From an uncultured Litoreibacter sp. (GTDB taxonomy: Bacteria > Pseudomonadota > Alphaproteobacteria > Rhodobacterales > Rhodobacteraceae), in the NCBI GenBank assembly GCA_947501685.1, contig CANMWQ010000003.1, positions 434,001 to 498,000 of the forward strand: 64,000 bases of DNA. The letters run 5' to 3'. The position numbers and the translations under genes are program-made. Positions 1 through 64,000 of the stretch are shown in pieces. The notes beneath the pieces are model-generated. The model saw only the letters and a program-made list of their open reading frames with translations, was not told the origin of the DNA and did no database searches. Position 1 is the stretch's first letter, and each line of letters opens with the position of its first letter.

Positions 1-702
1 CTGTCTGACACGTTGCGCACCGAAGCGGCGTTTGCCGCCGCGGCACGGCGCTACTCGGCCTCCGGGTCGCGTGGCCGGGGGGGACGTCTGGAATGGCTGC
101 CCATCGGGCAAGTACCCCCTGCCCTGCGCGCCGCTGTGTTGGTGCTGGAACCCGGCGAGGTGACCGACCCGATCACCCTCGGCCCCGGCGTTGGCATCTT
201 TCAGCTGCGCGCTTTGGAGGAAACCGAGGCCGAGACGCCGGACACGTTGGCGCTGGAATATGTGAGCATTCTGATCCCTGGCGGCCAAAGCGAGGCTGCC
301 CGCGCGCGCGCGCTGGATTTGCAGGACAATTACGACACGTGCGACGACCTTTATAAGCCCGCACAATCGCTGCCTGCCGAAAATTTCGAGCGGGTGGTTC
401 TGCCCGCCGCAGAAGTGCCGGGGGACGTCGCACTCGAGCTGGCCAAGCTGGACGATAACGAGGTCTCCACCGCCGTGACGCGACAAGACGGGGCGGTGAT
501 GGTCTATCTGATGCTCTGTGGCCGAACCATTGAAGTGCCGGAGCCCGACGCGCCAGAGCTGGACGAAAACGGCGAGCCTGTGCCTGCCGCCGACCCGCGT
601 GAACAGCTGCGCCGCCAGCTCTTTTCCCAGCGTCTTGCGTCCTATGCGGACAGCTTTCTGGAAGAGCTGCGCGCTGACGCGATCATCACGACACGCCAAT
701 GA
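1..702 (+). CDS. surA: SurA-type periplasmic peptidyl-prolyl isomerase, 3' part (5' end outside window)
   Basis: The reading frame is open from the first base, so the start lies upstream of the window; 233 residues are visible. Residues 10-80 resemble a PPIC (parvulin) domain: a region ending in GRGGRLEWLP is followed by a hydrophobic stretch and EPGEVTDPITLGPGVGIFQL, as in rotamases. The rest is a second, weaker helical/parvulin-like segment. SurA chaperones outer-membrane proteins in the periplasm. The stop overlaps the pdxA start (ATGA), and surA-pdxA-rsmA is a classic proteobacterial order, usually preceded by lptD, which would lie just upstream. The family call rests on both domain pattern and context; other parvulin-type proteins are possible. 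Confidence 0.75.
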   Translation: MSDTLRTEAAFAAAARRYSASGSRGRGGRLEWLPIGQVPPALRAAVLVLEPGEVTDPITLGPGVGIFQLRALEETEAETPDTLALEYVSILIPGGQSEAARARALDLQDNYDTCDDLYKPAQSLPAENFERVVLPAAEVPGDVALELAKLDDNEVSTAVTRQDGAVMVYLMLCGRTIEVPEPDAPELDENGEPVPAADPREQLRRQLFSQRLASYADSFLEELRADAIITTRQ

Positions 703-1673
703 CCTCTGCGGCGCTGCCGCCGGTCTGCCTGACCTGCGGAGAACCCGCCGGTGTGGGGCTGGAGATTGCGCAACACGCATGGGCAGCGGTCGGCGCGGAG
801 GTGCCGTTCTTTTTGCTGGGCGACGCGCGGCATGTGCCGGGCGAGGTGCAGGTGGTGGAGGCTGTCTCCCAGATTGACGGTGCCGGAGCGCTGCCGGTTT
901 TGCATCATCCATTTGCGGGCGATGCGGTCCCCGGCGCGCCTGACCCGCGCAACGCGGCTGGCGTGATAGACGTGATCGCGCGCGGGGTGGAAATCGTGAA
1001 GGAGGGCACGGCCTCCGCATTGTGCACCTTGCCTATTCACAAGAAGGCGCTGAAGGACGGCGCGGGGTTCGCGCATCCCGGCCATACGGAATATCTGGCG
1101 GCTCTCGACGGCAAGGCGCAGGTCGTCATGATGCTGGCCTGCCCCGAATTGCGGGTGGTGCCTGCGACCATCCATATAGCGCTGTCTGAGGTTCGCCGCG
1201 CCCTGACGCCGGAACTGCTGCGCAAGACGTTGCGGATCACCGAGGCGGCTTTGCGCCGTGATTTCGGCATCCCCTCACCGCGCCTGTCTGTCTGCGGGCT
1301 GAACCCGCATGCGGGTGAAGGTGGCACGATGGGCCGCGAGGAGCTGGACTGGATCGCGCCGCTGGTGGCCGACATGGCTGAGGCGGGCATGAAGATCACC
1401 GGGCCCTGGCCCGCTGACACGATGTTTCATGCGGGCGCCCGCGCGGGCTATGACGTAGCTGTGGCGATGTATCATGATCAGGCGCTGATCCCGATCAAGA
1501 CGATTGATTTTGCAGGCGGGGTGAATGTGACGCTGGGCTTGGATTTCATCCGCACCTCGCCGGACCATGGCACCGCTTTTGACATTGCAGGGCAAGGCGT
1601 GGCGGATGCGAGCTCGACCATTGCCGCGTTGCGCATGGCGCGGGATATGGCTTTGGCCCGAGGTGTTGTTTGA
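699..1673 (+). CDS. pdxA: 4-hydroxythreonine-4-phosphate dehydrogenase
   Basis: This 324-residue protein matches PdxA, which oxidises 4-phospho-hydroxythreonine with NAD(P) in the DXP-dependent route to pyridoxal 5'-phosphate. His159, His204 (in NPHAGEGG) and His259 (in YHDQ) have the spacing of the E. coli metal ligands His166/211/266. His129 in GHTEYLA and the early TCGEPAGVG segment are also typical. The ATG overlaps the surA stop by four bases, so the two are translationally coupled. The product is cytoplasmic, and its length is normal for the family. Confidence 0.95.
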
Positions 1674-1693
1674 GTATTTTCCACCAAATGGAG
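1672..1693 (-). repeat. Partial copy of the AAAATACTC intergenic repeat head
   Basis: Read on the minus strand, this stretch contains CCATTTGGTGGAAAATACTC. It matches, with one difference, the head of the longer repeat at 39771 (CCATTTGGTCGAAAATACTC). It overlaps the pdxA stop and runs against the direction of transcription. No hairpin follows, so it may be a remnant. It lies in the short gap before the rsmA ribosome binding site. Confidence 0.5.
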
Positions 1694-1701
1694 AGGCTTG
1701 C

Positions 1702-2544
1702 GTGGCGCAAATAGACAGCCTTCCCGCCTTGTCGGAGGTGATCCGCGCGCATCAGCTGTCGGCCAAGAAATCCTTGGGGCAGAACTTTTTGCTGGACCTC
1801 AACCTGACGGCGAAGATTGCGCGGCAGGCGGGCGATTTGTCGGGCTGTGACGTGCTCGAAGTGGGCCCCGGCCCCGGCGGTTTGACGCGCGGGCTGTTGG
1901 CCGAAGGCGCGCGGCGGGTGCTGGCGATTGAGAAGGATCCGCGATGCCTGCCTGCGCTTGCGCAGATTGCAGCGGCCTATCCGGGGCGGCTGGAGGTGAT
2001 TGGGGGTGACGCCTTAGAAGTCGACCCGCTGGCGCATCTGACGCCACCTATTCGGGTGGCGGCCAACCTGCCCTATAATGTCGGGACCGAACTGCTGGTG
2101 CGGTGGCTGACGCCTGCCAGCTGGCCGCCGTTTTGGCAGAGCCTGACCTTGATGTTTCAGCGCGAGGTGGCGGAACGGATTGTGGCGCAGCCGGGGGGCA
2201 AGGCCTACGGGCGGCTGGCGGTGCTGTCGCAATGGCGCAGCACGCCGCGCATTGTTATGGAGCTCGCGCCGGAGGCGTTTGTGCCGGCACCCAAAGTGCG
2301 CTCCGCCGTGGTGCATTTCGAGGCGCTGGCCGCGCCGCGGTTTGAGGCAGACGCGCAGGTCTTGAACCGGGTGGTGGCGACAGCGTTTAATCAGCGGCGC
2401 AAGATGCTGCGCTCCGCGTTGAAATCCATGTCGCCTGACATTGAGGACCGGCTGCATGCAGCAGGGATCTCGCCGACGGAGCGGGCGGAGCAGGTCTCGT
2501 TAGAGGCGTTTTGCGCTTTGGCCCGGGTGATGGCCCAAAGCTAG
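1702..2544 (+). CDS. rsmA: 16S rRNA (adenine1518/1519-N6)-dimethyltransferase
   Basis: RsmA/KsgA dimethylates two adjacent adenines in helix 45 of 16S rRNA late in 30S assembly. The 280-residue protein has the family opening [10 protein letters not shown] (21-30), SAM motif [11 protein letters not shown] (51-60) and the catalytic NLPY motif (122-125). The frame extends upstream into pdxA, but homology begins at a GTG at 1702 preceded by GAGAGG at 1691-1696, so that start is chosen. It is the last gene of the surA-pdxA-rsmA run and ends a few bases from the convergent DUF4167 gene. Confidence 0.94.
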
Positions 2545-2550
2545 GGGGCC

Positions 2551-3207
2551 TTATTCAGCCGCCGGTTTTTCGTCTGCGGTCTGAGTCACCGGGTCAGATT
2601 TTGGCTTGCGGCTGCGCGGTTTGCGGGCGGGTTTCGGGGCCTGTTCCACCGTTTCGACAAGGCCATTGTCATCCGCGCCGCTGTCATTGCCCAGATCAAT
2701 CACATCGGGCTGATCGCCGCCGCCCAGGACCCGTTCGAGACCGTCGCGATTGCCCTCGTCACGCGGTTTGCGTTCGCGGCGGGGGCGGCTGGCTTTGGGA
2801 GCGTCGGCGCTTTGGCCGTCATTCTGGCCTTTTCCTTCGCCTTTGTGCTCAGCGTTTTGTTGCTGTTGTTTCTCAGCACGCTCTTCGCGTTCGCGCTGCT
2901 GGCGTTCGCGTTGCTGGGCTTGCTGGGCCTCTTGCGCCTCGCGCTTGGCCTCCTGCTCTTTCATGGCTTCGGCCAGCATGCGGGCATAATGCTCCGCGTG
3001 TTGCTGGAAGTTCTCAGCCGACACCCGGTCCCCCGAGAGCTGCGCGTCGCGGTGCAGCTGCTGGTATTTCTCGATGATCTGCTGCGGCGTGCCGCGCACC
3101 TTGCCCTCCGGGCCGGAGCTGTCAAACACCCGATTGACGATATTGCCAGACGGGCGATTGTTGTTGTTACGGTTCTTGCCGCGCGAGCGGGATTTCTGAG
3201 ATCTCAT
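2551..3207 (-). CDS. DUF4167 domain protein
   Basis: This 218-residue protein begins RSQKSRSRGKNRNNNN, a basic Asn/Arg-rich opening characteristic of DUF4167. A helical segment (about residues 25-75, PQQIIEKYQQLHRDA, FQQHAEHYARM) follows. The remainder is a Glu/Gln/Lys-rich, low-complexity, probably disordered and coiled-coil tail (EAQQAQQRERQQREREE) ending in a Pro/Arg/Lys-rich region. The family is common in Alphaproteobacteria. Its composition suggests nucleic-acid binding, but I know no established function. The ATG at 3207 is chosen because the conserved opening starts there; an in-frame ATG 24 codons upstream adds non-conserved sequence. Confidence 0.85.
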   Translation of the reverse strand: MRSQKSRSRGKNRNNNNRPSGNIVNRVFDSSGPEGKVRGTPQQIIEKYQQLHRDAQLSGDRVSAENFQQHAEHYARMLAEAMKEQEAKREAQEAQQAQQRERQQREREERAEKQQQQNAEHKGEGKGQNDGQSADAPKASRPRRERKPRDEGNRDGLERVLGGGDQPDVIDLGNDSGADDNGLVETVEQAPKPARKPRSRKPKSDPVTQTADEKPAAE

Positions 3208-3399
3208 GTGGTTTGGGTTCCAGCCTTGTAAGCAGCGGTCTGAATTTCCGGCCCTATCCGCTTCTATACGCGGTGTCACTATGACGTAGGACCGAGACCT
3301 TATTTTTGGCTTAACTGTAAGGGGCGCCGGAGCACCTTTCTCTTACTTGCCTGAGTAAAACAGTGTGATGCGGGGTATTGCAAGAGGATTCGTCAGCCC

Positions 3400-4170
3400 T
3401 TAGCGCAAAACTGCCGCTATGACCCGGTCTTTGCCGTTTATGTCACGGATTGTGCGGATATCGCGGAACCCCGCTTGCGCGAAAAGCTGCGCGACGGCGG
3501 CGGCCTGATCGAAGCCAATTTCGACCATGAGCGCGCCGTTTGGGGTCAGGTGGTCCGGGGCCTGCGCGCAGATGATGCGGTAGGCGTCGAGCCCGTCGCC
3601 GCCGGGGGTGAGGGCGATTTTGGGGTCAAACTGCCGGACCTCTGGATGAAGGGCGTGATAGGCCTCTGCCGTGATATAGGGCGGGTTGGAGACGATCAGA
3701 TCGAACGGGCCGGTGACGGCGTCGAACCAGTTGCTGGGGGTGAACGCGACCCTGTCCAACAGTGCCAATCGTTCTGCATTGGCCTGCGCGGTGCGCAGCG
3801 CCTTGTCGGAGATGTCGGTGGCGGTGCCTGTTGTCCCGGCACGGGCGGCAAGCAGCGACAGGATGATGCAGCCCGACCCCGTTCCAAGGTCGAGCACGGT
3901 GTTCCACGGGGCTGTGAGCGCCTCTTCGACTAGCGTTTCCGTATCAGGGCGCGGGTCCAGCACGTCGGGGGTGACGAGAAACTCGTGATCCCAAAAAGCG
4001 CGGCGTTGCAGGATGCGGGAGACGGGTTCGCGCCCGGTGCCGCGCCGTGTGATGAAGGCCTTGAAACTGTCCGGATCGTCTTGCGCTGCGGCCCAAAGCA
4101 GCTGCGCGTCGCGCAAAGCTGTTTCAACACCTGCGGCTTTCAATGCCGCGACGCCTTCGGCTTCGGTCAC
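3400..4170 (-). CDS. prmC: Peptide chain release factor N5-glutamine methyltransferase
   Basis: PrmC (HemK) methylates the glutamine of the GGQ motif in release factors RF1 and RF2, using SAM. The 256-residue protein has SAM motif I DLGTGSGC (94-101) and the catalytic NPPY motif (162-165, within IVSNPPYIT). It starts at a GTG overlapping the prfA stop (GTGA), so it is coupled to the gene for its own substrate, the usual prfA-prmC arrangement. The downstream 190 bp (3208-3399) contains no gene that I can see. Confidence 0.95.
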
Positions 4171-5219
4171 AGGCCCTCGGACGCCAGCATCTGCGCTTGG
4201 GCATCCGCGGTCAGCGCGTCGATGATCTCATCCAAGTCGCCTTGCATGACCTGATCGAGCTTGTAGAGGGTCAGGTTGATGCGGTGATCAGACATGCGCC
4301 CTTGCGGGAAGTTGTAGGTGCGGATGCGCTCCGATCTGTCGCCGGAGCCCACCTGCGCCTTGCGGTCGGCGGAGCGTGCGTCGTCGATTTTTTGACGCTC
4401 CAGATCATAGAGCCGGGCGCGGAGCACCTGCATGGCGATTTCCCGGTTGCGGTGTTGCGACTTCTCGGCGCTGACCACGATGATGCCGGTGGGAATATGG
4501 GTGATGCGGACGGCTGAGTCGGTGGTGTTGACGTGCTGGCCCCCTGCCCCGGACGCGCGCATCGTGTCGATGCGAATGTCGGTGGTGGGGATGTTGACGT
4601 CGACCTCCTCGGCCTCGGGCAGCACGGCGACTGTGGCGGCAGAGGTATGCACACGCCCACCGCTTTCGGTGACGGGGACGCGCTGGACCCGGTGGACGCC
4701 GCTCTCATATTTCAGCCGCGCAAACACGCCGGCCCCTTTGACATGGGCCGTGACGGATTTGATGCCGCCCAGCTCGCTTTCTTGCATCTCTATGATGTCG
4801 AACGTCCAGCCGCGGTTCTCGGCATAACGGCGGTACATGTTCAGCAGATCGCCCGCGAAGAGTGCCGCCTCGTCGCCGCCTGTTCCAGGCCGGATTTCGA
4901 TCATGGCGGGTTTGGCGTCGGCGGCGTCCTTGGGCAGCAGCGCCAGCCGGATGGAGGCCTCCGCCTCGGGCAGTTGCGCGCGCAGCTCGGCCAGTTCTTC
5001 CTCGGCCAGCTCTTTCATTTCGGGGTCGGCCAGCATCGCCTCCGCACCCGCGATGCCGTCGAGAATGGCCCGGAAGGCCGCGACCTCTTCAGCGACGGGT
5101 TTCAGCTCCGCATATTCGCGGCTGATGGTGGCAATGTCGTCGGTGGCGCCTGAGGCCAGCTGTGCCTCGAGAAACTCAAAGCGTTGCGTGATCTGGGCGA
5201 GTTTTTCCTGAGCTACCAT
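4167..5219 (-). CDS. prfA: Peptide chain release factor 1
   Basis: RF1 recognises UAA and UAG stop codons and triggers peptide release at the ribosome. The 350-residue protein has the codon-recognition tripeptide PVT (182-184) in the [14 protein letters not shown] context and the catalytic GGQ (226-228) in [15 protein letters not shown]. The frame extends 12 codons upstream of the ATG at 5219, but the family opening [10 protein letters not shown] starts there. The first gene of the prfA-prmC operon. Confidence 0.96.
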
Positions 5220-5273
5220 AGATGCTGTGCTGCCCGATTGGCGCGGAGGGGTCAACTATGGTAATGGGATTGC

Positions 5274-5507
5274 ATGAGACATTCTGTGATCCTCATGGCG
5301 CTGTGCTCTGCCGCGCTGGCCACGCAATCCACCGCGCAGGCGCGCAAGACGGTGGAATGTTATTGCACCGACAAGGCCGGGAGCCGCGTGGAGCTGGGCG
5401 AGACCCGTTGCCTGAGCGTCGGCGGGCGGATGTTTACGGCGCGCTGCGAAATGTCGTTAAATGTGCCGATGTGGCGCGAACAGCAAGGCGGGTGCCTTAC
5501 TGGTTAG
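5274..5507 (+). CDS. Small exported cysteine-rich protein, function unknown
   Basis: The 77-residue product begins with a signal peptide (MRHSVILMALCSAALATQSTAQA, cut probably after about residue 23). The mature part is about 55 residues with five cysteines (29, 31, 46, 58, 74), starting with a CYC pair, suggesting a disulfide-bonded periplasmic or secreted protein. An odd cysteine number leaves one free thiol. The gene is divergent from prfA and convergent with the DUF1499 gene, whose stop codon it overlaps. I do not recognise a characterised family. Confidence 0.7.
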   Translation: MRHSVILMALCSAALATQSTAQARKTVECYCTDKAGSRVELGETRCLSVGGRMFTARCEMSLNVPMWREQQGGCLTG

Positions 5508-5950
5508 AGCTGGCTGAGCCAGCCTTCGACGCGGGCGCGGTTGACGCCCATATCCATCGACCCGTAGCGCAGCCTTGAGAAAATACGCAGCGCGCTGCCG
5601 CCCTCCACCTCGATAATTTTGACGGTGGCCACATCCGGGAACCCCCAAAGCGCGGAGCGGGTCACATAGGTGGCCATGCCGTCTTCCAGAGCGCCCGCAA
5701 TCCGTTCCGTGCGCGGGGTGGCCAGAATAATGGCTTCGAGCCGCGCGGCAAGGGTTTCGGAGGACATGGCGTAAGTTACAGGCTCGATATCGCCGCCGGG
5801 GCGCAGCAGCACATGGCCGGAGAACCCCGGCGTCTTGACCGTTTCGGGATCGACCGCATAGGCGCGTGCGTCCACGGGCGTCAGCCGCACATAGAGCATC
5901 GCGGCGACAAGGGCGAGCAGGCCGAGACCAAGAACGGTTTTCCAGAGCAC
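5504..5950 (-). CDS. DUF1499 domain membrane-anchored protein
   Basis: This is a 148-residue protein with an N-terminal membrane segment (about residues 5-23, VLGLGLLALVAAMLYVRL). A DUF1499-type domain follows (ILATPRTERIAG, YVTRSALWGFPD, RIFSRLRYGSMDMGVNRARVEGWL). The closing pattern SRxRxGxxDxGxNxxRVExW is the family hallmark. The domain probably faces the periplasm; its function is not established. The start is a GTG at 5950 with AAGGGAG upstream. The stop overlaps the convergent small exported gene. Confidence 0.85.
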   Translation of the reverse strand: MLWKTVLGLGLLALVAAMLYVRLTPVDARAYAVDPETVKTPGFSGHVLLRPGGDIEPVTYAMSSETLAARLEAIILATPRTERIAGALEDGMATYVTRSALWGFPDVATVKIIEVEGGSALRIFSRLRYGSMDMGVNRARVEGWLSQL

Positions 5951-5980
5951 TTTCGGGCTCTCCCTTTTTCGGAGATTTTG

Positions 5981-7120
5981 CTATTCAGCGGCGACGCTGT
6001 CTGCGTCTTTGGCAGCTTCGGCGTCCAGCTCGGCGGCCCGTTTTTCAACCAGACCGACGATGTGATCGACCATGCCCTCGTTGCTTTGTTTGTGGTCCTG
6101 CTTGCCTGCCATGTAGATCATGCCGGAGCCCGCCCCGCCGCCAGTAAAGCCCACATCGGTCATCAGCGCCTCGCCGGGGCCGTTGACCACGCAGCCGATG
6201 ATACTCAGGCTCATTGGCGTCTTGATATGCTCCAACCGCTGTTCCAGCTCCGCCACGGTGGCGATCACGTCAAAGCCCTGCCGTGCGCAGGAGGGGCAGG
6301 AAATGATGTTGACGCCGCGATGGCGCAGGCCCAGCGATTTGAGAATTTCGTAGCCGACCTTGACCTCTTCGACCGGGTCCGCGGAGAGCGATACGCGGAT
6401 CGTATCGCCGATGCCCATCCACAGCAGATTGCCCAGCCCAATGGCGGATTTGATGGTGCCGGAGACCAGCCCGCCAGCCTCCGTGATGCCCAGATGGATG
6501 GGCGCGTCAGTGGCCTCCGCCAGCCCTTGATAGGCGGCGGCGGCGAGGAAAACATCGGAGGCTTTGCAGCTGATCTTGTAGTTTTGAAAGTCATTGTCCT
6601 CTAGGATGCGGATATGGTCGAGGCCGCTTTCGATCATCGCCTCGGGGCAAGGCTCGGCATATTTGTCGAGCAGGTGTTTCTCCAGCGAGCCCGCATTGAC
6701 CCCGATGCGGATGGAACAATTGTGGTCCTTGGCGGCCTTGATGACCTCGCGCACGCGCGACGCGTCGCCGATATTGCCGGGGTTGATGCGCAGGCAGGCG
6801 GCCCCTGCCTCGGCGGCCTCGATGGCGCGTTTGTAGTGGAAATGGATGTCGGCCACGATGGGAACCGGGCTTTCGCGGGTGATCTCTTTCAGCGCCTTGG
6901 CGGAGGCCTCATCCGGCGCGGAGACCCGCACGATATCGGCACCGGCTTCGGCGCAGGCCTGCACCTGCTCGATGGTGGCCTTGATGTCCGTGGTGATCGT
7001 GTTGGTCATGGTCTGCACGGTGATCGGGGCGTCGCCGCCTACGGGGACGTCGCCAACCATGATCTGGCGGGATGTACGTCTGTCAATCTGGCGCCAAGGG
7101 CGAATTGCGTGAAGCGACAT
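5981..7120 (-). CDS. ispG: 4-hydroxy-3-methylbut-2-enyl-diphosphate synthase (flavodoxin/ferredoxin)
   Basis: IspG converts MEcPP to HMBPP in the non-mevalonate isoprenoid pathway, using a [4Fe-4S] cluster. The 379-residue protein has the cluster ligands in [10 protein letters not shown] and [10 protein letters not shown] and the opening [20 protein letters not shown], typical of the family. The frame extends upstream, but homology begins just after the ATG at 7120. It lies downstream of the RodZ-like gene in the same orientation, an adjacency also found in E. coli (rodZ-ispG). Confidence 0.96.
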
Positions 7121-7234
7121 GCGGGATGACCTGCTTTGAAGTGCTGTTGCAAAACATATAGAAGCAAGGCGGGCGCGCCGCAATCTGTAAGGGCAGCAAT
7201 CTGTAAGGCTAGAGTGACAGCAGGTTTGTCTGCG

Positions 7235-8485
7235 TTACTCTGACACAACCGCGTCTGTCAGCGCGTCTGTTTCTTCTGGGGTGGCGGTGGCCGCCATCGC
7301 GGTCAGGGTCTCGGCCAAAAGCGGCTCGGCGGACGGGTCAGCCTCCGCGTAGCTTTCGGTGATGGCCTCTACACCCAAAGCGACGTTTTTCGCCACGGAG
7401 GTGCCCGGCCCGGCGGGGCCGTAGGTTTTGCCCTGCACGTTAAAAAAGAGCGATCCGGAGTTGCCTGCGCGCAGCAAGGGCTGCTCCTCAGTGGCGGGCA
7501 GCACGTAGCTTTCGCCTGCGTCCAAGGTCTTTTCAAACAGGATTGTCCCGTCGGCCGAGGCCACGCGGACCCATGCCGGGCGCACCGCAAAGAGCACCAC
7601 ATCGGGAGCGGCTTCGGCGACGATCACAGGTGTCGGTACGCTGGGCGGTGCGGGCGCGTCGATATCTGCCACAACCGGGGCCTGCGCCAGACGCCAGCTA
7701 TCGGTGGCCTGCGCCAGCGCACCGTTGGAGCGCGGATCAAGCGACGCAATCGGGCCGTCACGCGCGGTCAGCACCGGTGCTTCCAATGCTTGCGGGCGGT
7801 AGAGCCGGTCCAGCGCGTCGGTAGAGGGCGCGGTCAGCCCGGCGGTGACGTCCTGTTGGCCGCCAGAAAAAAGATCGTTCTCAAACCCGTCAAGTTCGGC
7901 CACGATACCGGGGGTTTGCTCCACCGGGGCAAATTCAACGCGCTGGATTTCTTGCAGCACGGCCCAGCCGCCATAGCCCAACAGGCCGATCAGGCCGATC
8001 ATGACCGAGAGCGACCCAATCGCCGCAGGCTCGATCCTGCTAAAGAAGCCCTCGCCCACCGGAGCGTAAGGGGCCACGGGTTTGATGATTGCGTCTTCGC
8101 CCGGCATGCGCGGGGCGCCGGCTTGTTTGGCCCGTGCGGCACCACCGGTTGTGGCCGTGCTGGCCGACAGGCCTTCCACGCCGGCAAAGCCAGATTCTTC
8201 GCAGAACCGCTGGAACGCCCAGTCGGGATCCATTCCAAGGAACCGCGCGTAGGAGCGCACATAGCCCGCAATAAAGCCGGGGGTTTCAAAAACGGAAGGG
8301 TCGGAATTTTCGACGGCGGCGATGTAGTTGGCTTTGATTTTCAGCTCACGCTGGACGTCGAGCAGCGACTTGCCCATCGTGGCCCGCTCGCCACGCATGA
8401 TGTCGCCCAGCCGAAGATCATACGCGTCAAAGCCGCGCATTTCCTTTGCCTCATTGGCTTTTGGATGTGACTTCCGACCCAGCAT
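7235..8485 (-). CDS. RodZ-like helix-turn-helix membrane protein
   Basis: The 416-residue protein has an N-terminal HTH_25-type domain (about 22-95: LRLGDIMRGERATMGKSLLD, IKANYIAAVENSDP, GFIAGYVRSYARFLG). A single transmembrane helix follows (about 156-177) and then a periplasmic Ala/Pro-rich region. The C-terminal part resembles the DUF4115 domain (RPAWVRVASADGTILFEKTL, GESYVLP, RAGNSGSLFFNVQGK). This is the RodZ architecture; RodZ links MreB to the cell-wall elongation machinery. Placement before ispG supports the call. An alternative start is the ATG 15 codons in. Confidence 0.85.
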   Translation of the reverse strand: MLGRKSHPKANEAKEMRGFDAYDLRLGDIMRGERATMGKSLLDVQRELKIKANYIAAVENSDPSVFETPGFIAGYVRSYARFLGMDPDWAFQRFCEESGFAGVEGLSASTATTGGAARAKQAGAPRMPGEDAIIKPVAPYAPVGEGFFSRIEPAAIGSLSVMIGLIGLLGYGGWAVLQEIQRVEFAPVEQTPGIVAELDGFENDLFSGGQQDVTAGLTAPSTDALDRLYRPQALEAPVLTARDGPIASLDPRSNGALAQATDSWRLAQAPVVADIDAPAPPSVPTPVIVAEAAPDVVLFAVRPAWVRVASADGTILFEKTLDAGESYVLPATEEQPLLRAGNSGSLFFNVQGKTYGPAGPGTSVAKNVALGVEAITESYAEADPSAEPLLAETLTAMAATATPEETDALTDAVVSE

Positions 8486-8620
8486 CCGCCTCTGCCCGCT
8501 ACTTAAAAACTACAGTTCAGTCTTAACAATCGCGCCACGATTCGTCCCCAGATGGCTCAATTGTCCTCACATATAGCACAACTCATTGTGATGATGCACG
8601 TGCAGAAGGTTATCAATAGG

Positions 8621-9844
8621 TTAACAGGCCAAACTGTCTCTATTGAGCGCACATTGTCCCCAAAGCATGTCTAATGCTTTAACGAGACTGTCGATTGTTG
8701 TTGCGTCATGCACCGGAGACGGCGTGAAACGCAGCCGTTCCGTGCCGCGGGGCACCGTCGGGAAGTTGATGGGCTGCACGTAGATGCCGTGTTCTTCGAG
8801 CAACATATCCGAGATCATTTTGCATTTCACCGGGTCGCCGACATGCACCGGCACGATGTGGCTGCCGTGGTCAATCAAAGGCAGCCCCAGCCCGCGCAGG
8901 CGCAGTTTGAGTGCCTCCGCGCCTTGTCGGTGCTGCTCGCGCAGCGCGGTGTCGGTCTTGAGATGAGCCACGCTGGCAGCCGCGCCTGCGGCTACAGCAG
9001 GCGGCAGCGAGGTGGTGAAAATAAAGCCCGGCGCGTATGAGCGGATGGCGTCGCACATTTTGGCAGAGGCCGCGATATAGCCGCCCATCACCCCGTAAGC
9101 CTTGGCGAGTGTGCCGTTGATGATGTCGATGCGGTCCATCAGATTATCGCGCTCCGCCACGCCACCGCCGCGCGGGCCATACATGCCAACCGCGTGCACC
9201 TCGTCAATATAGGTGAGCGCGCCGAACTCGTCGGCCAGATCGCAGATCGCCTCGATCGGGGCGAAATCGCCGTCCATGGAATAGAGCGACTCGAAGGCGA
9301 TCAGCTTGGGCGCATTCGCCGGCAATGCTTCCAATTTGGCGCGCAGATCGTCCAGATCATTATGCGCAAAAATCTGCTTGTGGCCGCCATTTCGGCGAAT
9401 GCCTTCGATCATCGAAGCGTGGTTGAGCGCGTCCGACAGGATCACCAGCCCCGGAAAAAGCCGGGGCAGTGTCGAGAGGGTCGCATCATTGGCGATATAG
9501 GCGGAGGTAAAGAGCAGTGCGGCTTCCTTACCATGCAGATCGGCCAGCTCGGCCTCTAAGCGTTTGTGATAAACGGTGGTGCCCGAGATGTTGCGCGTCC
9601 CGCCAGAGCCCGCGCCTGTCGCGTCGATTGCTTCGTGCATCGCGTTCAGGACAACCGGGTGCTGGCCCATCCCCAGATAGTCATTGCCGCACCAGATCGT
9701 CACCTCACGCTGGGTGCCGTCTTCACGGGTCCAGACCGCGTTGGGGAAATTGCCCTTCTCGCGCTCCACGTCGATGAAAGTCCGGTAGCGGCCTTCCTGG
9801 TGCAGGCGGTTCAGGGCGGTGTCTAGGTCAGAGTCATAGGACAT
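8621..9844 (-). CDS. hemA: 5-aminolevulinate synthase (C4 pathway)
   Basis: ALA synthase condenses glycine and succinyl-CoA, the first step of tetrapyrrole synthesis in Alphaproteobacteria. The 407-residue protein has the length of the Rhodobacter enzymes. The PLP lysine is Lys248 in [11 protein letters not shown]; the PLP-binding aspartate lies in [17 protein letters not shown] and [12 protein letters not shown] are typical. The chosen ATG at 9844 starts the conserved opening; an in-frame ATG 15 codons upstream does not. I saw no FNR-type palindrome in the 120 bp upstream. The product feeds haem and also the sirohaem made by the cysG product in this window. Confidence 0.96.
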
Positions 9845-9963
9845 CGGGCAGGCACTCTCGCAAAGAATCTTCCCGCTATATAGCCGCAAACCGCGCCGGG
9901 GCCACAGCTACAAAATGCCGCCCCCACGGGGTTGTGAGCCGCGACAGAGCGGGCCGTGGCGGG

Positions 9964-10590
9964 TCAGTCTGCGACGATGATGGTGCAGTCGCTGGCCCCC
10001 TGCCCGGCGGACGCGCAGGCGTTCAGGGCGCGCCCGCCATCGCCTCGGTCGAAGCCAAAATTTCCAGTGCTTTGGGAGATAGCGAAGGCCTTGGGCGCTT
10101 TGAGCTTGCGGTAGGCCCCGCGCAGGGCTGCATTGGCGGGCCCGCTGAGCGTGATGGCATCATCAGACGCGGCGCCTTTCGGGGCCACTTCGACCAGTAC
10201 CTTGCAGGGCGCGGACTCAGCCTTGCGATTGGCATTGCAATAGGCCAGCGCGGCGGCACGGGCGGCGGGCAGGTTGTGAAACTGCCCCACCCCGTTGAGC
10301 CACTCGACGAACAGCCCCTCGCTCGGCGTGATCGCCACCGCGCCGTAGGAGGGCATCGCCGCCCCCAGCGTCCCCAACACATCGCCAAGGCTTTGCTGGG
10401 CATTTTCCAGCCGGGCGCGGTCGGCGGGCGGGACCAGGGCCTCGTTGAAGGCGATGGCGGGCTTGGCATTGGCGCGAGGCAAGGCTTTGCGCGCCTCCTT
10501 GAAGCTCAGCGGTTCGGCCATGGCTGCACTTGCCACCAGAAGCACGGCGCAGAGGCCCGCGAGGGCTGCATGTCTTTTCCGGTCTGTCAT
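9964..10590 (-). CDS. Exported protein with two AL..C/C.(I/V)(I/V)V repeats, function unknown
   Basis: The 208-residue protein has a signal peptide (AALAGLCAVLLVASAAMA, cut near residue 25). Two similar short modules are visible: AALAYCNANRK with APCKVLVEVA, and RALNACASAGQ with SDCTIIVAD. Each places two cysteines about a dozen residues apart before a beta strand, reminiscent of DUF4189-type repeats. It stands alone between hemA and the M20 peptidase gene. The similarity to DUF4189 is by eye only. Confidence 0.65.
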   Translation of the reverse strand: MTDRKRHAALAGLCAVLLVASAAMAEPLSFKEARKALPRANAKPAIAFNEALVPPADRARLENAQQSLGDVLGTLGAAMPSYGAVAITPSEGLFVEWLNGVGQFHNLPAARAAALAYCNANRKAESAPCKVLVEVAPKGAASDDAITLSGPANAALRGAYRKLKAPKAFAISQSTGNFGFDRGDGGRALNACASAGQGASDCTIIVAD

Positions 10591-10755
10591 CGTTTACCCC
10601 CGTCTAAAGCGTCGATTTCGCGGCATTATTGCCGTTTGGCGCATCAGTCACAAGGGACGCATAAGCATTGTTTCCAGCCCTGTCGGTTTGGCTTTACAGC
10701 CCCGTCCGCGCCTTTATGTTCGACCCCGGTGGATTTAAAAAGTGGGGGCACGGTT

Positions 10756-12132
10756 ATGACCGTTCAACAGGTATTGGACCGCGTGGATGCGGATTTGGAT
10801 GCGGCGGTGGCACGTCTGCTGGACTTGTTGCGGATCCCGTCGATCTCCACTGATCCGGCCTATAAAGACGAGTGCGACCGTGCCGCCGATTGGCTGGTGG
10901 CGGATCTAAAAACCATTGGGCTGGACGCCTCCAAACGCGCGACACCGGGCCACCCGATAGTGGTGGCGCATGGGTCCGAGACCGCTTCCCCGCATGTGAT
11001 GTTTTACGGCCATTACGACGTGCAGCCCGTGGACCCGCTGGAGCTGTGGACCACCCCGCCCTTCGAGCCCGCGCTGGAAGACACCGCCAAGGGGCGCGTG
11101 ATCCGGGGGCGTGGCTCGTCGGATGACAAGGGCCAGCTGATGACCTTCGTGGAGGCGTGTCGCGCGTGGAAAGCGGTGCATGGCAGCCTGCCTGCCAAGG
11201 TCTCCATCTTCTTTGAGGGCGAAGAGGAAAGCGGCTCGCCGTCGCTGGTGCCGTTCATGAAGGACAACAAGGACGAGCTGACGGCCGATGTGGCGCTGAT
11301 CTGCGACACAGGCCTTTTTGGCGAGAGCACGCCTGCGATTGTGACGCGGTTGCGCGGGCTCTTGGGCGAGGAGCTGACGATCACCGGTCCCGACAAGGAC
11401 CTGCATTCGGGCATGTATGGCGGCATCGCGCGCAACCCGATCCGGGTGCTGGCCAAGATCATCGCCTCGCTGCATGACAAGACGGGCCGGATCATGGTGC
11501 CGGGGTTTTATGACGGCGTCGAAGAGCTGCCTTCAGATATTGCGCAGCAATGGGGCGCGCTGGGCTTTGAGAATGCGGAGTTTCTGGGCGAGGTCGGCCT
11601 TGGCGTGCCTGCAGGCGAGGACGGGCGTACGGGGCTGGAGATGATCTGGTCGCGCCCCACTTGCGAGGTCAACGGCATCTCCGGCGGCTATCAGGGCGAC
11701 GGGTTCAAAACCGTGCTGCCCTCACAGGCCTCCGCCAAGATCAGTTTCCGGCTGGTGCCGGGCCAGGACCCACTGAAGCTGCGCGAGGCGTTCCGCGCTT
11801 TTGTGCAGGAGCAGCTGCCAGAGGACTGCACCGTGTCGTTTCAGGATCACGGCGCCTCCGCCGCCTCCGAGATGTCGACGGACCACCCCGCCTTCGAGCA
11901 GGCCCGTGCGGCGCTGTCGGATGAATGGCCCAATGAGGCGGCCTTTGTGGGCTGCGGCGGCTCGATCCCGATTGCGGGGCATTTCAAGGAAATCCTTGGC
12001 ATGGACGCGATGCTGATCGGCTTTGGCAAGGATGACGACCAGATCCATTCGCCGAACGAAAAATACGACCTGTCGAGCTTCCACAAAGGGATCCGCTCCT
12101 GGGTGCGGGTCCTGGACGCGCTGTCGACATAA
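10756..12132 (+). CDS. M20 family metallopeptidase (dipeptidase)
   Basis: The 458-residue protein belongs to the M20 di-zinc peptidase family, which hydrolyses dipeptides or N-acyl amino acids in the cytoplasm. Metal and catalytic motifs are FYGHYDVQP (His86), GRGSSDDKGQ (119-127) and FFEGEEESGS (about 153-161). A lid/dimerisation domain sits in the middle. The frame is open for 274 codons upstream, but that part runs antisense to the preceding exported-protein gene and its promoter; the conserved start is the ATG at 10756. The next gene begins directly after its stop. Confidence 0.9.
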   Translation: MTVQQVLDRVDADLDAAVARLLDLLRIPSISTDPAYKDECDRAADWLVADLKTIGLDASKRATPGHPIVVAHGSETASPHVMFYGHYDVQPVDPLELWTTPPFEPALEDTAKGRVIRGRGSSDDKGQLMTFVEACRAWKAVHGSLPAKVSIFFEGEEESGSPSLVPFMKDNKDELTADVALICDTGLFGESTPAIVTRLRGLLGEELTITGPDKDLHSGMYGGIARNPIRVLAKIIASLHDKTGRIMVPGFYDGVEELPSDIAQQWGALGFENAEFLGEVGLGVPAGEDGRTGLEMIWSRPTCEVNGISGGYQGDGFKTVLPSQASAKISFRLVPGQDPLKLREAFRAFVQEQLPEDCTVSFQDHGASAASEMSTDHPAFEQARAALSDEWPNEAAFVGCGGSIPIAGHFKEILGMDAMLIGFGKDDDQIHSPNEKYDLSSFHKGIRSWVRVLDALST

Positions 12133-12900
12133 ATGACAACGAGACGTGCCATAATCGGGCTTGGCGCAGTGGCGCTCGGCTATGTTGCCTTGACCAAAGG
12201 CGGCACCGCGCTGTGGGCGCGGCTGGGGCCGTTGCCGGATTTCAGCACGGAGGGCATGCCCGCGGGGTTTCGCAAACAGGTCGGCGCGGCAGAGCTGTCG
12301 GCGGGGTTGGCCAATCCGCTGATCGGCATTGACGATGGCTCCGCGCCGCTGCCTGCCGATACGCTGGATGACGCAGCGCTGTGCCGGGCGCTTTTTGCCG
12401 ATGTTTCGCCGGGCCGGGTGCCGCTGAGCTATTTCACCGATTACAATTGCCCCTATTGCCGCGTGCTTGGCCGCGATTTGCGGGAGTTTGCGATGGCACG
12501 GCCAGACAGCGCGCAGCTGATCCACCATGAGTTGCCGCTGCTCGGCGTCAGCTCCGTTCTGGGGGCGCATGCGGCGTTGGCAGCGCGCAAGCAATCGGCT
12601 TATGACCTGATGCATGCGCGGCTCAACACGGGCGTGGTGCGGATCACCCAAAGCTATATCGAGGCGCTGGCTGGGGAGTTTGGCCTCGACGCGCAACAGC
12701 TGCTTGCGGATATGAGCGCGCCAGATGTGGCCGCGCAGCTGAGCCTCTCCAACGGGGCCGCGCACAGGTTCGGGGTGATCGGCACGCCGTTTTTGCTGAT
12801 CGGGCGCACCGCCATTTTTGGCCGGATTGATCCCACCACGTTGGAGCGTATTTTCGAGGACGAGCTGGCCTCTGAGGCCAGCTATAGCTGCGCGGTTTAA
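12133..12900 (+). CDS. DsbA-family thiol-disulfide oxidoreductase
   Basis: The 255-residue protein has a thioredoxin-like DsbA fold with active site CPYC (106-109, in FTDYNCPYCRV). A helical insert and a cis-Pro loop GTPFLL follow later. The N-terminus TTRRAIIGLGAVALGYVAL combines twin arginines with a hydrophobic segment, so it is either a Tat signal or an uncleaved anchor; the catalytic domain should be periplasmic. The ATG follows the M20 peptidase stop with no gap, indicating coupled translation. The partner substrate is not evident. It resembles the Com1/DsbA-like group rather than classical DsbA. Confidence 0.85.
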   Translation: MTTRRAIIGLGAVALGYVALTKGGTALWARLGPLPDFSTEGMPAGFRKQVGAAELSAGLANPLIGIDDGSAPLPADTLDDAALCRALFADVSPGRVPLSYFTDYNCPYCRVLGRDLREFAMARPDSAQLIHHELPLLGVSSVLGAHAALAARKQSAYDLMHARLNTGVVRITQSYIEALAGEFGLDAQQLLADMSAPDVAAQLSLSNGAAHRFGVIGTPFLLIGRTAIFGRIDPTTLERIFEDELASEASYSCAV

Positions 12901-12909
12901 AGGGGCTGT

Positions 12910-13371
12910 CTAAAGCGGCAGGGCGGTGGTGGATTTGATCTCCTCCATCGACAGCAGGGCCGTCACATTGAAAATCCGCACCTCCGAGATCAGCGCCTGA
13001 TAGAAGATGTCATAGGCCCGCGCATTGGCGACGCGCACTTTCAGGATATAGTCGATATCGCCCGCCAAACGGTGGGCTTCCAGCACCTCCGGGCGCTCCA
13101 TCAGGGCGGCGAGGAATTTTTGCTGCCAATCGGCCTCATGCTCGGAGGTGCGGACCAGCACGAAAAAACACGCCTCCAGCCCCAGCTTTTCGGGATCGAG
13201 CACCACGGTGTCATGTTTGATCACGCCGCGGGCCCGCATTTTCTTGATTCTGTTCCACACTGGCGTCTTTGAACTGCCTGTATTTTGGGCAATCTCATCA
13301 AGACTTTGTGAGGCGTCGCGTTGCAGCTCCGCAAGGATATTCCGGTCCATCGCGTCAAGTTGGTCTGCCAT
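12910..13371 (-). CDS. Lrp/AsnC family transcriptional regulator
   Basis: The 153-residue protein has an N-terminal winged HTH (about 5-60: LDAMDRNILAELQRDASQSL, TPVWNRIKKMRARGVI). A C-terminal RAM ligand-binding domain follows (about 70-145, VLEAHRLAGDIDYILKVRV). This is the usual Lrp/AsnC layout; such proteins form octamers or dimers and often control the adjacent gene. It is transcribed divergently from the sulfur-assimilation operon, and the 139-bp gap holds three palindromes. Control of that operon by this protein is an inference; the ligand is unknown. Confidence 0.9.
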   Translation of the reverse strand: MADQLDAMDRNILAELQRDASQSLDEIAQNTGSSKTPVWNRIKKMRARGVIKHDTVVLDPEKLGLEACFFVLVRTSEHEADWQQKFLAALMERPEVLEAHRLAGDIDYILKVRVANARAYDIFYQALISEVRIFNVTALLSMEEIKSTTALPL

Positions 13372-13392
13372 TCCGGGTTTCCTTTCGTTTCA

Positions 13393-13477
13393 GAACAAAC
13401 GTTCCTCTATTTTCACTTTGCGGAACATTATTCCTTATCTTCCTGCTTGGGTAGGATTTATTAGGAAATTTTTCTAA
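13393..13477. promoter_or_regulatory. Three palindromes in the lrp-cysG divergent intergenic region
   Basis: The gap between the Lrp-type gene and cysG contains GAACAAACGTTC (13393-13404), GGAACATTATTCC (13422-13434) and TTAGGAAATTTTTCTAA (13461-13477, one mismatched pair). The first two have their centres about 30 nt apart. Lrp-type regulators bind several spaced imperfect palindromes, so these are candidate operators. This is read directly from sequence; binding is inferred. Confidence 0.4.
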
Positions 13478-13510
13478 GTTTAGAGCCAAGCAACGGATGG
13501 ATTGTCTGAG

Positions 13511-14893
13511 ATGAAGCATTTCCCGATTTTTATGGCCCTTGAAGGCCGCCGCGTGGTCCTGTCGGGCGGCGGGGACGCGGCATTGGCCAAGCTGCGCCTG
13601 CTGCTCAAGACCGAAGCCAAAATTTCTGTGGTCGCAGCTGAGGCCGCGCCTGAAATTCGCAACTGGGCGTCGAGCGGCAAGCTGACCCTGATCCCCCGCG
13701 CGATGGAGCCCGGCGACGCGCTCTGCGCCTCATTGTTTTATGCCGCCAATGAAGATGACGCGGAGGATGCCCGCGTGGCCAAGCTGGCGCATCTCGACGG
13801 CGCGTTGGTCAATGTCGTGGACAATCTCGAAGACAGCCAGTTCATCACGCCCGCCATCGTGGACCGCGATCCGGTCACCGTGGCCATCGGCACCGAAGGG
13901 GCAGCACCTGTCTTGGCGCGCTCCATCAAGAAGTCCCTCGAAGAGCAGCTGTCGCCCAATCTGGGCCTGATGGCGCGGGTCGGCAAAGCGTTTCGCAAAC
14001 ATGTCGAGGCCCTGCCCTTTGGCGCCAAGCGCCGGACGTTTTGGTCGGACTATTACAGCACCGATATTGGCGATGCAGAAGTTGCGCAGACCCGGCTGGA
14101 AGACTTGCTCGACACCCATCTGCACGCGCCCGCGCGCGAAGGCTGGGTTGATCTGGTCGGCGCCGGCCCCGGTGATCCCGAGCTGCTGACGCTGAAGGCC
14201 CGCAAGGCCTTGGATAACGCCGATGTGGTGATCTATGACCGCCTTGTCGCGCCGGAAATTCTGGAACTGGCCCGCCGCGAGGCGGTGATGCTGTCGGCGG
14301 GCAAGGAAGGCTTTGGGCCGTCCGTGACCCAAGACGCGATCAACGAGATGATCGTCAGCCACGCCCGTGGTGGCGCGCATGTGGTGCGGCTCAAATCAGG
14401 CGATCCAACGGTGTTTGGCCGCTTGGACGAAGAGATCGAGGCCTGCGAGGCCGCAGGTGTTGCATGGACTATCGTGCCGGGCATCACCTCCGCCTCCGCC
14501 GCCGTCGCCGCGTTGGGACAAAGCCTGACCAAGCGGGGCCGCAACTCTGGCGTGCGCTTCATCACCGGGCATGACACCAAGGGCTTTGCCGATCACGACT
14601 GGCGCGCTTTGGCCGCCAAGGGCGAGGTTGCCGCGATCTATATGGGCAAGAAATCCGCGCGGTTCTTTCAGGGCCGTTTGCTGATGCATGGAGCGGACCC
14701 CGCGACGCCGGTGACGGTGATCGAGAACGCCTCGCGCCCGACGCAGCGCATTTTGACGACGCGCCTGTCCGAGCTGGAGCCCGAACTGACCAACGCCAAA
14801 TTTGACGGCCCTGCCCTCGTTTTCCTGGGCCTCGCGCCCCGCGCCGCGTTGCAGCTGGCCGATCAGTTTGACCAACAGGAGGCTGCGATATGA
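13511..14893 (+). CDS. cysG: Sirohaem synthase, fused dehydrogenase/ferrochelatase and uroporphyrinogen methyltransferase
   Basis: The 460-residue CysG makes sirohaem from uroporphyrinogen III for the sulfite reductase encoded downstream. Residues 1-210 are the precorrin-2 dehydrogenase/sirohydrochlorin ferrochelatase part (VVLSGGGDAALAKLRLL). Residues about 215-460 are the SAM-dependent methyltransferase (VDLVGAGPGDPELLTLKA, VRLKSGDPTVFGR, VPGITSA). An in-frame TTG at 13502 is closer to the GGATGG box, but the ATG at 13511 has better spacing. It overlaps the DUF2849 gene by four bases and heads the operon. Confidence 0.93.
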   Translation: MKHFPIFMALEGRRVVLSGGGDAALAKLRLLLKTEAKISVVAAEAAPEIRNWASSGKLTLIPRAMEPGDALCASLFYAANEDDAEDARVAKLAHLDGALVNVVDNLEDSQFITPAIVDRDPVTVAIGTEGAAPVLARSIKKSLEEQLSPNLGLMARVGKAFRKHVEALPFGAKRRTFWSDYYSTDIGDAEVAQTRLEDLLDTHLHAPAREGWVDLVGAGPGDPELLTLKARKALDNADVVIYDRLVAPEILELARREAVMLSAGKEGFGPSVTQDAINEMIVSHARGGAHVVRLKSGDPTVFGRLDEEIEACEAAGVAWTIVPGITSASAAVAALGQSLTKRGRNSGVRFITGHDTKGFADHDWRALAAKGEVAAIYMGKKSARFFQGRLLMHGADPATPVTVIENASRPTQRILTTRLSELEPELTNAKFDGPALVFLGLAPRAALQLADQFDQQEAAI

Positions 14894-15189
14894 GCAAGCC
14901 CTTTACCCCCAAAGTCGTCACCGCCAATGCGCTGCTGGAAGGCGATGTGATCTACCTGACGGCGGATGACCAATGGTCGCGCTCCCTCAAAGACGCGGAA
15001 GTGATCGAGGACGCGGCCCATGGCGATCTGCGTCTGCTGCATGCCGCATCACAGCCCGGCGAAGTGGTCGGCGCTTATCTGGCCGATATCCGCCTGACCG
15101 ACGACGGCCCCGAACCCACGCATTTCCGCGAGGAGTTTCGCACCAAAGGCCCCTCCAATTACGCACATGGCAAGCAGGAGCTCGCATAA
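14890..15189 (+). CDS. DUF2849 protein of the sulfite reduction operon
   Basis: A 99-residue cytoplasmic protein with no signal peptide. Motifs such as VVTANALLEGDVIYLT and GEVVGAYLADIRL fit DUF2849, a family found almost only between cysG and cysI in Alphaproteobacteria. It overlaps cysG (ATGA), and its stop shares a base with the cysI start (TAATG), so all three are coupled. The role is unproven; an accessory function for sulfite reductase is inferred from position. Confidence 0.85.
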   Translation: MSKPFTPKVVTANALLEGDVIYLTADDQWSRSLKDAEVIEDAAHGDLRLLHAASQPGEVVGAYLADIRLTDDGPEPTHFREEFRTKGPSNYAHGKQELA

Positions 15190-16859
15190 TGTATCAGTAT
15201 AATTCCTTCGACCGCGACTTTCTGGCGGAGCGCAACGCGCAGTTTCGCGCGCAGGTGGAGCGCCGCATCGACGGCTCGCTGACCGAGGACGAATTCAAGC
15301 CGCTGCGGCTGATGAACGGGCTCTATCTGCAGTTACACGCCTATATGCTGCGCGTGGCCATTCCTTACGGCACGCTGAATGGCGGCCAGATGGACGTGCT
15401 GGCTGATATCGCGGACAAGTGGGACAAGGGCTACGGCCATTTCACGACGCGGCAAAACATCCAGTATAACTGGCCGAAACTGCGCGACGTGCCCGATATG
15501 CTCGACGCGCTGGGCGAGGTTGGGATGCATGCCATCCAGACGTCGGGCAACACCATTCGCAACGTGACCGCTGATCATTTCGCAGGTGCGGCAGCCGACG
15601 AGATCGAAGACCCCCGCCCCACGGCTGAGCTGCTCCGCCAATGGTCCACGGATCACCCGGAATTTCAGTTCCTGCCGCGCAAGTTCAAGATCGCTGTGAC
15701 CGGGTCCCCGAATGATCGCGCCGTGACGAAAGCGCATGATATCGGGCTGCGCATGGTCGAACGGGGTGGCGAAAAGGGCTATGAGGTCATCGTGGGCGGC
15801 GGTCTGGGCCGCACGCCGATGATCGGCAAAGTGCTGCGGGACTTCCTGCCCAAGGCAGACCTGCTGCCCTATTGCGAGGCGATTGTCTCCGTCTACAACC
15901 TGCTGGGCCGCCGCGACAACAAATACAAGGCGCGCATCAAGATCACCGTGCATGAGAACGGTATCGAGACGATCCGCGATCTGGTTGAAGAGCGTTTCGC
16001 GCTGATCCGCCCTGAGTTCAGCGGCGTCGATCAGAAGATGCTGGCCGGGATCGAGGCGCAGTTTGCCGTCCCTGAGTGGACGCAAGACTCCATCGCGCCG
16101 TTCAACGCGGCCTATCACGCAGACCCGGTCTTCCGGTCCTGGGTGGACACCAATATCACCAAGCACCGCAATGATGATTACGCCATCGTGTCGATCTCCA
16201 TAAAAAAGCAGGGGCAGACGCCGGGTGACGCGACCTCGGCCCAGATGCGCGTCATGGCAGAGCTTGCGCGCGACTACGCCCATGACGAGTTGCGCATCAG
16301 CCATGAGCAGAACGTGATCCTGCCGCATGTGCATAAATCCCACCTGCCCGCGATCCATGCGCGGTTGAAAGAGGTTGAATTGGCCACGGCCAATATCGGC
16401 CTGATCTCCGACATCATCGCCTGCCCCGGCATGGATTACTGCGCGTTGGCCACGGCCCGCTCCATCCCGGTGGCGCAACAGATTGCGACGCGGTTTGATG
16501 AGCTGAAGCTCGAGCATGATATTGGCGAGTTGAAGATCAAGATCTCGGGCTGCATCAACGCCTGTGGGCACCACCATGTCGGTCATATCGGCATTCTCGG
16601 GCTGGATCGCGCAGGCGTCGAAAATTACCAGATCACGCTGGGCGGCGACCACACCGAAACCGCCGCCGTGGGCGAGCGGGCGGGCCCCGGCTTTGCCTAT
16701 GACGAGATCGTGCCCGCTATCGAGCGGCTGATCGCTGCCTATCTTGAGTTGCGCACGGGCGAGGGTGAGCTGTTCATCGACACCTATCGCCGCCTTGGCA
16801 TGGCGCCGTTCAAAGCGGCCCTCTACCCAACCGAGGAGGTCAAAGCCGATGCCGCTTAA
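15189..16859 (+). CDS. cysI: Assimilatory sulfite reductase haemoprotein (nitrite/sulfite reductase family)
   Basis: The 556-residue protein reduces sulfite to sulfide. Ligands for the sirohaem-[4Fe-4S] centre are Cys412 and Cys418 (CPGMDYC) and Cys455 and Cys459 (CINAC), matching the C-x5-C...C-x3-C signature. The duplicated ferredoxin-like and sirohaem half-domains are present. No flavoprotein subunit (CysJ) is nearby, while a ferredoxin-NADP reductase gene lies two genes on, so ferredoxin is the probable electron donor (inference). The frame extends 72 codons upstream through the DUF2849 gene; the ATG at 15189 starts the conserved protein. Confidence 0.92.
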   Translation: MYQYNSFDRDFLAERNAQFRAQVERRIDGSLTEDEFKPLRLMNGLYLQLHAYMLRVAIPYGTLNGGQMDVLADIADKWDKGYGHFTTRQNIQYNWPKLRDVPDMLDALGEVGMHAIQTSGNTIRNVTADHFAGAAADEIEDPRPTAELLRQWSTDHPEFQFLPRKFKIAVTGSPNDRAVTKAHDIGLRMVERGGEKGYEVIVGGGLGRTPMIGKVLRDFLPKADLLPYCEAIVSVYNLLGRRDNKYKARIKITVHENGIETIRDLVEERFALIRPEFSGVDQKMLAGIEAQFAVPEWTQDSIAPFNAAYHADPVFRSWVDTNITKHRNDDYAIVSISIKKQGQTPGDATSAQMRVMAELARDYAHDELRISHEQNVILPHVHKSHLPAIHARLKEVELATANIGLISDIIACPGMDYCALATARSIPVAQQIATRFDELKLEHDIGELKIKISGCINACGHHHVGHIGILGLDRAGVENYQITLGGDHTETAAVGERAGPGFAYDEIVPAIERLIAAYLELRTGEGELFIDTYRRLGMAPFKAALYPTEEVKADAA

Positions 16860-17574
16860 GGAACTCGCCGAACGCCGCGTTTTGCTGCACCGCAAGAGCG
16901 ATGCGCAGACCATCGTGAAACACGCGCTTGATGACATACAGATTGGCAAGGTCGCGCTGGTCTCCAGCTTCGGGGCGGAAAGCGTCGTGCTTCTGCATAT
17001 GGTCAGCCAGATCGCGCCCGACACGCCGGTGCTGTTTGTGGATACCGAATTGCTGTTTGCCGAAACGCTGGACTATCAGCGCGAGGTGGCTGGCGCGCTG
17101 GGCTTGCGCGATATCCGCGTGATCCGCCCATCGCGTGACGCGCTGCTGGCCCGCGACGTGGACGGCATCCTGCACAGGTTCGACACTGATGCCTGCTGCG
17201 CATTGCGCAAGACCGAGCCTTTGGAGAAAGCGTTGCAAGGCTTTGGCGGCTGGATCACCGGGCGCAAGCGGGTGCAGGGCGGGCAGCGTGCCCAGCTGCC
17301 GCTCTATGAGAAAGACGCGCAGAGCGCCCGGATCAAGATCAACCCGTTGGCCCACTGGAGCCATGCGGACCTGTCGCGCTACATGGGCGCGCATGACCTG
17401 CCCCGCCACCCGCTGGTGGCTCGCGGCTTCAAATCACTGGGCTGCGCACCCTGCACCACCAAAGTGGACGTTGATGAAGATCCGCGCGCAGGCCGCTGGC
17501 GCGGCATGGAAAAAACCGAATGCGGCATTCATTTCGAGGGCGGAAAAGCAGTCAGACAAGGGAGCGCGGCATGA
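16849..17574 (+). CDS. cysH: Phosphoadenylyl-/adenylyl-sulfate reductase
   Basis: The 241-residue protein reduces activated sulfate to sulfite. It has the SSFGAESVVLLH nucleotide-binding segment, a Cys116-Cys117 pair and Cys199-x2-Cys202. These cysteines ligate a [4Fe-4S] cluster in enzymes that prefer APS over PAPS. The catalytic cysteine is in the C-terminal ECGIH motif. The start overlaps cysI by 11 bp and is preceded by a strong GAGGAGGT site at 16833-16840. Its own stop overlaps the DUF934 gene. APS preference is inferred from the cysteine pattern. Confidence 0.92.
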   Translation: MPLKELAERRVLLHRKSDAQTIVKHALDDIQIGKVALVSSFGAESVVLLHMVSQIAPDTPVLFVDTELLFAETLDYQREVAGALGLRDIRVIRPSRDALLARDVDGILHRFDTDACCALRKTEPLEKALQGFGGWITGRKRVQGGQRAQLPLYEKDAQSARIKINPLAHWSHADLSRYMGAHDLPRHPLVARGFKSLGCAPCTTKVDVDEDPRAGRWRGMEKTECGIHFEGGKAVRQGSAA

Positions 17575-17984
17575 GCGTTTTGGTACAAGATACAGGCTTT
17601 GTGGCCGAGGATTGGACGCGCGGTTTCACCCCGCTGGCCGAGCTGCCCGCCAATGATACGGTGTGCTGCATCGATCTGCCCAGCGACGCTGACCCCGCCG
17701 GGCTGGCCAACCGGCTGAGCACGACTGACATGATCCGCATCGATTTTCCGTCCTCCGCTGACGGGCGCGGCTTTACCATTGCAAAGCGGCTGCGGCTGAT
17801 GGGCTATCAGGGCCGGCTGCGCGCGCATGGCCACGTGCTGGCCGATCAATACGCCATGGCGCGGCGCGTCGGGTTTGACGAGGTCGAGATCCCCGACGAT
17901 CTGGCCGCCCGCCAGCCGGAGGATCAATGGCTGGCCCGCGCCAATTGGCGCGCGCATGATTACCAAAACCGGCTGCGCGGCTGA
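17571..17984 (+). CDS. DUF934 protein of the sulfite reduction operon
   Basis: The 137-residue cytoplasmic protein matches DUF934, seen in sulfite-reductase operons: DGRGFTIAKRLRLMGYQGRL, LADQYAMARRVGFDEVEI. It overlaps cysH by four bases (ATGA). Its precise biochemical role is unknown; association with sulfite reduction comes from gene context. It is the last gene of the cysG operon before a 69-bp gap. Confidence 0.87.
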   Translation: MSVLVQDTGFVAEDWTRGFTPLAELPANDTVCCIDLPSDADPAGLANRLSTTDMIRIDFPSSADGRGFTIAKRLRLMGYQGRLRAHGHVLADQYAMARRVGFDEVEIPDDLAARQPEDQWLARANWRAHDYQNRLRG

Positions 17985-18053
17985 GCCGCACTTTCCAAGT
18001 TCAAACTGTTCGCATACACACAAGGTGCGTGGCATAGGCCGCGTGGTAAAAAT

Positions 18054-18896
18054 ATGAATGACATGAGTATGACCGAAACCGCCAAAGCTGTCCCCACCCT
18101 GCCCGACGCGCAAACCGTCACTCAGGTAAAGCACTGGACGGACAGGCTTTTCTCCTTCCGGGTGACGCGGCCTGCCTCCTTGCGCTTCCGTTCGGGCGAG
18201 TTTGTGATGATCGGCCTGATGGGCGATCCACACCCTGACACCGGCAAGCAAAAACCGCTGCTGCGTGCCTATTCCATCGCGTCGCCCTCCTGGGATGAGG
18301 AGCTGGAGTTCTACTCCATCAAAGTCCAGGACGGCCCGCTGACCTCGAAATTGCAGCATATCCAGCCCGGCGATCAGATCATCCTGCGCCCCAAACCCGT
18401 GGGCACGCTGGTCCATGATGCGCTTTTGCCCGGCAAACGGCTGTGGTTCTTTGCGACCGGCACCGGCTTTGCGCCCTTCGCCTCGCTGCTGCGCGACCCG
18501 CAGACCTTTGAGGATTACGACCAGATCATCATGACCCATACCTGCCGCGACGTGGCGGAGCTGGACTATGGCCGCACGCTGATCGAGAACATCCGCACGG
18601 ATGAAATGATGGGCGAGCTCTTGGGCGAGGAGAACCTCGCAAAGCTGGTCTACTACCCTACCACCACCCGCGAGGCCTCGCCGAAAATGGGCCGCATCAC
18701 CACGCTTTTGCAAGATGGCACCGTGTTCAAGGATCTCGACATCGACACCATCTCGCCCGAGACCGACCGCGCCATGGTCTGCGGCTCGATGGGGCTGAAC
18801 ACCGATATCAAAGAGATCCTCGAAGGCTTTGGCCTGGAGGAAGGTGCCAATAGCGACCCAAAGCATTACGTCGTCGAAAAGGCGTTTGTCGGCTGA
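18054..18896 (+). CDS. fpr: Ferredoxin/flavodoxin-NADP+ reductase
   Basis: The 280-residue FAD enzyme has the flavin-binding RAYSIASP motif, the NADP-binding GTGFAPFASLL motif and CGSMGLNTDI. It ends in VVEKAFVG, a C-terminus typical of bacterial Fpr-type reductases. It transfers electrons between NADPH and ferredoxin/flavodoxin. Position right after the sulfite-reductase operon suggests it supplies reductant to CysI, though such enzymes also serve oxidative-stress and other roles. The start is the first of three closely spaced in-frame ATGs. Confidence 0.92.
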   Translation: MNDMSMTETAKAVPTLPDAQTVTQVKHWTDRLFSFRVTRPASLRFRSGEFVMIGLMGDPHPDTGKQKPLLRAYSIASPSWDEELEFYSIKVQDGPLTSKLQHIQPGDQIILRPKPVGTLVHDALLPGKRLWFFATGTGFAPFASLLRDPQTFEDYDQIIMTHTCRDVAELDYGRTLIENIRTDEMMGELLGEENLAKLVYYPTTTREASPKMGRITTLLQDGTVFKDLDIDTISPETDRAMVCGSMGLNTDIKEILEGFGLEEGANSDPKHYVVEKAFVG

Positions 18897-18995
18897 TCAG
18901 CTGCGCAGCCCAGCGGCTTCTTTCTGCTAAAAATATGCCTGCCGGACGGCGCCACAGGCGCAACGCCCGCAATTGAGCCCTCTGCTTTCAAGCAC

Positions 18996-19030
18996 AAAAA
19001 AACCGCGCCACCCGATCGGGCTGGCGCGGT
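18996..19030 (-). terminator. Rho-independent terminator of the Ala-rich protein gene
   Basis: On the minus strand, a perfect 9-bp stem ACCGCGCCA/TGGCGCGGT (arms 19022-19030 and 19002-19010) with an 11-nt loop is followed by a run of seven T. It begins 27 bp after the stop of the Ala-rich gene. The fpr transcript reads in from the other side, where the downstream T-run is absent. Confidence 0.8.
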
Positions 19031-19056
19031 TCTTGCTGTCTCAAACGCGGTTGGTC

Positions 19057-19854
19057 TTATTGACCAATTGCGGCTTTGACTGCATCGAGAGCCGTTTGCA
19101 GCAGCTCAGGATTGTCCTTCGCGGCGTCGAGGCCCTTTTTCAAGGTGGTGTTCAACAGCGGGTTGGACACGTTCTCGTCGATCATCGCGACGGTTTGGTC
19201 ATAGTCAAAACCCGCCACGGTCAGGGCTTCTGCCTCAGCCGCCGTGTCAGTTGCCGTGTCAGTCACCGCGTCAGTTGCAGCCTCGGCTTCTTCGGTCACA
19301 GCGTCCGTCGCGGTCTCCGCGCCTTCCGTCACAGCATCCGCTGCGGCTTCGGCCTCTTCGGTCACGGCGTCAGCGGCGGTGTCGGCTGCGGCTTCCGCCT
19401 CAGCAGCGGCAGCGGCGGCTTCCTCTTCGGCGGCTTCAGCGGCAGCGGCGGCCTCGGCTGCGGCGGCTTCTTCAGCGGCTTTCGCCTCTTCGGCCAGCTT
19501 GGCCGCTTCTGCCTCAGCTGCTTCCGCCGCAGCGGCGGCTTCAGCGGTCGCGGCTTCTTCAGCGGCTTTGGCTTCTTCTGCCAGCTTCGCGGCTTCCTCT
19601 TCTGCGGCGGCGGCGGCCTCAGCGGCTGCGGCCTCCGCTTCAGCAGTCGCAGCAGCGGCCGCTTCTTCTGCCGCTTTGGCCGCCTCTGCGGCCTCGGCTT
19701 CTACTGTCGCCGCGGCTTCTTCAGCGGCCTTTGTGGCCTCGGCAGCACTGTCATCGCCAGAGAACCAGCCCATAGCGCTTGCTGGCGCGACAGATGTGGC
19801 CCCCATCACGGCGGCGAGGACTAGAGCGGATACAACGTGCTTACGCATTTTCAA
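19057..19854 (-). CDS. Exported alanine/glutamate-rich repeat protein (LEA-like) with conserved C-terminal domain
   Basis: The 265-residue protein has a signal peptide (HVVSALVLAAVMGATSVAPASA). A long Ala/Glu/Lys-rich helical region follows (about 35-205). Within it, a 29-residue unit beginning AAKLAEEAKAAEEAA occurs twice in tandem. Then come 11-residue repeats of the type DAVTEEAEAA(A/T), similar in period to group-3 LEA proteins. The last 55 residues (LTVAGFDYDQTVAMIDENVS onward) are non-repetitive and look globular. The function is unknown; a periplasmic coiled-coil or stress-protective role is inference. The opposite strand carries long Ser/Ala-rich open frames that are composition artefacts. 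Confidence 0.8.
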   Translation of the reverse strand: MKMRKHVVSALVLAAVMGATSVAPASAMGWFSGDDSAAEATKAAEEAAATVEAEAAEAAKAAEEAAAAATAEAEAAAAEAAAAAEEEAAKLAEEAKAAEEAATAEAAAAAEAAEAEAAKLAEEAKAAEEAAAAEAAAAAEAAEEEAAAAAAEAEAAADTAADAVTEEAEAAADAVTEGAETATDAVTEEAEAATDAVTDTATDTAAEAEALTVAGFDYDQTVAMIDENVSNPLLNTTLKKGLDAAKDNPELLQTALDAVKAAIGQ

Positions 19855-19975
19855 ATTCCTTTGGTTTCAAGGGCATTTGGCCCCCACGGTGCTGATCTAT
19901 GGCCTATCTGCCGGAAGAACAACGTCACAACGGGGGGAAAGGTTGCCAAATAGCGGCATTGCGCCGAAATCGCGC

Positions 19976-20004
19976 TTGAACCGCGCCACCGCGCCCCTTA
20001 CCTT
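19976..20004 (+). promoter_or_regulatory. Candidate sigma70-type promoter of infC
   Basis: TTGAAC (19976-19981) and TACCTT (19999-20004) are separated by 17 nt. The predicted transcription start near 20011 leaves a leader of about 36 nt to the AUA codon at 20047. It would leave under 10 nt to the GTG at 20020, which argues against GTG as the start. Confidence 0.45.
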
Positions 20005-20046
20005 GCCCACTCACGATACGTGGCAATCACACAAGGAATAGACACC

Positions 20047-20592
20047 ATAGCCCGCAGACCTCACAACGCGCCTCCGCAGCGCGAAACCGGCCCCCGCGTC
20101 AATGATCGCATCCGCTCCGACGAAATCCGCCTTATCGGCGCAGAAGGCGAAAATGTAGGGGTTGTGACCCCCGCCCGCGCCATGCAGATGGCCGACGAGG
20201 TCGGGCTCGACCTGGTCGAAATTTCGCCAAATGCCAACCCGCCCGTGTGCAAAATCATGGATTTCGGCAAATATAAATACGAGACCCAGAAGAAAGAGGC
20301 CGAGGCGCGCAAGAAGCAAAAGATCATCGAGATCAAGGAAGTCAAATTCCGGCCCAACACCGACACCAACGACTATGACGTCAAAATGCGCAACGTGTTC
20401 AAGTTCCTTGAAAACGGCGACAAGGTGAAGGTGACCCTGCGGTTCCGTGGCCGGGAAATGGCCCACCTCAATCTAGGCCGCGAGCTTCTGGAACGTGTCG
20501 CCGCCGACGTAGAAGGCTCGGGCAAGGTCGAGAACATGCCCAAAATGGAAGGCCGCCAGATGATCATGCTGATCGGCCCGCTGAAGAACTAA
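20047..20592 (+). CDS. infC: Translation initiation factor IF-3, apparent AUA start
   Basis: IF-3 binds the 30S subunit and proofreads start-codon selection. From ATA at 20047 the protein is 181 residues ([20 protein letters not shown]...) with the N-domain, a Lys/Glu-rich linker (about 75-95) and the C-domain ending IGPLKN. AAGGAA at 20033-20038 sits 8 nt before the ATA, ideal spacing. The only standard in-frame start, GTG at 20020, has no ribosome binding site and lies almost at the predicted transcript start. Non-AUG starts in infC allow autorepression by IF-3 (AUU in E. coli). The gene is divergent from the Ala-rich protein. Confidence 0.9.
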
Positions 20593-20615
20593 TCGTTTCT
20601 GCGCTGCAATGTTTC

Positions 20616-20649
20616 AACCCCGCTCCGGCCTCCGGATGCGGGGTTTTTT
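20616..20649 (+). terminator. Rho-independent terminator of infC
   Basis: The 8-bp stem AACCCCGC (20616-20623)/GCGGGGTT (20638-20645), with an inner TCCGG/CCGGA pairing, is followed by T6. It starts 24 bp after the infC stop. Its T-run overlaps the stop codon of the convergent molybdopterin-binding protein gene. Confidence 0.85.
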
Positions 20650-21646
20650 AGGTTCCTTTGCCCGGCCCGCCACGCGGCTGCCCGCGCTGCGGGATCTCTT
20701 TGAGCAAGCCGCCCACGCCCATGCCTGCAATATCCGCGCTGGAGACCTCCAGCCCGCAGGCCACCCGCTCGAGCACCCAATCCGCGCCATTCAGCGCAGG
20801 CGCGCGGGCGCAGCCCGGCAGGCCGACTACGGGTTTTTCGTTCAAATGGCCCAAGAACAGCAGGTTGCCAGGATCCACCGGCATGCCAAAACGGGTGACC
20901 TCCCCGCCCGCCGCGCGCAGCGCTTGCGGGGCCACGTCATGCGCGTCTGAGGTGGCCGAGGCGGTCAGGATCAGAGCCAGATCGCTGCGCGACGCCCCCA
21001 ACGCCTGCGCGATGGCCTGCTCCTCATGCGGCACGGCTGTTACGTCTTCCAGCGTCATCCCCAAAGCCTCCAAGCGCCCTTGAATGGCCGCAACACCCTT
21101 GTCCATATCGGGCTCAGCCCCGGTTTGGGTCACGATCAGCGTCGCCGTCTGCAACGACACCGGCACGAGCCCCACAGCACCCGCGCCCGCCGCCTGCTCC
21201 GCCGCGCGCAGCGCCATGTCGGGCACCCCGTAGGAGATGATTTTCACCGTGGCCAACATCCCGCCTTCGCCCATCCGGGTGAGCGGTGCTACAGTGGCGC
21301 AGGTGATCATGTCGTGGCACGCGTTCAGCGCATCAATGGCCGACGCGTCGATCCGGGCCACGCCCGGCCCTTTGGCCAGCAGGTTGACCCGCCCGGTAAA
21401 GGCTTGCGTCATCTCAACGCCCTGCCCGGCCAGTGCCGCCGCGACCCGCGTGGCGGCCTCGTTTTCGTCTATGTCGCTGGGGTCGAGCCGGGCCACGACC
21501 ACCTCGCTCAGCCCTGCCTTTTGCAGCGCCACAAGGTCGTCCGCGCCCAGCACCGCGCCTTTGCGCATCCGCAAATCGCCCGCGCGCACCGAGTGTGCCA
21601 GCACGGCGCCGAGCGCCTCTGAAACCGGCACCGCCCCGAATGTCAC
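20648..21646 (-). CDS. Molybdopterin-binding (MoCF/MoeA-like) domain protein
   Basis: The 332-residue protein begins MTFGAVPVSEALGAVLAHSV, like the start of MoeA-type domain II. Its second half contains a MoCF_biosynth fold (ILTASATSDAHDVAPQALRAAGGEVTRFGMPVDPGNLLFLG, PVVGLPGCARAPALNGADWVLERV). In related bacteria this module is often fused to a MobA-like cytidylyltransferase; here the partner domain is absent. It overlaps xdhC by four bases, so it probably handles molybdenum cofactor for the same enzyme. The exact reaction is not determinable. Confidence 0.8.
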   Translation of the reverse strand: MTFGAVPVSEALGAVLAHSVRAGDLRMRKGAVLGADDLVALQKAGLSEVVVARLDPSDIDENEAATRVAAALAGQGVEMTQAFTGRVNLLAKGPGVARIDASAIDALNACHDMITCATVAPLTRMGEGGMLATVKIISYGVPDMALRAAEQAAGAGAVGLVPVSLQTATLIVTQTGAEPDMDKGVAAIQGRLEALGMTLEDVTAVPHEEQAIAQALGASRSDLALILTASATSDAHDVAPQALRAAGGEVTRFGMPVDPGNLLFLGHLNEKPVVGLPGCARAPALNGADWVLERVACGLEVSSADIAGMGVGGLLKEIPQRGQPRGGPGKGT

Positions 21647-22626
21647 GTTTTGCGCCCTTTGGGGCCGCGCAGCTGCAGGATGATCTGCGCCATGATCGAA
21701 ACCGCGATCTCCGCGGGGGATTTGCCGCCAATGTCCAGCCCCACCGGCGCGTGGATGCGGGCGATGTCGTCAGGCGAAAACCCCGCCTGCATCAGCCGGT
21801 CCACGCGTTTGGCATGGGTCCGGGTCGAACCGAGCGCGCCCACATAGAACGCCTTCGAGCGCAGCGCCACGGTGAGCGCAGGATCGTCAATCTTGGGGTC
21901 ATGGCTGAGTGTGACCACGGCGCAGCGATGGTCGGGCGCAAAGGCCTCCAGCGCCTCGTCGGGCCAGTCATGGACCAGCACGTCGCCCGGGAAACGGGCG
22001 GCACTCGCGAAGGCCTCGCGCGGGTCGATCAGCACCGGGTCGAACCCCGCCAGCCGCGCCATCGTCACCAAGGGCTGCGCGATATGGACAGCACCCACGA
22101 TGGCCATGCGCAAGGGCGGGTTGTGAATGGTTACGAAACGCGCGCAGTCGAACCCCGATTTGTCCGACAGGAACCGCTCGCCATAGGCCTCGTTGGGAGA
22201 GACCAGCCGCCGCGTCCAGACTTGCGTATTCACCTCATAGCCTACGGCCTCGCGGGCCTCAGTCTTGGAGACCAGCTCCGCCAAAAGCGCCTCCGGGATC
22301 GCGTCGCCTACGGGCTCCACCAGGATGCGGATCGTGCCGCCACAGGCCAGCCCCACGGCGAAGGCCTCGTCATCGCTGACGCCATATTCGAGCAGCCGCG
22401 GCGCGCCAGCTTCAAGCGCTTCAAGCGCCTCCACCACAACCGCCCCCTCAACGCAGCCGCCCGAAACCGAGCCCATGATGTCGCCCTGCCCGCTGATCGC
22501 CAATTGGCTGCCCACCGGGCGCGGCGCGGAGCCCCATGTCTCCACCACCGTGGCCAGAGCCGCGCCTGTCCCATCGCGGTGCCAGCGCAGGGCGATGGCG
22601 GGCATATTATCTTGGGCTGTCGTCAC
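21643..22626 (-). CDS. xdhC: XdhC/CoxI family molybdenum-cofactor insertion chaperone
   Basis: The 327-residue protein has the XdhC N-terminal motifs ATVVETWGSAPRPVGSQLAI and SGGCVEGAVVVEAL. A Rossmann-like C-terminal domain follows (MAIVGAVHIAQPLVTMARLAGF, VVTLSHDPKIDDPAL, YVGALGSTRTHAKR). XdhC proteins bind sulfurated Mo cofactor and deliver it to xanthine-dehydrogenase-type hydroxylases. The start is a GTG at 22626 with GAGGA 7 nt upstream, overlapping the preceding gene by 20 bp. The hydroxylase itself is not in the window. Confidence 0.88.
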   Translation of the reverse strand: MTTAQDNMPAIALRWHRDGTGAALATVVETWGSAPRPVGSQLAISGQGDIMGSVSGGCVEGAVVVEALEALEAGAPRLLEYGVSDDEAFAVGLACGGTIRILVEPVGDAIPEALLAELVSKTEAREAVGYEVNTQVWTRRLVSPNEAYGERFLSDKSGFDCARFVTIHNPPLRMAIVGAVHIAQPLVTMARLAGFDPVLIDPREAFASAARFPGDVLVHDWPDEALEAFAPDHRCAVVTLSHDPKIDDPALTVALRSKAFYVGALGSTRTHAKRVDRLMQAGFSPDDIARIHAPVGLDIGGKSPAEIAVSIMAQIILQLRGPKGRKT

Positions 22627-23080
22627 GCGGTATCCTCGTCAGAAAGCAATTGTTCACAGCAGATCTGACATCAATGTAGGCGACATCGTGACGCGCGAAC
22701 AGCGTGTTTGCATAAGGCTCAACCTCGGTCTTTGGGGTGATCTGTCCCGTCCCATATATGATGCGGTCATCCTCGCTGTAAGCCTTGAGAAGATAGTGAG
22801 TCGAGGTCTCAAGAATGGGCGGAAGGCCCACACCATTCCACGGCGTGCAGTCTTTCGCGCAGAAGAAAATCGGGCCTTGTTCGGCGTAGGGCTGCGGCTT
22901 TGGAAAGGGTCTCGCCGACAGGATCAGCATCTCTTCGCCCGCGGGGACGGTATTCAGGCAGCAGCGGCAAGGTTTCCCCTTCCCGTCCGAGATGGCGCGT
23001 TCTGCGGGTTGGCCGTTTGCGTCCGGGCCGCCTGCGCGGACTGAGGCGATGAATTCAAGATCGTAGGGGATGGCTTTCAT
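22607..23080 (-). CDS. DUF1203 domain protein
   Basis: The 157-residue cytoplasmic protein has the DUF1203 pattern: CRCCLNTVPAGEEMLILSARPF, then PYAEQGPIFFCAKDC, and a terminal region AYIDVRSAVNNCFLTRI. A cysteine cluster (CRCC) near residue 40 might bind metal, though this is only suggested by spacing. It overlaps the downstream xdhC gene by 20 bp, which ties it to the molybdo-enzyme maturation set. An in-frame ATG ten codons upstream is less well supported. Confidence 0.8.
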   Translation of the reverse strand: MKAIPYDLEFIASVRAGGPDANGQPAERAISDGKGKPCRCCLNTVPAGEEMLILSARPFPKPQPYAEQGPIFFCAKDCTPWNGVGLPPILETSTHYLLKAYSEDDRIIYGTGQITPKTEVEPYANTLFARHDVAYIDVRSAVNNCFLTRIPRDDSPR

Positions 23081-23156
23081 GATCAGAGCTCCTGTTTTCG
23101 CTATGCCCATTACATGCCAATGGTCGCCCGTCCCTTGCGACCCGTTTCCTGCGGCT

Positions 23157-24410
23157 TCACGTGATCAGCCGTATCAGCCGCTGCTTCTCGCCAGCATCAT
23201 CCGGGCGTGAGAGTGCCTGCGCAAGCCCCTCCAGCGAGGCCACGCTATGACCCGCACGGAAACTGTCGACATGGGGCAGCATCGCCGCGATGCCGCGCGC
23301 TTTGGGGGCAAAACCGTCCCAGCGGAGCAGCGGGTTGAGCCAGATCACCTGCCGCGCCGACAGATGCAGCCGCTCCATTTCGCGGGCCAGAGCCTCCGGA
23401 TCGTCGCGGTCCAGCCCGTCGGTGATCAGCAGCACCACAGCGCCCTGCCCCATGACGCGGCGCGACCAGTCGCGATTGAATGCGTGCAGGCATGCGCCAA
23501 TGCGCGTGCCCCCCTCCCAATCCTGGGCCTCCGCGCCAGCAGCGGCAAGGGCCGCATCCACATCTCTGGCGCGCAAATGGCGGGTGATATTCGTGAGCCG
23601 CGTGCCAAAGGTGAAGGCATGCACTTTGGCCCATCCCGCGCCTTTCTGGCTGCTGACGGCGTGCAGGAAATGCAGCATGGCGCGGGAATAATGGCTCATC
23701 GAGCCGGAAATGTCGCACAGCGCCACCAGATTGGGCCAGCGTTGCCGCTGGGCTTTCAGCGACAGCGCGCGCATCTCGCCGCCCTCGCGCATGGCGCGGC
23801 GCAGCGTGGCGCGCAGGTCGATCACATTGCCCTGCGGTTTTGCCTGCAGCCGCCGCGAGCTCAGCGGTTTCACCGGCAGGCTGAGCCGCGCCAGCATCCG
23901 CTTGGCCTGCGCCATCTCTGCGTTGCTCATCTGCTCGAAATCGAGGCTGCGCAGACGTTCTTCGCCCGACATGGTGCGCGAGGCGTCGATCTCGATCTCA
24001 TTGCCGTCCTCGTCATGCTCGGGCTGCTCGACATTTTGGTTTGCACCTTCCAGCAGGGCCTCTGCGGCGCGTTTTTCAGCCGGTTTGGCGCGGCGCTCTT
24101 CCTGCACGCCCCGGATCGCCGGGGTCAGCGCGGCAATCATATGCTCCAGATAGCGCGGGTCTCGCCAGAACAGGCGGAAAATCTGGGCAAAGACCACGCG
24201 ATGCTCCGCGCGGGAGACGAACACGGCCTGCAAGATATGGTAGAAATCATGCTTCTGCGAAAAGCCCGCTACTTCCACCGCGCGGATGGCATCAAGCACG
24301 CGGGAGGGGCCCACGGGAATGCCCGCAGCGCGCAGGGCGCGCGCGAACCAGATGATGTTATGGGCCAGCTTGCCATCTTCGGGAATATCAAGGGGGAGAT
24401 GTTCAGCCAC
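23157..24410 (-). CDS. CoxE-like VWA-domain protein
   Basis: The 417-residue protein carries a C-terminal von Willebrand A domain with an intact MIDAS motif DISGSMS, and a downstream LLITDGLDRDDPEAL segment. The N-terminal helical part is typical of CoxE/YehP-like proteins paired with MoxR ATPases. In Oligotropha CoxE works with CoxD to mature the [CuSMoO2] site of CO dehydrogenase. Here the partner ATPase gene lies just upstream on the same strand, separated by a hairpin repeat. The start is a GTG. Confidence 0.87.
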   Translation of the reverse strand: MAEHLPLDIPEDGKLAHNIIWFARALRAAGIPVGPSRVLDAIRAVEVAGFSQKHDFYHILQAVFVSRAEHRVVFAQIFRLFWRDPRYLEHMIAALTPAIRGVQEERRAKPAEKRAAEALLEGANQNVEQPEHDEDGNEIEIDASRTMSGEERLRSLDFEQMSNAEMAQAKRMLARLSLPVKPLSSRRLQAKPQGNVIDLRATLRRAMREGGEMRALSLKAQRQRWPNLVALCDISGSMSHYSRAMLHFLHAVSSQKGAGWAKVHAFTFGTRLTNITRHLRARDVDAALAAAGAEAQDWEGGTRIGACLHAFNRDWSRRVMGQGAVVLLITDGLDRDDPEALAREMERLHLSARQVIWLNPLLRWDGFAPKARGIAAMLPHVDSFRAGHSVASLEGLAQALSRPDDAGEKQRLIRLIT

Positions 24411-24423
24411 GGCTCAGTGTTAT

Positions 24424-24470
24424 GGGGGCGCTGCCCCCAAACCCCCGGAGTATTTTTGAAGCAGTGATAG
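24424..24470 (-). repeat. 3'-end hairpin repeat family I, copy A
   Basis: On the minus strand the unit starts with the conserved head CTATCACTGCTTC + AAAAATACTCC (head 24442-24470). It ends in the perfect hairpin GGGGGC-AGC-GCCCCC (24424-24438). It lies downstream of the MoxR-like gene and upstream of the CoxE-like gene, oriented with transcription. The head is identical to copies at 49419 and 60317. Confidence 0.85.
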
Positions 24471-24500
24471 ACGCGAGGCTATCACGGGGGAGAGGTGCGG

Positions 24501-25412
24501 TCATGCGGGGGTGAGCTCGGCGCGGACCTCGTCGAGGATGCGTTTGGCTTCAGAGCCTTGGATTTTCTGGATGTCGTCTTGATATTTAAGGATCGCGCCC
24601 AGCGTGTCGGCGATCACCTCGGGCGACATGGTCAGCGCGTCAAGCGCCAGCAGGCATTTCGCCCAGTCGATGGTTTCAGCGACGCCGGGTTTCTTGAACA
24701 GATCTTCGGTGCGCAATTTCTGTACAAAGGCTACGATCTGGCGGCTCAGCGCCTCCTGGGCTTCGGGCGCGCGGGCGCTGAGGATCTCAAGCTCGCGGTC
24801 GAAGTCAGGATAGTCGACCCAGTGATACAGGCAGCGGCGTTTCAGCGCGTCATGCACCTCGCGGGTGCGGTTTGAGGTGACGATCACAATCGGCGGCTCG
24901 GCGGCTTTGATCGTGCCGATCTCGGGAATGGTGACCTGAAAATCGCTGAGCGCCTCCAACAGAAATGCCTCGAACGGCTCGTCAGTGCGGTCCAACTCGT
25001 CAATCAAGAGCACGGGCGGGCCACCCTCTTGGGGTTGCATCGCCTCCAGCAAGGGCCGTGCGGTGAGGTAATCGTCTGAGAACAGCTCTGCCTGCAGGGC
25101 TGCTTTATCCGCCCCGCCTGAGGCTTCGGCGGCGCGGATCGCCACCATCTGCGCCGGAAAGTTCCATTCATAGACCGCCGAGGACGCGTCCAGCCCCTCA
25201 TAGCATTGCAGCCGGATCAACCGACGCCCCAACCCTGCGGCCAGCGCCTTGGCGATCTCGGTTTTGCCGGTCCCCGCCTCGCCTTCCAGAAACAGCGGGC
25301 GGCCCAGCTTGAGGGCCAGAAACACCACCGTGGCCAGCGACCGGCCACAGACGTAATCCTGCCCCGCCAAAAGCGTCTGGGTGTCGTCGATTGAGCTGGG
25401 CATTGCGATCAT
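24501..25412 (-). CDS. MoxR/CoxD-like AAA+ ATPase
   Basis: The 303-residue AAA+ ATPase has Walker A GEAGTGKT (44-51), Walker B LLIDELDRTDE and a sensor region VTSNRTREVHDALKRRC. It belongs to the MoxR group that acts with VWA proteins as a metal-centre or complex-assembly chaperone; CoxD in the CO dehydrogenase system is the closest analogue by context. The ATG at 25412 is chosen because GGAGGA sits 4 nt upstream; the frame opens 16 codons earlier. Confidence 0.88.
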   Translation of the reverse strand: MIAMPSSIDDTQTLLAGQDYVCGRSLATVVFLALKLGRPLFLEGEAGTGKTEIAKALAAGLGRRLIRLQCYEGLDASSAVYEWNFPAQMVAIRAAEASGGADKAALQAELFSDDYLTARPLLEAMQPQEGGPPVLLIDELDRTDEPFEAFLLEALSDFQVTIPEIGTIKAAEPPIVIVTSNRTREVHDALKRRCLYHWVDYPDFDRELEILSARAPEAQEALSRQIVAFVQKLRTEDLFKKPGVAETIDWAKCLLALDALTMSPEVIADTLGAILKYQDDIQKIQGSEAKRILDEVRAELTPA

Positions 25413-25525
25413 AGGGTCCTCCGGGTTCCCCATAGCTGCACCGATGCGCGGCGACGTCAAGCCAAGCGATTGCCTCTGCGTGGAGGGCGGCGTAGAAACG
25501 AGGTCACATCTCAGGGAGCATCGCG

Positions 25526-26746
25526 ATGAATATCAGCACCAAGATCACCGCCAAGGACGCGCCGGATATGGGGCCCTTTGACTGGCAGGACGCGTTCCGC
25601 CTTGAAGACCAGCTGTCCGAGGACGAGCGTATGCTGCGCGACGCGGCCAGCAGCTTTGCCAAAACCGAGCTGGCCCCCAAGGTGATCGACGCCTATCGCG
25701 AGGAAACCGCCGATCCCGCGATCTTCCGCAAAATGGGCGAAGCAGGTTTGCTGGGCCTGACCGTGCCCGAGGAATATGGCGGGCTGGGCGCGAATTACGT
25801 CACCTACGGGCTGGTCGCGCGCGAGATTGAGCGCGTCGACAGCGGCTATCGCTCGATGATGAGCGTGCAAAGCTCATTGGTGATGTACCCGATCTACGCT
25901 TACGGCTCCGAAGAGCAGCGCAAGAAATACCTGCCCAAGCTGGCCTCCGGCGCATTCATCGGCTGTTTCGGGCTGACCGAGCCGGATGCGGGCTCTGACC
26001 CGGCGGGCATGAAGACCGTGGCCAAGCAAAAGGGCGACGGCTACGTGATTTCCGGCTCCAAAATGTGGATTTCCAACGCACCCTTCGCTGATGTCTTTGT
26101 GGTCTGGGCCAAGTCCGAGGCACATGGCGGCAAGATTCGCGGCTTTGTGCTGGAAAAAGGCATGAAAGGCCTCTCCGCGCCAAAGATCGGCGGCAAGCTG
26201 TCCTTGCGGGCCTCCACCACAGGCGAGATCGTCATGGAGGGCGTCGAGGTTGGACCCGACGCGCTGTTGCCCAATGTCGAAGGCCTGAAGGGCCCGTTTG
26301 GTTGCCTGAACCGCGCGCGCTACGGGATCAGTTGGGGCGTCATGGGGGCTGCCGAGTTTTGCTGGCACGCCTCGCGCCAATACGGCCTGGACCGCAAGCA
26401 ATTTAACAAACCACTCGCCCAGACCCAGCTGTTCCAGAAGAAGCTGGCGGACATGGCCACAGAGATCACGTTGGGGCTGCAAGGCTCCCTGCGCCTGGGC
26501 CGGTTGATCGACGAGGGGCGCGCGGCGCCTGAGATGATCTCCCTGATGAAGCGCAACAATTGCGGCAAGGCGCTTGAGATCGCGCGCCACGCACGTGACA
26601 TGCATGGCGGCAACGGCATCTCGGAGGAGTTTCAGGTGATGCGTCACATGCTCAACCTTGAAACGGTCAACACCTATGAGGGCACCCATGACGTGCATGC
26701 GTTGATCTTGGGCCGCGCCATCACTGGGTTGCAGGCGTTCTTCTAG
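25526..26746 (+). CDS. gcdH: Glutaryl-CoA dehydrogenase
   Basis: The 406-residue acyl-CoA dehydrogenase oxidatively decarboxylates glutaryl-CoA to crotonyl-CoA in lysine/tryptophan catabolism. Diagnostic segments are [33 protein letters not shown] (flavin site) and the C-terminal [20 protein letters not shown], where Glu385 is the catalytic base. The SSLVMYPI and EGTHDVH context separates GcdH from other acyl-CoA dehydrogenases. AGGGAG precedes the ATG. It is a single gene, divergent from the MoxR-like operon and convergent with the glycosyltransferase gene after it. Confidence 0.94.
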
Positions 26747-26749
26747 GGA

Positions 26750-29023
26750 TCACTTGCCGGGTTTGTCCCGCTCCACGGTGAAGAAGAAATCTCCCGGCAG
26801 GTCGTCTTGGAAGGCGATCTCGTCGGGCACAACCTGCGGGCCCGTCAGAAACACATTCGCGCCGAAATGGCGGTGCATGCGGGCGAGCCGCTGCATGCGG
26901 GTGCTGGTGAGGTCCTTATAAAAGGCCGCATAGCTTGGCGTGTCGCGCAGCTCCGTGATCTTGGCCCGGTGGGCGGCGACGCAGGCGTTGTGGGCCGCCG
27001 CGATCTCAGCATCGGCCATGAGCGCGTCTAACTCTGCCGTAAGCAGCGCGCGCTTGTCCAAAATGGAGCGGTCTTCCTCCTCGTTATTGTTCATCCTGAA
27101 CCAGTAATTCAGCCCCTGATCGCGCGCCACATGGTTGACCCGCCCCCGGTCGCGCTTGACCAGAAAGCTCTCAGCAGAGCGCACGGCGTAGTGGTTCAGC
27201 GTCACCAGATCGTAGCCGTAGCTGTCCGTGGTCGACCGCCACCCGTTGCGGATCAGCTTTTGCGGCATGGGCACGCCCGAGCCGTTCACCCAAGCGATCT
27301 TGTCCCACAGGTCGGGCTTGAGCCCCTTGGGGCGATGGACCCCCATTTTTTTGTAGATCCCGAGGTTGCGGAACAGCGTCTTGAACCCCCAGGCTTGATG
27401 CGGTTTGCGGATCAGCTCAGGCGCGCAGCGGGTGAATTGGTCGGTCAGGAAGCGGTCATCAAACCCGTGCACATCCGCGTTGCCAAAAAGCCGCCATGTC
27501 AGCGAGATCATGTTGGCCTCGCCCACCGCCTTATAGAGGTCCTGCAGCCGCCCCGCGCCGACATGGATGTTGATGAACTCGTCCACATCCATCGAGATGA
27601 TCCAGCCCGCGTCGCGGACCAAATCTTCCTTATCAGACGCCGCCAACGCCCAGTGTTGCGGCTTCACGCCGGTGCCGTGGAACCTGTTGTCGCGGCGCTG
27701 CACGAGGCCCCGCTCCATCAAAAGGTCCAGCATCGCATCCGTGCCGTCGTCGCAATCATTGGTGTAGATCAGAAAATCATCCACCCCGATGGCGCGGTGA
27801 TAGGCGATCCATTCGAGGATGAACGGCCCCTCGTTTTTCATGCAGGTCACGATCAGGGTGCGGCCCGCCTGATCGGCCGCCTTCGGGGCCTTTTGCATTT
27901 TGCTTTCGGGCGCGCGCACCGGCTTGTGGGACCAGACCTCCTGCGCCATTTTTACCAATTCCGGGTCCTCGATCAGCGAGGTTTTTGGCACGATCTCCGC
28001 CGCCGTGCTGTCCGGGTGGCGAATGCCCATGGCCCGGAAAAACCCGGCCTGATCACGCGGCTCGGGGGCCGCGTCGCCCACGCGGACCAGCCGCCATGTT
28101 TGCTCCGGCTCCAGCCTCTGCGGGACAAGGCACCAGCGGCGGTTGGCCCTTGGGTTGTCGAACTGACGGCAAATATGGTCGCCAAACCGTGGCGCCTGCC
28201 CCGCGCGCACCCGCCACGGATAGACCCGCTGGCCCAGCAGTTGGATCGCGCCCGCAGAGGCGCTCTGGACCTGCTCGAACGGGTCCTCGCCATGTTTGAG
28301 AAGATCGCCCAGATCAAGGTTCATCACCGCGCGGGCGCGCTCAAGGAACCGCCACCGCGCCCATTCATAGAGCTGCAATTCAGCCAAAGGAGCCGTCCAA
28401 GCGTCGCCTTTCGGCGTGCCCATGCGGTCCTTGCCCGGCGCATCGGGTGCGTTGAACGGATGAGACGCGGGTGGCGCCACCGCGTTTCCCAAAGGCACGG
28501 CGCTGGTGACATGGACCAGACGGGTCAACCCAACCCGCTTGGATATCGCTTTAAGGTTGCGCTGTATCTCTTTGTTCTTGCTTGGCTTATCCCGATCAAT
28601 AAGCAGCACAGCTTGCAACCCGAACCTCTCAACATGGTAGCGCAGCCAGTCCTCGATCACTTCTGGCGGCTCGCCGTTACGCTCTGCGATGCAAGTGTTG
28701 AGCCCTTCAAACAGCTCCGTTTCCGGGGCCTGCACTGGCAAGCTCAGTTCGCCGTCCCGCAGCGCGATGCGCAGCTCGCTTGAGGCCTCCTCCACCATGC
28801 CGCTGAGCATCACCCCGCCATTGATCACCCGCGCCTCGCTCAAGACCGCGCAGCCCGCGCACGGCGCGGGGTCAAACATTGCGCCATCCGTGCCAATGGC
28901 GCAGAAGACCCGCAGCCCCATACCGCCCAGAGCGTCGCGCTTTCCGATGCAATCAAGCACCGTAACCCCCTGATTTTGGGTGATATTCAACGATCTGTGC
29001 AGATAGATATCAGCCACCTGCAT
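26750..29023 (-). CDS. Tandem glycosyltransferase: degenerate N-terminal copy plus PF13704-type GT2 domain
   Basis: The 757-residue protein has a complete glycosyltransferase domain at about 390-650. It opens LIVTCMKNEGPFILEWIAYH and has a DxD-type site DVD (479-481, ISMDVDEFINIHVG). Before it, residues about 115-300 look like an older copy: EVIEDWLRYHVERFGLQAVL matches the ILEWIAYHRAIGVDDFL region, and MNLDLGDLL (about 234-242) sits where DVDEF should be, so the acidic pair is broken. No signal peptide or membrane segment is seen, so it should act in the cytoplasm. It overlaps the upstream glycosyltransferase gene by 14 bp. Donor and acceptor are unknown. Confidence 0.85.
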   Translation of the reverse strand: MQVADIYLHRSLNITQNQGVTVLDCIGKRDALGGMGLRVFCAIGTDGAMFDPAPCAGCAVLSEARVINGGVMLSGMVEEASSELRIALRDGELSLPVQAPETELFEGLNTCIAERNGEPPEVIEDWLRYHVERFGLQAVLLIDRDKPSKNKEIQRNLKAISKRVGLTRLVHVTSAVPLGNAVAPPASHPFNAPDAPGKDRMGTPKGDAWTAPLAELQLYEWARWRFLERARAVMNLDLGDLLKHGEDPFEQVQSASAGAIQLLGQRVYPWRVRAGQAPRFGDHICRQFDNPRANRRWCLVPQRLEPEQTWRLVRVGDAAPEPRDQAGFFRAMGIRHPDSTAAEIVPKTSLIEDPELVKMAQEVWSHKPVRAPESKMQKAPKAADQAGRTLIVTCMKNEGPFILEWIAYHRAIGVDDFLIYTNDCDDGTDAMLDLLMERGLVQRRDNRFHGTGVKPQHWALAASDKEDLVRDAGWIISMDVDEFINIHVGAGRLQDLYKAVGEANMISLTWRLFGNADVHGFDDRFLTDQFTRCAPELIRKPHQAWGFKTLFRNLGIYKKMGVHRPKGLKPDLWDKIAWVNGSGVPMPQKLIRNGWRSTTDSYGYDLVTLNHYAVRSAESFLVKRDRGRVNHVARDQGLNYWFRMNNNEEEDRSILDKRALLTAELDALMADAEIAAAHNACVAAHRAKITELRDTPSYAAFYKDLTSTRMQRLARMHRHFGANVFLTGPQVVPDEIAFQDDLPGDFFFTVERDKPGK

Positions 29024-30107
29024 GGACCTTCCCGTAAGCCTCGACCAGTGCCAACGCCGCCTCCTTGGGCAAGGCCGCGCTGCCATCTGCCAGCAGCAGG
29101 CGGCCGTAGAGCTTCAACCCTTCGGGCGTGGCCAAAAGCGCGTCGAACCGCGCACGGTGCCAGTCGCGGCAGGCCGCTTGCGCTTGCGCCACGCCGTCCA
29201 GGCCCATGAACTCCGCCAGCACTTTCTCTGTGCCTGCCGCCATGGCAGCAATCGAGGCATCCTCGACATGGTTAAAATTCCGCTCCACCCAATAGGTCAG
29301 GTCGATGCGTTTGGATTGGTGGTTGGGCAGGCCGCGCTCCTGCTTGATCAGGAAGTCCGCCGCCGAGCGCAGCGAATAGTGGTTCAGCTGCACCAGATCG
29401 CGCGCAATCGGCGCGCCCCAATGCAGGATTTGGCTGTCATCGGCGGGCAATCTGCCCTGCACCTCGCGCCCCGACCCGTCGCGCCAGTCAGGCAGCCCGT
29501 GCCGGTCCGCGTTTTTCTGTTTGGGCCGGTGGACGCCGAATTGGCGGAACGGTCCCGCGCGGCGAAAGAGCGTTTTGAAATAGCTGCCAAGTGCTGGATA
29601 GAGCATGTCGGGTGCGGCGCAGCGGGTGAAGCGCTGGGTGGTGGGCGCATCGGACAGCGCGCTTTGCCCATTATGCCCAAAGAGCCGCCATGGCAGCATA
29701 ATCGCGTCACCGCCTGCGGCCTCGATCAGATCAGGAACGCCGCGCAAGCCATTGTCAAGATTGATAAACTCGTCGCAATCCATGCAGGCAACCCAGTCCG
29801 CTTGTGCCACCATAGGATGATCCCACGCGGCTTTCAGCGCGCGCCATTGCGGCGGCTTCTTGCCCTCCGGCAGGGCTACAACCTGAACTCCCGGCAACAG
29901 GCTCAGCAGCGCCTCCGTGCCGTCCTCGCAATCGTTCACATAGACCAGAAACCCGTCCACCCCGGCGGCGCGGTGATGGGCGATCCATTCCAACAGATGC
30001 GCGCCCTCGTTGCGCATCGTGGTGACCAAAGTCACCGATATGGGGCTGCTCTGGGCCAGGGTTTGGCACCTCTTTTTTGCAGGCAATCCGGCGCGGGGCC
30101 GAATCAC
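29010..30107 (-). CDS. Glycosyltransferase family 2-like (PF13704-type) protein
   Basis: The protein contains one glycosyltransferase domain starting SVTLVTTMRNEGAHLLEWIA with a DxD-type site DCD (about 110-112, CMDCDEFINL). It is a paralogue of the adjacent 757-residue protein and of the gene at 31850. The start is uncertain: the frame opens at 30206, but those ATGs lack a ribosome binding site. GTG at 30107 has AAGGA 4 nt upstream and is chosen (365 residues); GTG at 30035 is also possible. The product is cytoplasmic, with no membrane segment in the chosen form. Its sugar substrate cannot be predicted. Confidence 0.85.
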   Translation of the reverse strand: MIRPRAGLPAKKRCQTLAQSSPISVTLVTTMRNEGAHLLEWIAHHRAAGVDGFLVYVNDCEDGTEALLSLLPGVQVVALPEGKKPPQWRALKAAWDHPMVAQADWVACMDCDEFINLDNGLRGVPDLIEAAGGDAIMLPWRLFGHNGQSALSDAPTTQRFTRCAAPDMLYPALGSYFKTLFRRAGPFRQFGVHRPKQKNADRHGLPDWRDGSGREVQGRLPADDSQILHWGAPIARDLVQLNHYSLRSAADFLIKQERGLPNHQSKRIDLTYWVERNFNHVEDASIAAMAAGTEKVLAEFMGLDGVAQAQAACRDWHRARFDALLATPEGLKLYGRLLLADGSAALPKEAALALVEAYGKVHAGG

Positions 30108-30198
30108 CTTTTCCTTGCGTTTTACCCTGCCCTTTGCGAGAATCGAAACAAGCATAACCAACAAGGCGGGGCAAACCCGCTCAATCGCGGGGCACATC

Positions 30199-31845
30199 GT
30201 GAGCAAAGACTACGCAATCGCGCAGCTGTGGATAGACGGCGACCTGACTTATCTGGAGCAGCTTTGCGCCGTTTCTTTCCGCGATGCGGGCCATCATGTG
30301 AAGATGTATACCTATGGCGAGGTCGGCAACATCCCCGAGGGGATCGAGGTGTGCGATGCCAATGACATTCTGCCGCAAAAGACCTTTCTGACCCATGAAC
30401 GCACCGGCTCGCCCGCGCTGCATTCAGATCTATGGCGCTACAAGCTTTTGGAAAAGCACGACGATATCATCTGGGCCGATACGGACGCCTATTGCGTCAA
30501 ACGGTTCAAGACGCCGAACGGACATTTCTACGGCTGGGAATCTGCGACCCATATCAATGGCGGCGTGCTGGGTCTGCCGCAGGACAGTGAAACGCTGGCC
30601 GCTTTGCTGGACTATACAAGCGACGAATATGCTATCCCTGAATGGTACGGGAAAGAGTACCGGGCCGAATTGGAAGCTGCCAAGGAGGCTGGCACGCCGC
30701 TACATGCAGGCGAGCAGCCCTGGGGCGTCTGGGGGCCGCATGCGATCACGCATTTTCTGAAGAAGACAGGTGAGGCGCGCTATGCCTTGCCGCCGGAGGG
30801 GCTCTACCCGTTCCATTTCAAACGCCGCCTGATGATGCTGCGCCCCGGCTTGGACATCTCGCGCAATGTGACGGACAACACCTACTCGATCCATTTCTAT
30901 GGCCGCCGCATGCGCCGCCGTTTGATGACCCATGAGGACGGCTTGCCGCCCACAGGCAGCTTGCTGGATCGTCTGATCAAGAAGCATAAGATCAACCCAG
31001 CCGACGCGCCGATGCCCGACTATGTCCCGCGAGAGGAAGAGGCCGCCAAGAAGAACGAGGCGGCCAAGAAAGGTGCTGCCGTCAAGGCTGCGAAAGCGCC
31101 GAAGGTTCAGGCACCAAAGGCTGAGATTCCCACGCCTCCGCGCGTCCAAGCAGTGGACAGATACGGGCGCGGGCAGGTGAACCTGACGGATTTGGCCGAC
31201 AAATACGGCTCCGACAAAGGCTCCACCAAGCACCGCTACACGGAGCTTTACAACATGCTCTTCCAGCCCTTTCGCAAACGGGCGATCACGCTTCTGGAGA
31301 TGGGGCTGCAAATCGGCGGGCCGGAGCATGGCAAGGACGCCTCGCGCGAAACCACTGACGCGCCGTCCGTGCGCATCTGGCTGGAATATTTCGAAAAGGC
31401 CCAGATCATCGGGCTCGACGTCTCCGATTTCAGCTGGTTCAAGGAGGACCGGTTCCGCTTCGTGCAATGCGACATGGATAAGCGCGAGAATATCCGCGCC
31501 GCCGCCGCTGATATGGGCAAGCTCGACATCATCATCGACGACGCGTCGCATGCCAGCCACCACCAGCAATTTGGCTTTCTGGAGCTGTTCCCCAAGCTGG
31601 CTTCCGGCGGGCTTTACGTCATCGAAGACCTGCGCTGGCAGCCCGAAAAGATGGAGCGCGACGGCTTTCCGAAGACCGCCGATCTGTTTCAAAGCTATCT
31701 GAAGAAGGGGTTCTTCGACCATCCCGACCCCGCGCTCAGCGAGGAGATCAACGCCCTGCGCATAGATATCTCCGGCTGTTTCGTCTTTCAGGCGCATTTC
31801 AACAAAAACAAGCGCGATCAGGTGCTTGTGGTCCATAAACGGTAG
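30199..31845 (+). CDS. Glycosyltransferase-methyltransferase fusion protein
   Basis: The 548-residue protein joins two enzymes. Residues 1-260 look like a GT32/alpha-1,4-transferase-type glycosyltransferase with a DxD motif DTD (94-96, IIWADTDAYCV), SDLWRYKLLE before it and INGGVLGLP after. A Lys/Ala/Pro-rich linker follows (about 272-318). Residues about 328-548 are a SAM methyltransferase-like domain (LADKYGSDKGSTKHRYTELY, TLLEMGLQIGG, DIIIDDASHASHHQQFGFLE, GGLYVIEDL), resembling sugar O-methyltransferases of the macrocin/rhamnosyl type. The start is GTG at 30199, giving the conserved opening SKDYAIAQLWI. It leads a four-gene run. The sugar and methylation site are unknown. Confidence 0.85.
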   Translation: MSKDYAIAQLWIDGDLTYLEQLCAVSFRDAGHHVKMYTYGEVGNIPEGIEVCDANDILPQKTFLTHERTGSPALHSDLWRYKLLEKHDDIIWADTDAYCVKRFKTPNGHFYGWESATHINGGVLGLPQDSETLAALLDYTSDEYAIPEWYGKEYRAELEAAKEAGTPLHAGEQPWGVWGPHAITHFLKKTGEARYALPPEGLYPFHFKRRLMMLRPGLDISRNVTDNTYSIHFYGRRMRRRLMTHEDGLPPTGSLLDRLIKKHKINPADAPMPDYVPREEEAAKKNEAAKKGAAVKAAKAPKVQAPKAEIPTPPRVQAVDRYGRGQVNLTDLADKYGSDKGSTKHRYTELYNMLFQPFRKRAITLLEMGLQIGGPEHGKDASRETTDAPSVRIWLEYFEKAQIIGLDVSDFSWFKEDRFRFVQCDMDKRENIRAAAADMGKLDIIIDDASHASHHQQFGFLELFPKLASGGLYVIEDLRWQPEKMERDGFPKTADLFQSYLKKGFFDHPDPALSEEINALRIDISGCFVFQAHFNKNKRDQVLVVHKR

Positions 31846-31849
31846 CCGC

Positions 31850-32839
31850 ATGTCGGAGCGGTATCTGGTCCTGACCTGCATGAAAAACGAGGGCCCGTTC
31901 ATCTTGGAATGGGTCGCCTACCATCTGTCCATCGGGTTCGACCATTTTCTGGTCTTCACCAATGATTGCGACGACCCCACCGTGCCGATCCTGACCCGGT
32001 TGCAAGAGCTGGGGCATGTCACCCATGTGGACAACACGCATCGCCCCGGACAGCGCCCCTCCCATCAGGTGCGCGCCTTTCGCAAAGCGCCGCGCCAGCA
32101 GGCCTATCAGGAGGCCGATTGGGTGGCGGTGATCGACACGGATGAGTTCATCAATATCCATGTGGGCGACCGCTCCATCCGCGCGCTGACCTCTGCTGTG
32201 CCCAAGGCCAAGTGCATCTCCCTGACATGGCGGCTGTTCGGAGTGGGCGACCGCATGACATATCGCGACGTGTTCCTGACCGAAGACCTGCGCCACGCGG
32301 CCCCGCTGCATTGCCCCAAACCGGCGCAGGCTTGGGGGATGAAAAGCATTCATCGCACAGATGCCGTCACCGTCACAGGCGCGCATCGGCCCAAAATTGT
32401 GCCGGGTGATGACTGGAAAGCGCTGGGCTGGGTCAACGGCTCCGGGGAGGAGATGCCGGAGGCCTATTATGCCCAAGGTTGGCGTATGAAACGCGGCACC
32501 ATCGGCTATGAACTGGGCCAGCTGAACCATTACGCGCTGCGCAACCGGGAGACCTATCTGATGAAAAGCGTGCGGGGCCGGGCCGGCACGCGGGTCAACA
32601 CGGATGGCACGATGGGGGCCACCTATTGGCACCAGATGAACCGCAACGAGGAGCTGGACGAGACCATTCAACCCCTCCTGCCCGCCGCCCGCGTGATCCA
32701 TGCGCAGTTGATGGAAGACCCAAAACTCAGCCGCCTGCACCGCCGCGCGGTGCGCTGGCACACGAATTCCATCGCCAAGCTACGCGACACTGAAATGAGC
32801 CGCGAATTGCTGGCCGCCACTGAGGCGCCTGCCGCATGA
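31850..32839 (+). CDS. Glycosyltransferase family 2-like (PF13704-type) protein
   Basis: The 329-residue protein opens YLVLTCMKNEGPFILEWVAY and carries a DxD-type site DTD (96-98, VAVIDTDEFINIHVG). It is the third paralogue of this type within 6 kb and is closest in its motifs to the C-terminal half of the 757-residue protein. The ATG lies 4 nt after the preceding stop, and its end overlaps the hydrolase-like gene by 4 bp, so it is part of one operon. The cytoplasmic enzyme's acceptor is unknown. Confidence 0.87.
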   Translation: MSERYLVLTCMKNEGPFILEWVAYHLSIGFDHFLVFTNDCDDPTVPILTRLQELGHVTHVDNTHRPGQRPSHQVRAFRKAPRQQAYQEADWVAVIDTDEFINIHVGDRSIRALTSAVPKAKCISLTWRLFGVGDRMTYRDVFLTEDLRHAAPLHCPKPAQAWGMKSIHRTDAVTVTGAHRPKIVPGDDWKALGWVNGSGEEMPEAYYAQGWRMKRGTIGYELGQLNHYALRNRETYLMKSVRGRAGTRVNTDGTMGATYWHQMNRNEELDETIQPLLPAARVIHAQLMEDPKLSRLHRRAVRWHTNSIAKLRDTEMSRELLAATEAPAA

Positions 32840-33801
32840 CGGCCCCGCTGGACCTCTCTTTCACCGAGCAAGAGCTGACCCGCGACGCATGGGGTGCTGC
32901 GCTGCGCGCGCTTGGCGACACACACGGGTTCTATGAGGAGATCGGCGACGAGCACACCGCTTTATTCGTCAAATCCGGTAAGACGCTGATCATTTCCTTT
33001 GAAAATCTCGACCATGTCTATGAGGACGGCAACCGCCTGCCTTGGGGCTTTGATTTCGTGCAAAAACAGGGCTGGTCGATCCTCGGCATGATGGCGCATG
33101 GCTGGACATGGTATCGCCATGAGGACGTCTACGCCTTCTTCAACCGCCTGCGCGACGAGGGGTTTTTCGCACAATTCGACCGCGTGGTGTTTTACGGCGC
33201 CTCCATGGGCGGCTACGCGGCCTGCGCGTTTTCCGCCGCCTGCCCCGGCGCCACAGTGGTCGCGATCAGCCCGCAGGCCTCGCTCGACCGGGACCTGTGC
33301 TCATGGGAGCGGCGCTATCAACTGGTCTGGTCGCGCGATTTCACCTCGCAATATGGCTACGCGCCGGAGATGTCGGCCAAGGCCGAAAAAGTCTACATCT
33401 TCTACGACCCGTTGGAGCCGCCAGACGCGATGCATGCGGCCCTCTTTCAAAACCCCAATGTTATCAAGTTCAAATGCCGCTTTCAGGGCCACCGCATCGC
33501 CTCTGGCTTCGTGAAGATGGGCATCCTGAAACAGGTGGTCACGGGATGCGTTGACGGCACGCTGGACCGGCACGGGTTCTACAAGCTGCTGCGCGCCCGG
33601 CGGGGCTTCAAACGCTATCTGCGGGAGCTGATGCAGCGCATCAACGAAACCAAGCACCCGCTGCGCGTCGCCATCGTGGCCAATCACACGCTCGCCATGG
33701 GCCGCGCGCCGGTGTTTCGCCGCAAGAAAAACGCTGCCGACAAGCTGCTGCGCAAGCGCGGGCTGACGCCCCCCGGCGAAGATATGGGCGTGGATTTATG
33801 A
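32836..33801 (+). CDS. Alpha/beta-hydrolase-like protein of the glycan cluster
   Basis: The 321-residue protein has a nucleophile elbow GASMGG (Ser123), Asp191 in FYDP and His219 in GHR, consistent with a Ser-Asp-His triad of an alpha/beta hydrolase. There is no signal peptide. The same core, with all three residues, forms the C-terminal half of the next gene's product (Ser456, Asp524, His552). It overlaps both neighbours by 4 bp. I do not recognise a named family. Possible roles are esterase/acyltransferase action on the glycan; this is inference from company. Confidence 0.75.
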   Translation: MTAPLDLSFTEQELTRDAWGAALRALGDTHGFYEEIGDEHTALFVKSGKTLIISFENLDHVYEDGNRLPWGFDFVQKQGWSILGMMAHGWTWYRHEDVYAFFNRLRDEGFFAQFDRVVFYGASMGGYAACAFSAACPGATVVAISPQASLDRDLCSWERRYQLVWSRDFTSQYGYAPEMSAKAEKVYIFYDPLEPPDAMHAALFQNPNVIKFKCRFQGHRIASGFVKMGILKQVVTGCVDGTLDRHGFYKLLRARRGFKRYLRELMQRINETKHPLRVAIVANHTLAMGRAPVFRRKKNAADKLLRKRGLTPPGEDMGVDL

Positions 33802-35684
33802 CAGGCACGATCTGGCTCCATATAGGCTCGCCCAAGACCGGCACCACCTCGCTGCAACAGTTCCTGCAGGTCAACGAGGACCGGTTGCGCAATGAGGCCG
33901 GGCTCAACTACATGCAGGCCGGGCGCAGCCATGTCGCCCATAACGAGATCGCCGCCAATGCAAGGATCGGCACCACCGGCCCGCTTTTTGACGCCATTTT
34001 GGCGGAGGCCGATGCCCAGCCCGATGCCCAGCATGTGCTGTCCTCCGAGATGCTCTTTAACCCGCATGTCGCCCGCAAACTCACCGCCACCATCCCGGCT
34101 GCCATGCGCGGGCGCACCAAGCTGATCTGCTATCTGCGCCGTCAGGACGCCTATCTTGAGGCGCTCTACAAACAATTCCTGAAAAACGGCCGTATCCCGC
34201 CGGACCGCGACGCGTTTCTGGCCAAGGCCCCCAAGCTGATCCGCTATTGGGACGTGATCGATGGCTATGGGCAGGTGCTTGGCCCCGAAAATGTGGTGCT
34301 GCGCCCGTTCAGCCCGACCCACTTGGCAGGCGGCGACATGGTGCAGGATTTCACCGACCAGCTGGGCCTCGATCTGCCGGAGGATCTGGACCGCGACGAG
34401 GGGTTCGCCAACAAGACCTTCTCCGCCGAGATGTCGGAGGCTCTGGCCATCATGGGCGAGGTCACCGAGTTTCGCACCCGGCAGGTCATCCGCGAGCTGA
34501 TCGCGTTGCAGCATCCCGGCACTATCCGCTCCCGCGACGTGTTTTCCGGCGCCCAGCGCCACCAGTTGATGCAGGACATGGCACCTGAGACCGAAAAACT
34601 GGTCAAAACCTACCTGCCCGAGGACGCCGCTTTCTTCGCCTATGACGATATCGACACCTCCGAGGAGAGCGCGTCCGAGGAACGCGCCCAACAGCTCAAA
34701 GACCGCGCGAGCGCGATGGAGGCGATCCTGAAAGCCATCGGCACCCTGCAAGCGCGCCACGCCCAGCAGACCGAAACCTCCGCCGAAGAGCCTGTTTCAC
34801 CCGAGCCAGAGCCAAAGCCCGAGGAAGAGGCCCCGGTCCTGCCCACATGGTATTGCGAGATCTACCCCGCAGGCTCAAGCAATGGCTGGTTCCACAAATT
34901 CGACGATTACAGCTGCTCCTTTGTGGAGCGCTCCCGCGCGCAGCTGGTCGTCAGTTTCGACAATCTCAGCCAGGCCGGAAACCCCAACACCGCCCGCGAG
35001 CCATGGGCGCAAAAGTTTTGCGCGGATCGCGGCTACAGCCAGCTTGGCGTCTACGCGCAAAGCTCCACTTGGTTTCGAAATGCCGACCTGATCGCCCATC
35101 TCGACGGGCTGCGCGACGCGGGCTTTTTCAAGCGCTTCGAGGCCGTCTCCTTTGTCGGCACCTCCATGGGGGCCTTCGGGGCCGTCAGTTTTTCCAGCCT
35201 CTCACCGGGGGCCACCGTGGTGGCCTTCAGCCCACAAACCTCGCTTGATGAGGCGAAGGTCCCGTGGGAAAAACGCTTCGCCAAAGGCCGCGCCGCGGAC
35301 TGGTCCCTGCCCTATTCGGACGCCGCAGAGCACACGGCCACCGCCTCCAAAATCTATCTGGTCTATGACCCGTTTCACGCAGGCGACCGTGCCCATGTCG
35401 CGCGTCTCTCAGGCGGTAATCTGATCCATCTCAAAGGCTTCGGGCTGGGCCATAAATCCGCGCTGGTGCTCAACCGGATGGACGCGCTGAAATCGGTGAT
35501 GGAAGGCGGCATCACCGGCACGCTGACCGAGCCGGAATTCTACAAAACCATCCGTGCCCGCAAGGGCATCTACCTCTACCGCAAAACCATCGAAGGCTAT
35601 CTGGAGGCCCGCGGCCAGACAGAGCGGCGCACGCGTTTTGCCGCCGCTTTCAAGAAATACCGCAAATCGCTGAAAACCGCCTGA
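33798..35684 (+). CDS. Sulfotransferase-like domain fused to alpha/beta-hydrolase-like domain
   Basis: In this 628-residue protein, residues 1-280 resemble sulfotransferases. The PAPS 5'-phosphosulfate loop is GSPKTGTT (10-17), and [17 protein letters not shown] (108-124) fits the 3'-phosphate-binding strand and helix. An acidic, Pro/Glu-rich linker follows (about 283-348). Residues about 350-628 repeat the hydrolase-like fold of the preceding gene: GTSMGA (Ser456), VYDP (Asp524), GHK (His552). It is the last gene of the operon. It may sulfate a sugar or lipid acceptor using PAPS; the hydrolase domain's partner role is unknown. The call is from motifs only. Confidence 0.78.
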
Positions 35685-35697
35685 ATGTTGTCAAAGC

Positions 35698-35729
35698 GCT
35701 GATCTGGCCGGAATTGCCAACGGATCAGC
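35698..35729. terminator. Hairpin between convergent genes, possible terminator
   Basis: Perfect 7-bp arms GCTGATC (35698-35704) and GATCAGC (35723-35729) lie in the 73-bp gap between the convergent sulfotransferase-fusion gene and the DUF4156 lipoprotein gene. Neither side carries a strong T-run, so termination is uncertain. Confidence 0.35.
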
Positions 35730-35757
35730 CCTCAAAATGTCGCAAAATCATAAGCGC

Positions 35758-36054
35758 TCAGCAGCGATACGCCGTTCCGCTTACCTCAAACTGCGGCTCA
35801 CCCGGTGCCACCGCGTCGAAGACAACCGTGTTGGCCCCCTGCTCCAACGCCGTGCGTTTCGCCGCATTGCGCGCGTCTTTCAACCCGATCCCGGCCAGCG
35901 GTCCAAACACCGCAGGCACACCCGTGACCCGGCCCAGGTTCTGGCAGGCCGCCACATCGCCCGGCCCCGCTTCACGCACGGTTTGCACCGCCACTGCGGG
36001 CGGCGTACAGGCCCCCAGCAACGCAACGCTCATCACCATCAAGACCTGCTTCAT
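35758..36054 (-). CDS. DUF4156 lipoprotein
   Basis: The 98-residue protein begins with a lipoprotein signal ending in the lipobox LLGAC (Cys16). The mature part [19 protein letters not shown]...[23 protein letters not shown] fits DUF4156, small Rcs-regulated-type outer-membrane lipoproteins. Three further cysteines are probably periplasmic. The ATG at 36054 has GAGGG 5 nt upstream; the frame opens 29 codons earlier without support. Function unknown. It is divergent from pyrC. Confidence 0.85.
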
Positions 36055-36229
36055 ATCGCCCTCATTTCTGTTTTCATCCAGCCTAGGGCAGCGCGGTGCA
36101 AAAGGGCAGCGAAAGCCGCCTGCCCGCCATGCGACCGGCAAGTTTCAGCCCGCCCCCAATCGCGCTGGCCCCCGGCTTGCGAATTGGCTACACCATGCCC
36201 GACCGTACGCGCCCAGGGAGGCCTCCATC

Positions 36230-37261
36230 ATGACCACGCTCACCATCCGCCGCCCCGATGACTGGCATCTGCATCTGCGCGACGGCGACATGCTGCATGC
36301 CGTGCTGCCCGAAACCGCGCGCCATTTTGCCCGCGCCATCATCATGCCGAACCTGATCCCGCCGATTGTGACCGCGCGCGACGCCGCCGAATACCGCGAC
36401 CGCATTATGGCCGCCAAACCGGACAATTCCGATTTCCAGCCGCTGATGACCCTCTACCTGACCGAAGAAACCGACATCAAAGATCTGCGCGCCGCACATG
36501 AGATCGGGCTAATCTCGGCGGTGAAACTCTACCCCGCAGGCGCCACCACCAACTCCGCCTCCGGCGTCGCCGATTTCACCAAAATCCGCCGCCAGCTGGA
36601 CACCATGGCCCAGATCGGCCTGCCGCTTTGCGTCCATGGCGAAGTCACCGATCCAGAGATCGACATTTTCGACCGCGAGGCCGTCTTCATCGACCGCATC
36701 CTCGACCCGATCCGGCGCGATTACCCTGAGCTGAAGATCATCATGGAGCATATCACCACCAGCCAGGGGGCCGACTATGCGCAAAGTCATGCCAACACCG
36801 CCGCCACGATCACGACCCATCATCTGGTGATCAACCGCAACCACATTCTGGCGGGCGGCATCAAGCCGCATTACTACTGCCTGCCTGTGGCCAAACGCGA
36901 AACCCACCGCCTGGCTTTGCGCCGCGCCGCCACCTCTGGCGATCCGACGTTCTTCCTCGGCACTGACAGCGCACCGCATACGGATGATCTGAAAGAACAT
37001 GCCTGCGGCTGCGCGGGCTGTTTCACCGCCACCAACACGCTCTCCATCCTCGCCGAAGTGTTCGAGCAGGAAGGTGCGCTGGACAAGCTGGAGGCCTTCA
37101 CCTCCCTCAACGGCCCCGCCTTTTACGGCCTAAAACCCAACGAGGAAGAAATCACCCTCACCAAAGGCGACGCTGTTCATTACCCCGCCAAAATCGACAC
37201 CAAAGCGGGGCCCGTCACCGTGTTTGACCCGCAGATGCCGCTGCATTGGCGCGTGACGTAA
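36230..37261 (+). CDS. pyrC: Dihydroorotase (class II, E. coli type)
   Basis: PyrC closes carbamoyl-aspartate to dihydroorotate in de novo pyrimidine synthesis. The 343-residue protein has the zinc-binding [10 protein letters not shown] near its start, the carbamylated-lysine region [17 protein letters not shown] and GTDSAPH. The length fits the class II enzymes. The frame runs 172 codons further upstream through non-coding sequence; the ATG at 36230 follows GGGAGG and begins the conserved protein. pyrE follows after 67 bp containing a hairpin repeat. Confidence 0.95.
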
Positions 37262-37264
37262 CCC

Positions 37265-37302
37265 CTATCATTGCTTCAAAAATGCTCCCGCCGGAGGCTC
37301 CC
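37265..37302 (+). repeat. 3'-end hairpin repeat family I, copy B (diverged)
   Basis: The head CTATCATTGCTTC + AAAAATGCTCC differs at two positions from the other copies. A short CTCC-CGCC-GGAG hairpin replaces the longer stem. It sits 4 nt after the pyrC stop, oriented with transcription, and before pyrE. Confidence 0.75.
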
Positions 37303-37328
37303 ACACTTCGCCAAAAAGGACCCCAGAC

Positions 37329-38018
37329 ATGATCCCCTCAAGCTACCCCAGCAAAGACGAGATCGCCCGCCTTTCCGCAGGCATGCTGCTTGAAATCGGC
37401 GCGGTCAATTTCAACACCGACACACCCTTCACGTTGGCCTCCGGCCTGCCCTCACCCAGCTATGTCGATTGCCGCAAGCTGATCTCCTACCCGCGCATCC
37501 GCGCGACGCTGATGGATTTTCTGACCGTCACCATCCTGCGCGACGCGGGCTTTGAAGCCTTTGACAATATCGCCGGCGGCGAGACCGCAGGCATCCCTTT
37601 CGCGGCCCTCGTGGCCGAACGCATGGCCCTGCCGATGACCTATGTGCGCAAGAAGCCCAAAGGCTACGGCAAAAACGCCCGCATCGAAGGCGTCATGACA
37701 GATGGCCAGAACGCGCTGCTCGTCGAGGACATGACCACAGATGGCGGCTCGAAACTGTCTTTTGTGGACGCCATCCGCGAGACCGGCGCCACTTGCGGGC
37801 ACACGGCTGTCATCTTCTATTATGACATCTTCCCAGAGACGATCTCCCGCCTCGCCGATCACGGCGTCACCCTGCATCACCTGTGCACATGGTGGGACGT
37901 GCTCGCCGTTGCCCGCGAACGCGAAGCCTTCTCCGCAGACACGCTGACGGAGGTCGAACGCTTCCTCAAAGCCCCGCGCGACTGGCAAGAGGCTTGGGTG
38001 GCCGCCCATCCAGGCTGA
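37329..38018 (+). CDS. pyrE: Orotate phosphoribosyltransferase
   Basis: PyrE joins orotate and PRPP to OMP, two steps after PyrC. The 229-residue protein has the PRPP loop [13 protein letters not shown] and the conserved [19 protein letters not shown] substrate segment, with [19 protein letters not shown] as the flexible catalytic loop. The C-terminal extension ([18 protein letters not shown]) is common in Rhodobacterales. Probably cotranscribed with pyrC. The 243 bp that follow hold the dnaB leader, in which I see only one near-consensus DnaA box (TTATCCAGA). Confidence 0.94.
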
Positions 38019-38261
38019 CGATTCGCGAGGCTCACCCCTCGCGTTTCCCTTTCCGAACATCCCCCCACGGGGATAACCCGCGCCCCTGCCACGCAATATT
38101 CGGGCGCGCTACCAGATATTGACCTCAGGCCCTCCGCAACCGCATGATAGCCTTCTGAATAACACCCAATCGATCCACAGCTTATCCAGATTGATTGCGC
38201 CCCCCGGATACGTCAGACCAGTCCCACCGGGGCATAAAACACAAGAAAAAGGGTTGGGCAG

Positions 38262-39767
38262 ATGAATGACATGAGCAACATGCAGGGCGAGCCGGCGAGC
38301 GCCACGGAAACAGCGGCCATGACCGCGCTGCCCCATAATATTGAGGCAGAGCAGCAGCTTTTGGGCGCGATCCTGACCAATAACGACATCATGGACCGCG
38401 TCGCCTCAATCGTGTCGCCTGAGCATTTCTTCGATCCCGTCCATCGGCGTATTTTCGAGACCGCCGCCGCACGTATCCACAAGAACCTGCTGGTCTCCCC
38501 GGTCACGCTGAAACCCTATTTCGAGGACGATGAGGGCCTCAAAGAGCTTGGCGGCCCCGCCTATCTGGTGCGCTTGCAGGGCGCTTCGATTTCGTCCTTT
38601 GCAGCCCGCGATTACGCCCAGATGGTCTATGACCTCGCCATCCGCCGCGAGCTGATTGATCTGGGCGAGGAAATCGCCGCCCGCGCCCATACGGTCGACA
38701 CGGAAAGCGATCCCAAAAGCCAGATCGTCGATGCCGAGCAGCGGCTCTACAAGCTGGGCGAGGAAGGCAAGTCTGAGAGCGGATTTCAAAGCTTTCTCAA
38801 GGCAGTAACGGACGCAGTTCAAGTGGCCAACGCGGCCTATATGCGCGAAGGCGGCATGGCGGGGCTCTCCACCGGGCTCATCGACATGGACAAGAAGCTC
38901 GGCGGGCTGCACCGCTCGGATTTGCTGATCCTCGCAGGCCGCCCCTCCATGGGGAAAACCTCGCTGGCGACAAACATCGCCTTCAACATCGCCAAAGCCT
39001 ACAAAAAAGGCCTCACCGATGACGGCTCGGAAGGCGCCATCGAGGGTGGGTCTGTCGGCTTTTTCTCCCTTGAGATGAGCGCCGAACAGCTCGCCGCCCG
39101 CGTCTTGTCAGAGGCCGCCGAGGTCCCGTCGGAGCAAATCCGCAAAGGCGACATGACGGAAGTTGAGTTCCGCCGCTTCGTGGAAGCCGCCAAATCGCTG
39201 GAAACTTGCCCGCTCTATATCGACGACACGCCCGCGCTTCCCATTAGCCAATTGGCCGCCCGCGCGCGGCGTCTCAAACGCACCCATGGGCTCGACGTCA
39301 TCATCGTTGACTACCTGCAACTGGTGCGCCCCGCGACAGCTAAAGACAGCCGCGTCAACGAGGTCTCGGAAATCACCCAAGGCCTGAAAGCCATCGCCAA
39401 AGAGCTCGACATTCCCGTCATCGCGCTGTCGCAGCTGTCGCGCCAGGTGGAAAACCGCGAAGACAAACGCCCGCAACTCTCCGACCTGCGCGAATCCGGC
39501 TCAATTGAGCAGGACGCCGATGTGGTGATGTTTGTCTACCGCGAGGAATATTACAAAGAGCGCGAAAAACCGGGGGATCACGACCTCGAAAAAATGGCCA
39601 TCTGGCAAGAAGAAATGGAGCGTCTGCACGGCAAGGCCGAGGTTGTCATCGGCAAACAACGCCACGGCCCTATCGGCACGGTCGAGCTCAGCTTCGAGGG
39701 CCGCTACACCCGCTTCGGCAACCTCGTGAAGCCTTGGCAGAATGACGGGGCTAGCGAAGAATTCTAG
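38262..39767 (+). CDS. dnaB: Replicative DNA helicase
   Basis: The 501-residue DnaB unwinds DNA at the replication fork as a hexamer. The N-terminal primase-interaction domain (LPHNIEAEQQLLGAIL) precedes the RecA-like motor with Walker A GRPSMGKTS (about 226-234), Walker B VIIVDYLQLV and SQLSRQVENREDKRPQLSDL. About 24 residues (RKGLTDDGSEGAIEGGS region, after the Walker A helix) form an insertion often seen in alphaproteobacterial DnaB. The ATG has GGGTTGGGC upstream. No other replication gene is adjacent. Confidence 0.96.
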   Translation: MNDMSNMQGEPASATETAAMTALPHNIEAEQQLLGAILTNNDIMDRVASIVSPEHFFDPVHRRIFETAAARIHKNLLVSPVTLKPYFEDDEGLKELGGPAYLVRLQGASISSFAARDYAQMVYDLAIRRELIDLGEEIAARAHTVDTESDPKSQIVDAEQRLYKLGEEGKSESGFQSFLKAVTDAVQVANAAYMREGGMAGLSTGLIDMDKKLGGLHRSDLLILAGRPSMGKTSLATNIAFNIAKAYKKGLTDDGSEGAIEGGSVGFFSLEMSAEQLAARVLSEAAEVPSEQIRKGDMTEVEFRRFVEAAKSLETCPLYIDDTPALPISQLAARARRLKRTHGLDVIIVDYLQLVRPATAKDSRVNEVSEITQGLKAIAKELDIPVIALSQLSRQVENREDKRPQLSDLRESGSIEQDADVVMFVYREEYYKEREKPGDHDLEKMAIWQEEMERLHGKAEVVIGKQRHGPIGTVELSFEGRYTRFGNLVKPWQNDGASEEF

Positions 39768-39770
39768 CCG

Positions 39771-39868
39771 TTTCCATTTGGTCGAAAATACTCTGAGGGA
39801 GTTTGCCCTTGCGGCTGAGGGGGTCACACCCCCTCAAAGAGCAAACTCATAAAGCGCGCCGCAGGCGC
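39771..39868 (+). repeat. Composite 3'-end repeat family II, copy F
   Basis: The unit starts TTTCCATTTGGTCGAAAATA and lies directly after the dnaB stop, in the same orientation. It contains an outer stem GAGTTTGC (39799-39806)/GCAAACTC (39841-39848), an inner stem GAGGGGG/CCCCCTC (39817-39835) and a terminal hairpin GCGCC-GCA-GGCGC (39856-39868). The same order of elements recurs on the minus strand at 55244-55340. Confidence 0.8.
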
Positions 39869-39871
39869 TCC

Positions 39872-40480
39872 TTAGGAATGACCCCAATCGTCGGGATCAT
39901 CCGAATTGTTCGGCGATAGCCCCAGCACATCGCCTGTCACAGAGCAGCCCAGCCCCAGAACCGTGCGGTTGGCATAGGAAAAATACGCCACGACCTGATT
40001 GATCTCGAGGATCTCACCATCCGGCCAGCCCGCGTCCCGCAAGGCCACAACATCCGCCTCAACCATCCTCGCCGGGTCGCGCGTCAGCTTCTCGGCATAG
40101 ACCAGACCCGCGTGATGGCGCGCCTCCAACGGCGTGGCGGTCACGGTTCTGGCCTCCAACGCGCCGCGTATCTCATCGGCATGGGTGTCATCGCCCAGCA
40201 ACCGCCGCAGCCCGGCAAAATGATGCTCCACGCAATAGTCACAGCCGTTCAGCAGGCTCACCCAGACGCCCAAGGTTTCCAGATACCATTTCGGCACGGT
40301 GTTGGACGCATGATGGATGCAGTTCTTATAGAGAAGCATATGCCCCTCCATCGAATGCGGCCGCAGCGAATGCGCCATCATGATATTGTCGACATTGTTG
40401 TCAGGGCCCGTGACGCGGTCATAAAGCGGCTTCAGCCGCGCATCCGCGTCAGCATAGGCAATGGTCTTGATCCAGCTCAT
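39872..40480 (-). CDS. Peroxidase-related AhpD/CMD-family protein
   Basis: The 202-residue protein belongs to the carboxymuconolactone decarboxylase/AhpD-like superfamily, in the uncharacterised peroxidase-related group. It has the redox motif CDYCVEHH, with a CxxC and the following histidine, in a helical context (WYLETLGVWVSLLNG). The C-terminus EINQVVAYFSYANRTVLGLG is typical. AhpD-like proteins use the cysteine pair for hydroperoxide or lipoyl/thiol chemistry; the substrate here is unknown. It lies 15 bp downstream of der on the same strand. Confidence 0.85.
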   Translation of the reverse strand: MSWIKTIAYADADARLKPLYDRVTGPDNNVDNIMMAHSLRPHSMEGHMLLYKNCIHHASNTVPKWYLETLGVWVSLLNGCDYCVEHHFAGLRRLLGDDTHADEIRGALEARTVTATPLEARHHAGLVYAEKLTRDPARMVEADVVALRDAGWPDGEILEINQVVAYFSYANRTVLGLGCSVTGDVLGLSPNNSDDPDDWGHS

Positions 40481-40495
40481 GTCACTCTCCTCGCT

Positions 40496-41962
40496 TTATT
40501 CTCCGCGGTTCGGGTTGCTGCCAATATGTTTGCGCAGCTTCGACGGCCCCGGCTTCTTGCGGTTCTTATAGGGGTTCGCGTCAGCCTGAGAACGCAGGAA
40601 CATTCGGATCGGCGTGCCGGGCATGTCAAAGTCCTCGCGTAACCCATTGACAAGATAGCGCGAATAGCTTGCGGGCAGCAGCTCGGGATGCGAGCACATC
40701 ACGACGAAACCGGGGGGCCGCGCCTTGGCTTGGGTCATGTAGCGCAGCTTGATGCGCTTGCCTTGCGGGGCGGGCGGTGGGTGCTGTTCCAGCATCCCCA
40801 CCAGCCAGCGGTTCAATTGCGAGGTCGGCACGCGCCGGTTCCACACCTCATGGGCCTCCAGCACAGCTTCTTTCAGCCGCTCCAGCCCGCGCCCGGTCAG
40901 GGCCGAAACGGTTATCAGCGGCGCGCCTTTCAGTTGTGGCAGCAACCGCGTGAACTGCTCCTTCAAAGCGCGCAGCTTCTCCTGCTTCTCGCCTTCCAAA
41001 TCCCATTTGTTCACGGCCACCACCACGGCGCGGCCTTCGCGTTCGGCCAAATCGGCAATCCGCAAATCCTGCTGCTCAAAAGGGATATCCGCGTCCAGCA
41101 AGACCACCACCACTTCGGCAAATTTCACTGCCCTGAGCCCGTCGGAGACGCTGAGCTTTTCCAGCTTGTCCTGCACCTTGGCCTTCTTGCGCATTCCGGC
41201 GGTGTCGAAAATCCGCGTCGGCACCCCGTTCCAATCCGTCATCACAGAGATCGCATCCCGCGTGATCCCAGCCTCCGGCCCGGTCAGCAAACGCTCCTCG
41301 CCGATGATCTTGTTGATCAGCGTCGACTTGCCCGCATTGGGCCGCCCCACAACGGCGATTTGCAAAGGTTTAGAAGCACTTGGCGCGATATATTCATGTG
41401 CCTCCGCGTCGTCTTCCTCCAGCGAGACCTCGACCTCAGGCTCGTCTGAAACCGCCTCGGCGGCTTGCACTTCAATCAGTGGCCGCAGCGCGGCGGCCAG
41501 ATCGGCCATCCCCTCGCCATGCTCAGCTGACAGCCCGATGGGCTCGCCCAGCCCCAGCGCATAGGCCTCCATCATCCCCGCCTCGCCCGCGCGCCCCTCG
41601 GCCTTGTTGGCGCCAAGGATCACATGGGCGTTTCGCTTGCGCAGGATGTCGGCAAAAATCTCGTCGGCAGGCAGCACCCCGTCGCGGGCATCGACCAGAA
41701 ACAGGCAGGCATCAGCCATGCCCACGGCGCGTTCGGTCAGCATCCGCATCCGGCCCTGCAACGACTCGTCGGTGGCCATTTCGAGGCCCGCCGTGTCGAT
41801 CACCGTGAATTTCAGGTCCCCCAGCCGCGCGTCGCCTTCGCGCAGGTCGCGCGTGACGCCGGGTTGGTCATCGACCAGCGCCAGACGCTTGCCCACCAGA
41901 CGGTTGAACAAGGTGGATTTGCCGACATTCGGGCGGCCAACGATGGCAAGGGTGAAGGACAT
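40496..41962 (-). CDS. der: Ribosome biogenesis GTPase Der (EngA)
   Basis: Der is a double GTPase needed for 50S subunit assembly. The 488-residue protein has two G domains, each with its own P-loop: GRPNVGKST near residue 8 and GRPNAGKST near residue 208. Each also has a DTAG motif and an NK.D-type motif ([15 protein letters not shown]). A KH-like C-terminal domain follows ([18 protein letters not shown] at the end). An acidic insertion between the G domains ([18 protein letters not shown]) is family-typical. It is downstream of bamB on the same strand. Confidence 0.95.
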
Positions 41963-42010
41963 GGGTAAAGCCTCAATGGGTCAAGAGGCGGCTCATACAG
42001 GCAAAAGCGG

Positions 42011-43345
42011 TCAACGGAAAGCGGCGAGTTGCCCCTTGCCGGTGATCACATACAGGGTGCCGCCCACAATCGCAGGGTTGGACGCGGCCCCGCCGTTGAT
42101 CGGCGTGGTGCCAATCAGCGCGCCACTGGCCGGGTCATAGCTGCGGATCAGCCCATCGTCAGAGGCCACAACCAGCCGCCCGCCCGCCAAAACGGGCCCG
42201 TAATGGGCGTAGACCGCGCTCCGCCGCTTGATCCGGCGGTTCACGAAATAGGGCAGACGTTCGCCCCAGATGCGGGTGCCGGTGGCGCGGTCGAGCCGCA
42301 GCAACTCGCCCTGATCGGAGATCATGAAGATCGAGTCGCCCACAGGCAACACCGGCGAATAGGCCCCCTCATTGGCGGTCCAGATCCGCTCGCCTGAGCT
42401 GGGCTTGATCGCCACGATCCGCCCGCCCGCATTGGCCGCATAAATCACGCCGTCATAGACCACCGGGTCGCCGGAAATGTCAGAGATATTGGCATAGGCC
42501 CGCCCGCGCCGCTGCCCTGCGACAGCCGATCCCCAGACCCGCAGCCCGGAATTTTTCAGCGCCGCCACGATGTCGCCCGAGCCAAAGGGCAAGACCGCCA
42601 CGCGCGACGTCATCACCGGCCCCGAGCCGCCCATAAGCGTCGCCTCGCTTGGCGCGCCCGCGATCTGCCATTTGATCCGGCCTGTGCTGACATCCAGCGC
42701 CCAGGCGCGGCTGTCGCGGGTGATCACATAAACCTTGCCCTCAGACACGGTCGGCGAGGAGGTCACTGGCGCGTCCAGCTTCTGACGCCAGCGGGTGGCG
42801 CCCGTCGCGGGGTCCAGAGCAAACAGCTCGCCAAAGCCGGTCGCGGCAAAAATTGTGTTCTCGCCAAAGGCCACACCGCCGCCGGAGGCGTCGCGGTCCT
42901 TGTCGCTGGCAGGCACCAGCTTGCGGGTCCATTGCACTTGGCCGTTGGTGCCCACCGCCGTCACCTGGCTGGCGCTATCAAGCGTGAAGATGCGGTTGCC
43001 CGCCACGACCGGGTCGGCCGTCAGCCGGGCACGGCGAGTGTTTCCTTGGCCGATATCGACGCTGAAGAGCGGTGAAAGATCAGCCGCCAGCGCGGGGTGT
43101 TCGACATTGCGGGTGACAGCGCCGCCGCGATGGGTCCAGCTGTCATAATTGCGTGGCGCGGGTGCGGCAAAGGCGCGGGCTGTCTCAGGCGCAATCGCCG
43201 GGGCCGCGGCCACCGCGGCATCCGAGCCCGGCAAAGGCGCGCGTACGTCAAAGCGTTCGCCGTCAAGGATCAGCTCACGCTCGCCACAGGCGCTCAGCGC
43301 CAGCAGGGCCACACCCGTCATACAGGCCTTGAAAGAGATATTCAC
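42011..43345 (-). CDS. bamB: BamB-like outer-membrane lipoprotein, PQQ-type beta-propeller
   Basis: The 444-residue protein has a lipoprotein signal (SFKACMTGVALLALSAC, Cys20). PQQ-like propeller blades follow (RVFTLD-, WTRKLVPASD, LFALDPATGATRWRQ, AWALDVSTGRIKWQ, IVAIKPSSGERIW, LLRLDRATGTRIWGE). BamB is an accessory subunit of the BAM outer-membrane protein insertase. The gene order yfgM-like, bamB, der matches the E. coli locus, supporting the call. The start is GTG at 43345 with AAGGGG upstream; the long N-terminal extension of the open frame is not conserved. Confidence 0.88.
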   Translation of the reverse strand: MNISFKACMTGVALLALSACGERELILDGERFDVRAPLPGSDAAVAAAPAIAPETARAFAAPAPRNYDSWTHRGGAVTRNVEHPALAADLSPLFSVDIGQGNTRRARLTADPVVAGNRIFTLDSASQVTAVGTNGQVQWTRKLVPASDKDRDASGGGVAFGENTIFAATGFGELFALDPATGATRWRQKLDAPVTSSPTVSEGKVYVITRDSRAWALDVSTGRIKWQIAGAPSEATLMGGSGPVMTSRVAVLPFGSGDIVAALKNSGLRVWGSAVAGQRRGRAYANISDISGDPVVYDGVIYAANAGGRIVAIKPSSGERIWTANEGAYSPVLPVGDSIFMISDQGELLRLDRATGTRIWGERLPYFVNRRIKRRSAVYAHYGPVLAGGRLVVASDDGLIRSYDPASGALIGTTPINGGAASNPAIVGGTLYVITGKGQLAAFR

Positions 43346-43463
43346 TGCGCTCAGCCCCTTTTTCCCAAGCTCGGGCCTTCTAAAACCCGGCCCTCCCCAA
43401 GGCCCGGCCGCGTTGCGCAAAACAGTGTTTGCGGTCGCAGGCGCAGGCCCGTTCGTTCCATCC

Positions 43464-44123
43464 TTAGCCGTCGCTCGGCGTCTCGTCAGGCGCAGTATCA
43501 CCGAAATCAGTCCCCAAGGCCACACTCAACTCTGCGGCGCGCCGTTGCAAGCCCGGCGTGGCCTCCGCGTCCTGGATCAGGTCGCGCAGCAGGGCGGAGG
43601 CGGCGTCGCGTTCGCCGGTCTCGATCAGCACCATGGCTTTTTGTTCCTGCGCCAGCACCCGGAACGGGCCGGTGATGGCGTCCAGCGCGCCTATGCGCGC
43701 CTGCGCGTCGCCATCCATGGGCAGCGCAAGGGCCGCTTTGAACGCGGCCAGCTCGCGGTAGATCGCTTCAACCTCAGCGTTGTTCTGTACGCCCTCAAGG
43801 GCGGCCAGCCCAGCGTCGGTCTCGCCTTCGGACAATGCCCGCGCCGCTGCGATATGGCCCGCGATTGCGGCTTGTGCGGGGGTCTCGGCCGCGATCACGG
43901 CACCTGCGTCATATTCCCCGTCAATATTGGCCAGCAGCGCGTCGCCAAAGGCCTGTGCGCTGGCCCGCTCATTGGCTTTGCGCCATTCGTTATAGGCCGC
44001 GCCGCCGACAATCAGCAGCACCGCGACACCCGCAATCCAGCCATATTTCTTGAGAAGGCCAAACAGCTTGTCGCGCTGCACCTCTTCGGTGACCTCTTCG
44101 ATAAAGCTGTCGGTATTGCTCAT
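43464..44123 (-). CDS. YfgM-like membrane-anchored TPR-type protein
   Basis: The 219-residue protein has a short cytoplasmic N-terminus (SNTDSFIEEVTEEVQRDKLF), one transmembrane helix (about 27-45) and a periplasmic alpha-helical, TPR-like region. This is the DUF2133/YfgM architecture. YfgM in E. coli associates with the SecYEG translocon and periplasmic chaperones. It lies 118 bp upstream of bamB on the same strand. The ATG at 44123 begins the conserved EEVxEExxRDK segment; upstream frame extension is rejected. Confidence 0.85.
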   Translation of the reverse strand: MSNTDSFIEEVTEEVQRDKLFGLLKKYGWIAGVAVLLIVGGAAYNEWRKANERASAQAFGDALLANIDGEYDAGAVIAAETPAQAAIAGHIAAARALSEGETDAGLAALEGVQNNAEVEAIYRELAAFKAALALPMDGDAQARIGALDAITGPFRVLAQEQKAMVLIETGERDAASALLRDLIQDAEATPGLQRRAAELSVALGTDFGDTAPDETPSDG

Positions 44124-44260
44124 TCGAAACGCTCCTGATCCGCCCGTCGGGCCGCTGTAAGACCTTGTTTGCGCGGTCATACCCCGAAGCCAAGAGCCTT
44201 GCCAAGAACCAAACGCACATGCCGCGTGATCTGGCGCACATCGCCGCGGCATTCCGCGCC

Positions 44261-44303
44261 TTGCACAGCGGCGCGGAAAAAAGTAATCTGAACTGGTTAG
44301 TTT
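44261..44303 (+). promoter_or_regulatory. Promoter and operator-like palindrome of the RND efflux operon
   Basis: TTGCAC (44261-44266) and TAATCT (44284-44289) are separated by exactly 17 nt. Directly after the -10 box lies AACTGGTTAGTT (44291-44302), an inverted repeat with AACT/AGTT arms. This resembles operators of TetR-type repressors that control RND pumps. No regulator gene is present next to it. Confidence 0.55.
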
Positions 44304-44393
44304 AGCGTAGATCAAGGCATACCCTCCCGGTGCCCGCGCGCAGTCACTGCTGCCGCCCGTTCTCGGGACATCGCCGCACAGGAAGACTTAAAC

Positions 44394-45671
44394 ATGCGCC
44401 TCTTTCCGATCGTCATCGCCGTCATCGTGGCCACTGTCCTGTATTTGCTGGTGTTTGAGCGCGACCGGCTGCTGGATTTCGCCGCCTCCGACAGCGAAGT
44501 GCCGAGCGTCGAAGAGATCGCGGAAACCGCCCCGCCCGCCCCTGACACCAGCGCCACCCGCGCGGTTCATGTCGTGGCGTTGCAGTCGAAAGCCTCCCAG
44601 ATTGACAGCGCCGTGATCTTGCGGGGCCGCACGGAGGCCGCGCGCCAGATCGAAGTCCGCGCAGAGACCTCAGGCCTCGTGCAATCGGAGCCCTTGCGCA
44701 AAGGGGCCACGGTGGAGCAAGGCCAGATCATGTGCGAAATCGACCCCGGCACGCGCCTCAGCGCACTGGCCGAGGCGGAGGCCCGCATCCCCGAGGCCCG
44801 CGCCCGCATCCCTGAAGCCGCCGCCCGCGTGCCCGAGGCCGAAGGCCGTCTGGCCGAGGCCGAAGCCCGGCTGGAAGAGGCCATGATCAACGACAATGCC
44901 GCGCGCAGTCTGGCGCAGGACGGGTTTGCCTCCGACACCCGCGTGGCCTCCACCCGTGCGGCGGTCTCTGCCGCGCGCGCAGGCGTGGACGCGGCCAAGG
45001 CAGGCGTTGAAAGTGCGAAAGCCGGGATCAAGGCCTCCCAGGCGGGTGTGCAATCGGTGGAGGCCTCCGTCGCCACCGCCCGCAATGAAATCGAACGCCT
45101 CGACATCCGCGCGCCCTTTGCGGGCCTGCTGGAAACCGACACCGCCGAGCTGGGCGCGTTGCTGCAACCTGGTGCTGCCTGCGGCACAATCGTACAGCTC
45201 GACCCGATCAAGCTGGTGGGGTTTGTGCCCGAAACGGAAGTCTCCAAAGTGACCCTTGGCACGATGGCCGGCGCGCGGCTGGTCTCTGGCCGCGAGGTCG
45301 CGGGCCGCGTCACCTTCCTGTCGCGCTCCTCCGATCCTGAGACGCGCACCTTCCGCGTGGAGGTGCAGGTGCCCAATGAAGACCTCTCCATCCGCGACGG
45401 CCAGACCGCCGAGATCGTGATCTCCGCCGCAGGCAAATCTGCCCATCTGGTGCCGGGCTCCGCGCTGACGCTGAACAATGACGGCGCGCTGGGCGTGCGC
45501 CTGGCGGTGGACGGCAAGGCGCGCTTCGCCCCTGTGACCATCCTGCGCGACACGGTAGACGGCGTCTGGGTCGACGGGCTTGAGGAACAGGCCGATATCA
45601 TCGTCACCGGTCAGGAATATGTGGTGGACGGCGTCGATATCGAGGTCACCTTTAAGGAGGCCGCAGGATGA
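44394..45671 (+). CDS. RND efflux periplasmic adaptor subunit (HlyD/MexA family)
   Basis: The 425-residue adaptor has an N-terminal membrane helix (about 5-20) without an obvious lipobox. Lipoyl half-motifs follow (EVRAETSGLVQSEPLRKGATV and IRAPFAGLLE). Between them, a helical hairpin is built of five heptads on each arm: residues 127-161, and about 197-231 (AARAGVD, AAKAGVE, SAKAGIK, ASQAGVQ, SVEASVA). Three heptads of the first arm end in Ile/Val-Pro. Beta-barrel and membrane-proximal parts complete it. It bridges the inner-membrane pump and an outer-membrane channel; no channel gene is in the window. GGAAGA precedes the ATG. Confidence 0.92.
   Translation: MRLFPIVIAVIVATVLYLLVFERDRLLDFAASDSEVPSVEEIAETAPPAPDTSATRAVHVVALQSKASQIDSAVILRGRTEAARQIEVRAETSGLVQSEPLRKGATVEQGQIMCEIDPGTRLSALAEAEARIPEARARIPEAAARVPEAEGRLAEAEARLEEAMINDNAARSLAQDGFASDTRVASTRAAVSAARAGVDAAKAGVESAKAGIKASQAGVQSVEASVATARNEIERLDIRAPFAGLLETDTAELGALLQPGAACGTIVQLDPIKLVGFVPETEVSKVTLGTMAGARLVSGREVAGRVTFLSRSSDPETRTFRVEVQVPNEDLSIRDGQTAEIVISAAGKSAHLVPGSALTLNNDGALGVRLAVDGKARFAPVTILRDTVDGVWVDGLEEQADIIVTGQEYVVDGVDIEVTFKEAAG
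44772..44876 (+). repeat. Five 21-bp tandem repeats encoding heptads of the adaptor helix
   Basis: Within the adaptor gene, five consecutive 21-nt units encode EAEARIP, EARARIP, EAAARVP, EAEGRLA and EAEARLE. The DNA units are similar (GAGGCC-rich), so the array could gain or lose whole heptads without a frameshift. Confidence 0.7.
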
Positions 45672-48600
45672 CCGGCATCGTAGATTGGGCCGGCGAACGC
45701 GCCCGGATGATCATCGCCTTCATCATCATGTCGGTGGTGATCGGCGCCTTTGCCTACCGCGACCTGCCCAAAGAGGGCGAGCCCGACATTGAAATCCCGA
45801 TCCTCGTGGTCTCCGTCCCCTTCCCCGGCATCTCGGCGGAAGATAGCGAGAAGCTGCTCGTCAAGCCGATGGAGGCCAAGCTGCAAGACCTCGACGGTCT
45901 GAAATCCCTGCGCGGCACGGCGGCTGAGAATTACGCCAATATCGTGCTGGAGTTCGAATTTGGCTGGGACAAGACCCAAATCCTCGCTGATGTGCGCGAC
46001 AAGATGGGCCAGGCGGAAGGCGAATTCCCCGTGGGCTTCGAGCAATATACGCTCGAGGAGGTCAATTTCTCCGAATTCCCGATCCTGATCGTGTCCCTTT
46101 CCGGCAACCTGCCGGAGCGTACCCTGCTCAGGGTCACCAAGGACCTGCAAGACACGATCGAGGCCCTGCCACCTGTCCTTGAAGCAGGCATCGCGGGCAA
46201 CCGCGACGAGATGCTCGAGGTGCTGATCGACCCGCTGGCGCTGGAGGCCTATAACGTCACCGCCGGGGAGCTGATCTCCGTCGTGTCCAACAACAACCTG
46301 CTCATTGCCGCGGGCGAGGTGGACACGGCGCAAGGCTCTTTCGCGGTCAAAATCCCCTCCAGCTTCAACGACCCGCGCGACGTCTACGACCTGCCGGTCA
46401 AGGTCAATGGCGACCGCGTCGTGACCCTTGGCGAGCTGACCGATATTCGCCTCACCTTCGAGGACCGCGAAGGCACCGCGCGGTTCAACGGCAAGGACAC
46501 CGTCGCGCTGCAAGTGGTCAAACGCAAAGGCTTCAACATCATCGACACCTCGCAGCTGGTGCGCGAAACCGTGGCCGAGGCCCAGACCCGCTGGCCACAA
46601 GAGCTGCAAGACGCGATTAATGTGGACGTCACGCTGGACCAGTCCAAACAGGTGGACGGCATGGTCAACCAGCTCGAAGGCTCCGTGCTGACCGCCATCG
46701 CGCTGGTGATGATCGTGGTGCTGGCCTCGCTCGGCACCCGCTCCGCGCTGCTGGTGGGGTTTGCGATCCCGACCTCCTTCCTGCTGTGTTTCATCCTGCT
46801 GGGCCTTATGGGCATCTCCATCTCCAATATCGTCATGTTCGGGCTGATCCTCGCCGTGGGCATGCTGGTGGACGGGGCCATCGTGGTGGTCGAATATGCC
46901 GACAAACGCATCTCTGATGGGGCCGGCCCGATGGAGGCCTATACAGACGCCGCCAAACGCATGTTCTGGCCGGTCATTTCATCCACCGCCACCACGCTTT
47001 GCGCCTTCCTGCCGATGCTCTTCTGGCCCGGCGTCCCCGGCGAGTTCATGGGCATGTTGCCCGTCACTTTGATCTTTGTGCTGTCGGCCTCGCTGATCGT
47101 GGCGCTGGTGTACCTGCCTGTCATGGGCGGCGTCTCGGGCCGCATCAGCCGCGTGATCGGCACCGCGTCCGACACACTGCGCGCCGTGCCCCTCATGATC
47201 CGCCTGCCCCTCGCGCTGGTCTCGCTTTTCATCCTCTTCGTGGCCGCGATGCAGCTGCTGAACCCCAACTATCTGTTGCCGCTGGGCGGGCTCGGCCCGG
47301 TCGGCTCCATGGTCGCCACGGGCGGGCTTTTCACCCTCGCCGCCATGGCGGCTTCCGTCATGATGGGGTCCGTGTCCTGGCGCAAACAGCAGCAACGCGT
47401 CAATGCAGGCTACCGCCGCACGCTCTTTGGCAAGTTCACCGCGCTGATCGCAAACAATCCGATCATGCCCATCGCGGTGATTGTGGGCGTGGTGCTTTTC
47501 GTGATCACGGTCTTCACCACGTTCGGGGCCAACAACAATGGCGTCGAATTCTTCGTGGAATCGGAGACCGAACAGGCCATCATCTACGTGCAGGCCCGCG
47601 GCAATCTCTCCCTCGCGGAAAAAGACGCCATGGTCGCCGATGTGGAGCAGGCCGCGCTCACCACCGACGGCATAGTCTCCGTCTTCGCCTTTGCGGGCGG
47701 CGGCGGGCTGAACACCAATAATGGCGGCGCGGCGGGGCCTTTGGACACGGTCGGGCAGGTCCAGATCGAGCTGGCCGATTGGGGCACCCGCCCCGATGAC
47801 ACGGTGATCCTCGACGCGCTGCAAAACAAGCTCGACGCCATCCCCGGCATCCGCACCGAAATCCTCAGCCAAGACCGTGGCCCCGCCTCCGGCAAGCCCG
47901 TCAACCTGCGCCTGAAAGGCGACAATTGGGCGGAGCTGCAAGCGGCCACCGCCACCGCCCGCGCGCATTTTGAAACCGTGCCGGGCCTGATCACCATCGA
48001 GGACACGCTGCCCCTGCCCGGCATTGACTGGCAGATCGACGTCGATGTGGAGGCCGCAGGCCGTTACGGCGCAGACGTCGCCACCGTGGGCGCGATGGTG
48101 CAGCTGGTCACGCGCGGCCTGCTTTTGGACACAATGCGCGTCGACAGCTCTGACGAAGAGATCGAGATCCGCGTCCGTCTGCCGGAGCAGTTCCGGGTGC
48201 TCTCCACCCTCGACACGCTCAAGGTCCGCACCCCGCGCGGCCTCATTCCGCTGGCCAATTTCATCACCCGCACCCCGGTCCCGAAACTGGGCCAGATCGA
48301 CCGCATCGACCAATCCCGCTTCTTTGACGTCAAGGCGGATGTCGCCCCCGGTCTGATCAAACTGCTAGATGGCGACACACCCGTTGCCGTGCTCAAATCC
48401 GACACTTCAGGCCCGCTCAAAAACGCCACCGGCGAGGGCTTCACCTTGGTCGAGATGCTCACTCCCGACCTCAGCCGGGACGCGCTGTCAGATGGTTTTG
48501 AGGCGGGCGCGTATAACGTGGCCATCATCGACGCCAATGAACGCATTGCAACCCTCACCAACTGGATCGAAACCAAAAACCCGCTCCCCGCCTCCGTCAG

Positions 48601-49396
48601 CTTTGAATGGGCCGGCGACACCGAGGAACAGGCCGAGTCCCAGGCCTTCCTCTCCTCCGCCTTCGCCGCAGCACTTGGCCTGATGTTCGTCATCCTGCTG
48701 GCGCAGTTCAACAGCTTCTACAACGCGACACTGGTCCTGCTGGCCGTCGTCCTCTCCACCACCGGGGTGCTCATTGGCATGCTGGTCATGGGCCAGAAAT
48801 TCTCTATCATCATGACCGGCACCGGCATCGTGGCCTTGGCGGGCATCGTGGTGAACAACAACATTGTGCTGATCGACACCTATCAGGACTATTCCAAATA
48901 TATGCCGCGGCTGGAGGCAATCATCCGCACCGCCGAGGACCGCATCCGCCCAGTGCTGTTGACCACCATCACCACGATGGCGGGCTTGGCACCCATGATG
49001 TTCGGCCTGTCGCTGGACTTCTTGGGCGGCGGCTATTCCGTCGACAGCCCCACCGCGCTGTGGTGGAAACAGCTCGCCACCGCCGTGGTCTTCGGCCTCG
49101 GCATCGCGACGGTGCTCACATTGGTCTTCACCCCTGCTCTGCTGGCGCTGCGCGTCTGGGTCTCCATGGGGGCTTTTGCCTCCTGGAAGGGTCTCCTGGC
49201 ACTGGCCTCACGCAAATCGCAATCGCGCCACGACATGCTGTTGCGCCGCCAAGCCGCCCGCGTCCGAGACCCGCTCCTGCTGTGGTCCGACCCCGAGGAG
49301 CTCGTCGCCACCGAAGAGCTCGCAGACCCCGCCCCCGCGCCCAAACCAAAGCGCAAACCAAAACCCAAACCCCCGGAACTCAAAGCCGCCGAGTAA
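45668..49396 (+). CDS. RND efflux pump inner-membrane permease (AcrB-like, long form)
   Basis: The 1242-residue pump exceeds the usual length of about 1040. The porter and docking halves are recognisable. TM4 carries a single acidic residue, Asp402, in GMLVDGAIVVVEY, where AcrB has two. TM10 has Asn1063-1065 (VVNNNIVLID) where AcrB has its relay lysine. Extra length comes from an added segment with two hydrophobic stretches after TM6 (about 510-570, MIRLPLALVSLFILFVAAMQ...MVATGGLFTLAAMAAS). A C-terminal tail of about 75 residues also contributes, ending in Pro/Lys repeats (PAPAPKPKRKPKPKPP). It overlaps the adaptor gene (ATGA). The substrate is unknown. Confidence 0.92.
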   Translation: MTGIVDWAGERARMIIAFIIMSVVIGAFAYRDLPKEGEPDIEIPILVVSVPFPGISAEDSEKLLVKPMEAKLQDLDGLKSLRGTAAENYANIVLEFEFGWDKTQILADVRDKMGQAEGEFPVGFEQYTLEEVNFSEFPILIVSLSGNLPERTLLRVTKDLQDTIEALPPVLEAGIAGNRDEMLEVLIDPLALEAYNVTAGELISVVSNNNLLIAAGEVDTAQGSFAVKIPSSFNDPRDVYDLPVKVNGDRVVTLGELTDIRLTFEDREGTARFNGKDTVALQVVKRKGFNIIDTSQLVRETVAEAQTRWPQELQDAINVDVTLDQSKQVDGMVNQLEGSVLTAIALVMIVVLASLGTRSALLVGFAIPTSFLLCFILLGLMGISISNIVMFGLILAVGMLVDGAIVVVEYADKRISDGAGPMEAYTDAAKRMFWPVISSTATTLCAFLPMLFWPGVPGEFMGMLPVTLIFVLSASLIVALVYLPVMGGVSGRISRVIGTASDTLRAVPLMIRLPLALVSLFILFVAAMQLLNPNYLLPLGGLGPVGSMVATGGLFTLAAMAASVMMGSVSWRKQQQRVNAGYRRTLFGKFTALIANNPIMPIAVIVGVVLFVITVFTTFGANNNGVEFFVESETEQAIIYVQARGNLSLAEKDAMVADVEQAALTTDGIVSVFAFAGGGGLNTNNGGAAGPLDTVGQVQIELADWGTRPDDTVILDALQNKLDAIPGIRTEILSQDRGPASGKPVNLRLKGDNWAELQAATATARAHFETVPGLITIEDTLPLPGIDWQIDVDVEAAGRYGADVATVGAMVQLVTRGLLLDTMRVDSSDEEIEIRVRLPEQFRVLSTLDTLKVRTPRGLIPLANFITRTPVPKLGQIDRIDQSRFFDVKADVAPGLIKLLDGDTPVAVLKSDTSGPLKNATGEGFTLVEMLTPDLSRDALSDGFEAGAYNVAIIDANERIATLTNWIETKNPLPASVSFEWAGDTEEQAESQAFLSSAFAAALGLMFVILLAQFNSFYNATLVLLAVVLSTTGVLIGMLVMGQKFSIIMTGTGIVALAGIVVNNNIVLIDTYQDYSKYMPRLEAIIRTAEDRIRPVLLTTITTMAGLAPMMFGLSLDFLGGGYSVDSPTALWWKQLATAVVFGLGIATVLTLVFTPALLALRVWVSMGAFASWKGLLALASRKSQSRHDMLLRRQAARVRDPLLLWSDPEELVATEELADPAPAPKPKRKPKPKPPELKAAE

Positions 49397-49418
49397 AACC
49401 CCGTCCTGCCTCCCCACT

Positions 49419-49472
49419 CTATCACTGCTTCAAAAATACTCCGGGGGAGGCGCAGCCGGGGGCAGCGCCCCC
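49419..49472 (+). repeat. 3'-end hairpin repeat family I, copy C
   Basis: The head CTATCACTGCTTC + AAAAATACTCC (49419-49442) is followed by GGGGGAGGCGCAGCC and the perfect hairpin GGGGGC-AGC-GCCCCC (49458-49472). It lies 23 bp after the RND pump stop, oriented with transcription, before alr. Confidence 0.85.
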
Positions 49473-49536
49473 AACAACACACGCCAATCCACACACCGCC
49501 CCTTGACCACAGCCCCGCCTCTGTCACAAACGGCGC

Positions 49537-50556
49537 ATGGCCACCGGAACGCTTTCCATTGATCTCGACGCCCTTGCGGCGAACTGGCGCGCGCTGGACG
49601 CGCTCAGCGGGTCCGAGACCGGGGCCGTGGTCAAAGCCGATGGCTACGGGCTGGGTGCCGCACGCGTCTCCAAAACCCTCGCGAAAGCAGGCGCGCGGCA
49701 GTTTTTCGTGGCCATAGCAGAAGAAGGCGTCCCCGTCCGAAAAGCCCTCGGCCCCGGCCCGCGCATTTCGGTGTTCTCCGGCCATATGGAGGGTGACGCG
49801 GCACTGCTCAAAGACCACGACCTGACGCCGCTCCTGAACTCCCCCGAACAACTCATCCGCCACCGCGCCACCCTGCCCGGTCACGCCTACGGGGTGCAAC
49901 TCGATACTGGCATGAACCGGCTGGGTATCGAGCCCGAGGATTTCTCCCCCGATATGGCGCAGGACGCCACGCTGGTCATGTCACATCTCGCCTGCGCAGA
50001 TGAGCCAAACCACCCCACCAATCAAAAACAACTCACCAGTTTCCGCGAGATGACTAACACCCTCACCGCCCCCAAATCGCTGGCCGCCACCGGCGGCACG
50101 TTGATGGGCAAGGACTATCATTTCGACCTGACCCGCCCCGGCATCGGCCTCTATGGCGGGCTGCCTTTCGCGGACGCCAAACCCGTGGTCACGCTCGATC
50201 TGCCCGTCATCCAGACGCGGGTCCTGCAGCCCGGCGAGAGCGCCGGTTACGCCTGCGCCTTCACCGCGACCAAGCCCACCAAAATCGCGACGGTCTCGGC
50301 GGGCTATGCCGACGGGCTGATCCGCGCCATGTCCGGCACAGCCATGCTCTATGCGGGCGACACGGCGGTCCCGCTGGCAGGCCGCGTCTCGATGGATCTG
50401 CTCACCGTCGATATCACAGCCCTCGACCATATCCCTGACCGCTTGCAAATCCTTGGACCCCATCAAACCGTCGACCAACTGGCCGAGGCTGCAGGCACGA
50501 TCGGCTATGAGATCCTCACCTCGCTCGGGCCCCGCTACACACGGGTCCACGTGTGA
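49537..50556 (+). CDS. alr: Alanine racemase
   Basis: Alr interconverts L- and D-alanine for peptidoglycan, using PLP. The 339-residue protein has the PLP lysine Lys33 in [10 protein letters not shown] near the N-terminus. The catalytic tyrosine lies in [10 protein letters not shown], and [13 protein letters not shown] is the usual C-terminal barrel motif. It is on the short side for the family but all motifs are present. The stop overlaps the GTG start of mlaE (GTGA), so alr leads a three-gene unit. Confidence 0.94.
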
Positions 50557-51326
50557 GCAGCATCGCACATATTGGCGCCGCCACGCTGGCCATGCTCGCC
50601 GCCATCGGGCGCATTGCGATCTTCGCGGGGCAAACCGCCAGCCACCTGATCCGACCGCCATTCTATTTCAAGGAATTCGCCCAGCAGCTGCTGCAGATCG
50701 GCTATTTCTCCCTGCCCGTCGTCGGCCTGACCACCATCTTCACCGGCGGTGCGCTGGCCTTGCAAATCTACGCAGGCGGAGCCCGCTTCAACGCCGAAGC
50801 CGTGGTCCCGCAAATCGTGGCCATCGGCATGGTGCGCGAGCTCGGCCCCGTCCTTGTCGGTCTGATGATCGCCGCGCGGGTCACAAGCTCCATCGCCGCC
50901 GAGATTGCCACCATGAAGGTCACGGAACAGCTCGACGCGCTCGTCACGCTCTCCACCCATCCGATGAAATACCTCACCGTCCCGCGCGTCCTCGCCGCCC
51001 TTATCGTGGTTCCGCTTCTCACGGGCATCGGCGACATTATCGGCATCCTGGGAGGTTTCCTCGTTGCCACCAAAACCCTCGGCTTCAACGAGGCCGCCTA
51101 TTTGCAAAACACCGCCGACTTCCTGCAAACCTCCGACATCCTGTCGAGCCTCGCCAAAGGCGCGGTCTTCGGCACCATCGCCGCGCTCATGGGCTGCTAT
51201 TACGGCATGAATTCGGGCCGCGGCGCGCAGGGCGTGGGTGCGGCCACCAAAGCCTCCGTGCAGGCCGCCGCCATCCTGATCCTGGCCGCAAATTTCATAC
51301 TCACGGGGGTGTTTTTCTCAGCATGA
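50553..51326 (+). CDS. mlaE: MlaE-family ABC transporter permease
   Basis: The 257-residue integral membrane protein has five or six hydrophobic segments and the MlaE/YrbE hallmark [18 protein letters not shown] (about 92-109), followed by [14 protein letters not shown]. MlaE proteins form the membrane part of systems moving phospholipids between the outer and inner membranes. It is coupled to alr and overlaps mlaF by four bases. MlaD (MCE-domain) and MlaB partners are not in this window. Confidence 0.92.
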
Positions 51327-52069
51327 TCCGCCTCACAGACGTCAAAAAATCCTTCGGCCCCAACCACGTGCTGCGCGGCATCAATCTGCATGTGCCAAAG
51401 GGCGAGAGCATGGTGGTGATCGGCGGCTCGGGCACCGGGAAATCCATCCTGATCAAGTCCGTCCTTGGCCTTGTGACGCCGGACGCAGGCACCATCGAAG
51501 TGGACGGCAAGGACGCCACCAAAGGTGACCGCGACGCCTTCCTTGCGCGCTTCGGGATGCTGTTCCAAGGCGGCGCGCTTTTTGACAGCCTGCCCGTCTG
51601 GCAAAACGTCTCCTTCCGCCTGATGCGCGGCGCGCTGAAACGCCCCAAGGAGGAAGCGCGCGAAATTGCCATCGAGAAACTCCGCCGCGTTGGCCTGAAA
51701 CCAGACGTCGCAGACCGCCTCCCCGCCGAGCTATCAGGCGGCATGCAAAAACGCGTGGGCCTCGCACGGGCCATCGCCGCCGAGCCAGAGATCATCTTCT
51801 TTGACGAGCCCACCACGGGTCTCGATCCGATCATGTCAGGCGTCATCAACGACCTGATCCGCGAGATCGTGACGGAGATGGGCGCCACTACCATGACCAT
51901 CACCCATGACATGTCGAGCGTGCGCACCATCGCCGACAAGGTCGCCATGCTGCAGGACGGCGTCATCCAATGGACCGGCCCCGTGGGCGAGATGGACAGC
52001 GCGGGTGATCCGTATTTAAATCAATTTGTGACAGGCTCTGCGGAGGGGCCCATCGAGGCTGTGCGCTAA
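51323..52069 (+). CDS. mlaF: MlaF-family ABC transporter ATP-binding protein
   Basis: The 248-residue ATPase has Walker A GGSGTGKS (34-41), signature LSGGMQKRVGLARAI, Walker B IIFFDEPTTGLDP and a switch histidine in TMTITHDMS. The LSGGMQKRV form is typical of MlaF/Ttg2A. It energises the MlaE permease encoded immediately upstream. The ATG at 51323 overlaps the mlaE stop; the open frame upstream is antisense-like shadow. An intergenic region of about 350 nt follows. Confidence 0.93.
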   Translation: MIRLTDVKKSFGPNHVLRGINLHVPKGESMVVIGGSGTGKSILIKSVLGLVTPDAGTIEVDGKDATKGDRDAFLARFGMLFQGGALFDSLPVWQNVSFRLMRGALKRPKEEAREIAIEKLRRVGLKPDVADRLPAELSGGMQKRVGLARAIAAEPEIIFFDEPTTGLDPIMSGVINDLIREIVTEMGATTMTITHDMSSVRTIADKVAMLQDGVIQWTGPVGEMDSAGDPYLNQFVTGSAEGPIEAVR

Positions 52070-52416
52070 CTGTTTCCTTTGCAGAAACAACCCCTCGCAA
52101 AAGCAATGATTGTTTCCAAAAACCGTTAATTTTAGGCAGATCCGGCTATGCGCAGGCGCTTGCGCGACAGCTGTGATTGCCTACCATGACCCCATCGCAC
52201 AAAGCGTGCCGGGGGGCTGATATTTCTAGACTGCGTTCCTAAATACCGTGTCAAAACCGGATTGAACGCAATTCCCCGATACATCTGAACGCGCCAAAAA
52301 GGCCCTCCCGAAACCGGGGGGCCGCTCAGGAAGATTATTGCAGTCGGGTCACCAGTGCTGGAGTAATGATAGGGGAGGCCTTGCGCTTAGGCGCGGGCCT
52401 TTCTTATGTGGGCGGC
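52070..52416 (+). promoter_or_regulatory. 347-nt intergenic region with attenuator-like hairpins before the pqiA-like gene
   Basis: No convincing gene is visible here. Hairpin 1 is GGCCCTCC (52301-52308)/GGGGGGCC (52316-52323), preceded by A5, so on the minus strand it would end in T5. Hairpin 2 is GGCCTTGCGC (52377-52386)/GCGCGGGCC (52391-52399) followed by TTTCTT, a terminator-like structure 11 nt before the ATG at 52417. The 5' arm of hairpin 1 can also pair with GGGGAGGCC (52372-52380), which would disrupt hairpin 2. These are mutually exclusive folds, as in attenuators. Regulatory function is inferred. Confidence 0.35.
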
Positions 52417-52860
52417 ATGTTTGTGAAACTTCTCAACCTGTCCTTGCTGGTGGCTTTCCCCATCGCGTGGTTCGCGCCGCTGCTGAAAGCCGGGCTGTTG
52501 CCGTTCTTCAAACTCTCCGAGATCTCCGTGCTGTCGGGCCTGCAAGCTTTGTGGGAGAAAGACATCATCCTCGCGCTGCTCGTGACCTTCTTTGCGCTGG
52601 TCGCACCTTATCTCAAAACCATAGGGCTGGCGCTGATCCATTTCGGTCTGGCCTCCGCGAGGCTGCTGCCTGCCATTGCCTTGATGGGCAAGCTGGCCAT
52701 GGCCGATATTTTCCTGATTGCGCTCTATATCGTGCTGGCCAAAGGCGTCGGCGTCGGGCGGCTGGAAACCGGCTGGGGGCTTTACGCCTTCACCGCCTGC
52801 GTGCTGATCTCGCTGACCTGCTCTTATCTGACCAAACCAAAACAGGACCCGTCCCTATGA
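52417..52860 (+). CDS. PqiA-like paraquat-inducible membrane protein
   Basis: The 147-residue protein has four predicted membrane helices and the PqiA-domain pattern FPIAWFAPLLKAGLLPFF, SEISVLSGLQALWEKD, APYLKTIGLALIHFG, GKLAMADIFLIALYI. It is a single-domain form. PqiA proteins work with MCE-domain systems at the envelope. I prefer the ATG at 52417 because homology starts there; the ATG at 52366 would add 17 residues encoded by a terminator-like hairpin. GGCGG lies just upstream. It overlaps the next small membrane gene by four bases. Confidence 0.8.
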   Translation: MFVKLLNLSLLVAFPIAWFAPLLKAGLLPFFKLSEISVLSGLQALWEKDIILALLVTFFALVAPYLKTIGLALIHFGLASARLLPAIALMGKLAMADIFLIALYIVLAKGVGVGRLETGWGLYAFTACVLISLTCSYLTKPKQDPSL

Positions 52861-53198
52861 TCCCTCTTTTGATCGGCATCGTACTTGCCGCCTGCCTTTT
52901 CGCGGCCCTGTTGTGGTCGATCTACCGCGCGGTGACGCTGATCGGCACGCCTCGGGTGGTGCATGCGTTTCTGGCGATATCGACCCTGATTGTGGTCTGT
53001 GCGGTGACATGGGACCTCCATGCGATGATGCTGAGCGGCGGCATCACCTGCACGCTCACGGCGGTCATCGCGCTGTGGCTGGAGCGGCGCTGGAGCAAGC
53101 TTTTGCCCTTGGTGCAACTGCTGTTGGGGCTGGGGGCCACCTATGCGGGCTACGCTCTGCTGGCCGGGCCGTCGCTGCCCGCGCCACCGGTGCTATAA
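52857..53198 (+). CDS. Small integral membrane protein, function unknown
   Basis: The 113-residue hydrophobic protein has four likely transmembrane segments (about 3-23, 35-52, 57-74, 82-104), with a basic loop LERRWSK. It shows no family motif that I recognise. Its ATG overlaps the pqiA-like stop (ATGA), so the pair is translationally coupled, suggesting a shared envelope role. The frame extends upstream, but that part is shadow. Confidence 0.7.
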   Translation: MIPLLIGIVLAACLFAALLWSIYRAVTLIGTPRVVHAFLAISTLIVVCAVTWDLHAMMLSGGITCTLTAVIALWLERRWSKLLPLVQLLLGLGATYAGYALLAGPSLPAPPVL

Positions 53199-53240
53199 GC
53201 CCACTTGTAACTGCCAGCAGCCTGCGTCAGACATCGCGAT

Positions 53241-54605
53241 ATGGCCAAACAACCCAGTTTCAAATGCACCGAATGCGGCGCGAACCACAGCAAATGGTCG
53301 GGCCGCTGCGAGGCGTGCGGCGCGTGGAATTCGATCATCGAGGAGACGCCGCTCTCTGCCGGGCCGGGCAAGAAATCGCTTGGCAATGCGCGTGGCCGCA
53401 CGCTTGAGTTGAGCGATCTGTCCACCAAAGAGGACCCCACCGAGCGCACGATCTCTGGCGTCAACGAGCTGGACCGGGTGCTGGGCGGCGGGCTGGTCGA
53501 TGCCTCCGCAATCTTGCTGGGCGGCGACCCCGGCATCGGCAAATCCACGCTGCTGCTGCAAGCCGCCGCGCGGTTTGCCCGCAACGGGATGGATGTGGTC
53601 TATGTCTCCGGCGAGGAGGCCGCGCAGCAAATCCGCATGCGCGCGCAGCGCCTTGGCCTAGAGGAAAGCCCGGTCAAGCTGGCAGCCGAGACCAATCTGC
53701 GCGACATCCTGACCACGCTCGACAAGACCCGCCCCGAGCTGGTGATCATCGACTCGATCCAGACCATGTGGGTCGATAGCGTCGACTCTGCGCCGGGCTC
53801 CGTCAGCCAAGTGCGCGCTGCCTGCCATGAGCTGGTCACCTTCGCTAAAAAGCGCGGCACCTCCGTCATCATCGTGGGCCATGTCACCAAGGAAGGCGCC
53901 ATCGCGGGCCCGCGCGTGGTCGAGCATATGGTCGACACCGTGCTCTATTTCGAAGGCGAGCGCGGCCATCAGTTCCGCATTCTGCGCGCCGTCAAGAACC
54001 GCTTCGGCCCCGCCGACGAGATCGGCGTCTTCGAGATGACGGGCCGCGGGCTGGCAGAGGTCAAAAACCCTTCCGCGCTGTTTTTGTCCGACCGCGACCG
54101 GCCTGCACCGGGATCGGTGGTGTTTTCGGGCATCGAGGGCACCCGGCCCATGCTGACCGAAATCCAGGCCCTCGTGGCCCCCTCCCCTCACAGCCAAGCC
54201 CGGCGCACCGTCGTGGGGCTGGACGGGCAGCGTTTGGCCACCATTCTGGCCGTGCTTGAGGCGCGCTGCGGCATCCCCTTTGCGGGGCTGGATGTGTATC
54301 TCAACGTCGCGGGCGGCATGCGCGTGAACGAGCCTGCGGCCGATCTGGCTGTTGCCTGCGCGCTACTTTCGGCGCGCGAAGACCATGCTTTACCGGCCGA
54401 TACGGTTGTTTTTGGTGAAATCAGCCTGTCAGGTGCGCTAAGAGCAGTCACGCAGGCCGAAAACCGGCTGAAAGAGGCGTCCAAGCTGGGATTTGCCTCC
54501 GCCATCACCCCGGTGCTGAAAAAGCTGCCGAAGGTGGACGGGATGAGCCTGCGCCAGACGGATGACCTTGTCACCGTCGTCAACGAGATTTTCGGGGCCG
54601 ACTGA
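53241..54605 (+). CDS. radA: DNA repair protein RadA
   Basis: RadA is a RecA-like branch-migration ATPase in recombinational repair. The 454-residue protein has an N-terminal zinc finger (Cys9, Cys12, Cys23, Cys26), Walker A GGDPGIGKS (94-102) and the RadA-specific VKNRFGP motif. A C-terminal Lon-protease-like domain follows (GLDGQRLATILAVLEARCGI, DLAVACALLSAREDHALP). The length is normal. The cvpA-like gene follows 35 bp on. Confidence 0.96.
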   Translation: MAKQPSFKCTECGANHSKWSGRCEACGAWNSIIEETPLSAGPGKKSLGNARGRTLELSDLSTKEDPTERTISGVNELDRVLGGGLVDASAILLGGDPGIGKSTLLLQAAARFARNGMDVVYVSGEEAAQQIRMRAQRLGLEESPVKLAAETNLRDILTTLDKTRPELVIIDSIQTMWVDSVDSAPGSVSQVRAACHELVTFAKKRGTSVIIVGHVTKEGAIAGPRVVEHMVDTVLYFEGERGHQFRILRAVKNRFGPADEIGVFEMTGRGLAEVKNPSALFLSDRDRPAPGSVVFSGIEGTRPMLTEIQALVAPSPHSQARRTVVGLDGQRLATILAVLEARCGIPFAGLDVYLNVAGGMRVNEPAADLAVACALLSAREDHALPADTVVFGEISLSGALRAVTQAENRLKEASKLGFASAITPVLKKLPKVDGMSLRQTDDLVTVVNEIFGAD

Positions 54606-54640
54606 GCCCCGCCAGAAGAGCCGAAACGAAAGGGCCGCAG

Positions 54641-55234
54641 ATGGAAGGTTTCACAATAGTCGACGGGGTGGCAGCGCTTGTCATTGTCATCTCCGCCATC
54701 CTCGCCTATTCGCGCGGCTTTGTGCGCGAATGCCTGTCAATCGCAGGCTGGGTCGCCGCCGGTATCGTGGCCTTCATCTTCGCACCGCGCGTCGTGCCGC
54801 TGGCGCGCGAAATCCCCTATATCGACACGCTGATCGAGGGCTGCGAGCCCGCCACGATCACCGCCTTCGCGCTGGTCTTTGCCGTGGTACTGGTGGTGGT
54901 CTCGATCTTCACACCGATCTTCTCCGGTGCCGTGCAACGCTCCGTTCTGGGAGGCTTGGATCAAGGTCTGGGCTTTCTCTTCGGCGTCGCGCGCGGCGTG
55001 CTCTTGGTGGTCGTGGCCATCGTGATTTATGACCGCGTCGTGGCCGATCAGTCGATCCCGATGATCGACGACAGCCGCACCGCCCGCGTGGTGGGCGAGA
55101 TGTCCGCACCGATTGACAGCCTAGTGCCAAGCAACGCGCCGGGCTGGATCGTGGGCACCTATGAGACCCTGATCGCCGATTGCATCGACACCCCCGCCAC
55201 CGATGCCGAGACGCCGCCTGCTGATAACGGCTGA
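54641..55234 (+). CDS. CvpA family membrane protein
   Basis: The 197-residue protein has four transmembrane helices and the CvpA opening IVDGVAALVIVISAILAYSRGFVRECLSI, with GLDQGLGFLFGVARGVLLVV in the second half. CvpA is required for colicin V production in E. coli and usually sits next to purF. Here purF follows, separated only by the minus-strand pseudouridine synthase gene. The molecular function is unclear. Confidence 0.9.
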   Translation: MEGFTIVDGVAALVIVISAILAYSRGFVRECLSIAGWVAAGIVAFIFAPRVVPLAREIPYIDTLIEGCEPATITAFALVFAVVLVVVSIFTPIFSGAVQRSVLGGLDQGLGFLFGVARGVLLVVVAIVIYDRVVADQSIPMIDDSRTARVVGEMSAPIDSLVPSNAPGWIVGTYETLIADCIDTPATDAETPPADNG

Positions 55235-55243
55235 TCCAAAAGG

Positions 55244-55340
55244 GCGGCTGCGCCGCAAAGGGTTTTAATCTGCTCTTTGAGGGCATTCTGCCCTCAGGCG
55301 CAGGGCCAAACTCCCCCGAGGATATTTTTGAACATGGAAA
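55244..55340 (-). repeat. Composite 3'-end repeat family II, copy E
   Basis: On the minus strand this unit starts TTTCCATGTTCAAAAATA and lies directly downstream of the pseudouridine synthase gene. It has the inner stem TGAGGGC/GCCCTCA (55278-55296), the conserved CCCTCAAAGAGCA and a terminal hairpin GCGGC-GCA-GCCGC (55244-55256). Copy F has GCGCC-GCA-GGCGC at that place, so the stem changed on both sides while the loop stayed. Confidence 0.8.
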
Positions 55341-55344
55341 GGCG

Positions 55345-55890
55345 TTAGCGTGGCGCGTCGATCCATGTGCCGGGGGCGAGGTCACCCAAGCGCCAGTCGC
55401 CAATTGAGATGCGGATCAGGCGCAATGTGGGGTGTCCCACGGCGGCGGTCATGCGGCGGATCTGGCGGTTTTTGCCTTCCGTGATCGTGAGTTGCAGCCA
55501 GCTGTCAGGCACCGTTTTGCGAAACCTGACCGGAGGCGTGCGGGGCCAGAGCCAGTCAGGCTCGGCGGTCAGCATGGCTTTGGCTGGAGCGGTGGGTCCG
55601 TCTTTCAGGCGCACGCCGTCGCGCAGGGCTTTGAGCGCGGCTTCATCCGGCACGCCTTCAACCTGTGCCAGATAGGTTTTCGGCAGCTTGTGTTTGGGGT
55701 GGGCAATCCGCGCCTGCAGCTTGCCATCATCGGTCAGCACCATCAGCCCCTCGCTGTCGCGATCCAGCCGTCCGGCGGCATAGACGCCTTTGACGTCGAT
55801 AAAATCGGCCAATGTCGTGCGTTTCGTGCCCTCATCGGTGAATTGCGACAGGCAGTCATACGGTTTGTTGAACAGAATTATGCGGGTCAT
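55345..55890 (-). CDS. Pseudouridine synthase, RluE/RsuA-type
   Basis: The 181-residue protein lacks an S4 domain. It has the catalytic [16 protein letters not shown] motif (Asp in RLD) plus the [11 protein letters not shown] and [22 protein letters not shown] segments of the RsuA/RluE/RluB group. It opens [14 protein letters not shown], very like RluE, which modifies U2457 of 23S rRNA in E. coli. The exact uridine target is inferred. It starts at ATG 55890 and lies opposite to cvpA and purF. Confidence 0.9.
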
Positions 55891-56014
55891 GGCGCTGCAT
55901 TGCCATATCTGGGGGCAATGATGCAATCAGGCCCCCAACTGTGGGGTGACTTTGCACGCGGGCTGCCCTATTTCTTGTGCCATTGCTGTCACGCGGATTC
56001 GGAGCTGCCACTTC

Positions 56015-57505
56015 ATGCCAGACGCGGAAATGAACCACGACGAAACCCAGGAAAACTGGTACGCGAGCCCGTTTGACGACGATAAGCTGAAAGAGGAATG
56101 CGGGATATTCGGCGTGGTCGGTGTGGCCGACGCCGCCAATTTCGTGGCCCTTGGCCTGCATGCGTTGCAACATCGTGGGCAGGAAGCGGGCGGCATCGTC
56201 TCCCATGACCCGGAGGCCGGGTTTCAATCCGCGCGCCGCTTTGGCTATGTGCGCGACAATTTCACCTCCCATAAGGTGATGGAAACGCTGCCCGGCCCGG
56301 TGGCCATCGGGCATGTGCGCTACTCCACCGCCGGCTCCAAGGGGCAGACCGCCATTCGCGACGTGCAGCCCTTCTTTGGAGAGTTCTCCATGGGCGGGGC
56401 CGCGATTGCGCATAATGGCAACATCACCAATGCCGACGCGCTGCGCCGCGAGCTGGTCGAGCGTGGATCGATCTTTCAAAGCTCCTCGGACAGCGAGTGC
56501 ATCATCCACCTGATGGCGCGCTCCATGGGACGCAACATCCCCGACCGTATGGAAGAGGCGTTGCGCAAAGTGGAGGGTGCATTTTCCGTGGTGGCCATGA
56601 CGCGCACCAAGATCATCGGCGTGCGCGACCCGCTGGGCGTGCGCCCGCTTGTGCTGGGCAAGATTGGCGACGGCTGGGCGCTGAGTTCAGAGACCTGCGC
56701 GCTCGACATTATCGGCGCGGAGTTCATCCGCGAAATCGAGCCTGGCGAGATGGTGGTGATCACCGACAAAGGCGTGCAATCGCATTTCCCCTTCCGCCCG
56801 CAAAAGTCGCGATTTTGCATCTTTGAGCATGTCTATTTTTCCCGCCCGGATTCGATCCTCGGCGGGCGCTCGGTCTATGAGACGCGTGAAAATATCGGGC
56901 GTGAGCTGGCCAAGGAGGCCCCGGTTGACGCCGATCTGGTCTGCCCGGTGCCGGACTCAGGCACGCCTGCGGCCATCGGCTATGCGTTGCAATCGGGCAT
57001 CCCTTACGCGATGGGCATCATCCGCAACCAGTATATGGGCCGCACTTTCATTGAGCCCACGGAGCAGATCCGCAACATGGGCGTCCGCCTCAAGCTCAAC
57101 GTCAACCGCGCGCTGATCAAGGGCAAGCGGGTGATCTTGGTGGATGACAGCGTGGTGCGCGGCACCACCTCGCGCAAAATCAAGGAGATGATCCTCGATG
57201 CGGGCGCGGCTGAGGTGCATTTCCGCATCGCGTCGCCCCCCACCGCATGGCCTTGTTTTTATGGGGTCGACACGCCGCAACGCGAAAAACTGCTGGCCGC
57301 CACCATGTCCGAGGAAGAGATGCGCGACCATCTGGGCGTCAACAGCCTGAAATTCATCACGCTCGATGGGCTTTACCGCGCCGTGGGTCAGGCCAAGCGT
57401 GACAATGACAGCCCGCAATATTGCGACGCGTGTTTCTCCGGCGAGTACCCGGTGGCGCCCTCAGACCAGATCACCAAAGGGTTTGAGCTGAAGGCCGCAG
57501 AGTAG
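56015..57505 (+). CDS. purF: Amidophosphoribosyltransferase
   Basis: PurF makes phosphoribosylamine from PRPP and glutamine, the first committed purine step. The 496-residue protein carries a propeptide ending before nucleophile Cys29 (ECGIFG), the PRPP loop VILVDDSVVRGTTS and four cysteines at the Bacillus-type [4Fe-4S] positions (RFCIFEHVYF, WPCFYG, CDAC). So it is the iron-sulfur, propeptide-bearing class. GGAG lies 10 nt before the ATG at 56015. The frame extends further upstream without support. Confidence 0.95.
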   Translation: MPDAEMNHDETQENWYASPFDDDKLKEECGIFGVVGVADAANFVALGLHALQHRGQEAGGIVSHDPEAGFQSARRFGYVRDNFTSHKVMETLPGPVAIGHVRYSTAGSKGQTAIRDVQPFFGEFSMGGAAIAHNGNITNADALRRELVERGSIFQSSSDSECIIHLMARSMGRNIPDRMEEALRKVEGAFSVVAMTRTKIIGVRDPLGVRPLVLGKIGDGWALSSETCALDIIGAEFIREIEPGEMVVITDKGVQSHFPFRPQKSRFCIFEHVYFSRPDSILGGRSVYETRENIGRELAKEAPVDADLVCPVPDSGTPAAIGYALQSGIPYAMGIIRNQYMGRTFIEPTEQIRNMGVRLKLNVNRALIKGKRVILVDDSVVRGTTSRKIKEMILDAGAAEVHFRIASPPTAWPCFYGVDTPQREKLLAATMSEEEMRDHLGVNSLKFITLDGLYRAVGQAKRDNDSPQYCDACFSGEYPVAPSDQITKGFELKAAE

Positions 57506-57607
57506 CTGTGGATTAATCCTGCGGTTTCGAAACGTATTGTTTCCAATCCCGCACCTTGAGGCCCCCCGCCGCTTCCGCCACATTTGACCCCAGTTGTATG
57601 GGGGTAC
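57506..57607. other. Short intergenic leader upstream of the putative small membrane peptide
   Basis: This forms part of a 302-bp gap between purF and bioY. It holds a perfect 10-bp palindrome GGATTAATCC (57510-57519) close to the purF stop. No terminator with a T-run is evident for purF. Confidence 0.3.
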
Positions 57608-57691
57608 ATGAGTATGCGGTTTTTCGGGCTTGGGTTGCCAATATTGGAATTGGCGTTCTTCGGGCTCGTGATATTTGCATCTATGCAATAA
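57608..57691 (+). CDS. Putative 27-residue single-helix membrane peptide
   Basis: ATG at 57608 is preceded by GGGGG with suitable spacing. The frame encodes a basic start (MSMR), then an almost wholly hydrophobic helix (FFGLGLPILELAFFGLVIF) and ASMQ, then TAA. It has the length and pattern of bacterial small membrane proteins. The composition could be chance in a 302-bp gap; no homologue is known to me. A second ATG two codons in is an alternative start. Confidence 0.4.
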   Translation: MSMRFFGLGLPILELAFFGLVIFASMQ

Positions 57692-57719
57692 CCGCGATGC
57701 AGGAGATGCGGACCGCGCC

Positions 57720-57760
57720 CAGAGCCCCTGAATAGAACCAGAGCCCCCGAATAGAAAAAG
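57720..57760. repeat. Direct repeat of about 20 bp, two copies
   Basis: AGAGCCCCTGAATAGAACC (57721-57739) is followed at once by AGAGCCCCCGAATAGAAAAA (57741-57759). It lies beside the terminator hairpin and has no evident function. Confidence 0.6.
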
Positions 57761-57790
57761 CCGCCCCGGATGTTCTCCGAGGCGGCTTTT
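57755..57790 (-). terminator. Bidirectional rho-independent terminator downstream of bioY
   Basis: The stem AAAAGCCGCC (57756-57765)/GGCGGCTTTT (57781-57790) extends inward with CCGGA/TCCGA and one mismatch. T-runs occur on both strands. It begins 18 bp after the bioY stop on the minus strand and could also stop transcripts coming from purF or the small peptide. Confidence 0.85.
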
Positions 57791-57807
57791 CTCGTTTTTG
57801 AGACGGC

Positions 57808-58383
57808 TTAGCTCTTGCGCAACGCCTTGAACGCGCCGGAGACCAGCAGCGCCGCCAACAGCGCCTTGACCGCGTCGCCCAGCAGGAACGGGGTCGCGAA
57901 GCCTGCAAAGACCTTGTCTGCACTGAGGCCAGCCCAGCCAGCCTCGATGCCAAAGGCGTTGGCCACGCCCAGCGGCCAGGCCAGACCCGGCAGGTAGATG
58001 AAGGCGGCTGCCACGAGGCTTGCGACCAGCATGGCGATAAAGCCGCGCCCAGCGGCCAGACCTGCGATATAGGCCATGCCCACGAAGCCGATCAGGAAGC
58101 CAGCGGTCGGCCCCGCCATATAGGCAAGCGACGCGCCGCCATTGGCAAAGACCGGCAGGCCTGCGGCCCCCTCAGCGAGGTAGGCCAACACGGTGACCGC
58201 GCCCAGACGGGCACCAAAGGCCAGCCCGACAGCAAGGATCGCCAGAGTTTGCAGCGTCATCGGCACCGGGAAGAACGGGATCGAGATTTGCGCCGCAATC
58301 GCGATGAATATCGTGCCGGCCACCACCAGCAATGTCTTTTTCAAAAGCGTGTCCGCGCCAAAGGCGGCTTGGGTGAATGTCAT
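57808..58383 (-). CDS. bioY: Biotin transporter substrate-binding subunit BioY
   Basis: The 191-residue membrane protein has six hydrophobic helices and BioY motifs: QISIPFFPVPMTLQTLAIL, YLAEGAAGLPVFANGG and AGPTAGFLIGF. BioY is the S component of ECF-type biotin uptake and can work alone or with BioMN. No BioMN genes are present here. The ATG at 58383 is chosen because homology begins there. It is divergent from the SDR gene. Confidence 0.93.
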   Translation of the reverse strand: MTFTQAAFGADTLLKKTLLVVAGTIFIAIAAQISIPFFPVPMTLQTLAILAVGLAFGARLGAVTVLAYLAEGAAGLPVFANGGASLAYMAGPTAGFLIGFVGMAYIAGLAAGRGFIAMLVASLVAAAFIYLPGLAWPLGVANAFGIEAGWAGLSADKVFAGFATPFLLGDAVKALLAALLVSGAFKALRKS

Positions 58384-58499
58384 GGTTGGGCCCTCTGTCC
58401 AAGTTTTCCCCGTTTTCAGCAGTGCAGGCTGTAAAGTCAAGCAGGCGCGCCCTCGTTTTGCCTCTTGAACTGCCCTGCCCCCGATGGGACACCCGTTCC

Positions 58500-59156
58500 A
58501 TGACACAAGACACAGATAAAATCGCGCTGGTCACTGGCGCGTCGCGCGGCCTCGGGGCCGCCTGCGCTGAGCGTCTCACCGCGCATGGCTATCACATCGT
58601 GGCTTTGGCCCGCACCACCGGCGCGCTGGAAGAACTTGACGACCGCATTCAGGCCAAAGGGGGCTCGGCCACTCTGGTCCCGGTGGATCTGAGCAATGAC
58701 GACGCAATGCGCCAAATCTGCCGCTCGATCTTTGAGCGCTGGGGCAAGCTGGAGCTGATGGTGCATGCCGCCATTCACGCAGCACCGCTCTGCCCCGCCT
58801 CCCATATCGACGCCAAAGATCTGGAAAAATCCCTGACCGGCAATGTCACGGCAACGGCCCAGCTGATTTCCAACACGGAGCCCCTGCTGAAAGCCGCCAA
58901 GGGTCAGGCGGTGTTTTTCAACGACCCCGTCAAATCCAAACGCTTCCACGCCACCTATGGTCTCACCAAAGCCGCACAAATGCGGCTGGCGCGCAGCTGG
59001 CAGGACGAGGCGCAGGCCTCCGGCATCACTGTCCATATCCTTGAGCCCGCGCCCATGCCCACCGCCACCCGCGCGCGGTTTTATCCCGGCGAAGACCGCG
59101 CCGCGTTGACCCCCTGCGCAGAGGAGGCAGAGCGCCTTCTCACCCCTCTGCTCTGA
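58500..59156 (+). CDS. SDR-family protein lacking the catalytic serine
   Basis: The 218-residue protein has the SDR cofactor loop TGASRGLG (12-19), Asn114 and the YxxxK pair Tyr153/Lys157. The serine normally about 13 residues before the tyrosine is missing: the segment reads VFFNDPVKSKRFHATY. The protein is short, like YciK-type SDRs. It may be catalytically altered. It lies 11 bp upstream of an aminotransferase gene, probably as one operon. The substrate is unknown. Confidence 0.85.
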   Translation: MTQDTDKIALVTGASRGLGAACAERLTAHGYHIVALARTTGALEELDDRIQAKGGSATLVPVDLSNDDAMRQICRSIFERWGKLELMVHAAIHAAPLCPASHIDAKDLEKSLTGNVTATAQLISNTEPLLKAAKGQAVFFNDPVKSKRFHATYGLTKAAQMRLARSWQDEAQASGITVHILEPAPMPTATRARFYPGEDRAALTPCAEEAERLLTPLL

Positions 59157-59167
59157 AAGGCCGCCCC

Positions 59168-60295
59168 ATGAAAATCCGCGAGTTTGGCGTCGAGATGTGG
59201 ATGAACGCCTATGAAAACCACTGCCAGCTGAACCTTGCGGAGACCTGTGTAGCCTCCGTCACGCTTAACGAGCTGACCCGGCTCTCGGGTCGCAATGACG
59301 ACGCCTTGTCGGAGCTGATGGAACGCCCGATGACCTACGGCGCCATTGAAGGCGCCCCCCGCCTGCGCGACGCCATCGCCACGCTCTACACAGGTCAGAC
59401 CCAAGGCAACATTGTCACCACCCATGGCACGATCGGTGCCAATGCGCTGATCTACAAGACGCTGGTCCATCCCGGCGACCATGTGGTTGCCATCCGCCCC
59501 AGCTACCAGCAGCATTACTCCATCCCCGAAAGCCAGGGGGCCGAGGTCTCCGCGCTGCACCTGCGCGAAGAAGACGGGTTTCTTCCTGATCTGGACGCGC
59601 TCAAGGCGCTGCTCAAACCCAACACCAAGCTGGTCTCGCTGACCAACCCCAACAACCCCACCGGCGCGCTGATGGATGCGGACTATCTCAAGCAGCTGGT
59701 CGAGACCGTTGCCCCCACCGGGGCCTATATCCTCTCCGACGAGGTCTATCGCGGCACCGAGCAGGGCTCAGACCAGATTACCCCCGCCATGGCTGATCTC
59801 TATGCCAAAGGCATCTCCACGGCAGGCATGTCCAAGGCCTTCTCGCTGGCAGGCCTCCGCCTTGGCTGGATCGCGGCCCCTAAGGACGTCATCGCGCAGG
59901 TGATGATCCACCGCGACTATGACACGATCAGCATGGGCCAGCTCGACGAGTATTTCGCCACGATGGCGCTGGAGGCCAAAGACGCGCTCCTCGCGCGTTC
60001 TCGCCAGATCACGCGGGCCAATCTCGCCACGCTGGATGCGTGGATCGCGCAGGAGCCACGCCTGAGCTACATCAAGCCGCAAGCCGCCACGATCTGCCTG
60101 CTGAAATACGATATGGATATCCCCAGCCATGATCTCTGCGTGGCTCTGTTGGAGCAAACCGGCATCCTGCTCACCCCCGGCTCCGCCTTTGATATGGAAG
60201 GCTATCTGCGCATCGGCTTTGCCAATCACCCGCATATTCTCGAAGAAGGCCTGCCCAAACTCAGCGCCTTCCTGCGCCAATACGACGAGGCCTAA
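59168..60295 (+). CDS. Class I/II PLP-dependent aminotransferase
   Basis: The 375-residue fold-type I enzyme has the PLP lysine Lys223 in GMSKAFSLAGLRLGW, LTNPNNPTGAL, YILSDEVYRG (PLP aspartate/tyrosine) and a C-terminal YLRIGFAN arginine region. An amino acid:keto acid aminotransferase is likely; substrate specificity cannot be read. It is probably cotranscribed with the upstream SDR gene. A hairpin repeat follows its stop. Confidence 0.88.
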   Translation: MKIREFGVEMWMNAYENHCQLNLAETCVASVTLNELTRLSGRNDDALSELMERPMTYGAIEGAPRLRDAIATLYTGQTQGNIVTTHGTIGANALIYKTLVHPGDHVVAIRPSYQQHYSIPESQGAEVSALHLREEDGFLPDLDALKALLKPNTKLVSLTNPNNPTGALMDADYLKQLVETVAPTGAYILSDEVYRGTEQGSDQITPAMADLYAKGISTAGMSKAFSLAGLRLGWIAAPKDVIAQVMIHRDYDTISMGQLDEYFATMALEAKDALLARSRQITRANLATLDAWIAQEPRLSYIKPQAATICLLKYDMDIPSHDLCVALLEQTGILLTPGSAFDMEGYLRIGFANHPHILEEGLPKLSAFLRQYDEA

Positions 60296-60316
60296 CCCCA
60301 AAGGCGCCCGTCCCCC

Positions 60317-60371
60317 CTATCACTGCTTCAAAAATACTCCGGAGGGGTCCGGGGAGGCAGAGCCTCCCCGG
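60317..60371 (+). repeat. 3'-end hairpin repeat family I, copy D
   Basis: The head CTATCACTGCTTC + AAAAATACTCC (60317-60340) is followed by GGAGGGGT and a 10-bp hairpin CCGGGGAGGC-AGA-GCCTCCCCGG (60349-60371). It lies between the convergent aminotransferase and ABC exporter genes, oriented with the aminotransferase. The stem differs in sequence from copies A and C but pairs perfectly. Confidence 0.85.
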
Positions 60372-60408
60372 CGTCGCGACGCGCGCAGCGCGGCGCAAAA
60401 CCAAACCC

Positions 60409-62238
60409 TTAAGCCACCACATCCTCATCTTCGGACAATTGCCGGTGCCACAGCGCCGCATAACGCCCGTCGCGCGCCAGCAACGCGTCATGCTCCCCAC
60501 GCTCCACAATCACGCCGCCTTCGAGCACCACAATCTCATCCGCATGCGCAATGGTCGACAAGCGGTGCGCAATCGTCACCACGGTGCGCCCCGCGCCAAG
60601 CCCTTGCAGCGCCTCCTGAATGTCGGCTTCTGTCTCCGTGTCCAGCGCGGAGGTCGCCTCGTCCAGCAGCAGGATCGGCGGGTTTTTCAGCAATGTGCGC
60701 GCAATGCCCACGCGCTGTTTCTCGCCGCCCGACAGTTTCAACCCGCGCTCGCCCACAGTGGTCTCGTAGCCATCGGGCAGCGACAGGATAAACTCGTGGA
60801 TCTTGGCGTCTTTCGCCGCCTGCTCGATCTCCGCCCGGGAGGCCTCGGGCCGACCATAGGCAATGTTGTAAAGCACCGTGTCATTGAACAGCACCGTGTC
60901 CTGCGGCACCACGCCGATCTGGGCGTGCAGGCTGTCTTGGGTGACGTCGCGCAGGTCTTGCCCGTCAATGGTCAACGCGCCCGCGCCCACGTCATAAAAG
61001 CGAAACAAGAGCCGCCCAATGGTCGATTTGCCGGAGCCCGAGGGCCCCACAATCGCCACCGTCTGCCCCGCGCCCACACGCAAAGACACACCCTTCAATA
61101 TGGGGCGCGCCGCGTCATAGCCAAAGCGCACGTCATGCAGCTCCACCACGCCGCGCTCCACCTTCAATTCGGACGCGCCGTCCTTGTCCTGCACCTCCGC
61201 CGGTTGGCCCAGCAATTCAAACATCTCGCCCATATCGACCAGCGCCTGACGTATCTCGCGGTAGACCGTGCCCAAGAAGTTCAAAGGTGTGACGATCTGG
61301 ATCATATAGGCATTCACCATGACGAAATCGCCCACGGTCAGGCGGCCCTCCTGCACGCCCATCGCGGCCATCACCATCACCGCGACGAGCCCGCCGGTGA
61401 TCAGCACGGATTGCCCGAAATTCAAAAACGCCAGCGAATAGGACGTCTTCAGCGCCGCGGCCACGTATTTTTCCATCGCGCCGTCATAGCGTTCGGCCTC
61501 GCGGGCCTCCGCGCCGAAATACTTCACCGTCTCGAAATTCAGCAGTGAATCAATCGCCTTCTGATTGGCATCCGTGTCCTGATCATTCATCTCCTTGCGC
61601 ATCTTCACGCGCCATTCGGTCACCGCGAAGGTGAACCATGTATAGAGCACAAGCGTGACAAGAACGACCACCAAGTACCAGATATCAAACACAAATGCCA
61701 AGATGACGCCGATCATCAGCAGTTCCAGGATCAGCGGCCCGATGGAGAAAAGCAGGAAGCGCAGCAGGAACTCCACGCCTTTGACGCCGCGCTCAATGAT
61801 CCGGCTCAGCCCGCCGGTTTTGCGGGTGATGTGGTAGCGCATCGAGAGGCGGTGAATATGGGTAAATGTCTCCAAGGCCAGCATGCGCAAAGCGCGCTGC
61901 CCCACCAGCGCAAAGACCACGTCGCGCATTTGCTGAAAACCCACATTGATCAGCCGCGACACGCCGTAAGCCAGCGTCAGCCCAATCGCGCCCGCCCCCA
62001 GCATCCAGCCCGGGCCCGCCTCCTCGCCCGCCAGCGCGTCGGTCGCGGCCCCGAACAACGGAGCGGCCAGCACCGCCAGCACTTTGGACAGCAGCAAGAA
62101 CCCCATCGCGATCACCACACGGCGTCTGACCCAAGCCACATCTTCGGGCCACAAATAGGGGATCACCCGCTTGACCACGCGCCAGCCGTCGCGGCGCAAA
62201 TCCTGGTTGAGGCGGGCGTCTGAGACTTCGGTGACCAT
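60409..62238 (-). CDS. ATM1-type ABC exporter (fused permease-ATPase)
   Basis: The 609-residue half-transporter has a six-helix membrane domain (about 50-340) and an ATPase domain with Walker A GPSGSGKST, signature LSGGEKQRVGIART and Walker B ILLLDEATSALDTETE. RDVVFALVGQRALRMLALETFTHIHRLSMRYHITRKTGGLSRIIERG matches the Atm1/HMT1 group (motif given here in part by its key residues RYHITRKTGGLSR), which exports glutathione-linked compounds and aids metal/Fe-S homeostasis. It probably works as a homodimer. The start is ATG 62238 without a strong ribosome binding site. Confidence 0.9.
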   Translation of the reverse strand: MVTEVSDARLNQDLRRDGWRVVKRVIPYLWPEDVAWVRRRVVIAMGFLLLSKVLAVLAAPLFGAATDALAGEEAGPGWMLGAGAIGLTLAYGVSRLINVGFQQMRDVVFALVGQRALRMLALETFTHIHRLSMRYHITRKTGGLSRIIERGVKGVEFLLRFLLFSIGPLILELLMIGVILAFVFDIWYLVVVLVTLVLYTWFTFAVTEWRVKMRKEMNDQDTDANQKAIDSLLNFETVKYFGAEAREAERYDGAMEKYVAAALKTSYSLAFLNFGQSVLITGGLVAVMVMAAMGVQEGRLTVGDFVMVNAYMIQIVTPLNFLGTVYREIRQALVDMGEMFELLGQPAEVQDKDGASELKVERGVVELHDVRFGYDAARPILKGVSLRVGAGQTVAIVGPSGSGKSTIGRLLFRFYDVGAGALTIDGQDLRDVTQDSLHAQIGVVPQDTVLFNDTVLYNIAYGRPEASRAEIEQAAKDAKIHEFILSLPDGYETTVGERGLKLSGGEKQRVGIARTLLKNPPILLLDEATSALDTETEADIQEALQGLGAGRTVVTIAHRLSTIAHADEIVVLEGGVIVERGEHDALLARDGRYAALWHRQLSEDEDVVA

Positions 62239-62321
62239 AGGGGGTGGGGCTTTCAGCAAGGCTAGGCTTTGCAACCTAGTCCTGCACCACGCCAAGGGCC
62301 AGAGCGCAGCCGCCTAAAACC

Positions 62322-62441
62322 CGCAATAAAGCGTCGCAATAAAACGAAGCCTCGGCCCCAGCGGGGTCTTGTTGCAAATATGCTGCCGCTAAATCTCTCA
62401 ATTTCCCCGCGCATCCCGCGAATGGTTTATTTATGGTAAAC
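62322..62441 (+). promoter_or_regulatory. Upstream region of the Hint-protein gene with direct and inverted repeats
   Basis: The 284-bp gap before the Hint-domain gene holds two direct copies of CGCAATAAA (62322-62330, 62335-62343), 13 nt apart. An inverted repeat GTTTA-N7-TAAAC (62425-62441) lies in a locally AT-rich stretch. These are possible regulator sites for the divergent ABC exporter and Hint genes; no matching regulator is identified. Confidence 0.35.
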
Positions 62442-62522
62442 AGGTTGAAAAGAAACCAGAAAATGGGGGAGAGCTGAGGCCTGCCGACCACAATCTACGG
62501 GGCGTTTCGAACGGATTCGACC

Positions 62523-63533
62523 ATGACAGATGCCATGGCCGGTTTCGCGACCTTTGGCGCAAGTTTCCAGATCAGCGCCTATAGCCAGATCACCATCTCG
62601 GACGGGGCCGATCCCACCATCATTGATGGTGATGATATTTCGAATGAAACCCCCAACGACCCTACCCAAACCTATCTGGGAAATGCGTTTTTCTGGGATT
62701 ACACCATTCAGGTGAATGACGGGGTAAACACCTATAGTATCGGCATTTTTGACTATGACATCAACGGCAACGGCACCAGTGGCGGGGTCGATGCCGAGGA
62801 CGGGTTCTTCATCGGGTTCATCGACGGCCAGATCCCGCCCCTCAACACCACGCTGACCTTTGGCCCTATTCTGGACAATGGTCCCGATATTGACGAGGAA
62901 ACGGTGGTGCCCTGCTTTACCGCAGGCACGCGGATTGCCACGCCGGACGGCCCCCGGCTGGTGGAGGCCTTGCGCGTCGGAGACCTCGTGGAGACCGCGG
63001 ATAACGGCCCGCAACCGATCCGCTGGATTGGCAGCCGCACGCTTGGCGCAGAGGCGCTCGCCGTGCGGCCAAAGCTGCGTCCTGTGCGGATTTCCGCCGG
63101 GGCTTTGGGCTTCGGGCTGCCGCGCCACGATCTGCTGGTGTCGCGCCAGCACCGGATGCTGGTTCGCTCGCCCATTGCCAGGCGGAAGTTTGGCACCGCG
63201 GAAGTGCTGCTGCCCGCCATCAAGCTGATAGACATGCCCGGCGTTTTCATCGACGAGGACGCGACGCCCGTGACCTATATCCACATCCTGTTTGACGCCC
63301 ATGAGATCGTGTTTGCCGAGGACGCGCCGTCCGAGAGCCTCTTTACCGGGCCGCAGGCCCTTGCCAGCCTTGGCGAAGACGCGGTTGAGGAAATCGCGGC
63401 GCTGTTCCCCGAGCTGTTGTCGCCCGCGCACCGCCCCCGGTTTGCCCGCCATGTGCCGCAGCGCGCCAGACAGACGCGCCGCCTGTTGGAGCGCCATATC
63501 CGCAACGATAAACCGCTGCTCACCCGCCATTAA
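62523..63533 (+). CDS. Hint-domain protein (Hint_2 type)
   Basis: The 336-residue protein has an acidic Asp/Gly-rich N-terminal region (1-125, many D/N/G as in secreted calcium-binding proteins). A Hint domain follows, starting at Cys131 (CFTAGTRIATPDG) with LPRHDLLVSRQHRML and YIHILFDAHEIVFAE. Hint domains are related to intein/hedgehog self-processing modules; in Rhodobacterales this type usually ends secreted proteins. No classical signal peptide is seen, so type I export is possible (inference). The C-terminus is basic. Confidence 0.88.
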   Translation: MTDAMAGFATFGASFQISAYSQITISDGADPTIIDGDDISNETPNDPTQTYLGNAFFWDYTIQVNDGVNTYSIGIFDYDINGNGTSGGVDAEDGFFIGFIDGQIPPLNTTLTFGPILDNGPDIDEETVVPCFTAGTRIATPDGPRLVEALRVGDLVETADNGPQPIRWIGSRTLGAEALAVRPKLRPVRISAGALGFGLPRHDLLVSRQHRMLVRSPIARRKFGTAEVLLPAIKLIDMPGVFIDEDATPVTYIHILFDAHEIVFAEDAPSESLFTGPQALASLGEDAVEEIAALFPELLSPAHRPRFARHVPQRARQTRRLLERHIRNDKPLLTRH

Positions 63534-63558
63534 GACCGGGGTTTAGCCTCGGGGGCCG

Positions 63559-64000
63559 TCAGCCTTCCGGGATCGCAAAAACCTGTCCGGGGTAGATCAG
63601 GTCCGGGTCGCGGATCAGGTCGCGGTTGGCCTCGTAGACCCGCACATATTCGATGCCGGAGCCAAAACGGTCCTCCGCAATCGCCCAGAGCGTAAAGCCT
63701 TTCTGCACCGTCACCACATTGGCGCGCCCGGCGGCCTCGGCCACGATCTCGGGCTCTTCGCGCTGGAACGGCGTCTCGACCCGGCTGGTCACCGTGCCTT
63801 GCTCGTCCAGCTCGTCAATGCGCAGCCGGTAGACGCCTGCATCCACGTCCGGCAGCGGCGTGCGCCATGTGCCATCCGGGGCGATTTGCACCGTTTGCAC
63901 CGGCTTGCCGTCCAGATAGACCCGCGCAAAACTGGCCCCCTGCCCGCGCCCGCTCAAGGCCACGTCGCCGCTGGTGTCATAGGTGATCGTGTCGATCACC
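63559..64000 (-). CDS. LysM-domain protein, C-terminal part (5' end outside window)
   Basis: The frame is open to the window edge, so the start lies beyond it; about 146 residues are visible. An immunoglobulin/bacterial beta-sandwich-like segment (DGTWRTPLPDVDAGVYRLRIDELDEQG) precedes a C-terminal LysM domain: VVTVQKGFTLWAIAEDRFG, YVRVYEANRDLIRDPDLIYPGQVFAIP. LysM binds peptidoglycan, so it is probably envelope-located. The N-terminal part cannot be judged. Confidence 0.85.
   Translation of the reverse strand, partial: VIDTITYDTSGDVALSGRGQGASFARVYLDGKPVQTVQIAPDGTWRTPLPDVDAGVYRLRIDELDEQGTVTSRVETPFQREEPEIVAEAAGRANVVTVQKGFTLWAIAEDRFGSGIEYVRVYEANRDLIRDPDLIYPGQVFAIPEG

Follow-up and report, generated by a model that had tools for sequence, protein, structure and literature searches.

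A predicted glycan assembly and decoration locus in a Litoreibacter sp. is one version of a locus at a shared genomic site in Rhodobacteraceae

Members of the Rhodobacteraceae are common in the sea. The window analyzed here is a stretch of 64,000 nucleotides from an uncultured Litoreibacter sp. (contig CANMWQ010000003.1). It contains six closely packed genes, A to F, at positions 26750 to 35684. A preliminary description read them as a self-contained pathway that builds, O-methylates, and perhaps sulfates a glycan. What do the six genes make, and are they peculiar to this genome? Our searches of the open-access literature found no description of such a locus. It is not a one-off. The six genes are the Litoreibacter-type version of a locus at the same chromosomal site in many Rhodobacteraceae genera. 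Judging from their domains, they probably build a sugar chain and add methyl, acetyl, and sulfate groups to it. We put the probability that the six-gene locus serves glycan assembly and decoration in the cytoplasm at about 0.6.

Gene layout and flanking genes

An open reading frame (ORF) check confirmed the six genes, their coordinates, and their divergent, closely packed arrangement. Genes A and B are on the reverse strand, and genes C to F are on the forward strand. The tight overlaps reported previously hold for A/B (14 bases), D/E (4 bases), and E/F (4 bases). Those of B/C (8 bases) and C/D (20 bases) need the longest ORFs; if the likelier starts are used, 43 bases separate B from C, and 4 bases separate C from D. 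The B-C intergenic region contained two terminator-like matches and lacked a sigma-70-like site in a promoter scan. Three of the six proteins (A, C, and F) are multidomain, as first described. In the Pfam scan, A, B, and D passed the cut-off for PF13704, and C, E, and F passed none. The highest 19-residue mean hydropathy (1.86) was at the N terminus of the longest ORF of B, mostly upstream of the likelier start. The maxima of the other five proteins were 0.96 to 1.48.

Ten flanking ORFs were scanned with Pfam. Eight had matches to a CoxE-type VWA protein, an AAA ATPase, an acyl-CoA dehydrogenase, an amidohydrolase, a phosphoribosyltransferase, DnaB, an EngA-type GTPase, and an alanine racemase. 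The other two had no Pfam match. Among these ten ORFs, the range checked, no flippase, polymerase, or sugar-nucleotide gene was present, as reported.

Glycosyltransferases and methyltransferase

Gene A is at positions 26750 to 29023 (reverse strand), and its ORF extends to 29086. Its C-terminal domain (26750 to 27868) is a PF13704/GT92-like glycosyltransferase (GT; E 1.4e-19, 70.8 bits) with an intact DVDE motif. Its N-terminal domain, A_N (27869 to 29023), looks like a degenerate GT-like domain. The A_N profile matched stand-alone proteins (best E 1.6e-28). The DxD motif is intact in all five of these relatives that were aligned, and its second Asp is kept in 0 of 19 A_N domains. Four of six stand-alone relatives had sub-threshold PF13704 matches, and the other two had none. 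When the A_N profile was compared directly with PF13704-type domains, the similarity was weak (hhalign probability 2.6, E 0.018); the link between them runs through the intermediate stand-alone proteins. An A_N search of the PDB found nothing useful. The structure prediction for gene A, made from five sequences, was poor (pLDDT 48.0).

Gene B (29010 to 30206, reverse strand) encodes a second PF13704 GT (E 3.8e-18, 66.2 bits). Its likelier start is the ATG at 30155. Gene D (31826 to 32839, forward strand) encodes the third (E 2.4e-24, 86.1 bits), with the ATG at 31850 as the likelier start. All three exceed the gathering cut-off of 27.5 bits, which bears out the earlier count of three PF13704-like GTs. 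The DxDE motif is kept in 90 of 90 aligned PF13704-type domains. The PF13704-type profile had no meaningful match in the PDB.

Gene C (30199 to 31845, forward strand) had been described as a glycosyltransferase-methyltransferase fusion, and PDB profile searches support both halves. The N-terminal half (C-N; 30199 to 31008) is a DxD GT that matched SetA (profile A4, E 3.8e-7). The motif is kept in 21 of 21 domains of this type. The C-terminal half (C-C; 31099 to 31845) is a predicted sugar O-methyltransferase of the TylE/MycE type, supported by matches of profile A5 to 8ia9 (E 1.7e-26) and 3ssm (E 2.3e-25). We take these entries, by gene name, to be TylE and MycE. The printed alignment contains DDxSH and IED stretches common to C-C and the demethylmacrocin O-methyltransferase 8ia9. 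Unlike TylE and MycE, C-C is fused to a GT, and the ten flanks scanned contain no macrolide genes.

Acetyltransferase-like and sulfotransferase-like domains

Gene E (32836 to 33801, forward strand) had been called hydrolase-like. The fold agrees with that name, as the structure model (pLDDT 84.3) is an alpha/beta-hydrolase. The role is better described otherwise. E and the C-terminal domain of gene F (F-C) look more like glycan O-acetyltransferases of the CsaC/Asp2 kind, judging from the model, the fold matches, conservation, and a control. The fold matches of E include CsaC (6yuo), the capsule O-acetyltransferase of Neisseria meningitidis serogroup A. The best Z score was for 6oyc chain B of the Gap123 complex, presumably Gap2/Asp2 of the accessory Sec system; the ten flanks scanned contain no accessory Sec gene.

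The residues of interest in E are S123, Q147, D191 or D197, H200, and H219. CsaC and E have the fold, the GxSxG Ser, the Asp, and the His in common. E and F-C both keep the Ser and His, plus Asp at both 191 and 197. D197 and H200 have the DxxH spacing of the CsaC pair; the acid may instead be D191, located where a strand ends. CsaC and E also share a Gln 24 residues after the Ser. It is exactly there in 66 of 67 E-family members, and none of 16 motif-bearing alpha/beta-hydrolases from the same genome has it at that position. Passages of the CsaC paper describe this Gln as positioning the acetyl-Ser and mattering for transfer (PMC7501274). Compared with CsaC, E has a C-terminal helical extension. 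The E-type domains have an invariant Phe where the oxyanion residue is expected and an invariant Arg at Gln+13 (Gln+10 in CsaC), both equivalent to those of CsaC by position only.

Esterases score as well in the fold comparison, and E and F-C could be esterases that strip O-acyl groups from a glycan and add no acetyl. We consider this unlikely. The conserved Gln argues against it, and packing with sugar-adding enzymes would suit addition better than removal.

Searches of the PDB with E alone found nothing useful. The best PDB match of the E profile was a generic hydrolase (E 0.046), and CsaC was absent up to E 5. A viral-structure search with E found generic hydrolases only. Against XcbB/CpsF (NF033892; cut-off 125 bits), E itself scored 10.8 bits, and 11 of 47 E-type members matched at E up to 1 (best 0.032), all short of the cut-off. 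Asp2 (PF16929) weakly matched 1 of 47 members (E 0.035). In the database records seen, E-type matches are mostly unnamed or doubtfully named. Relatives on three Thioclava plasmids are named phosphoadenosine phosphosulfate reductase, which we doubt because the model and motifs of E are those of an alpha/beta-hydrolase. The label SASA was a guess, with no such Pfam match.

Gene F (33798 to 35684, forward strand) had been read as a sulfotransferase-hydrolase fusion. The fusion with an E-type domain holds. F-C (34833 to 35684) is 33 to 35% identical to E, keeps the Ser, both Asp, the His, and the Gln, and is a second predicted O-acetyltransferase. The N-terminal domain (F-N; 33798 to 34802) has the Lys loop, PKTGTTS. 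Its identity as a sulfotransferase is less firm. F-N matched PF00685 at E 0.025 and 14.4 bits, below the gathering cut-off of 22, and PDB entry 3rnl at E 0.011. All 8 F-N domains that were aligned retain the P-loop Lys (PKTGT in seven, QKTGS in one), and we take PKxGT with Lys to be the 5'-PAPS loop motif. We regard F-N as a weakly supported sulfotransferase-like domain.

Distribution and versions of the locus

E-type domain matches were found in 234 of 295 Rhodobacteraceae genomes (233 of 294 sampled genera). A neighborhood search, proposed in the preliminary description, found all six genes together and in the same order only on two Litoreibacter contigs (L061, and L062, which is cut at both ends). 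Gene B is present on both. Homologues that are only scattered and never grouped, which would have counted against the preliminary description, were thus not the outcome. Subsets of the six genes co-occur in many genera, and methylation and sulfation are optional modules among the loci of relatives.

The six-gene locus is flanked by coxE-moxR(-gcdH) and pyrC-pyrE-dnaB. Loci L040 to L059 were picked by rank, and L078 to L097 came from lower-ranked rows. In the latter set, at the same site, E lacks the Ser and His in 20 of 20 loci. Thirteen of these 20 also have a sister cluster in which a sulfotransferase-like domain is fused to a GT. L080, L083, L088, L090, L096, and L097 contain the degenerate E and no recognized cluster gene within 20 kb. 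L082 contains E plus one GT. The same-site near set includes the genome of the window, among the matches listed; G252 (18.6 kb) and G168 (15.5 kb) fall just outside it.

What we here name the type I cluster occupies the same site. It shares an orthologous central GT and the GT/sulfotransferase/methyltransferase/E make-up. It differs in that the N-terminal partner of the GT is a sulfotransferase-like domain without a P-loop, the methyltransferase is of the FkbM type, and E lacks the Ser and His. In the GT tree, the central GT is orthologous in both versions, and the C-terminal GT of A pairs with that of the type I fusion as its sister. The N-terminal domain of the central GT looks degenerate, GT-like in the Litoreibacter type and sulfotransferase-like in type I. 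Trees were built with FastTree and midpoint-rooted for display, and support was read only for the GT clades named here. Alignment A3 and the E tree were made after two rows of L062 and the rows L065, L066, and L074 had been removed. The GT tree leaves out L062 and L063, of which L063 coincides with L044.

Distances between A_N and E were counted with the best match per genome, among the matches listed. E was at most 10 kb away for 43 of 78 strong A_N matches, and 18 had no E among the matches listed. For the other 17, the listed E was farther off or on another contig; in G235, G288, and G211, the two share a contig and are 10 to 15 kb apart.

Proposed mechanism and acceptor

A, B, C-N, and D would add sugars from nucleotide-sugars to an acceptor. 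C-C would O-methylate a sugar. E and F-C would move acetyl from acetyl-CoA to sugar hydroxyls via an acetyl-Ser, as CsaC does. F-N may add sulfate from PAPS. Machinery encoded outside the locus would then export the product, most likely within a surface polysaccharide. We infer these activities, the order of the steps, the acceptor, and the export from a locus whose gene order, domain assignments, conservation, and site were observed directly. The glycan building, O-methylation, and possible sulfation proposed at first fit the domains. The description as self-contained is not supported: the donors must be made, and the product exported, by functions encoded outside the locus.

The acceptor could instead be a protein, such as a secreted adhesin, that receives its sugars in the cytoplasm before export, like the serine-rich-repeat glycoproteins of accessory Sec systems. 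The best Z score of E, to Gap123 chain B, points this way, and part of the Asp2 paper describes acetylation of GlcNAc on a glycoprotein (PMC5578698). The lack of a flippase gene in the ten flanks also fits. In plasmid neighborhoods, which rest on 6 of 78 matching plasmid records, genes with a calcium-binding protein annotation are no more than about 10 kb from E-type matches (Loktanella and Phaeobacter), accompanied by type I secretion genes in Phaeobacter. The match on Phaeobacter pP72_d aligns with 51% of E and is 28% identical. A protein acceptor is nevertheless doubtful. Around 40 genome loci, the identified recurring neighbors are housekeeping genes, with several others unnamed.

Decoration of a lipopolysaccharide core or glycolipid is very unlikely: soluble GTs without a flippase would suit inner-membrane core or lipid work, and the L047 cluster has a Kdo-transferase ORF (PF04413, E 7.9e-49) 103 bases after it, but this is a single locus, and no Kdo-transferase-like gene is among the ten window flanks scanned.

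If glycan assembly and decoration is the true role, E-type domains would flag loci that determine how a glycan is decorated with acetyl, methyl, and sulfate groups. More tentatively, and against the odds as we see them, the locus may belong to an undescribed, widespread glycan-assembly module of the Rhodobacteraceae. Its degenerate GT-like and sulfotransferase-like domains and its Ser/His-less acetyltransferase-fold protein would then be scaffolds or chain-recognition parts, and whole decoration enzymes would be swapped at one site to change the surface glycan.

The E-type domains would also be an added candidate family of Gln-extended alpha/beta-hydrolase O-acetyltransferases, a group whose further study is suggested in a passage by the CsaC authors (PMC7501274). 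One clade of E relatives lacks the Ser and His and keeps the rest, which would give this candidate family a built-in control.

Gene content of the locus

A divergent six-gene locus at 26750-35684, proposed in the preliminary description, was confirmed. Genes A and B lie on the minus strand, and genes C, D, E, and F lie on the plus strand. A and B overlap by 14 bases, and D/E and E/F overlap by 4 bases each. Overlaps of B with C and of C with D exist only with the longest open reading frames (ORFs). The locus is made of known enzyme types in an uncommon arrangement, and no description of one like it appeared among the open-access papers listed by targeted literature searches. A small ORF (35758-36141, minus strand) lies between F and a dihydroorotase-like gene. 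It encodes a hydrophobic stretch followed by a cysteine, looks lipoprotein-like by eye, and had no match in a Pfam search.

A, B, and D scored above the Pfam cut-off for PF13704 glycosyltransferases (GTs). No Pfam family reached its cut-off in C, E, or F, so alignments for domain searches were built from related loci. The C-terminal half of C matched the demethylmacrocin O-methyltransferase 8ia9 (E value, 1.7e-26) and the methyltransferase 3ssm (2.3e-25), which we take to be TylE and MycE, respectively. Its N-terminal half (C-GT) matched the glycosyltransferase SetA (3.8e-7), and D-x-D is retained in all 21 aligned C-GT domains. The N-terminal domain of F (F-N) is weakly sulfotransferase-like (PF00685, 14.4 bits versus a cut-off of 22; PDB profile match 3rnl, weak at an E value of 0.011), and the P-loop Lys is retained in 8/8 aligned domains. 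The genome encodes an APS kinase (1.6e-60), so PAPS can be made. The earlier suggestion that the locus builds and decorates a glycan was thus supported in part, through the GT and O-methyltransferase matches and the weak sulfotransferase-like match.

Distribution across genomes

E, a predicted glycan O-acetyltransferase, had a match in 234 of the 295 Rhodobacteraceae genomes. In a sample of 289 genomes from across the class, its profile matched just 9, of which 4 are Rhodobacteraceae. The window's own genome contains two E-type copies, both inside this locus. The N-terminal domain of A (A_N) had matches in 111/295 Rhodobacteraceae genomes, and an E-type gene lay within 10 kb of at least 43 of the 78 strong A_N matches, among the matches listed. 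The same six-gene neighborhood, sought as the preliminary description had proposed, was present in the exact order A-B-C-D-E-F in L061 and L062, both from uncultured Litoreibacter; L062 is cut at both ends. The source organism of the window therefore probably belongs to this genus or a close neighbor of it.

Other loci contain shuffled modules, including a C-GT-E fusion, a C-GT-D fusion, and a stand-alone F-N. In some, C-GT and E are separated by a different type of sulfotransferase, which was PF03567 in the single member scanned, and some have sulfatase genes as neighbors. Sulfotransferase-type matches were found in 10 of the 20 loci taken by rank (L040-L059) and a C-type methyltransferase in 2, so both are optional among these loci. 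Six of them (L052-L057) encode a domain of 140 to 165 amino acids ahead of E, between C-GT and E if these are fused. It had no Pfam match in the three proteins scanned.

Chromosomal site

The locus is flanked on one side by coxE, a moxR-type AAA gene, and an acyl-CoA dehydrogenase gene, and on the other by dihydroorotase-like, pyrE, and dnaB genes and, further on, alr (short names assigned from Pfam matches). The coxE/moxR and/or pyrE/dnaB genes were found inside 20 kb around E in 20/20 lower-ranked loci (L078-L097). They were found around E in 8/20 of L040-L059 and in 1 of the 11 loci L061-L071, some of which are short contigs. By coordinates, 69 of 98 E matches lay within 15 kb of pyrE, among listed matches in genomes with a listed pyrE (59/65 lower-ranked versus 10/33 top-ranked).

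All 20 loci L078-L097 contain a degenerate E that lacks Ser and His. In 13, the site holds a sister cluster, here called type I, with a sulfotransferase-like/GT fusion and further GTs. Eleven of the 13 encode a second sulfotransferase (PF17784 type), and 11 encode an FkbM-type methyltransferase, both types being read from L058. Of the other seven loci, six have the degenerate E but no recognized cluster gene, and in the seventh E is accompanied by a single GT. L058 and L059, whose E also lacks Ser and His, were grouped with these loci as type I clusters. L052, L054, and L057 each have both an intact and a degenerate E. Because relatives carry a type I cluster or degenerate E at the same coxE-pyrE site, we infer that the Litoreibacter arrangement is a replacement there.

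Degenerate-looking domains

Ser123 and His219 (E numbering) are both missing from 26 of 67 E-type domains; His219 alone is gone in one and Ser123 alone in none. This joint loss, with Ser never lost singly, supports the two residues as the putative working pair of E. Judged by the displayed tree topology, 25 of the 26 fall within a single clade; the exception is the F-type copy in L050. The pattern shows that a degenerate form has spread with the Gln, Arg, and Asp positions retained. Both window copies, E and the C-terminal domain of F (F-C), have Ser and His intact.

The GTs from A and from the type I fusion form sister clades, with a support of 0.927 for the pairing and 1.0 for each clade, and DxDE is intact in 90/90 GT domains. 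Their N-terminal partners differ, being A_N in A and an F-N homologue in type I (hhalign probability 96.7; E value, 4.7e-10). The latter lacks the P-loop, with PKxGT retained in 0/15. A_N relatives include stand-alone proteins, with DxD intact in 5/5 aligned and sub-threshold PF13704 matches in 4/6. A_N has likely lost activity, since the second Asp of DxD is retained in 0/19; this is not certain, since a following Asp is retained in 19/19. Of wider interest are the conservation of the chromosomal site, a candidate family of acetyltransferases, and the recurrence of degenerate-looking enzyme domains.

Proposed product

In the likely order of events, the GTs would assemble an oligosaccharide on an acceptor in the cytoplasm. 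C would add methyl groups, E and F-C acetyl groups, and F-N sulfate, and an export system with genes outside the locus would then release the product. Our first choice for this product is a surface polysaccharide, because plasmid E-type genes lie near dTDP-rhamnose genes, near EPS-type and sugar-transferase genes (a partial match), and near sulfotransferase and UDP-galactopyranose mutase genes. The Thioclava E-type genes do not fit this choice, as they occur together with a sulfatase gene and one that is named formylglycine-generating enzyme. The acceptor may instead be LPS: in L047, an A/C/E/F-type cluster is followed after 103 bases (13775-13878) by a Kdo-transferase ORF (PF04413). A protein may also serve as the acceptor.

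E relatives on Thioclava plasmids (NZ_CP149516.1, NZ_CP135444.1, and NZ_CP149927.1; L072) carry the doubtful label phosphoadenosine phosphosulfate reductase. In L072, the formylglycine-generating enzyme (by name) lies between two E-type genes, with a sulfatase-like gene close by. F-type E domains with an extra unnamed C-terminal domain adjoin a sulfatase in L050 (11560-15848; PF00884), L051 (3027-7624), L068 (5342-9659), and L072 (3560-7902), and this fusion may be a glycan-trimming counterpart. An E-family match with 36% identity was found at 13335-14168 of NZ_CP061939.1, a 16-kb record named as a Bacillus velezensis plasmid that may be mislabeled Rhodobacteraceae DNA.
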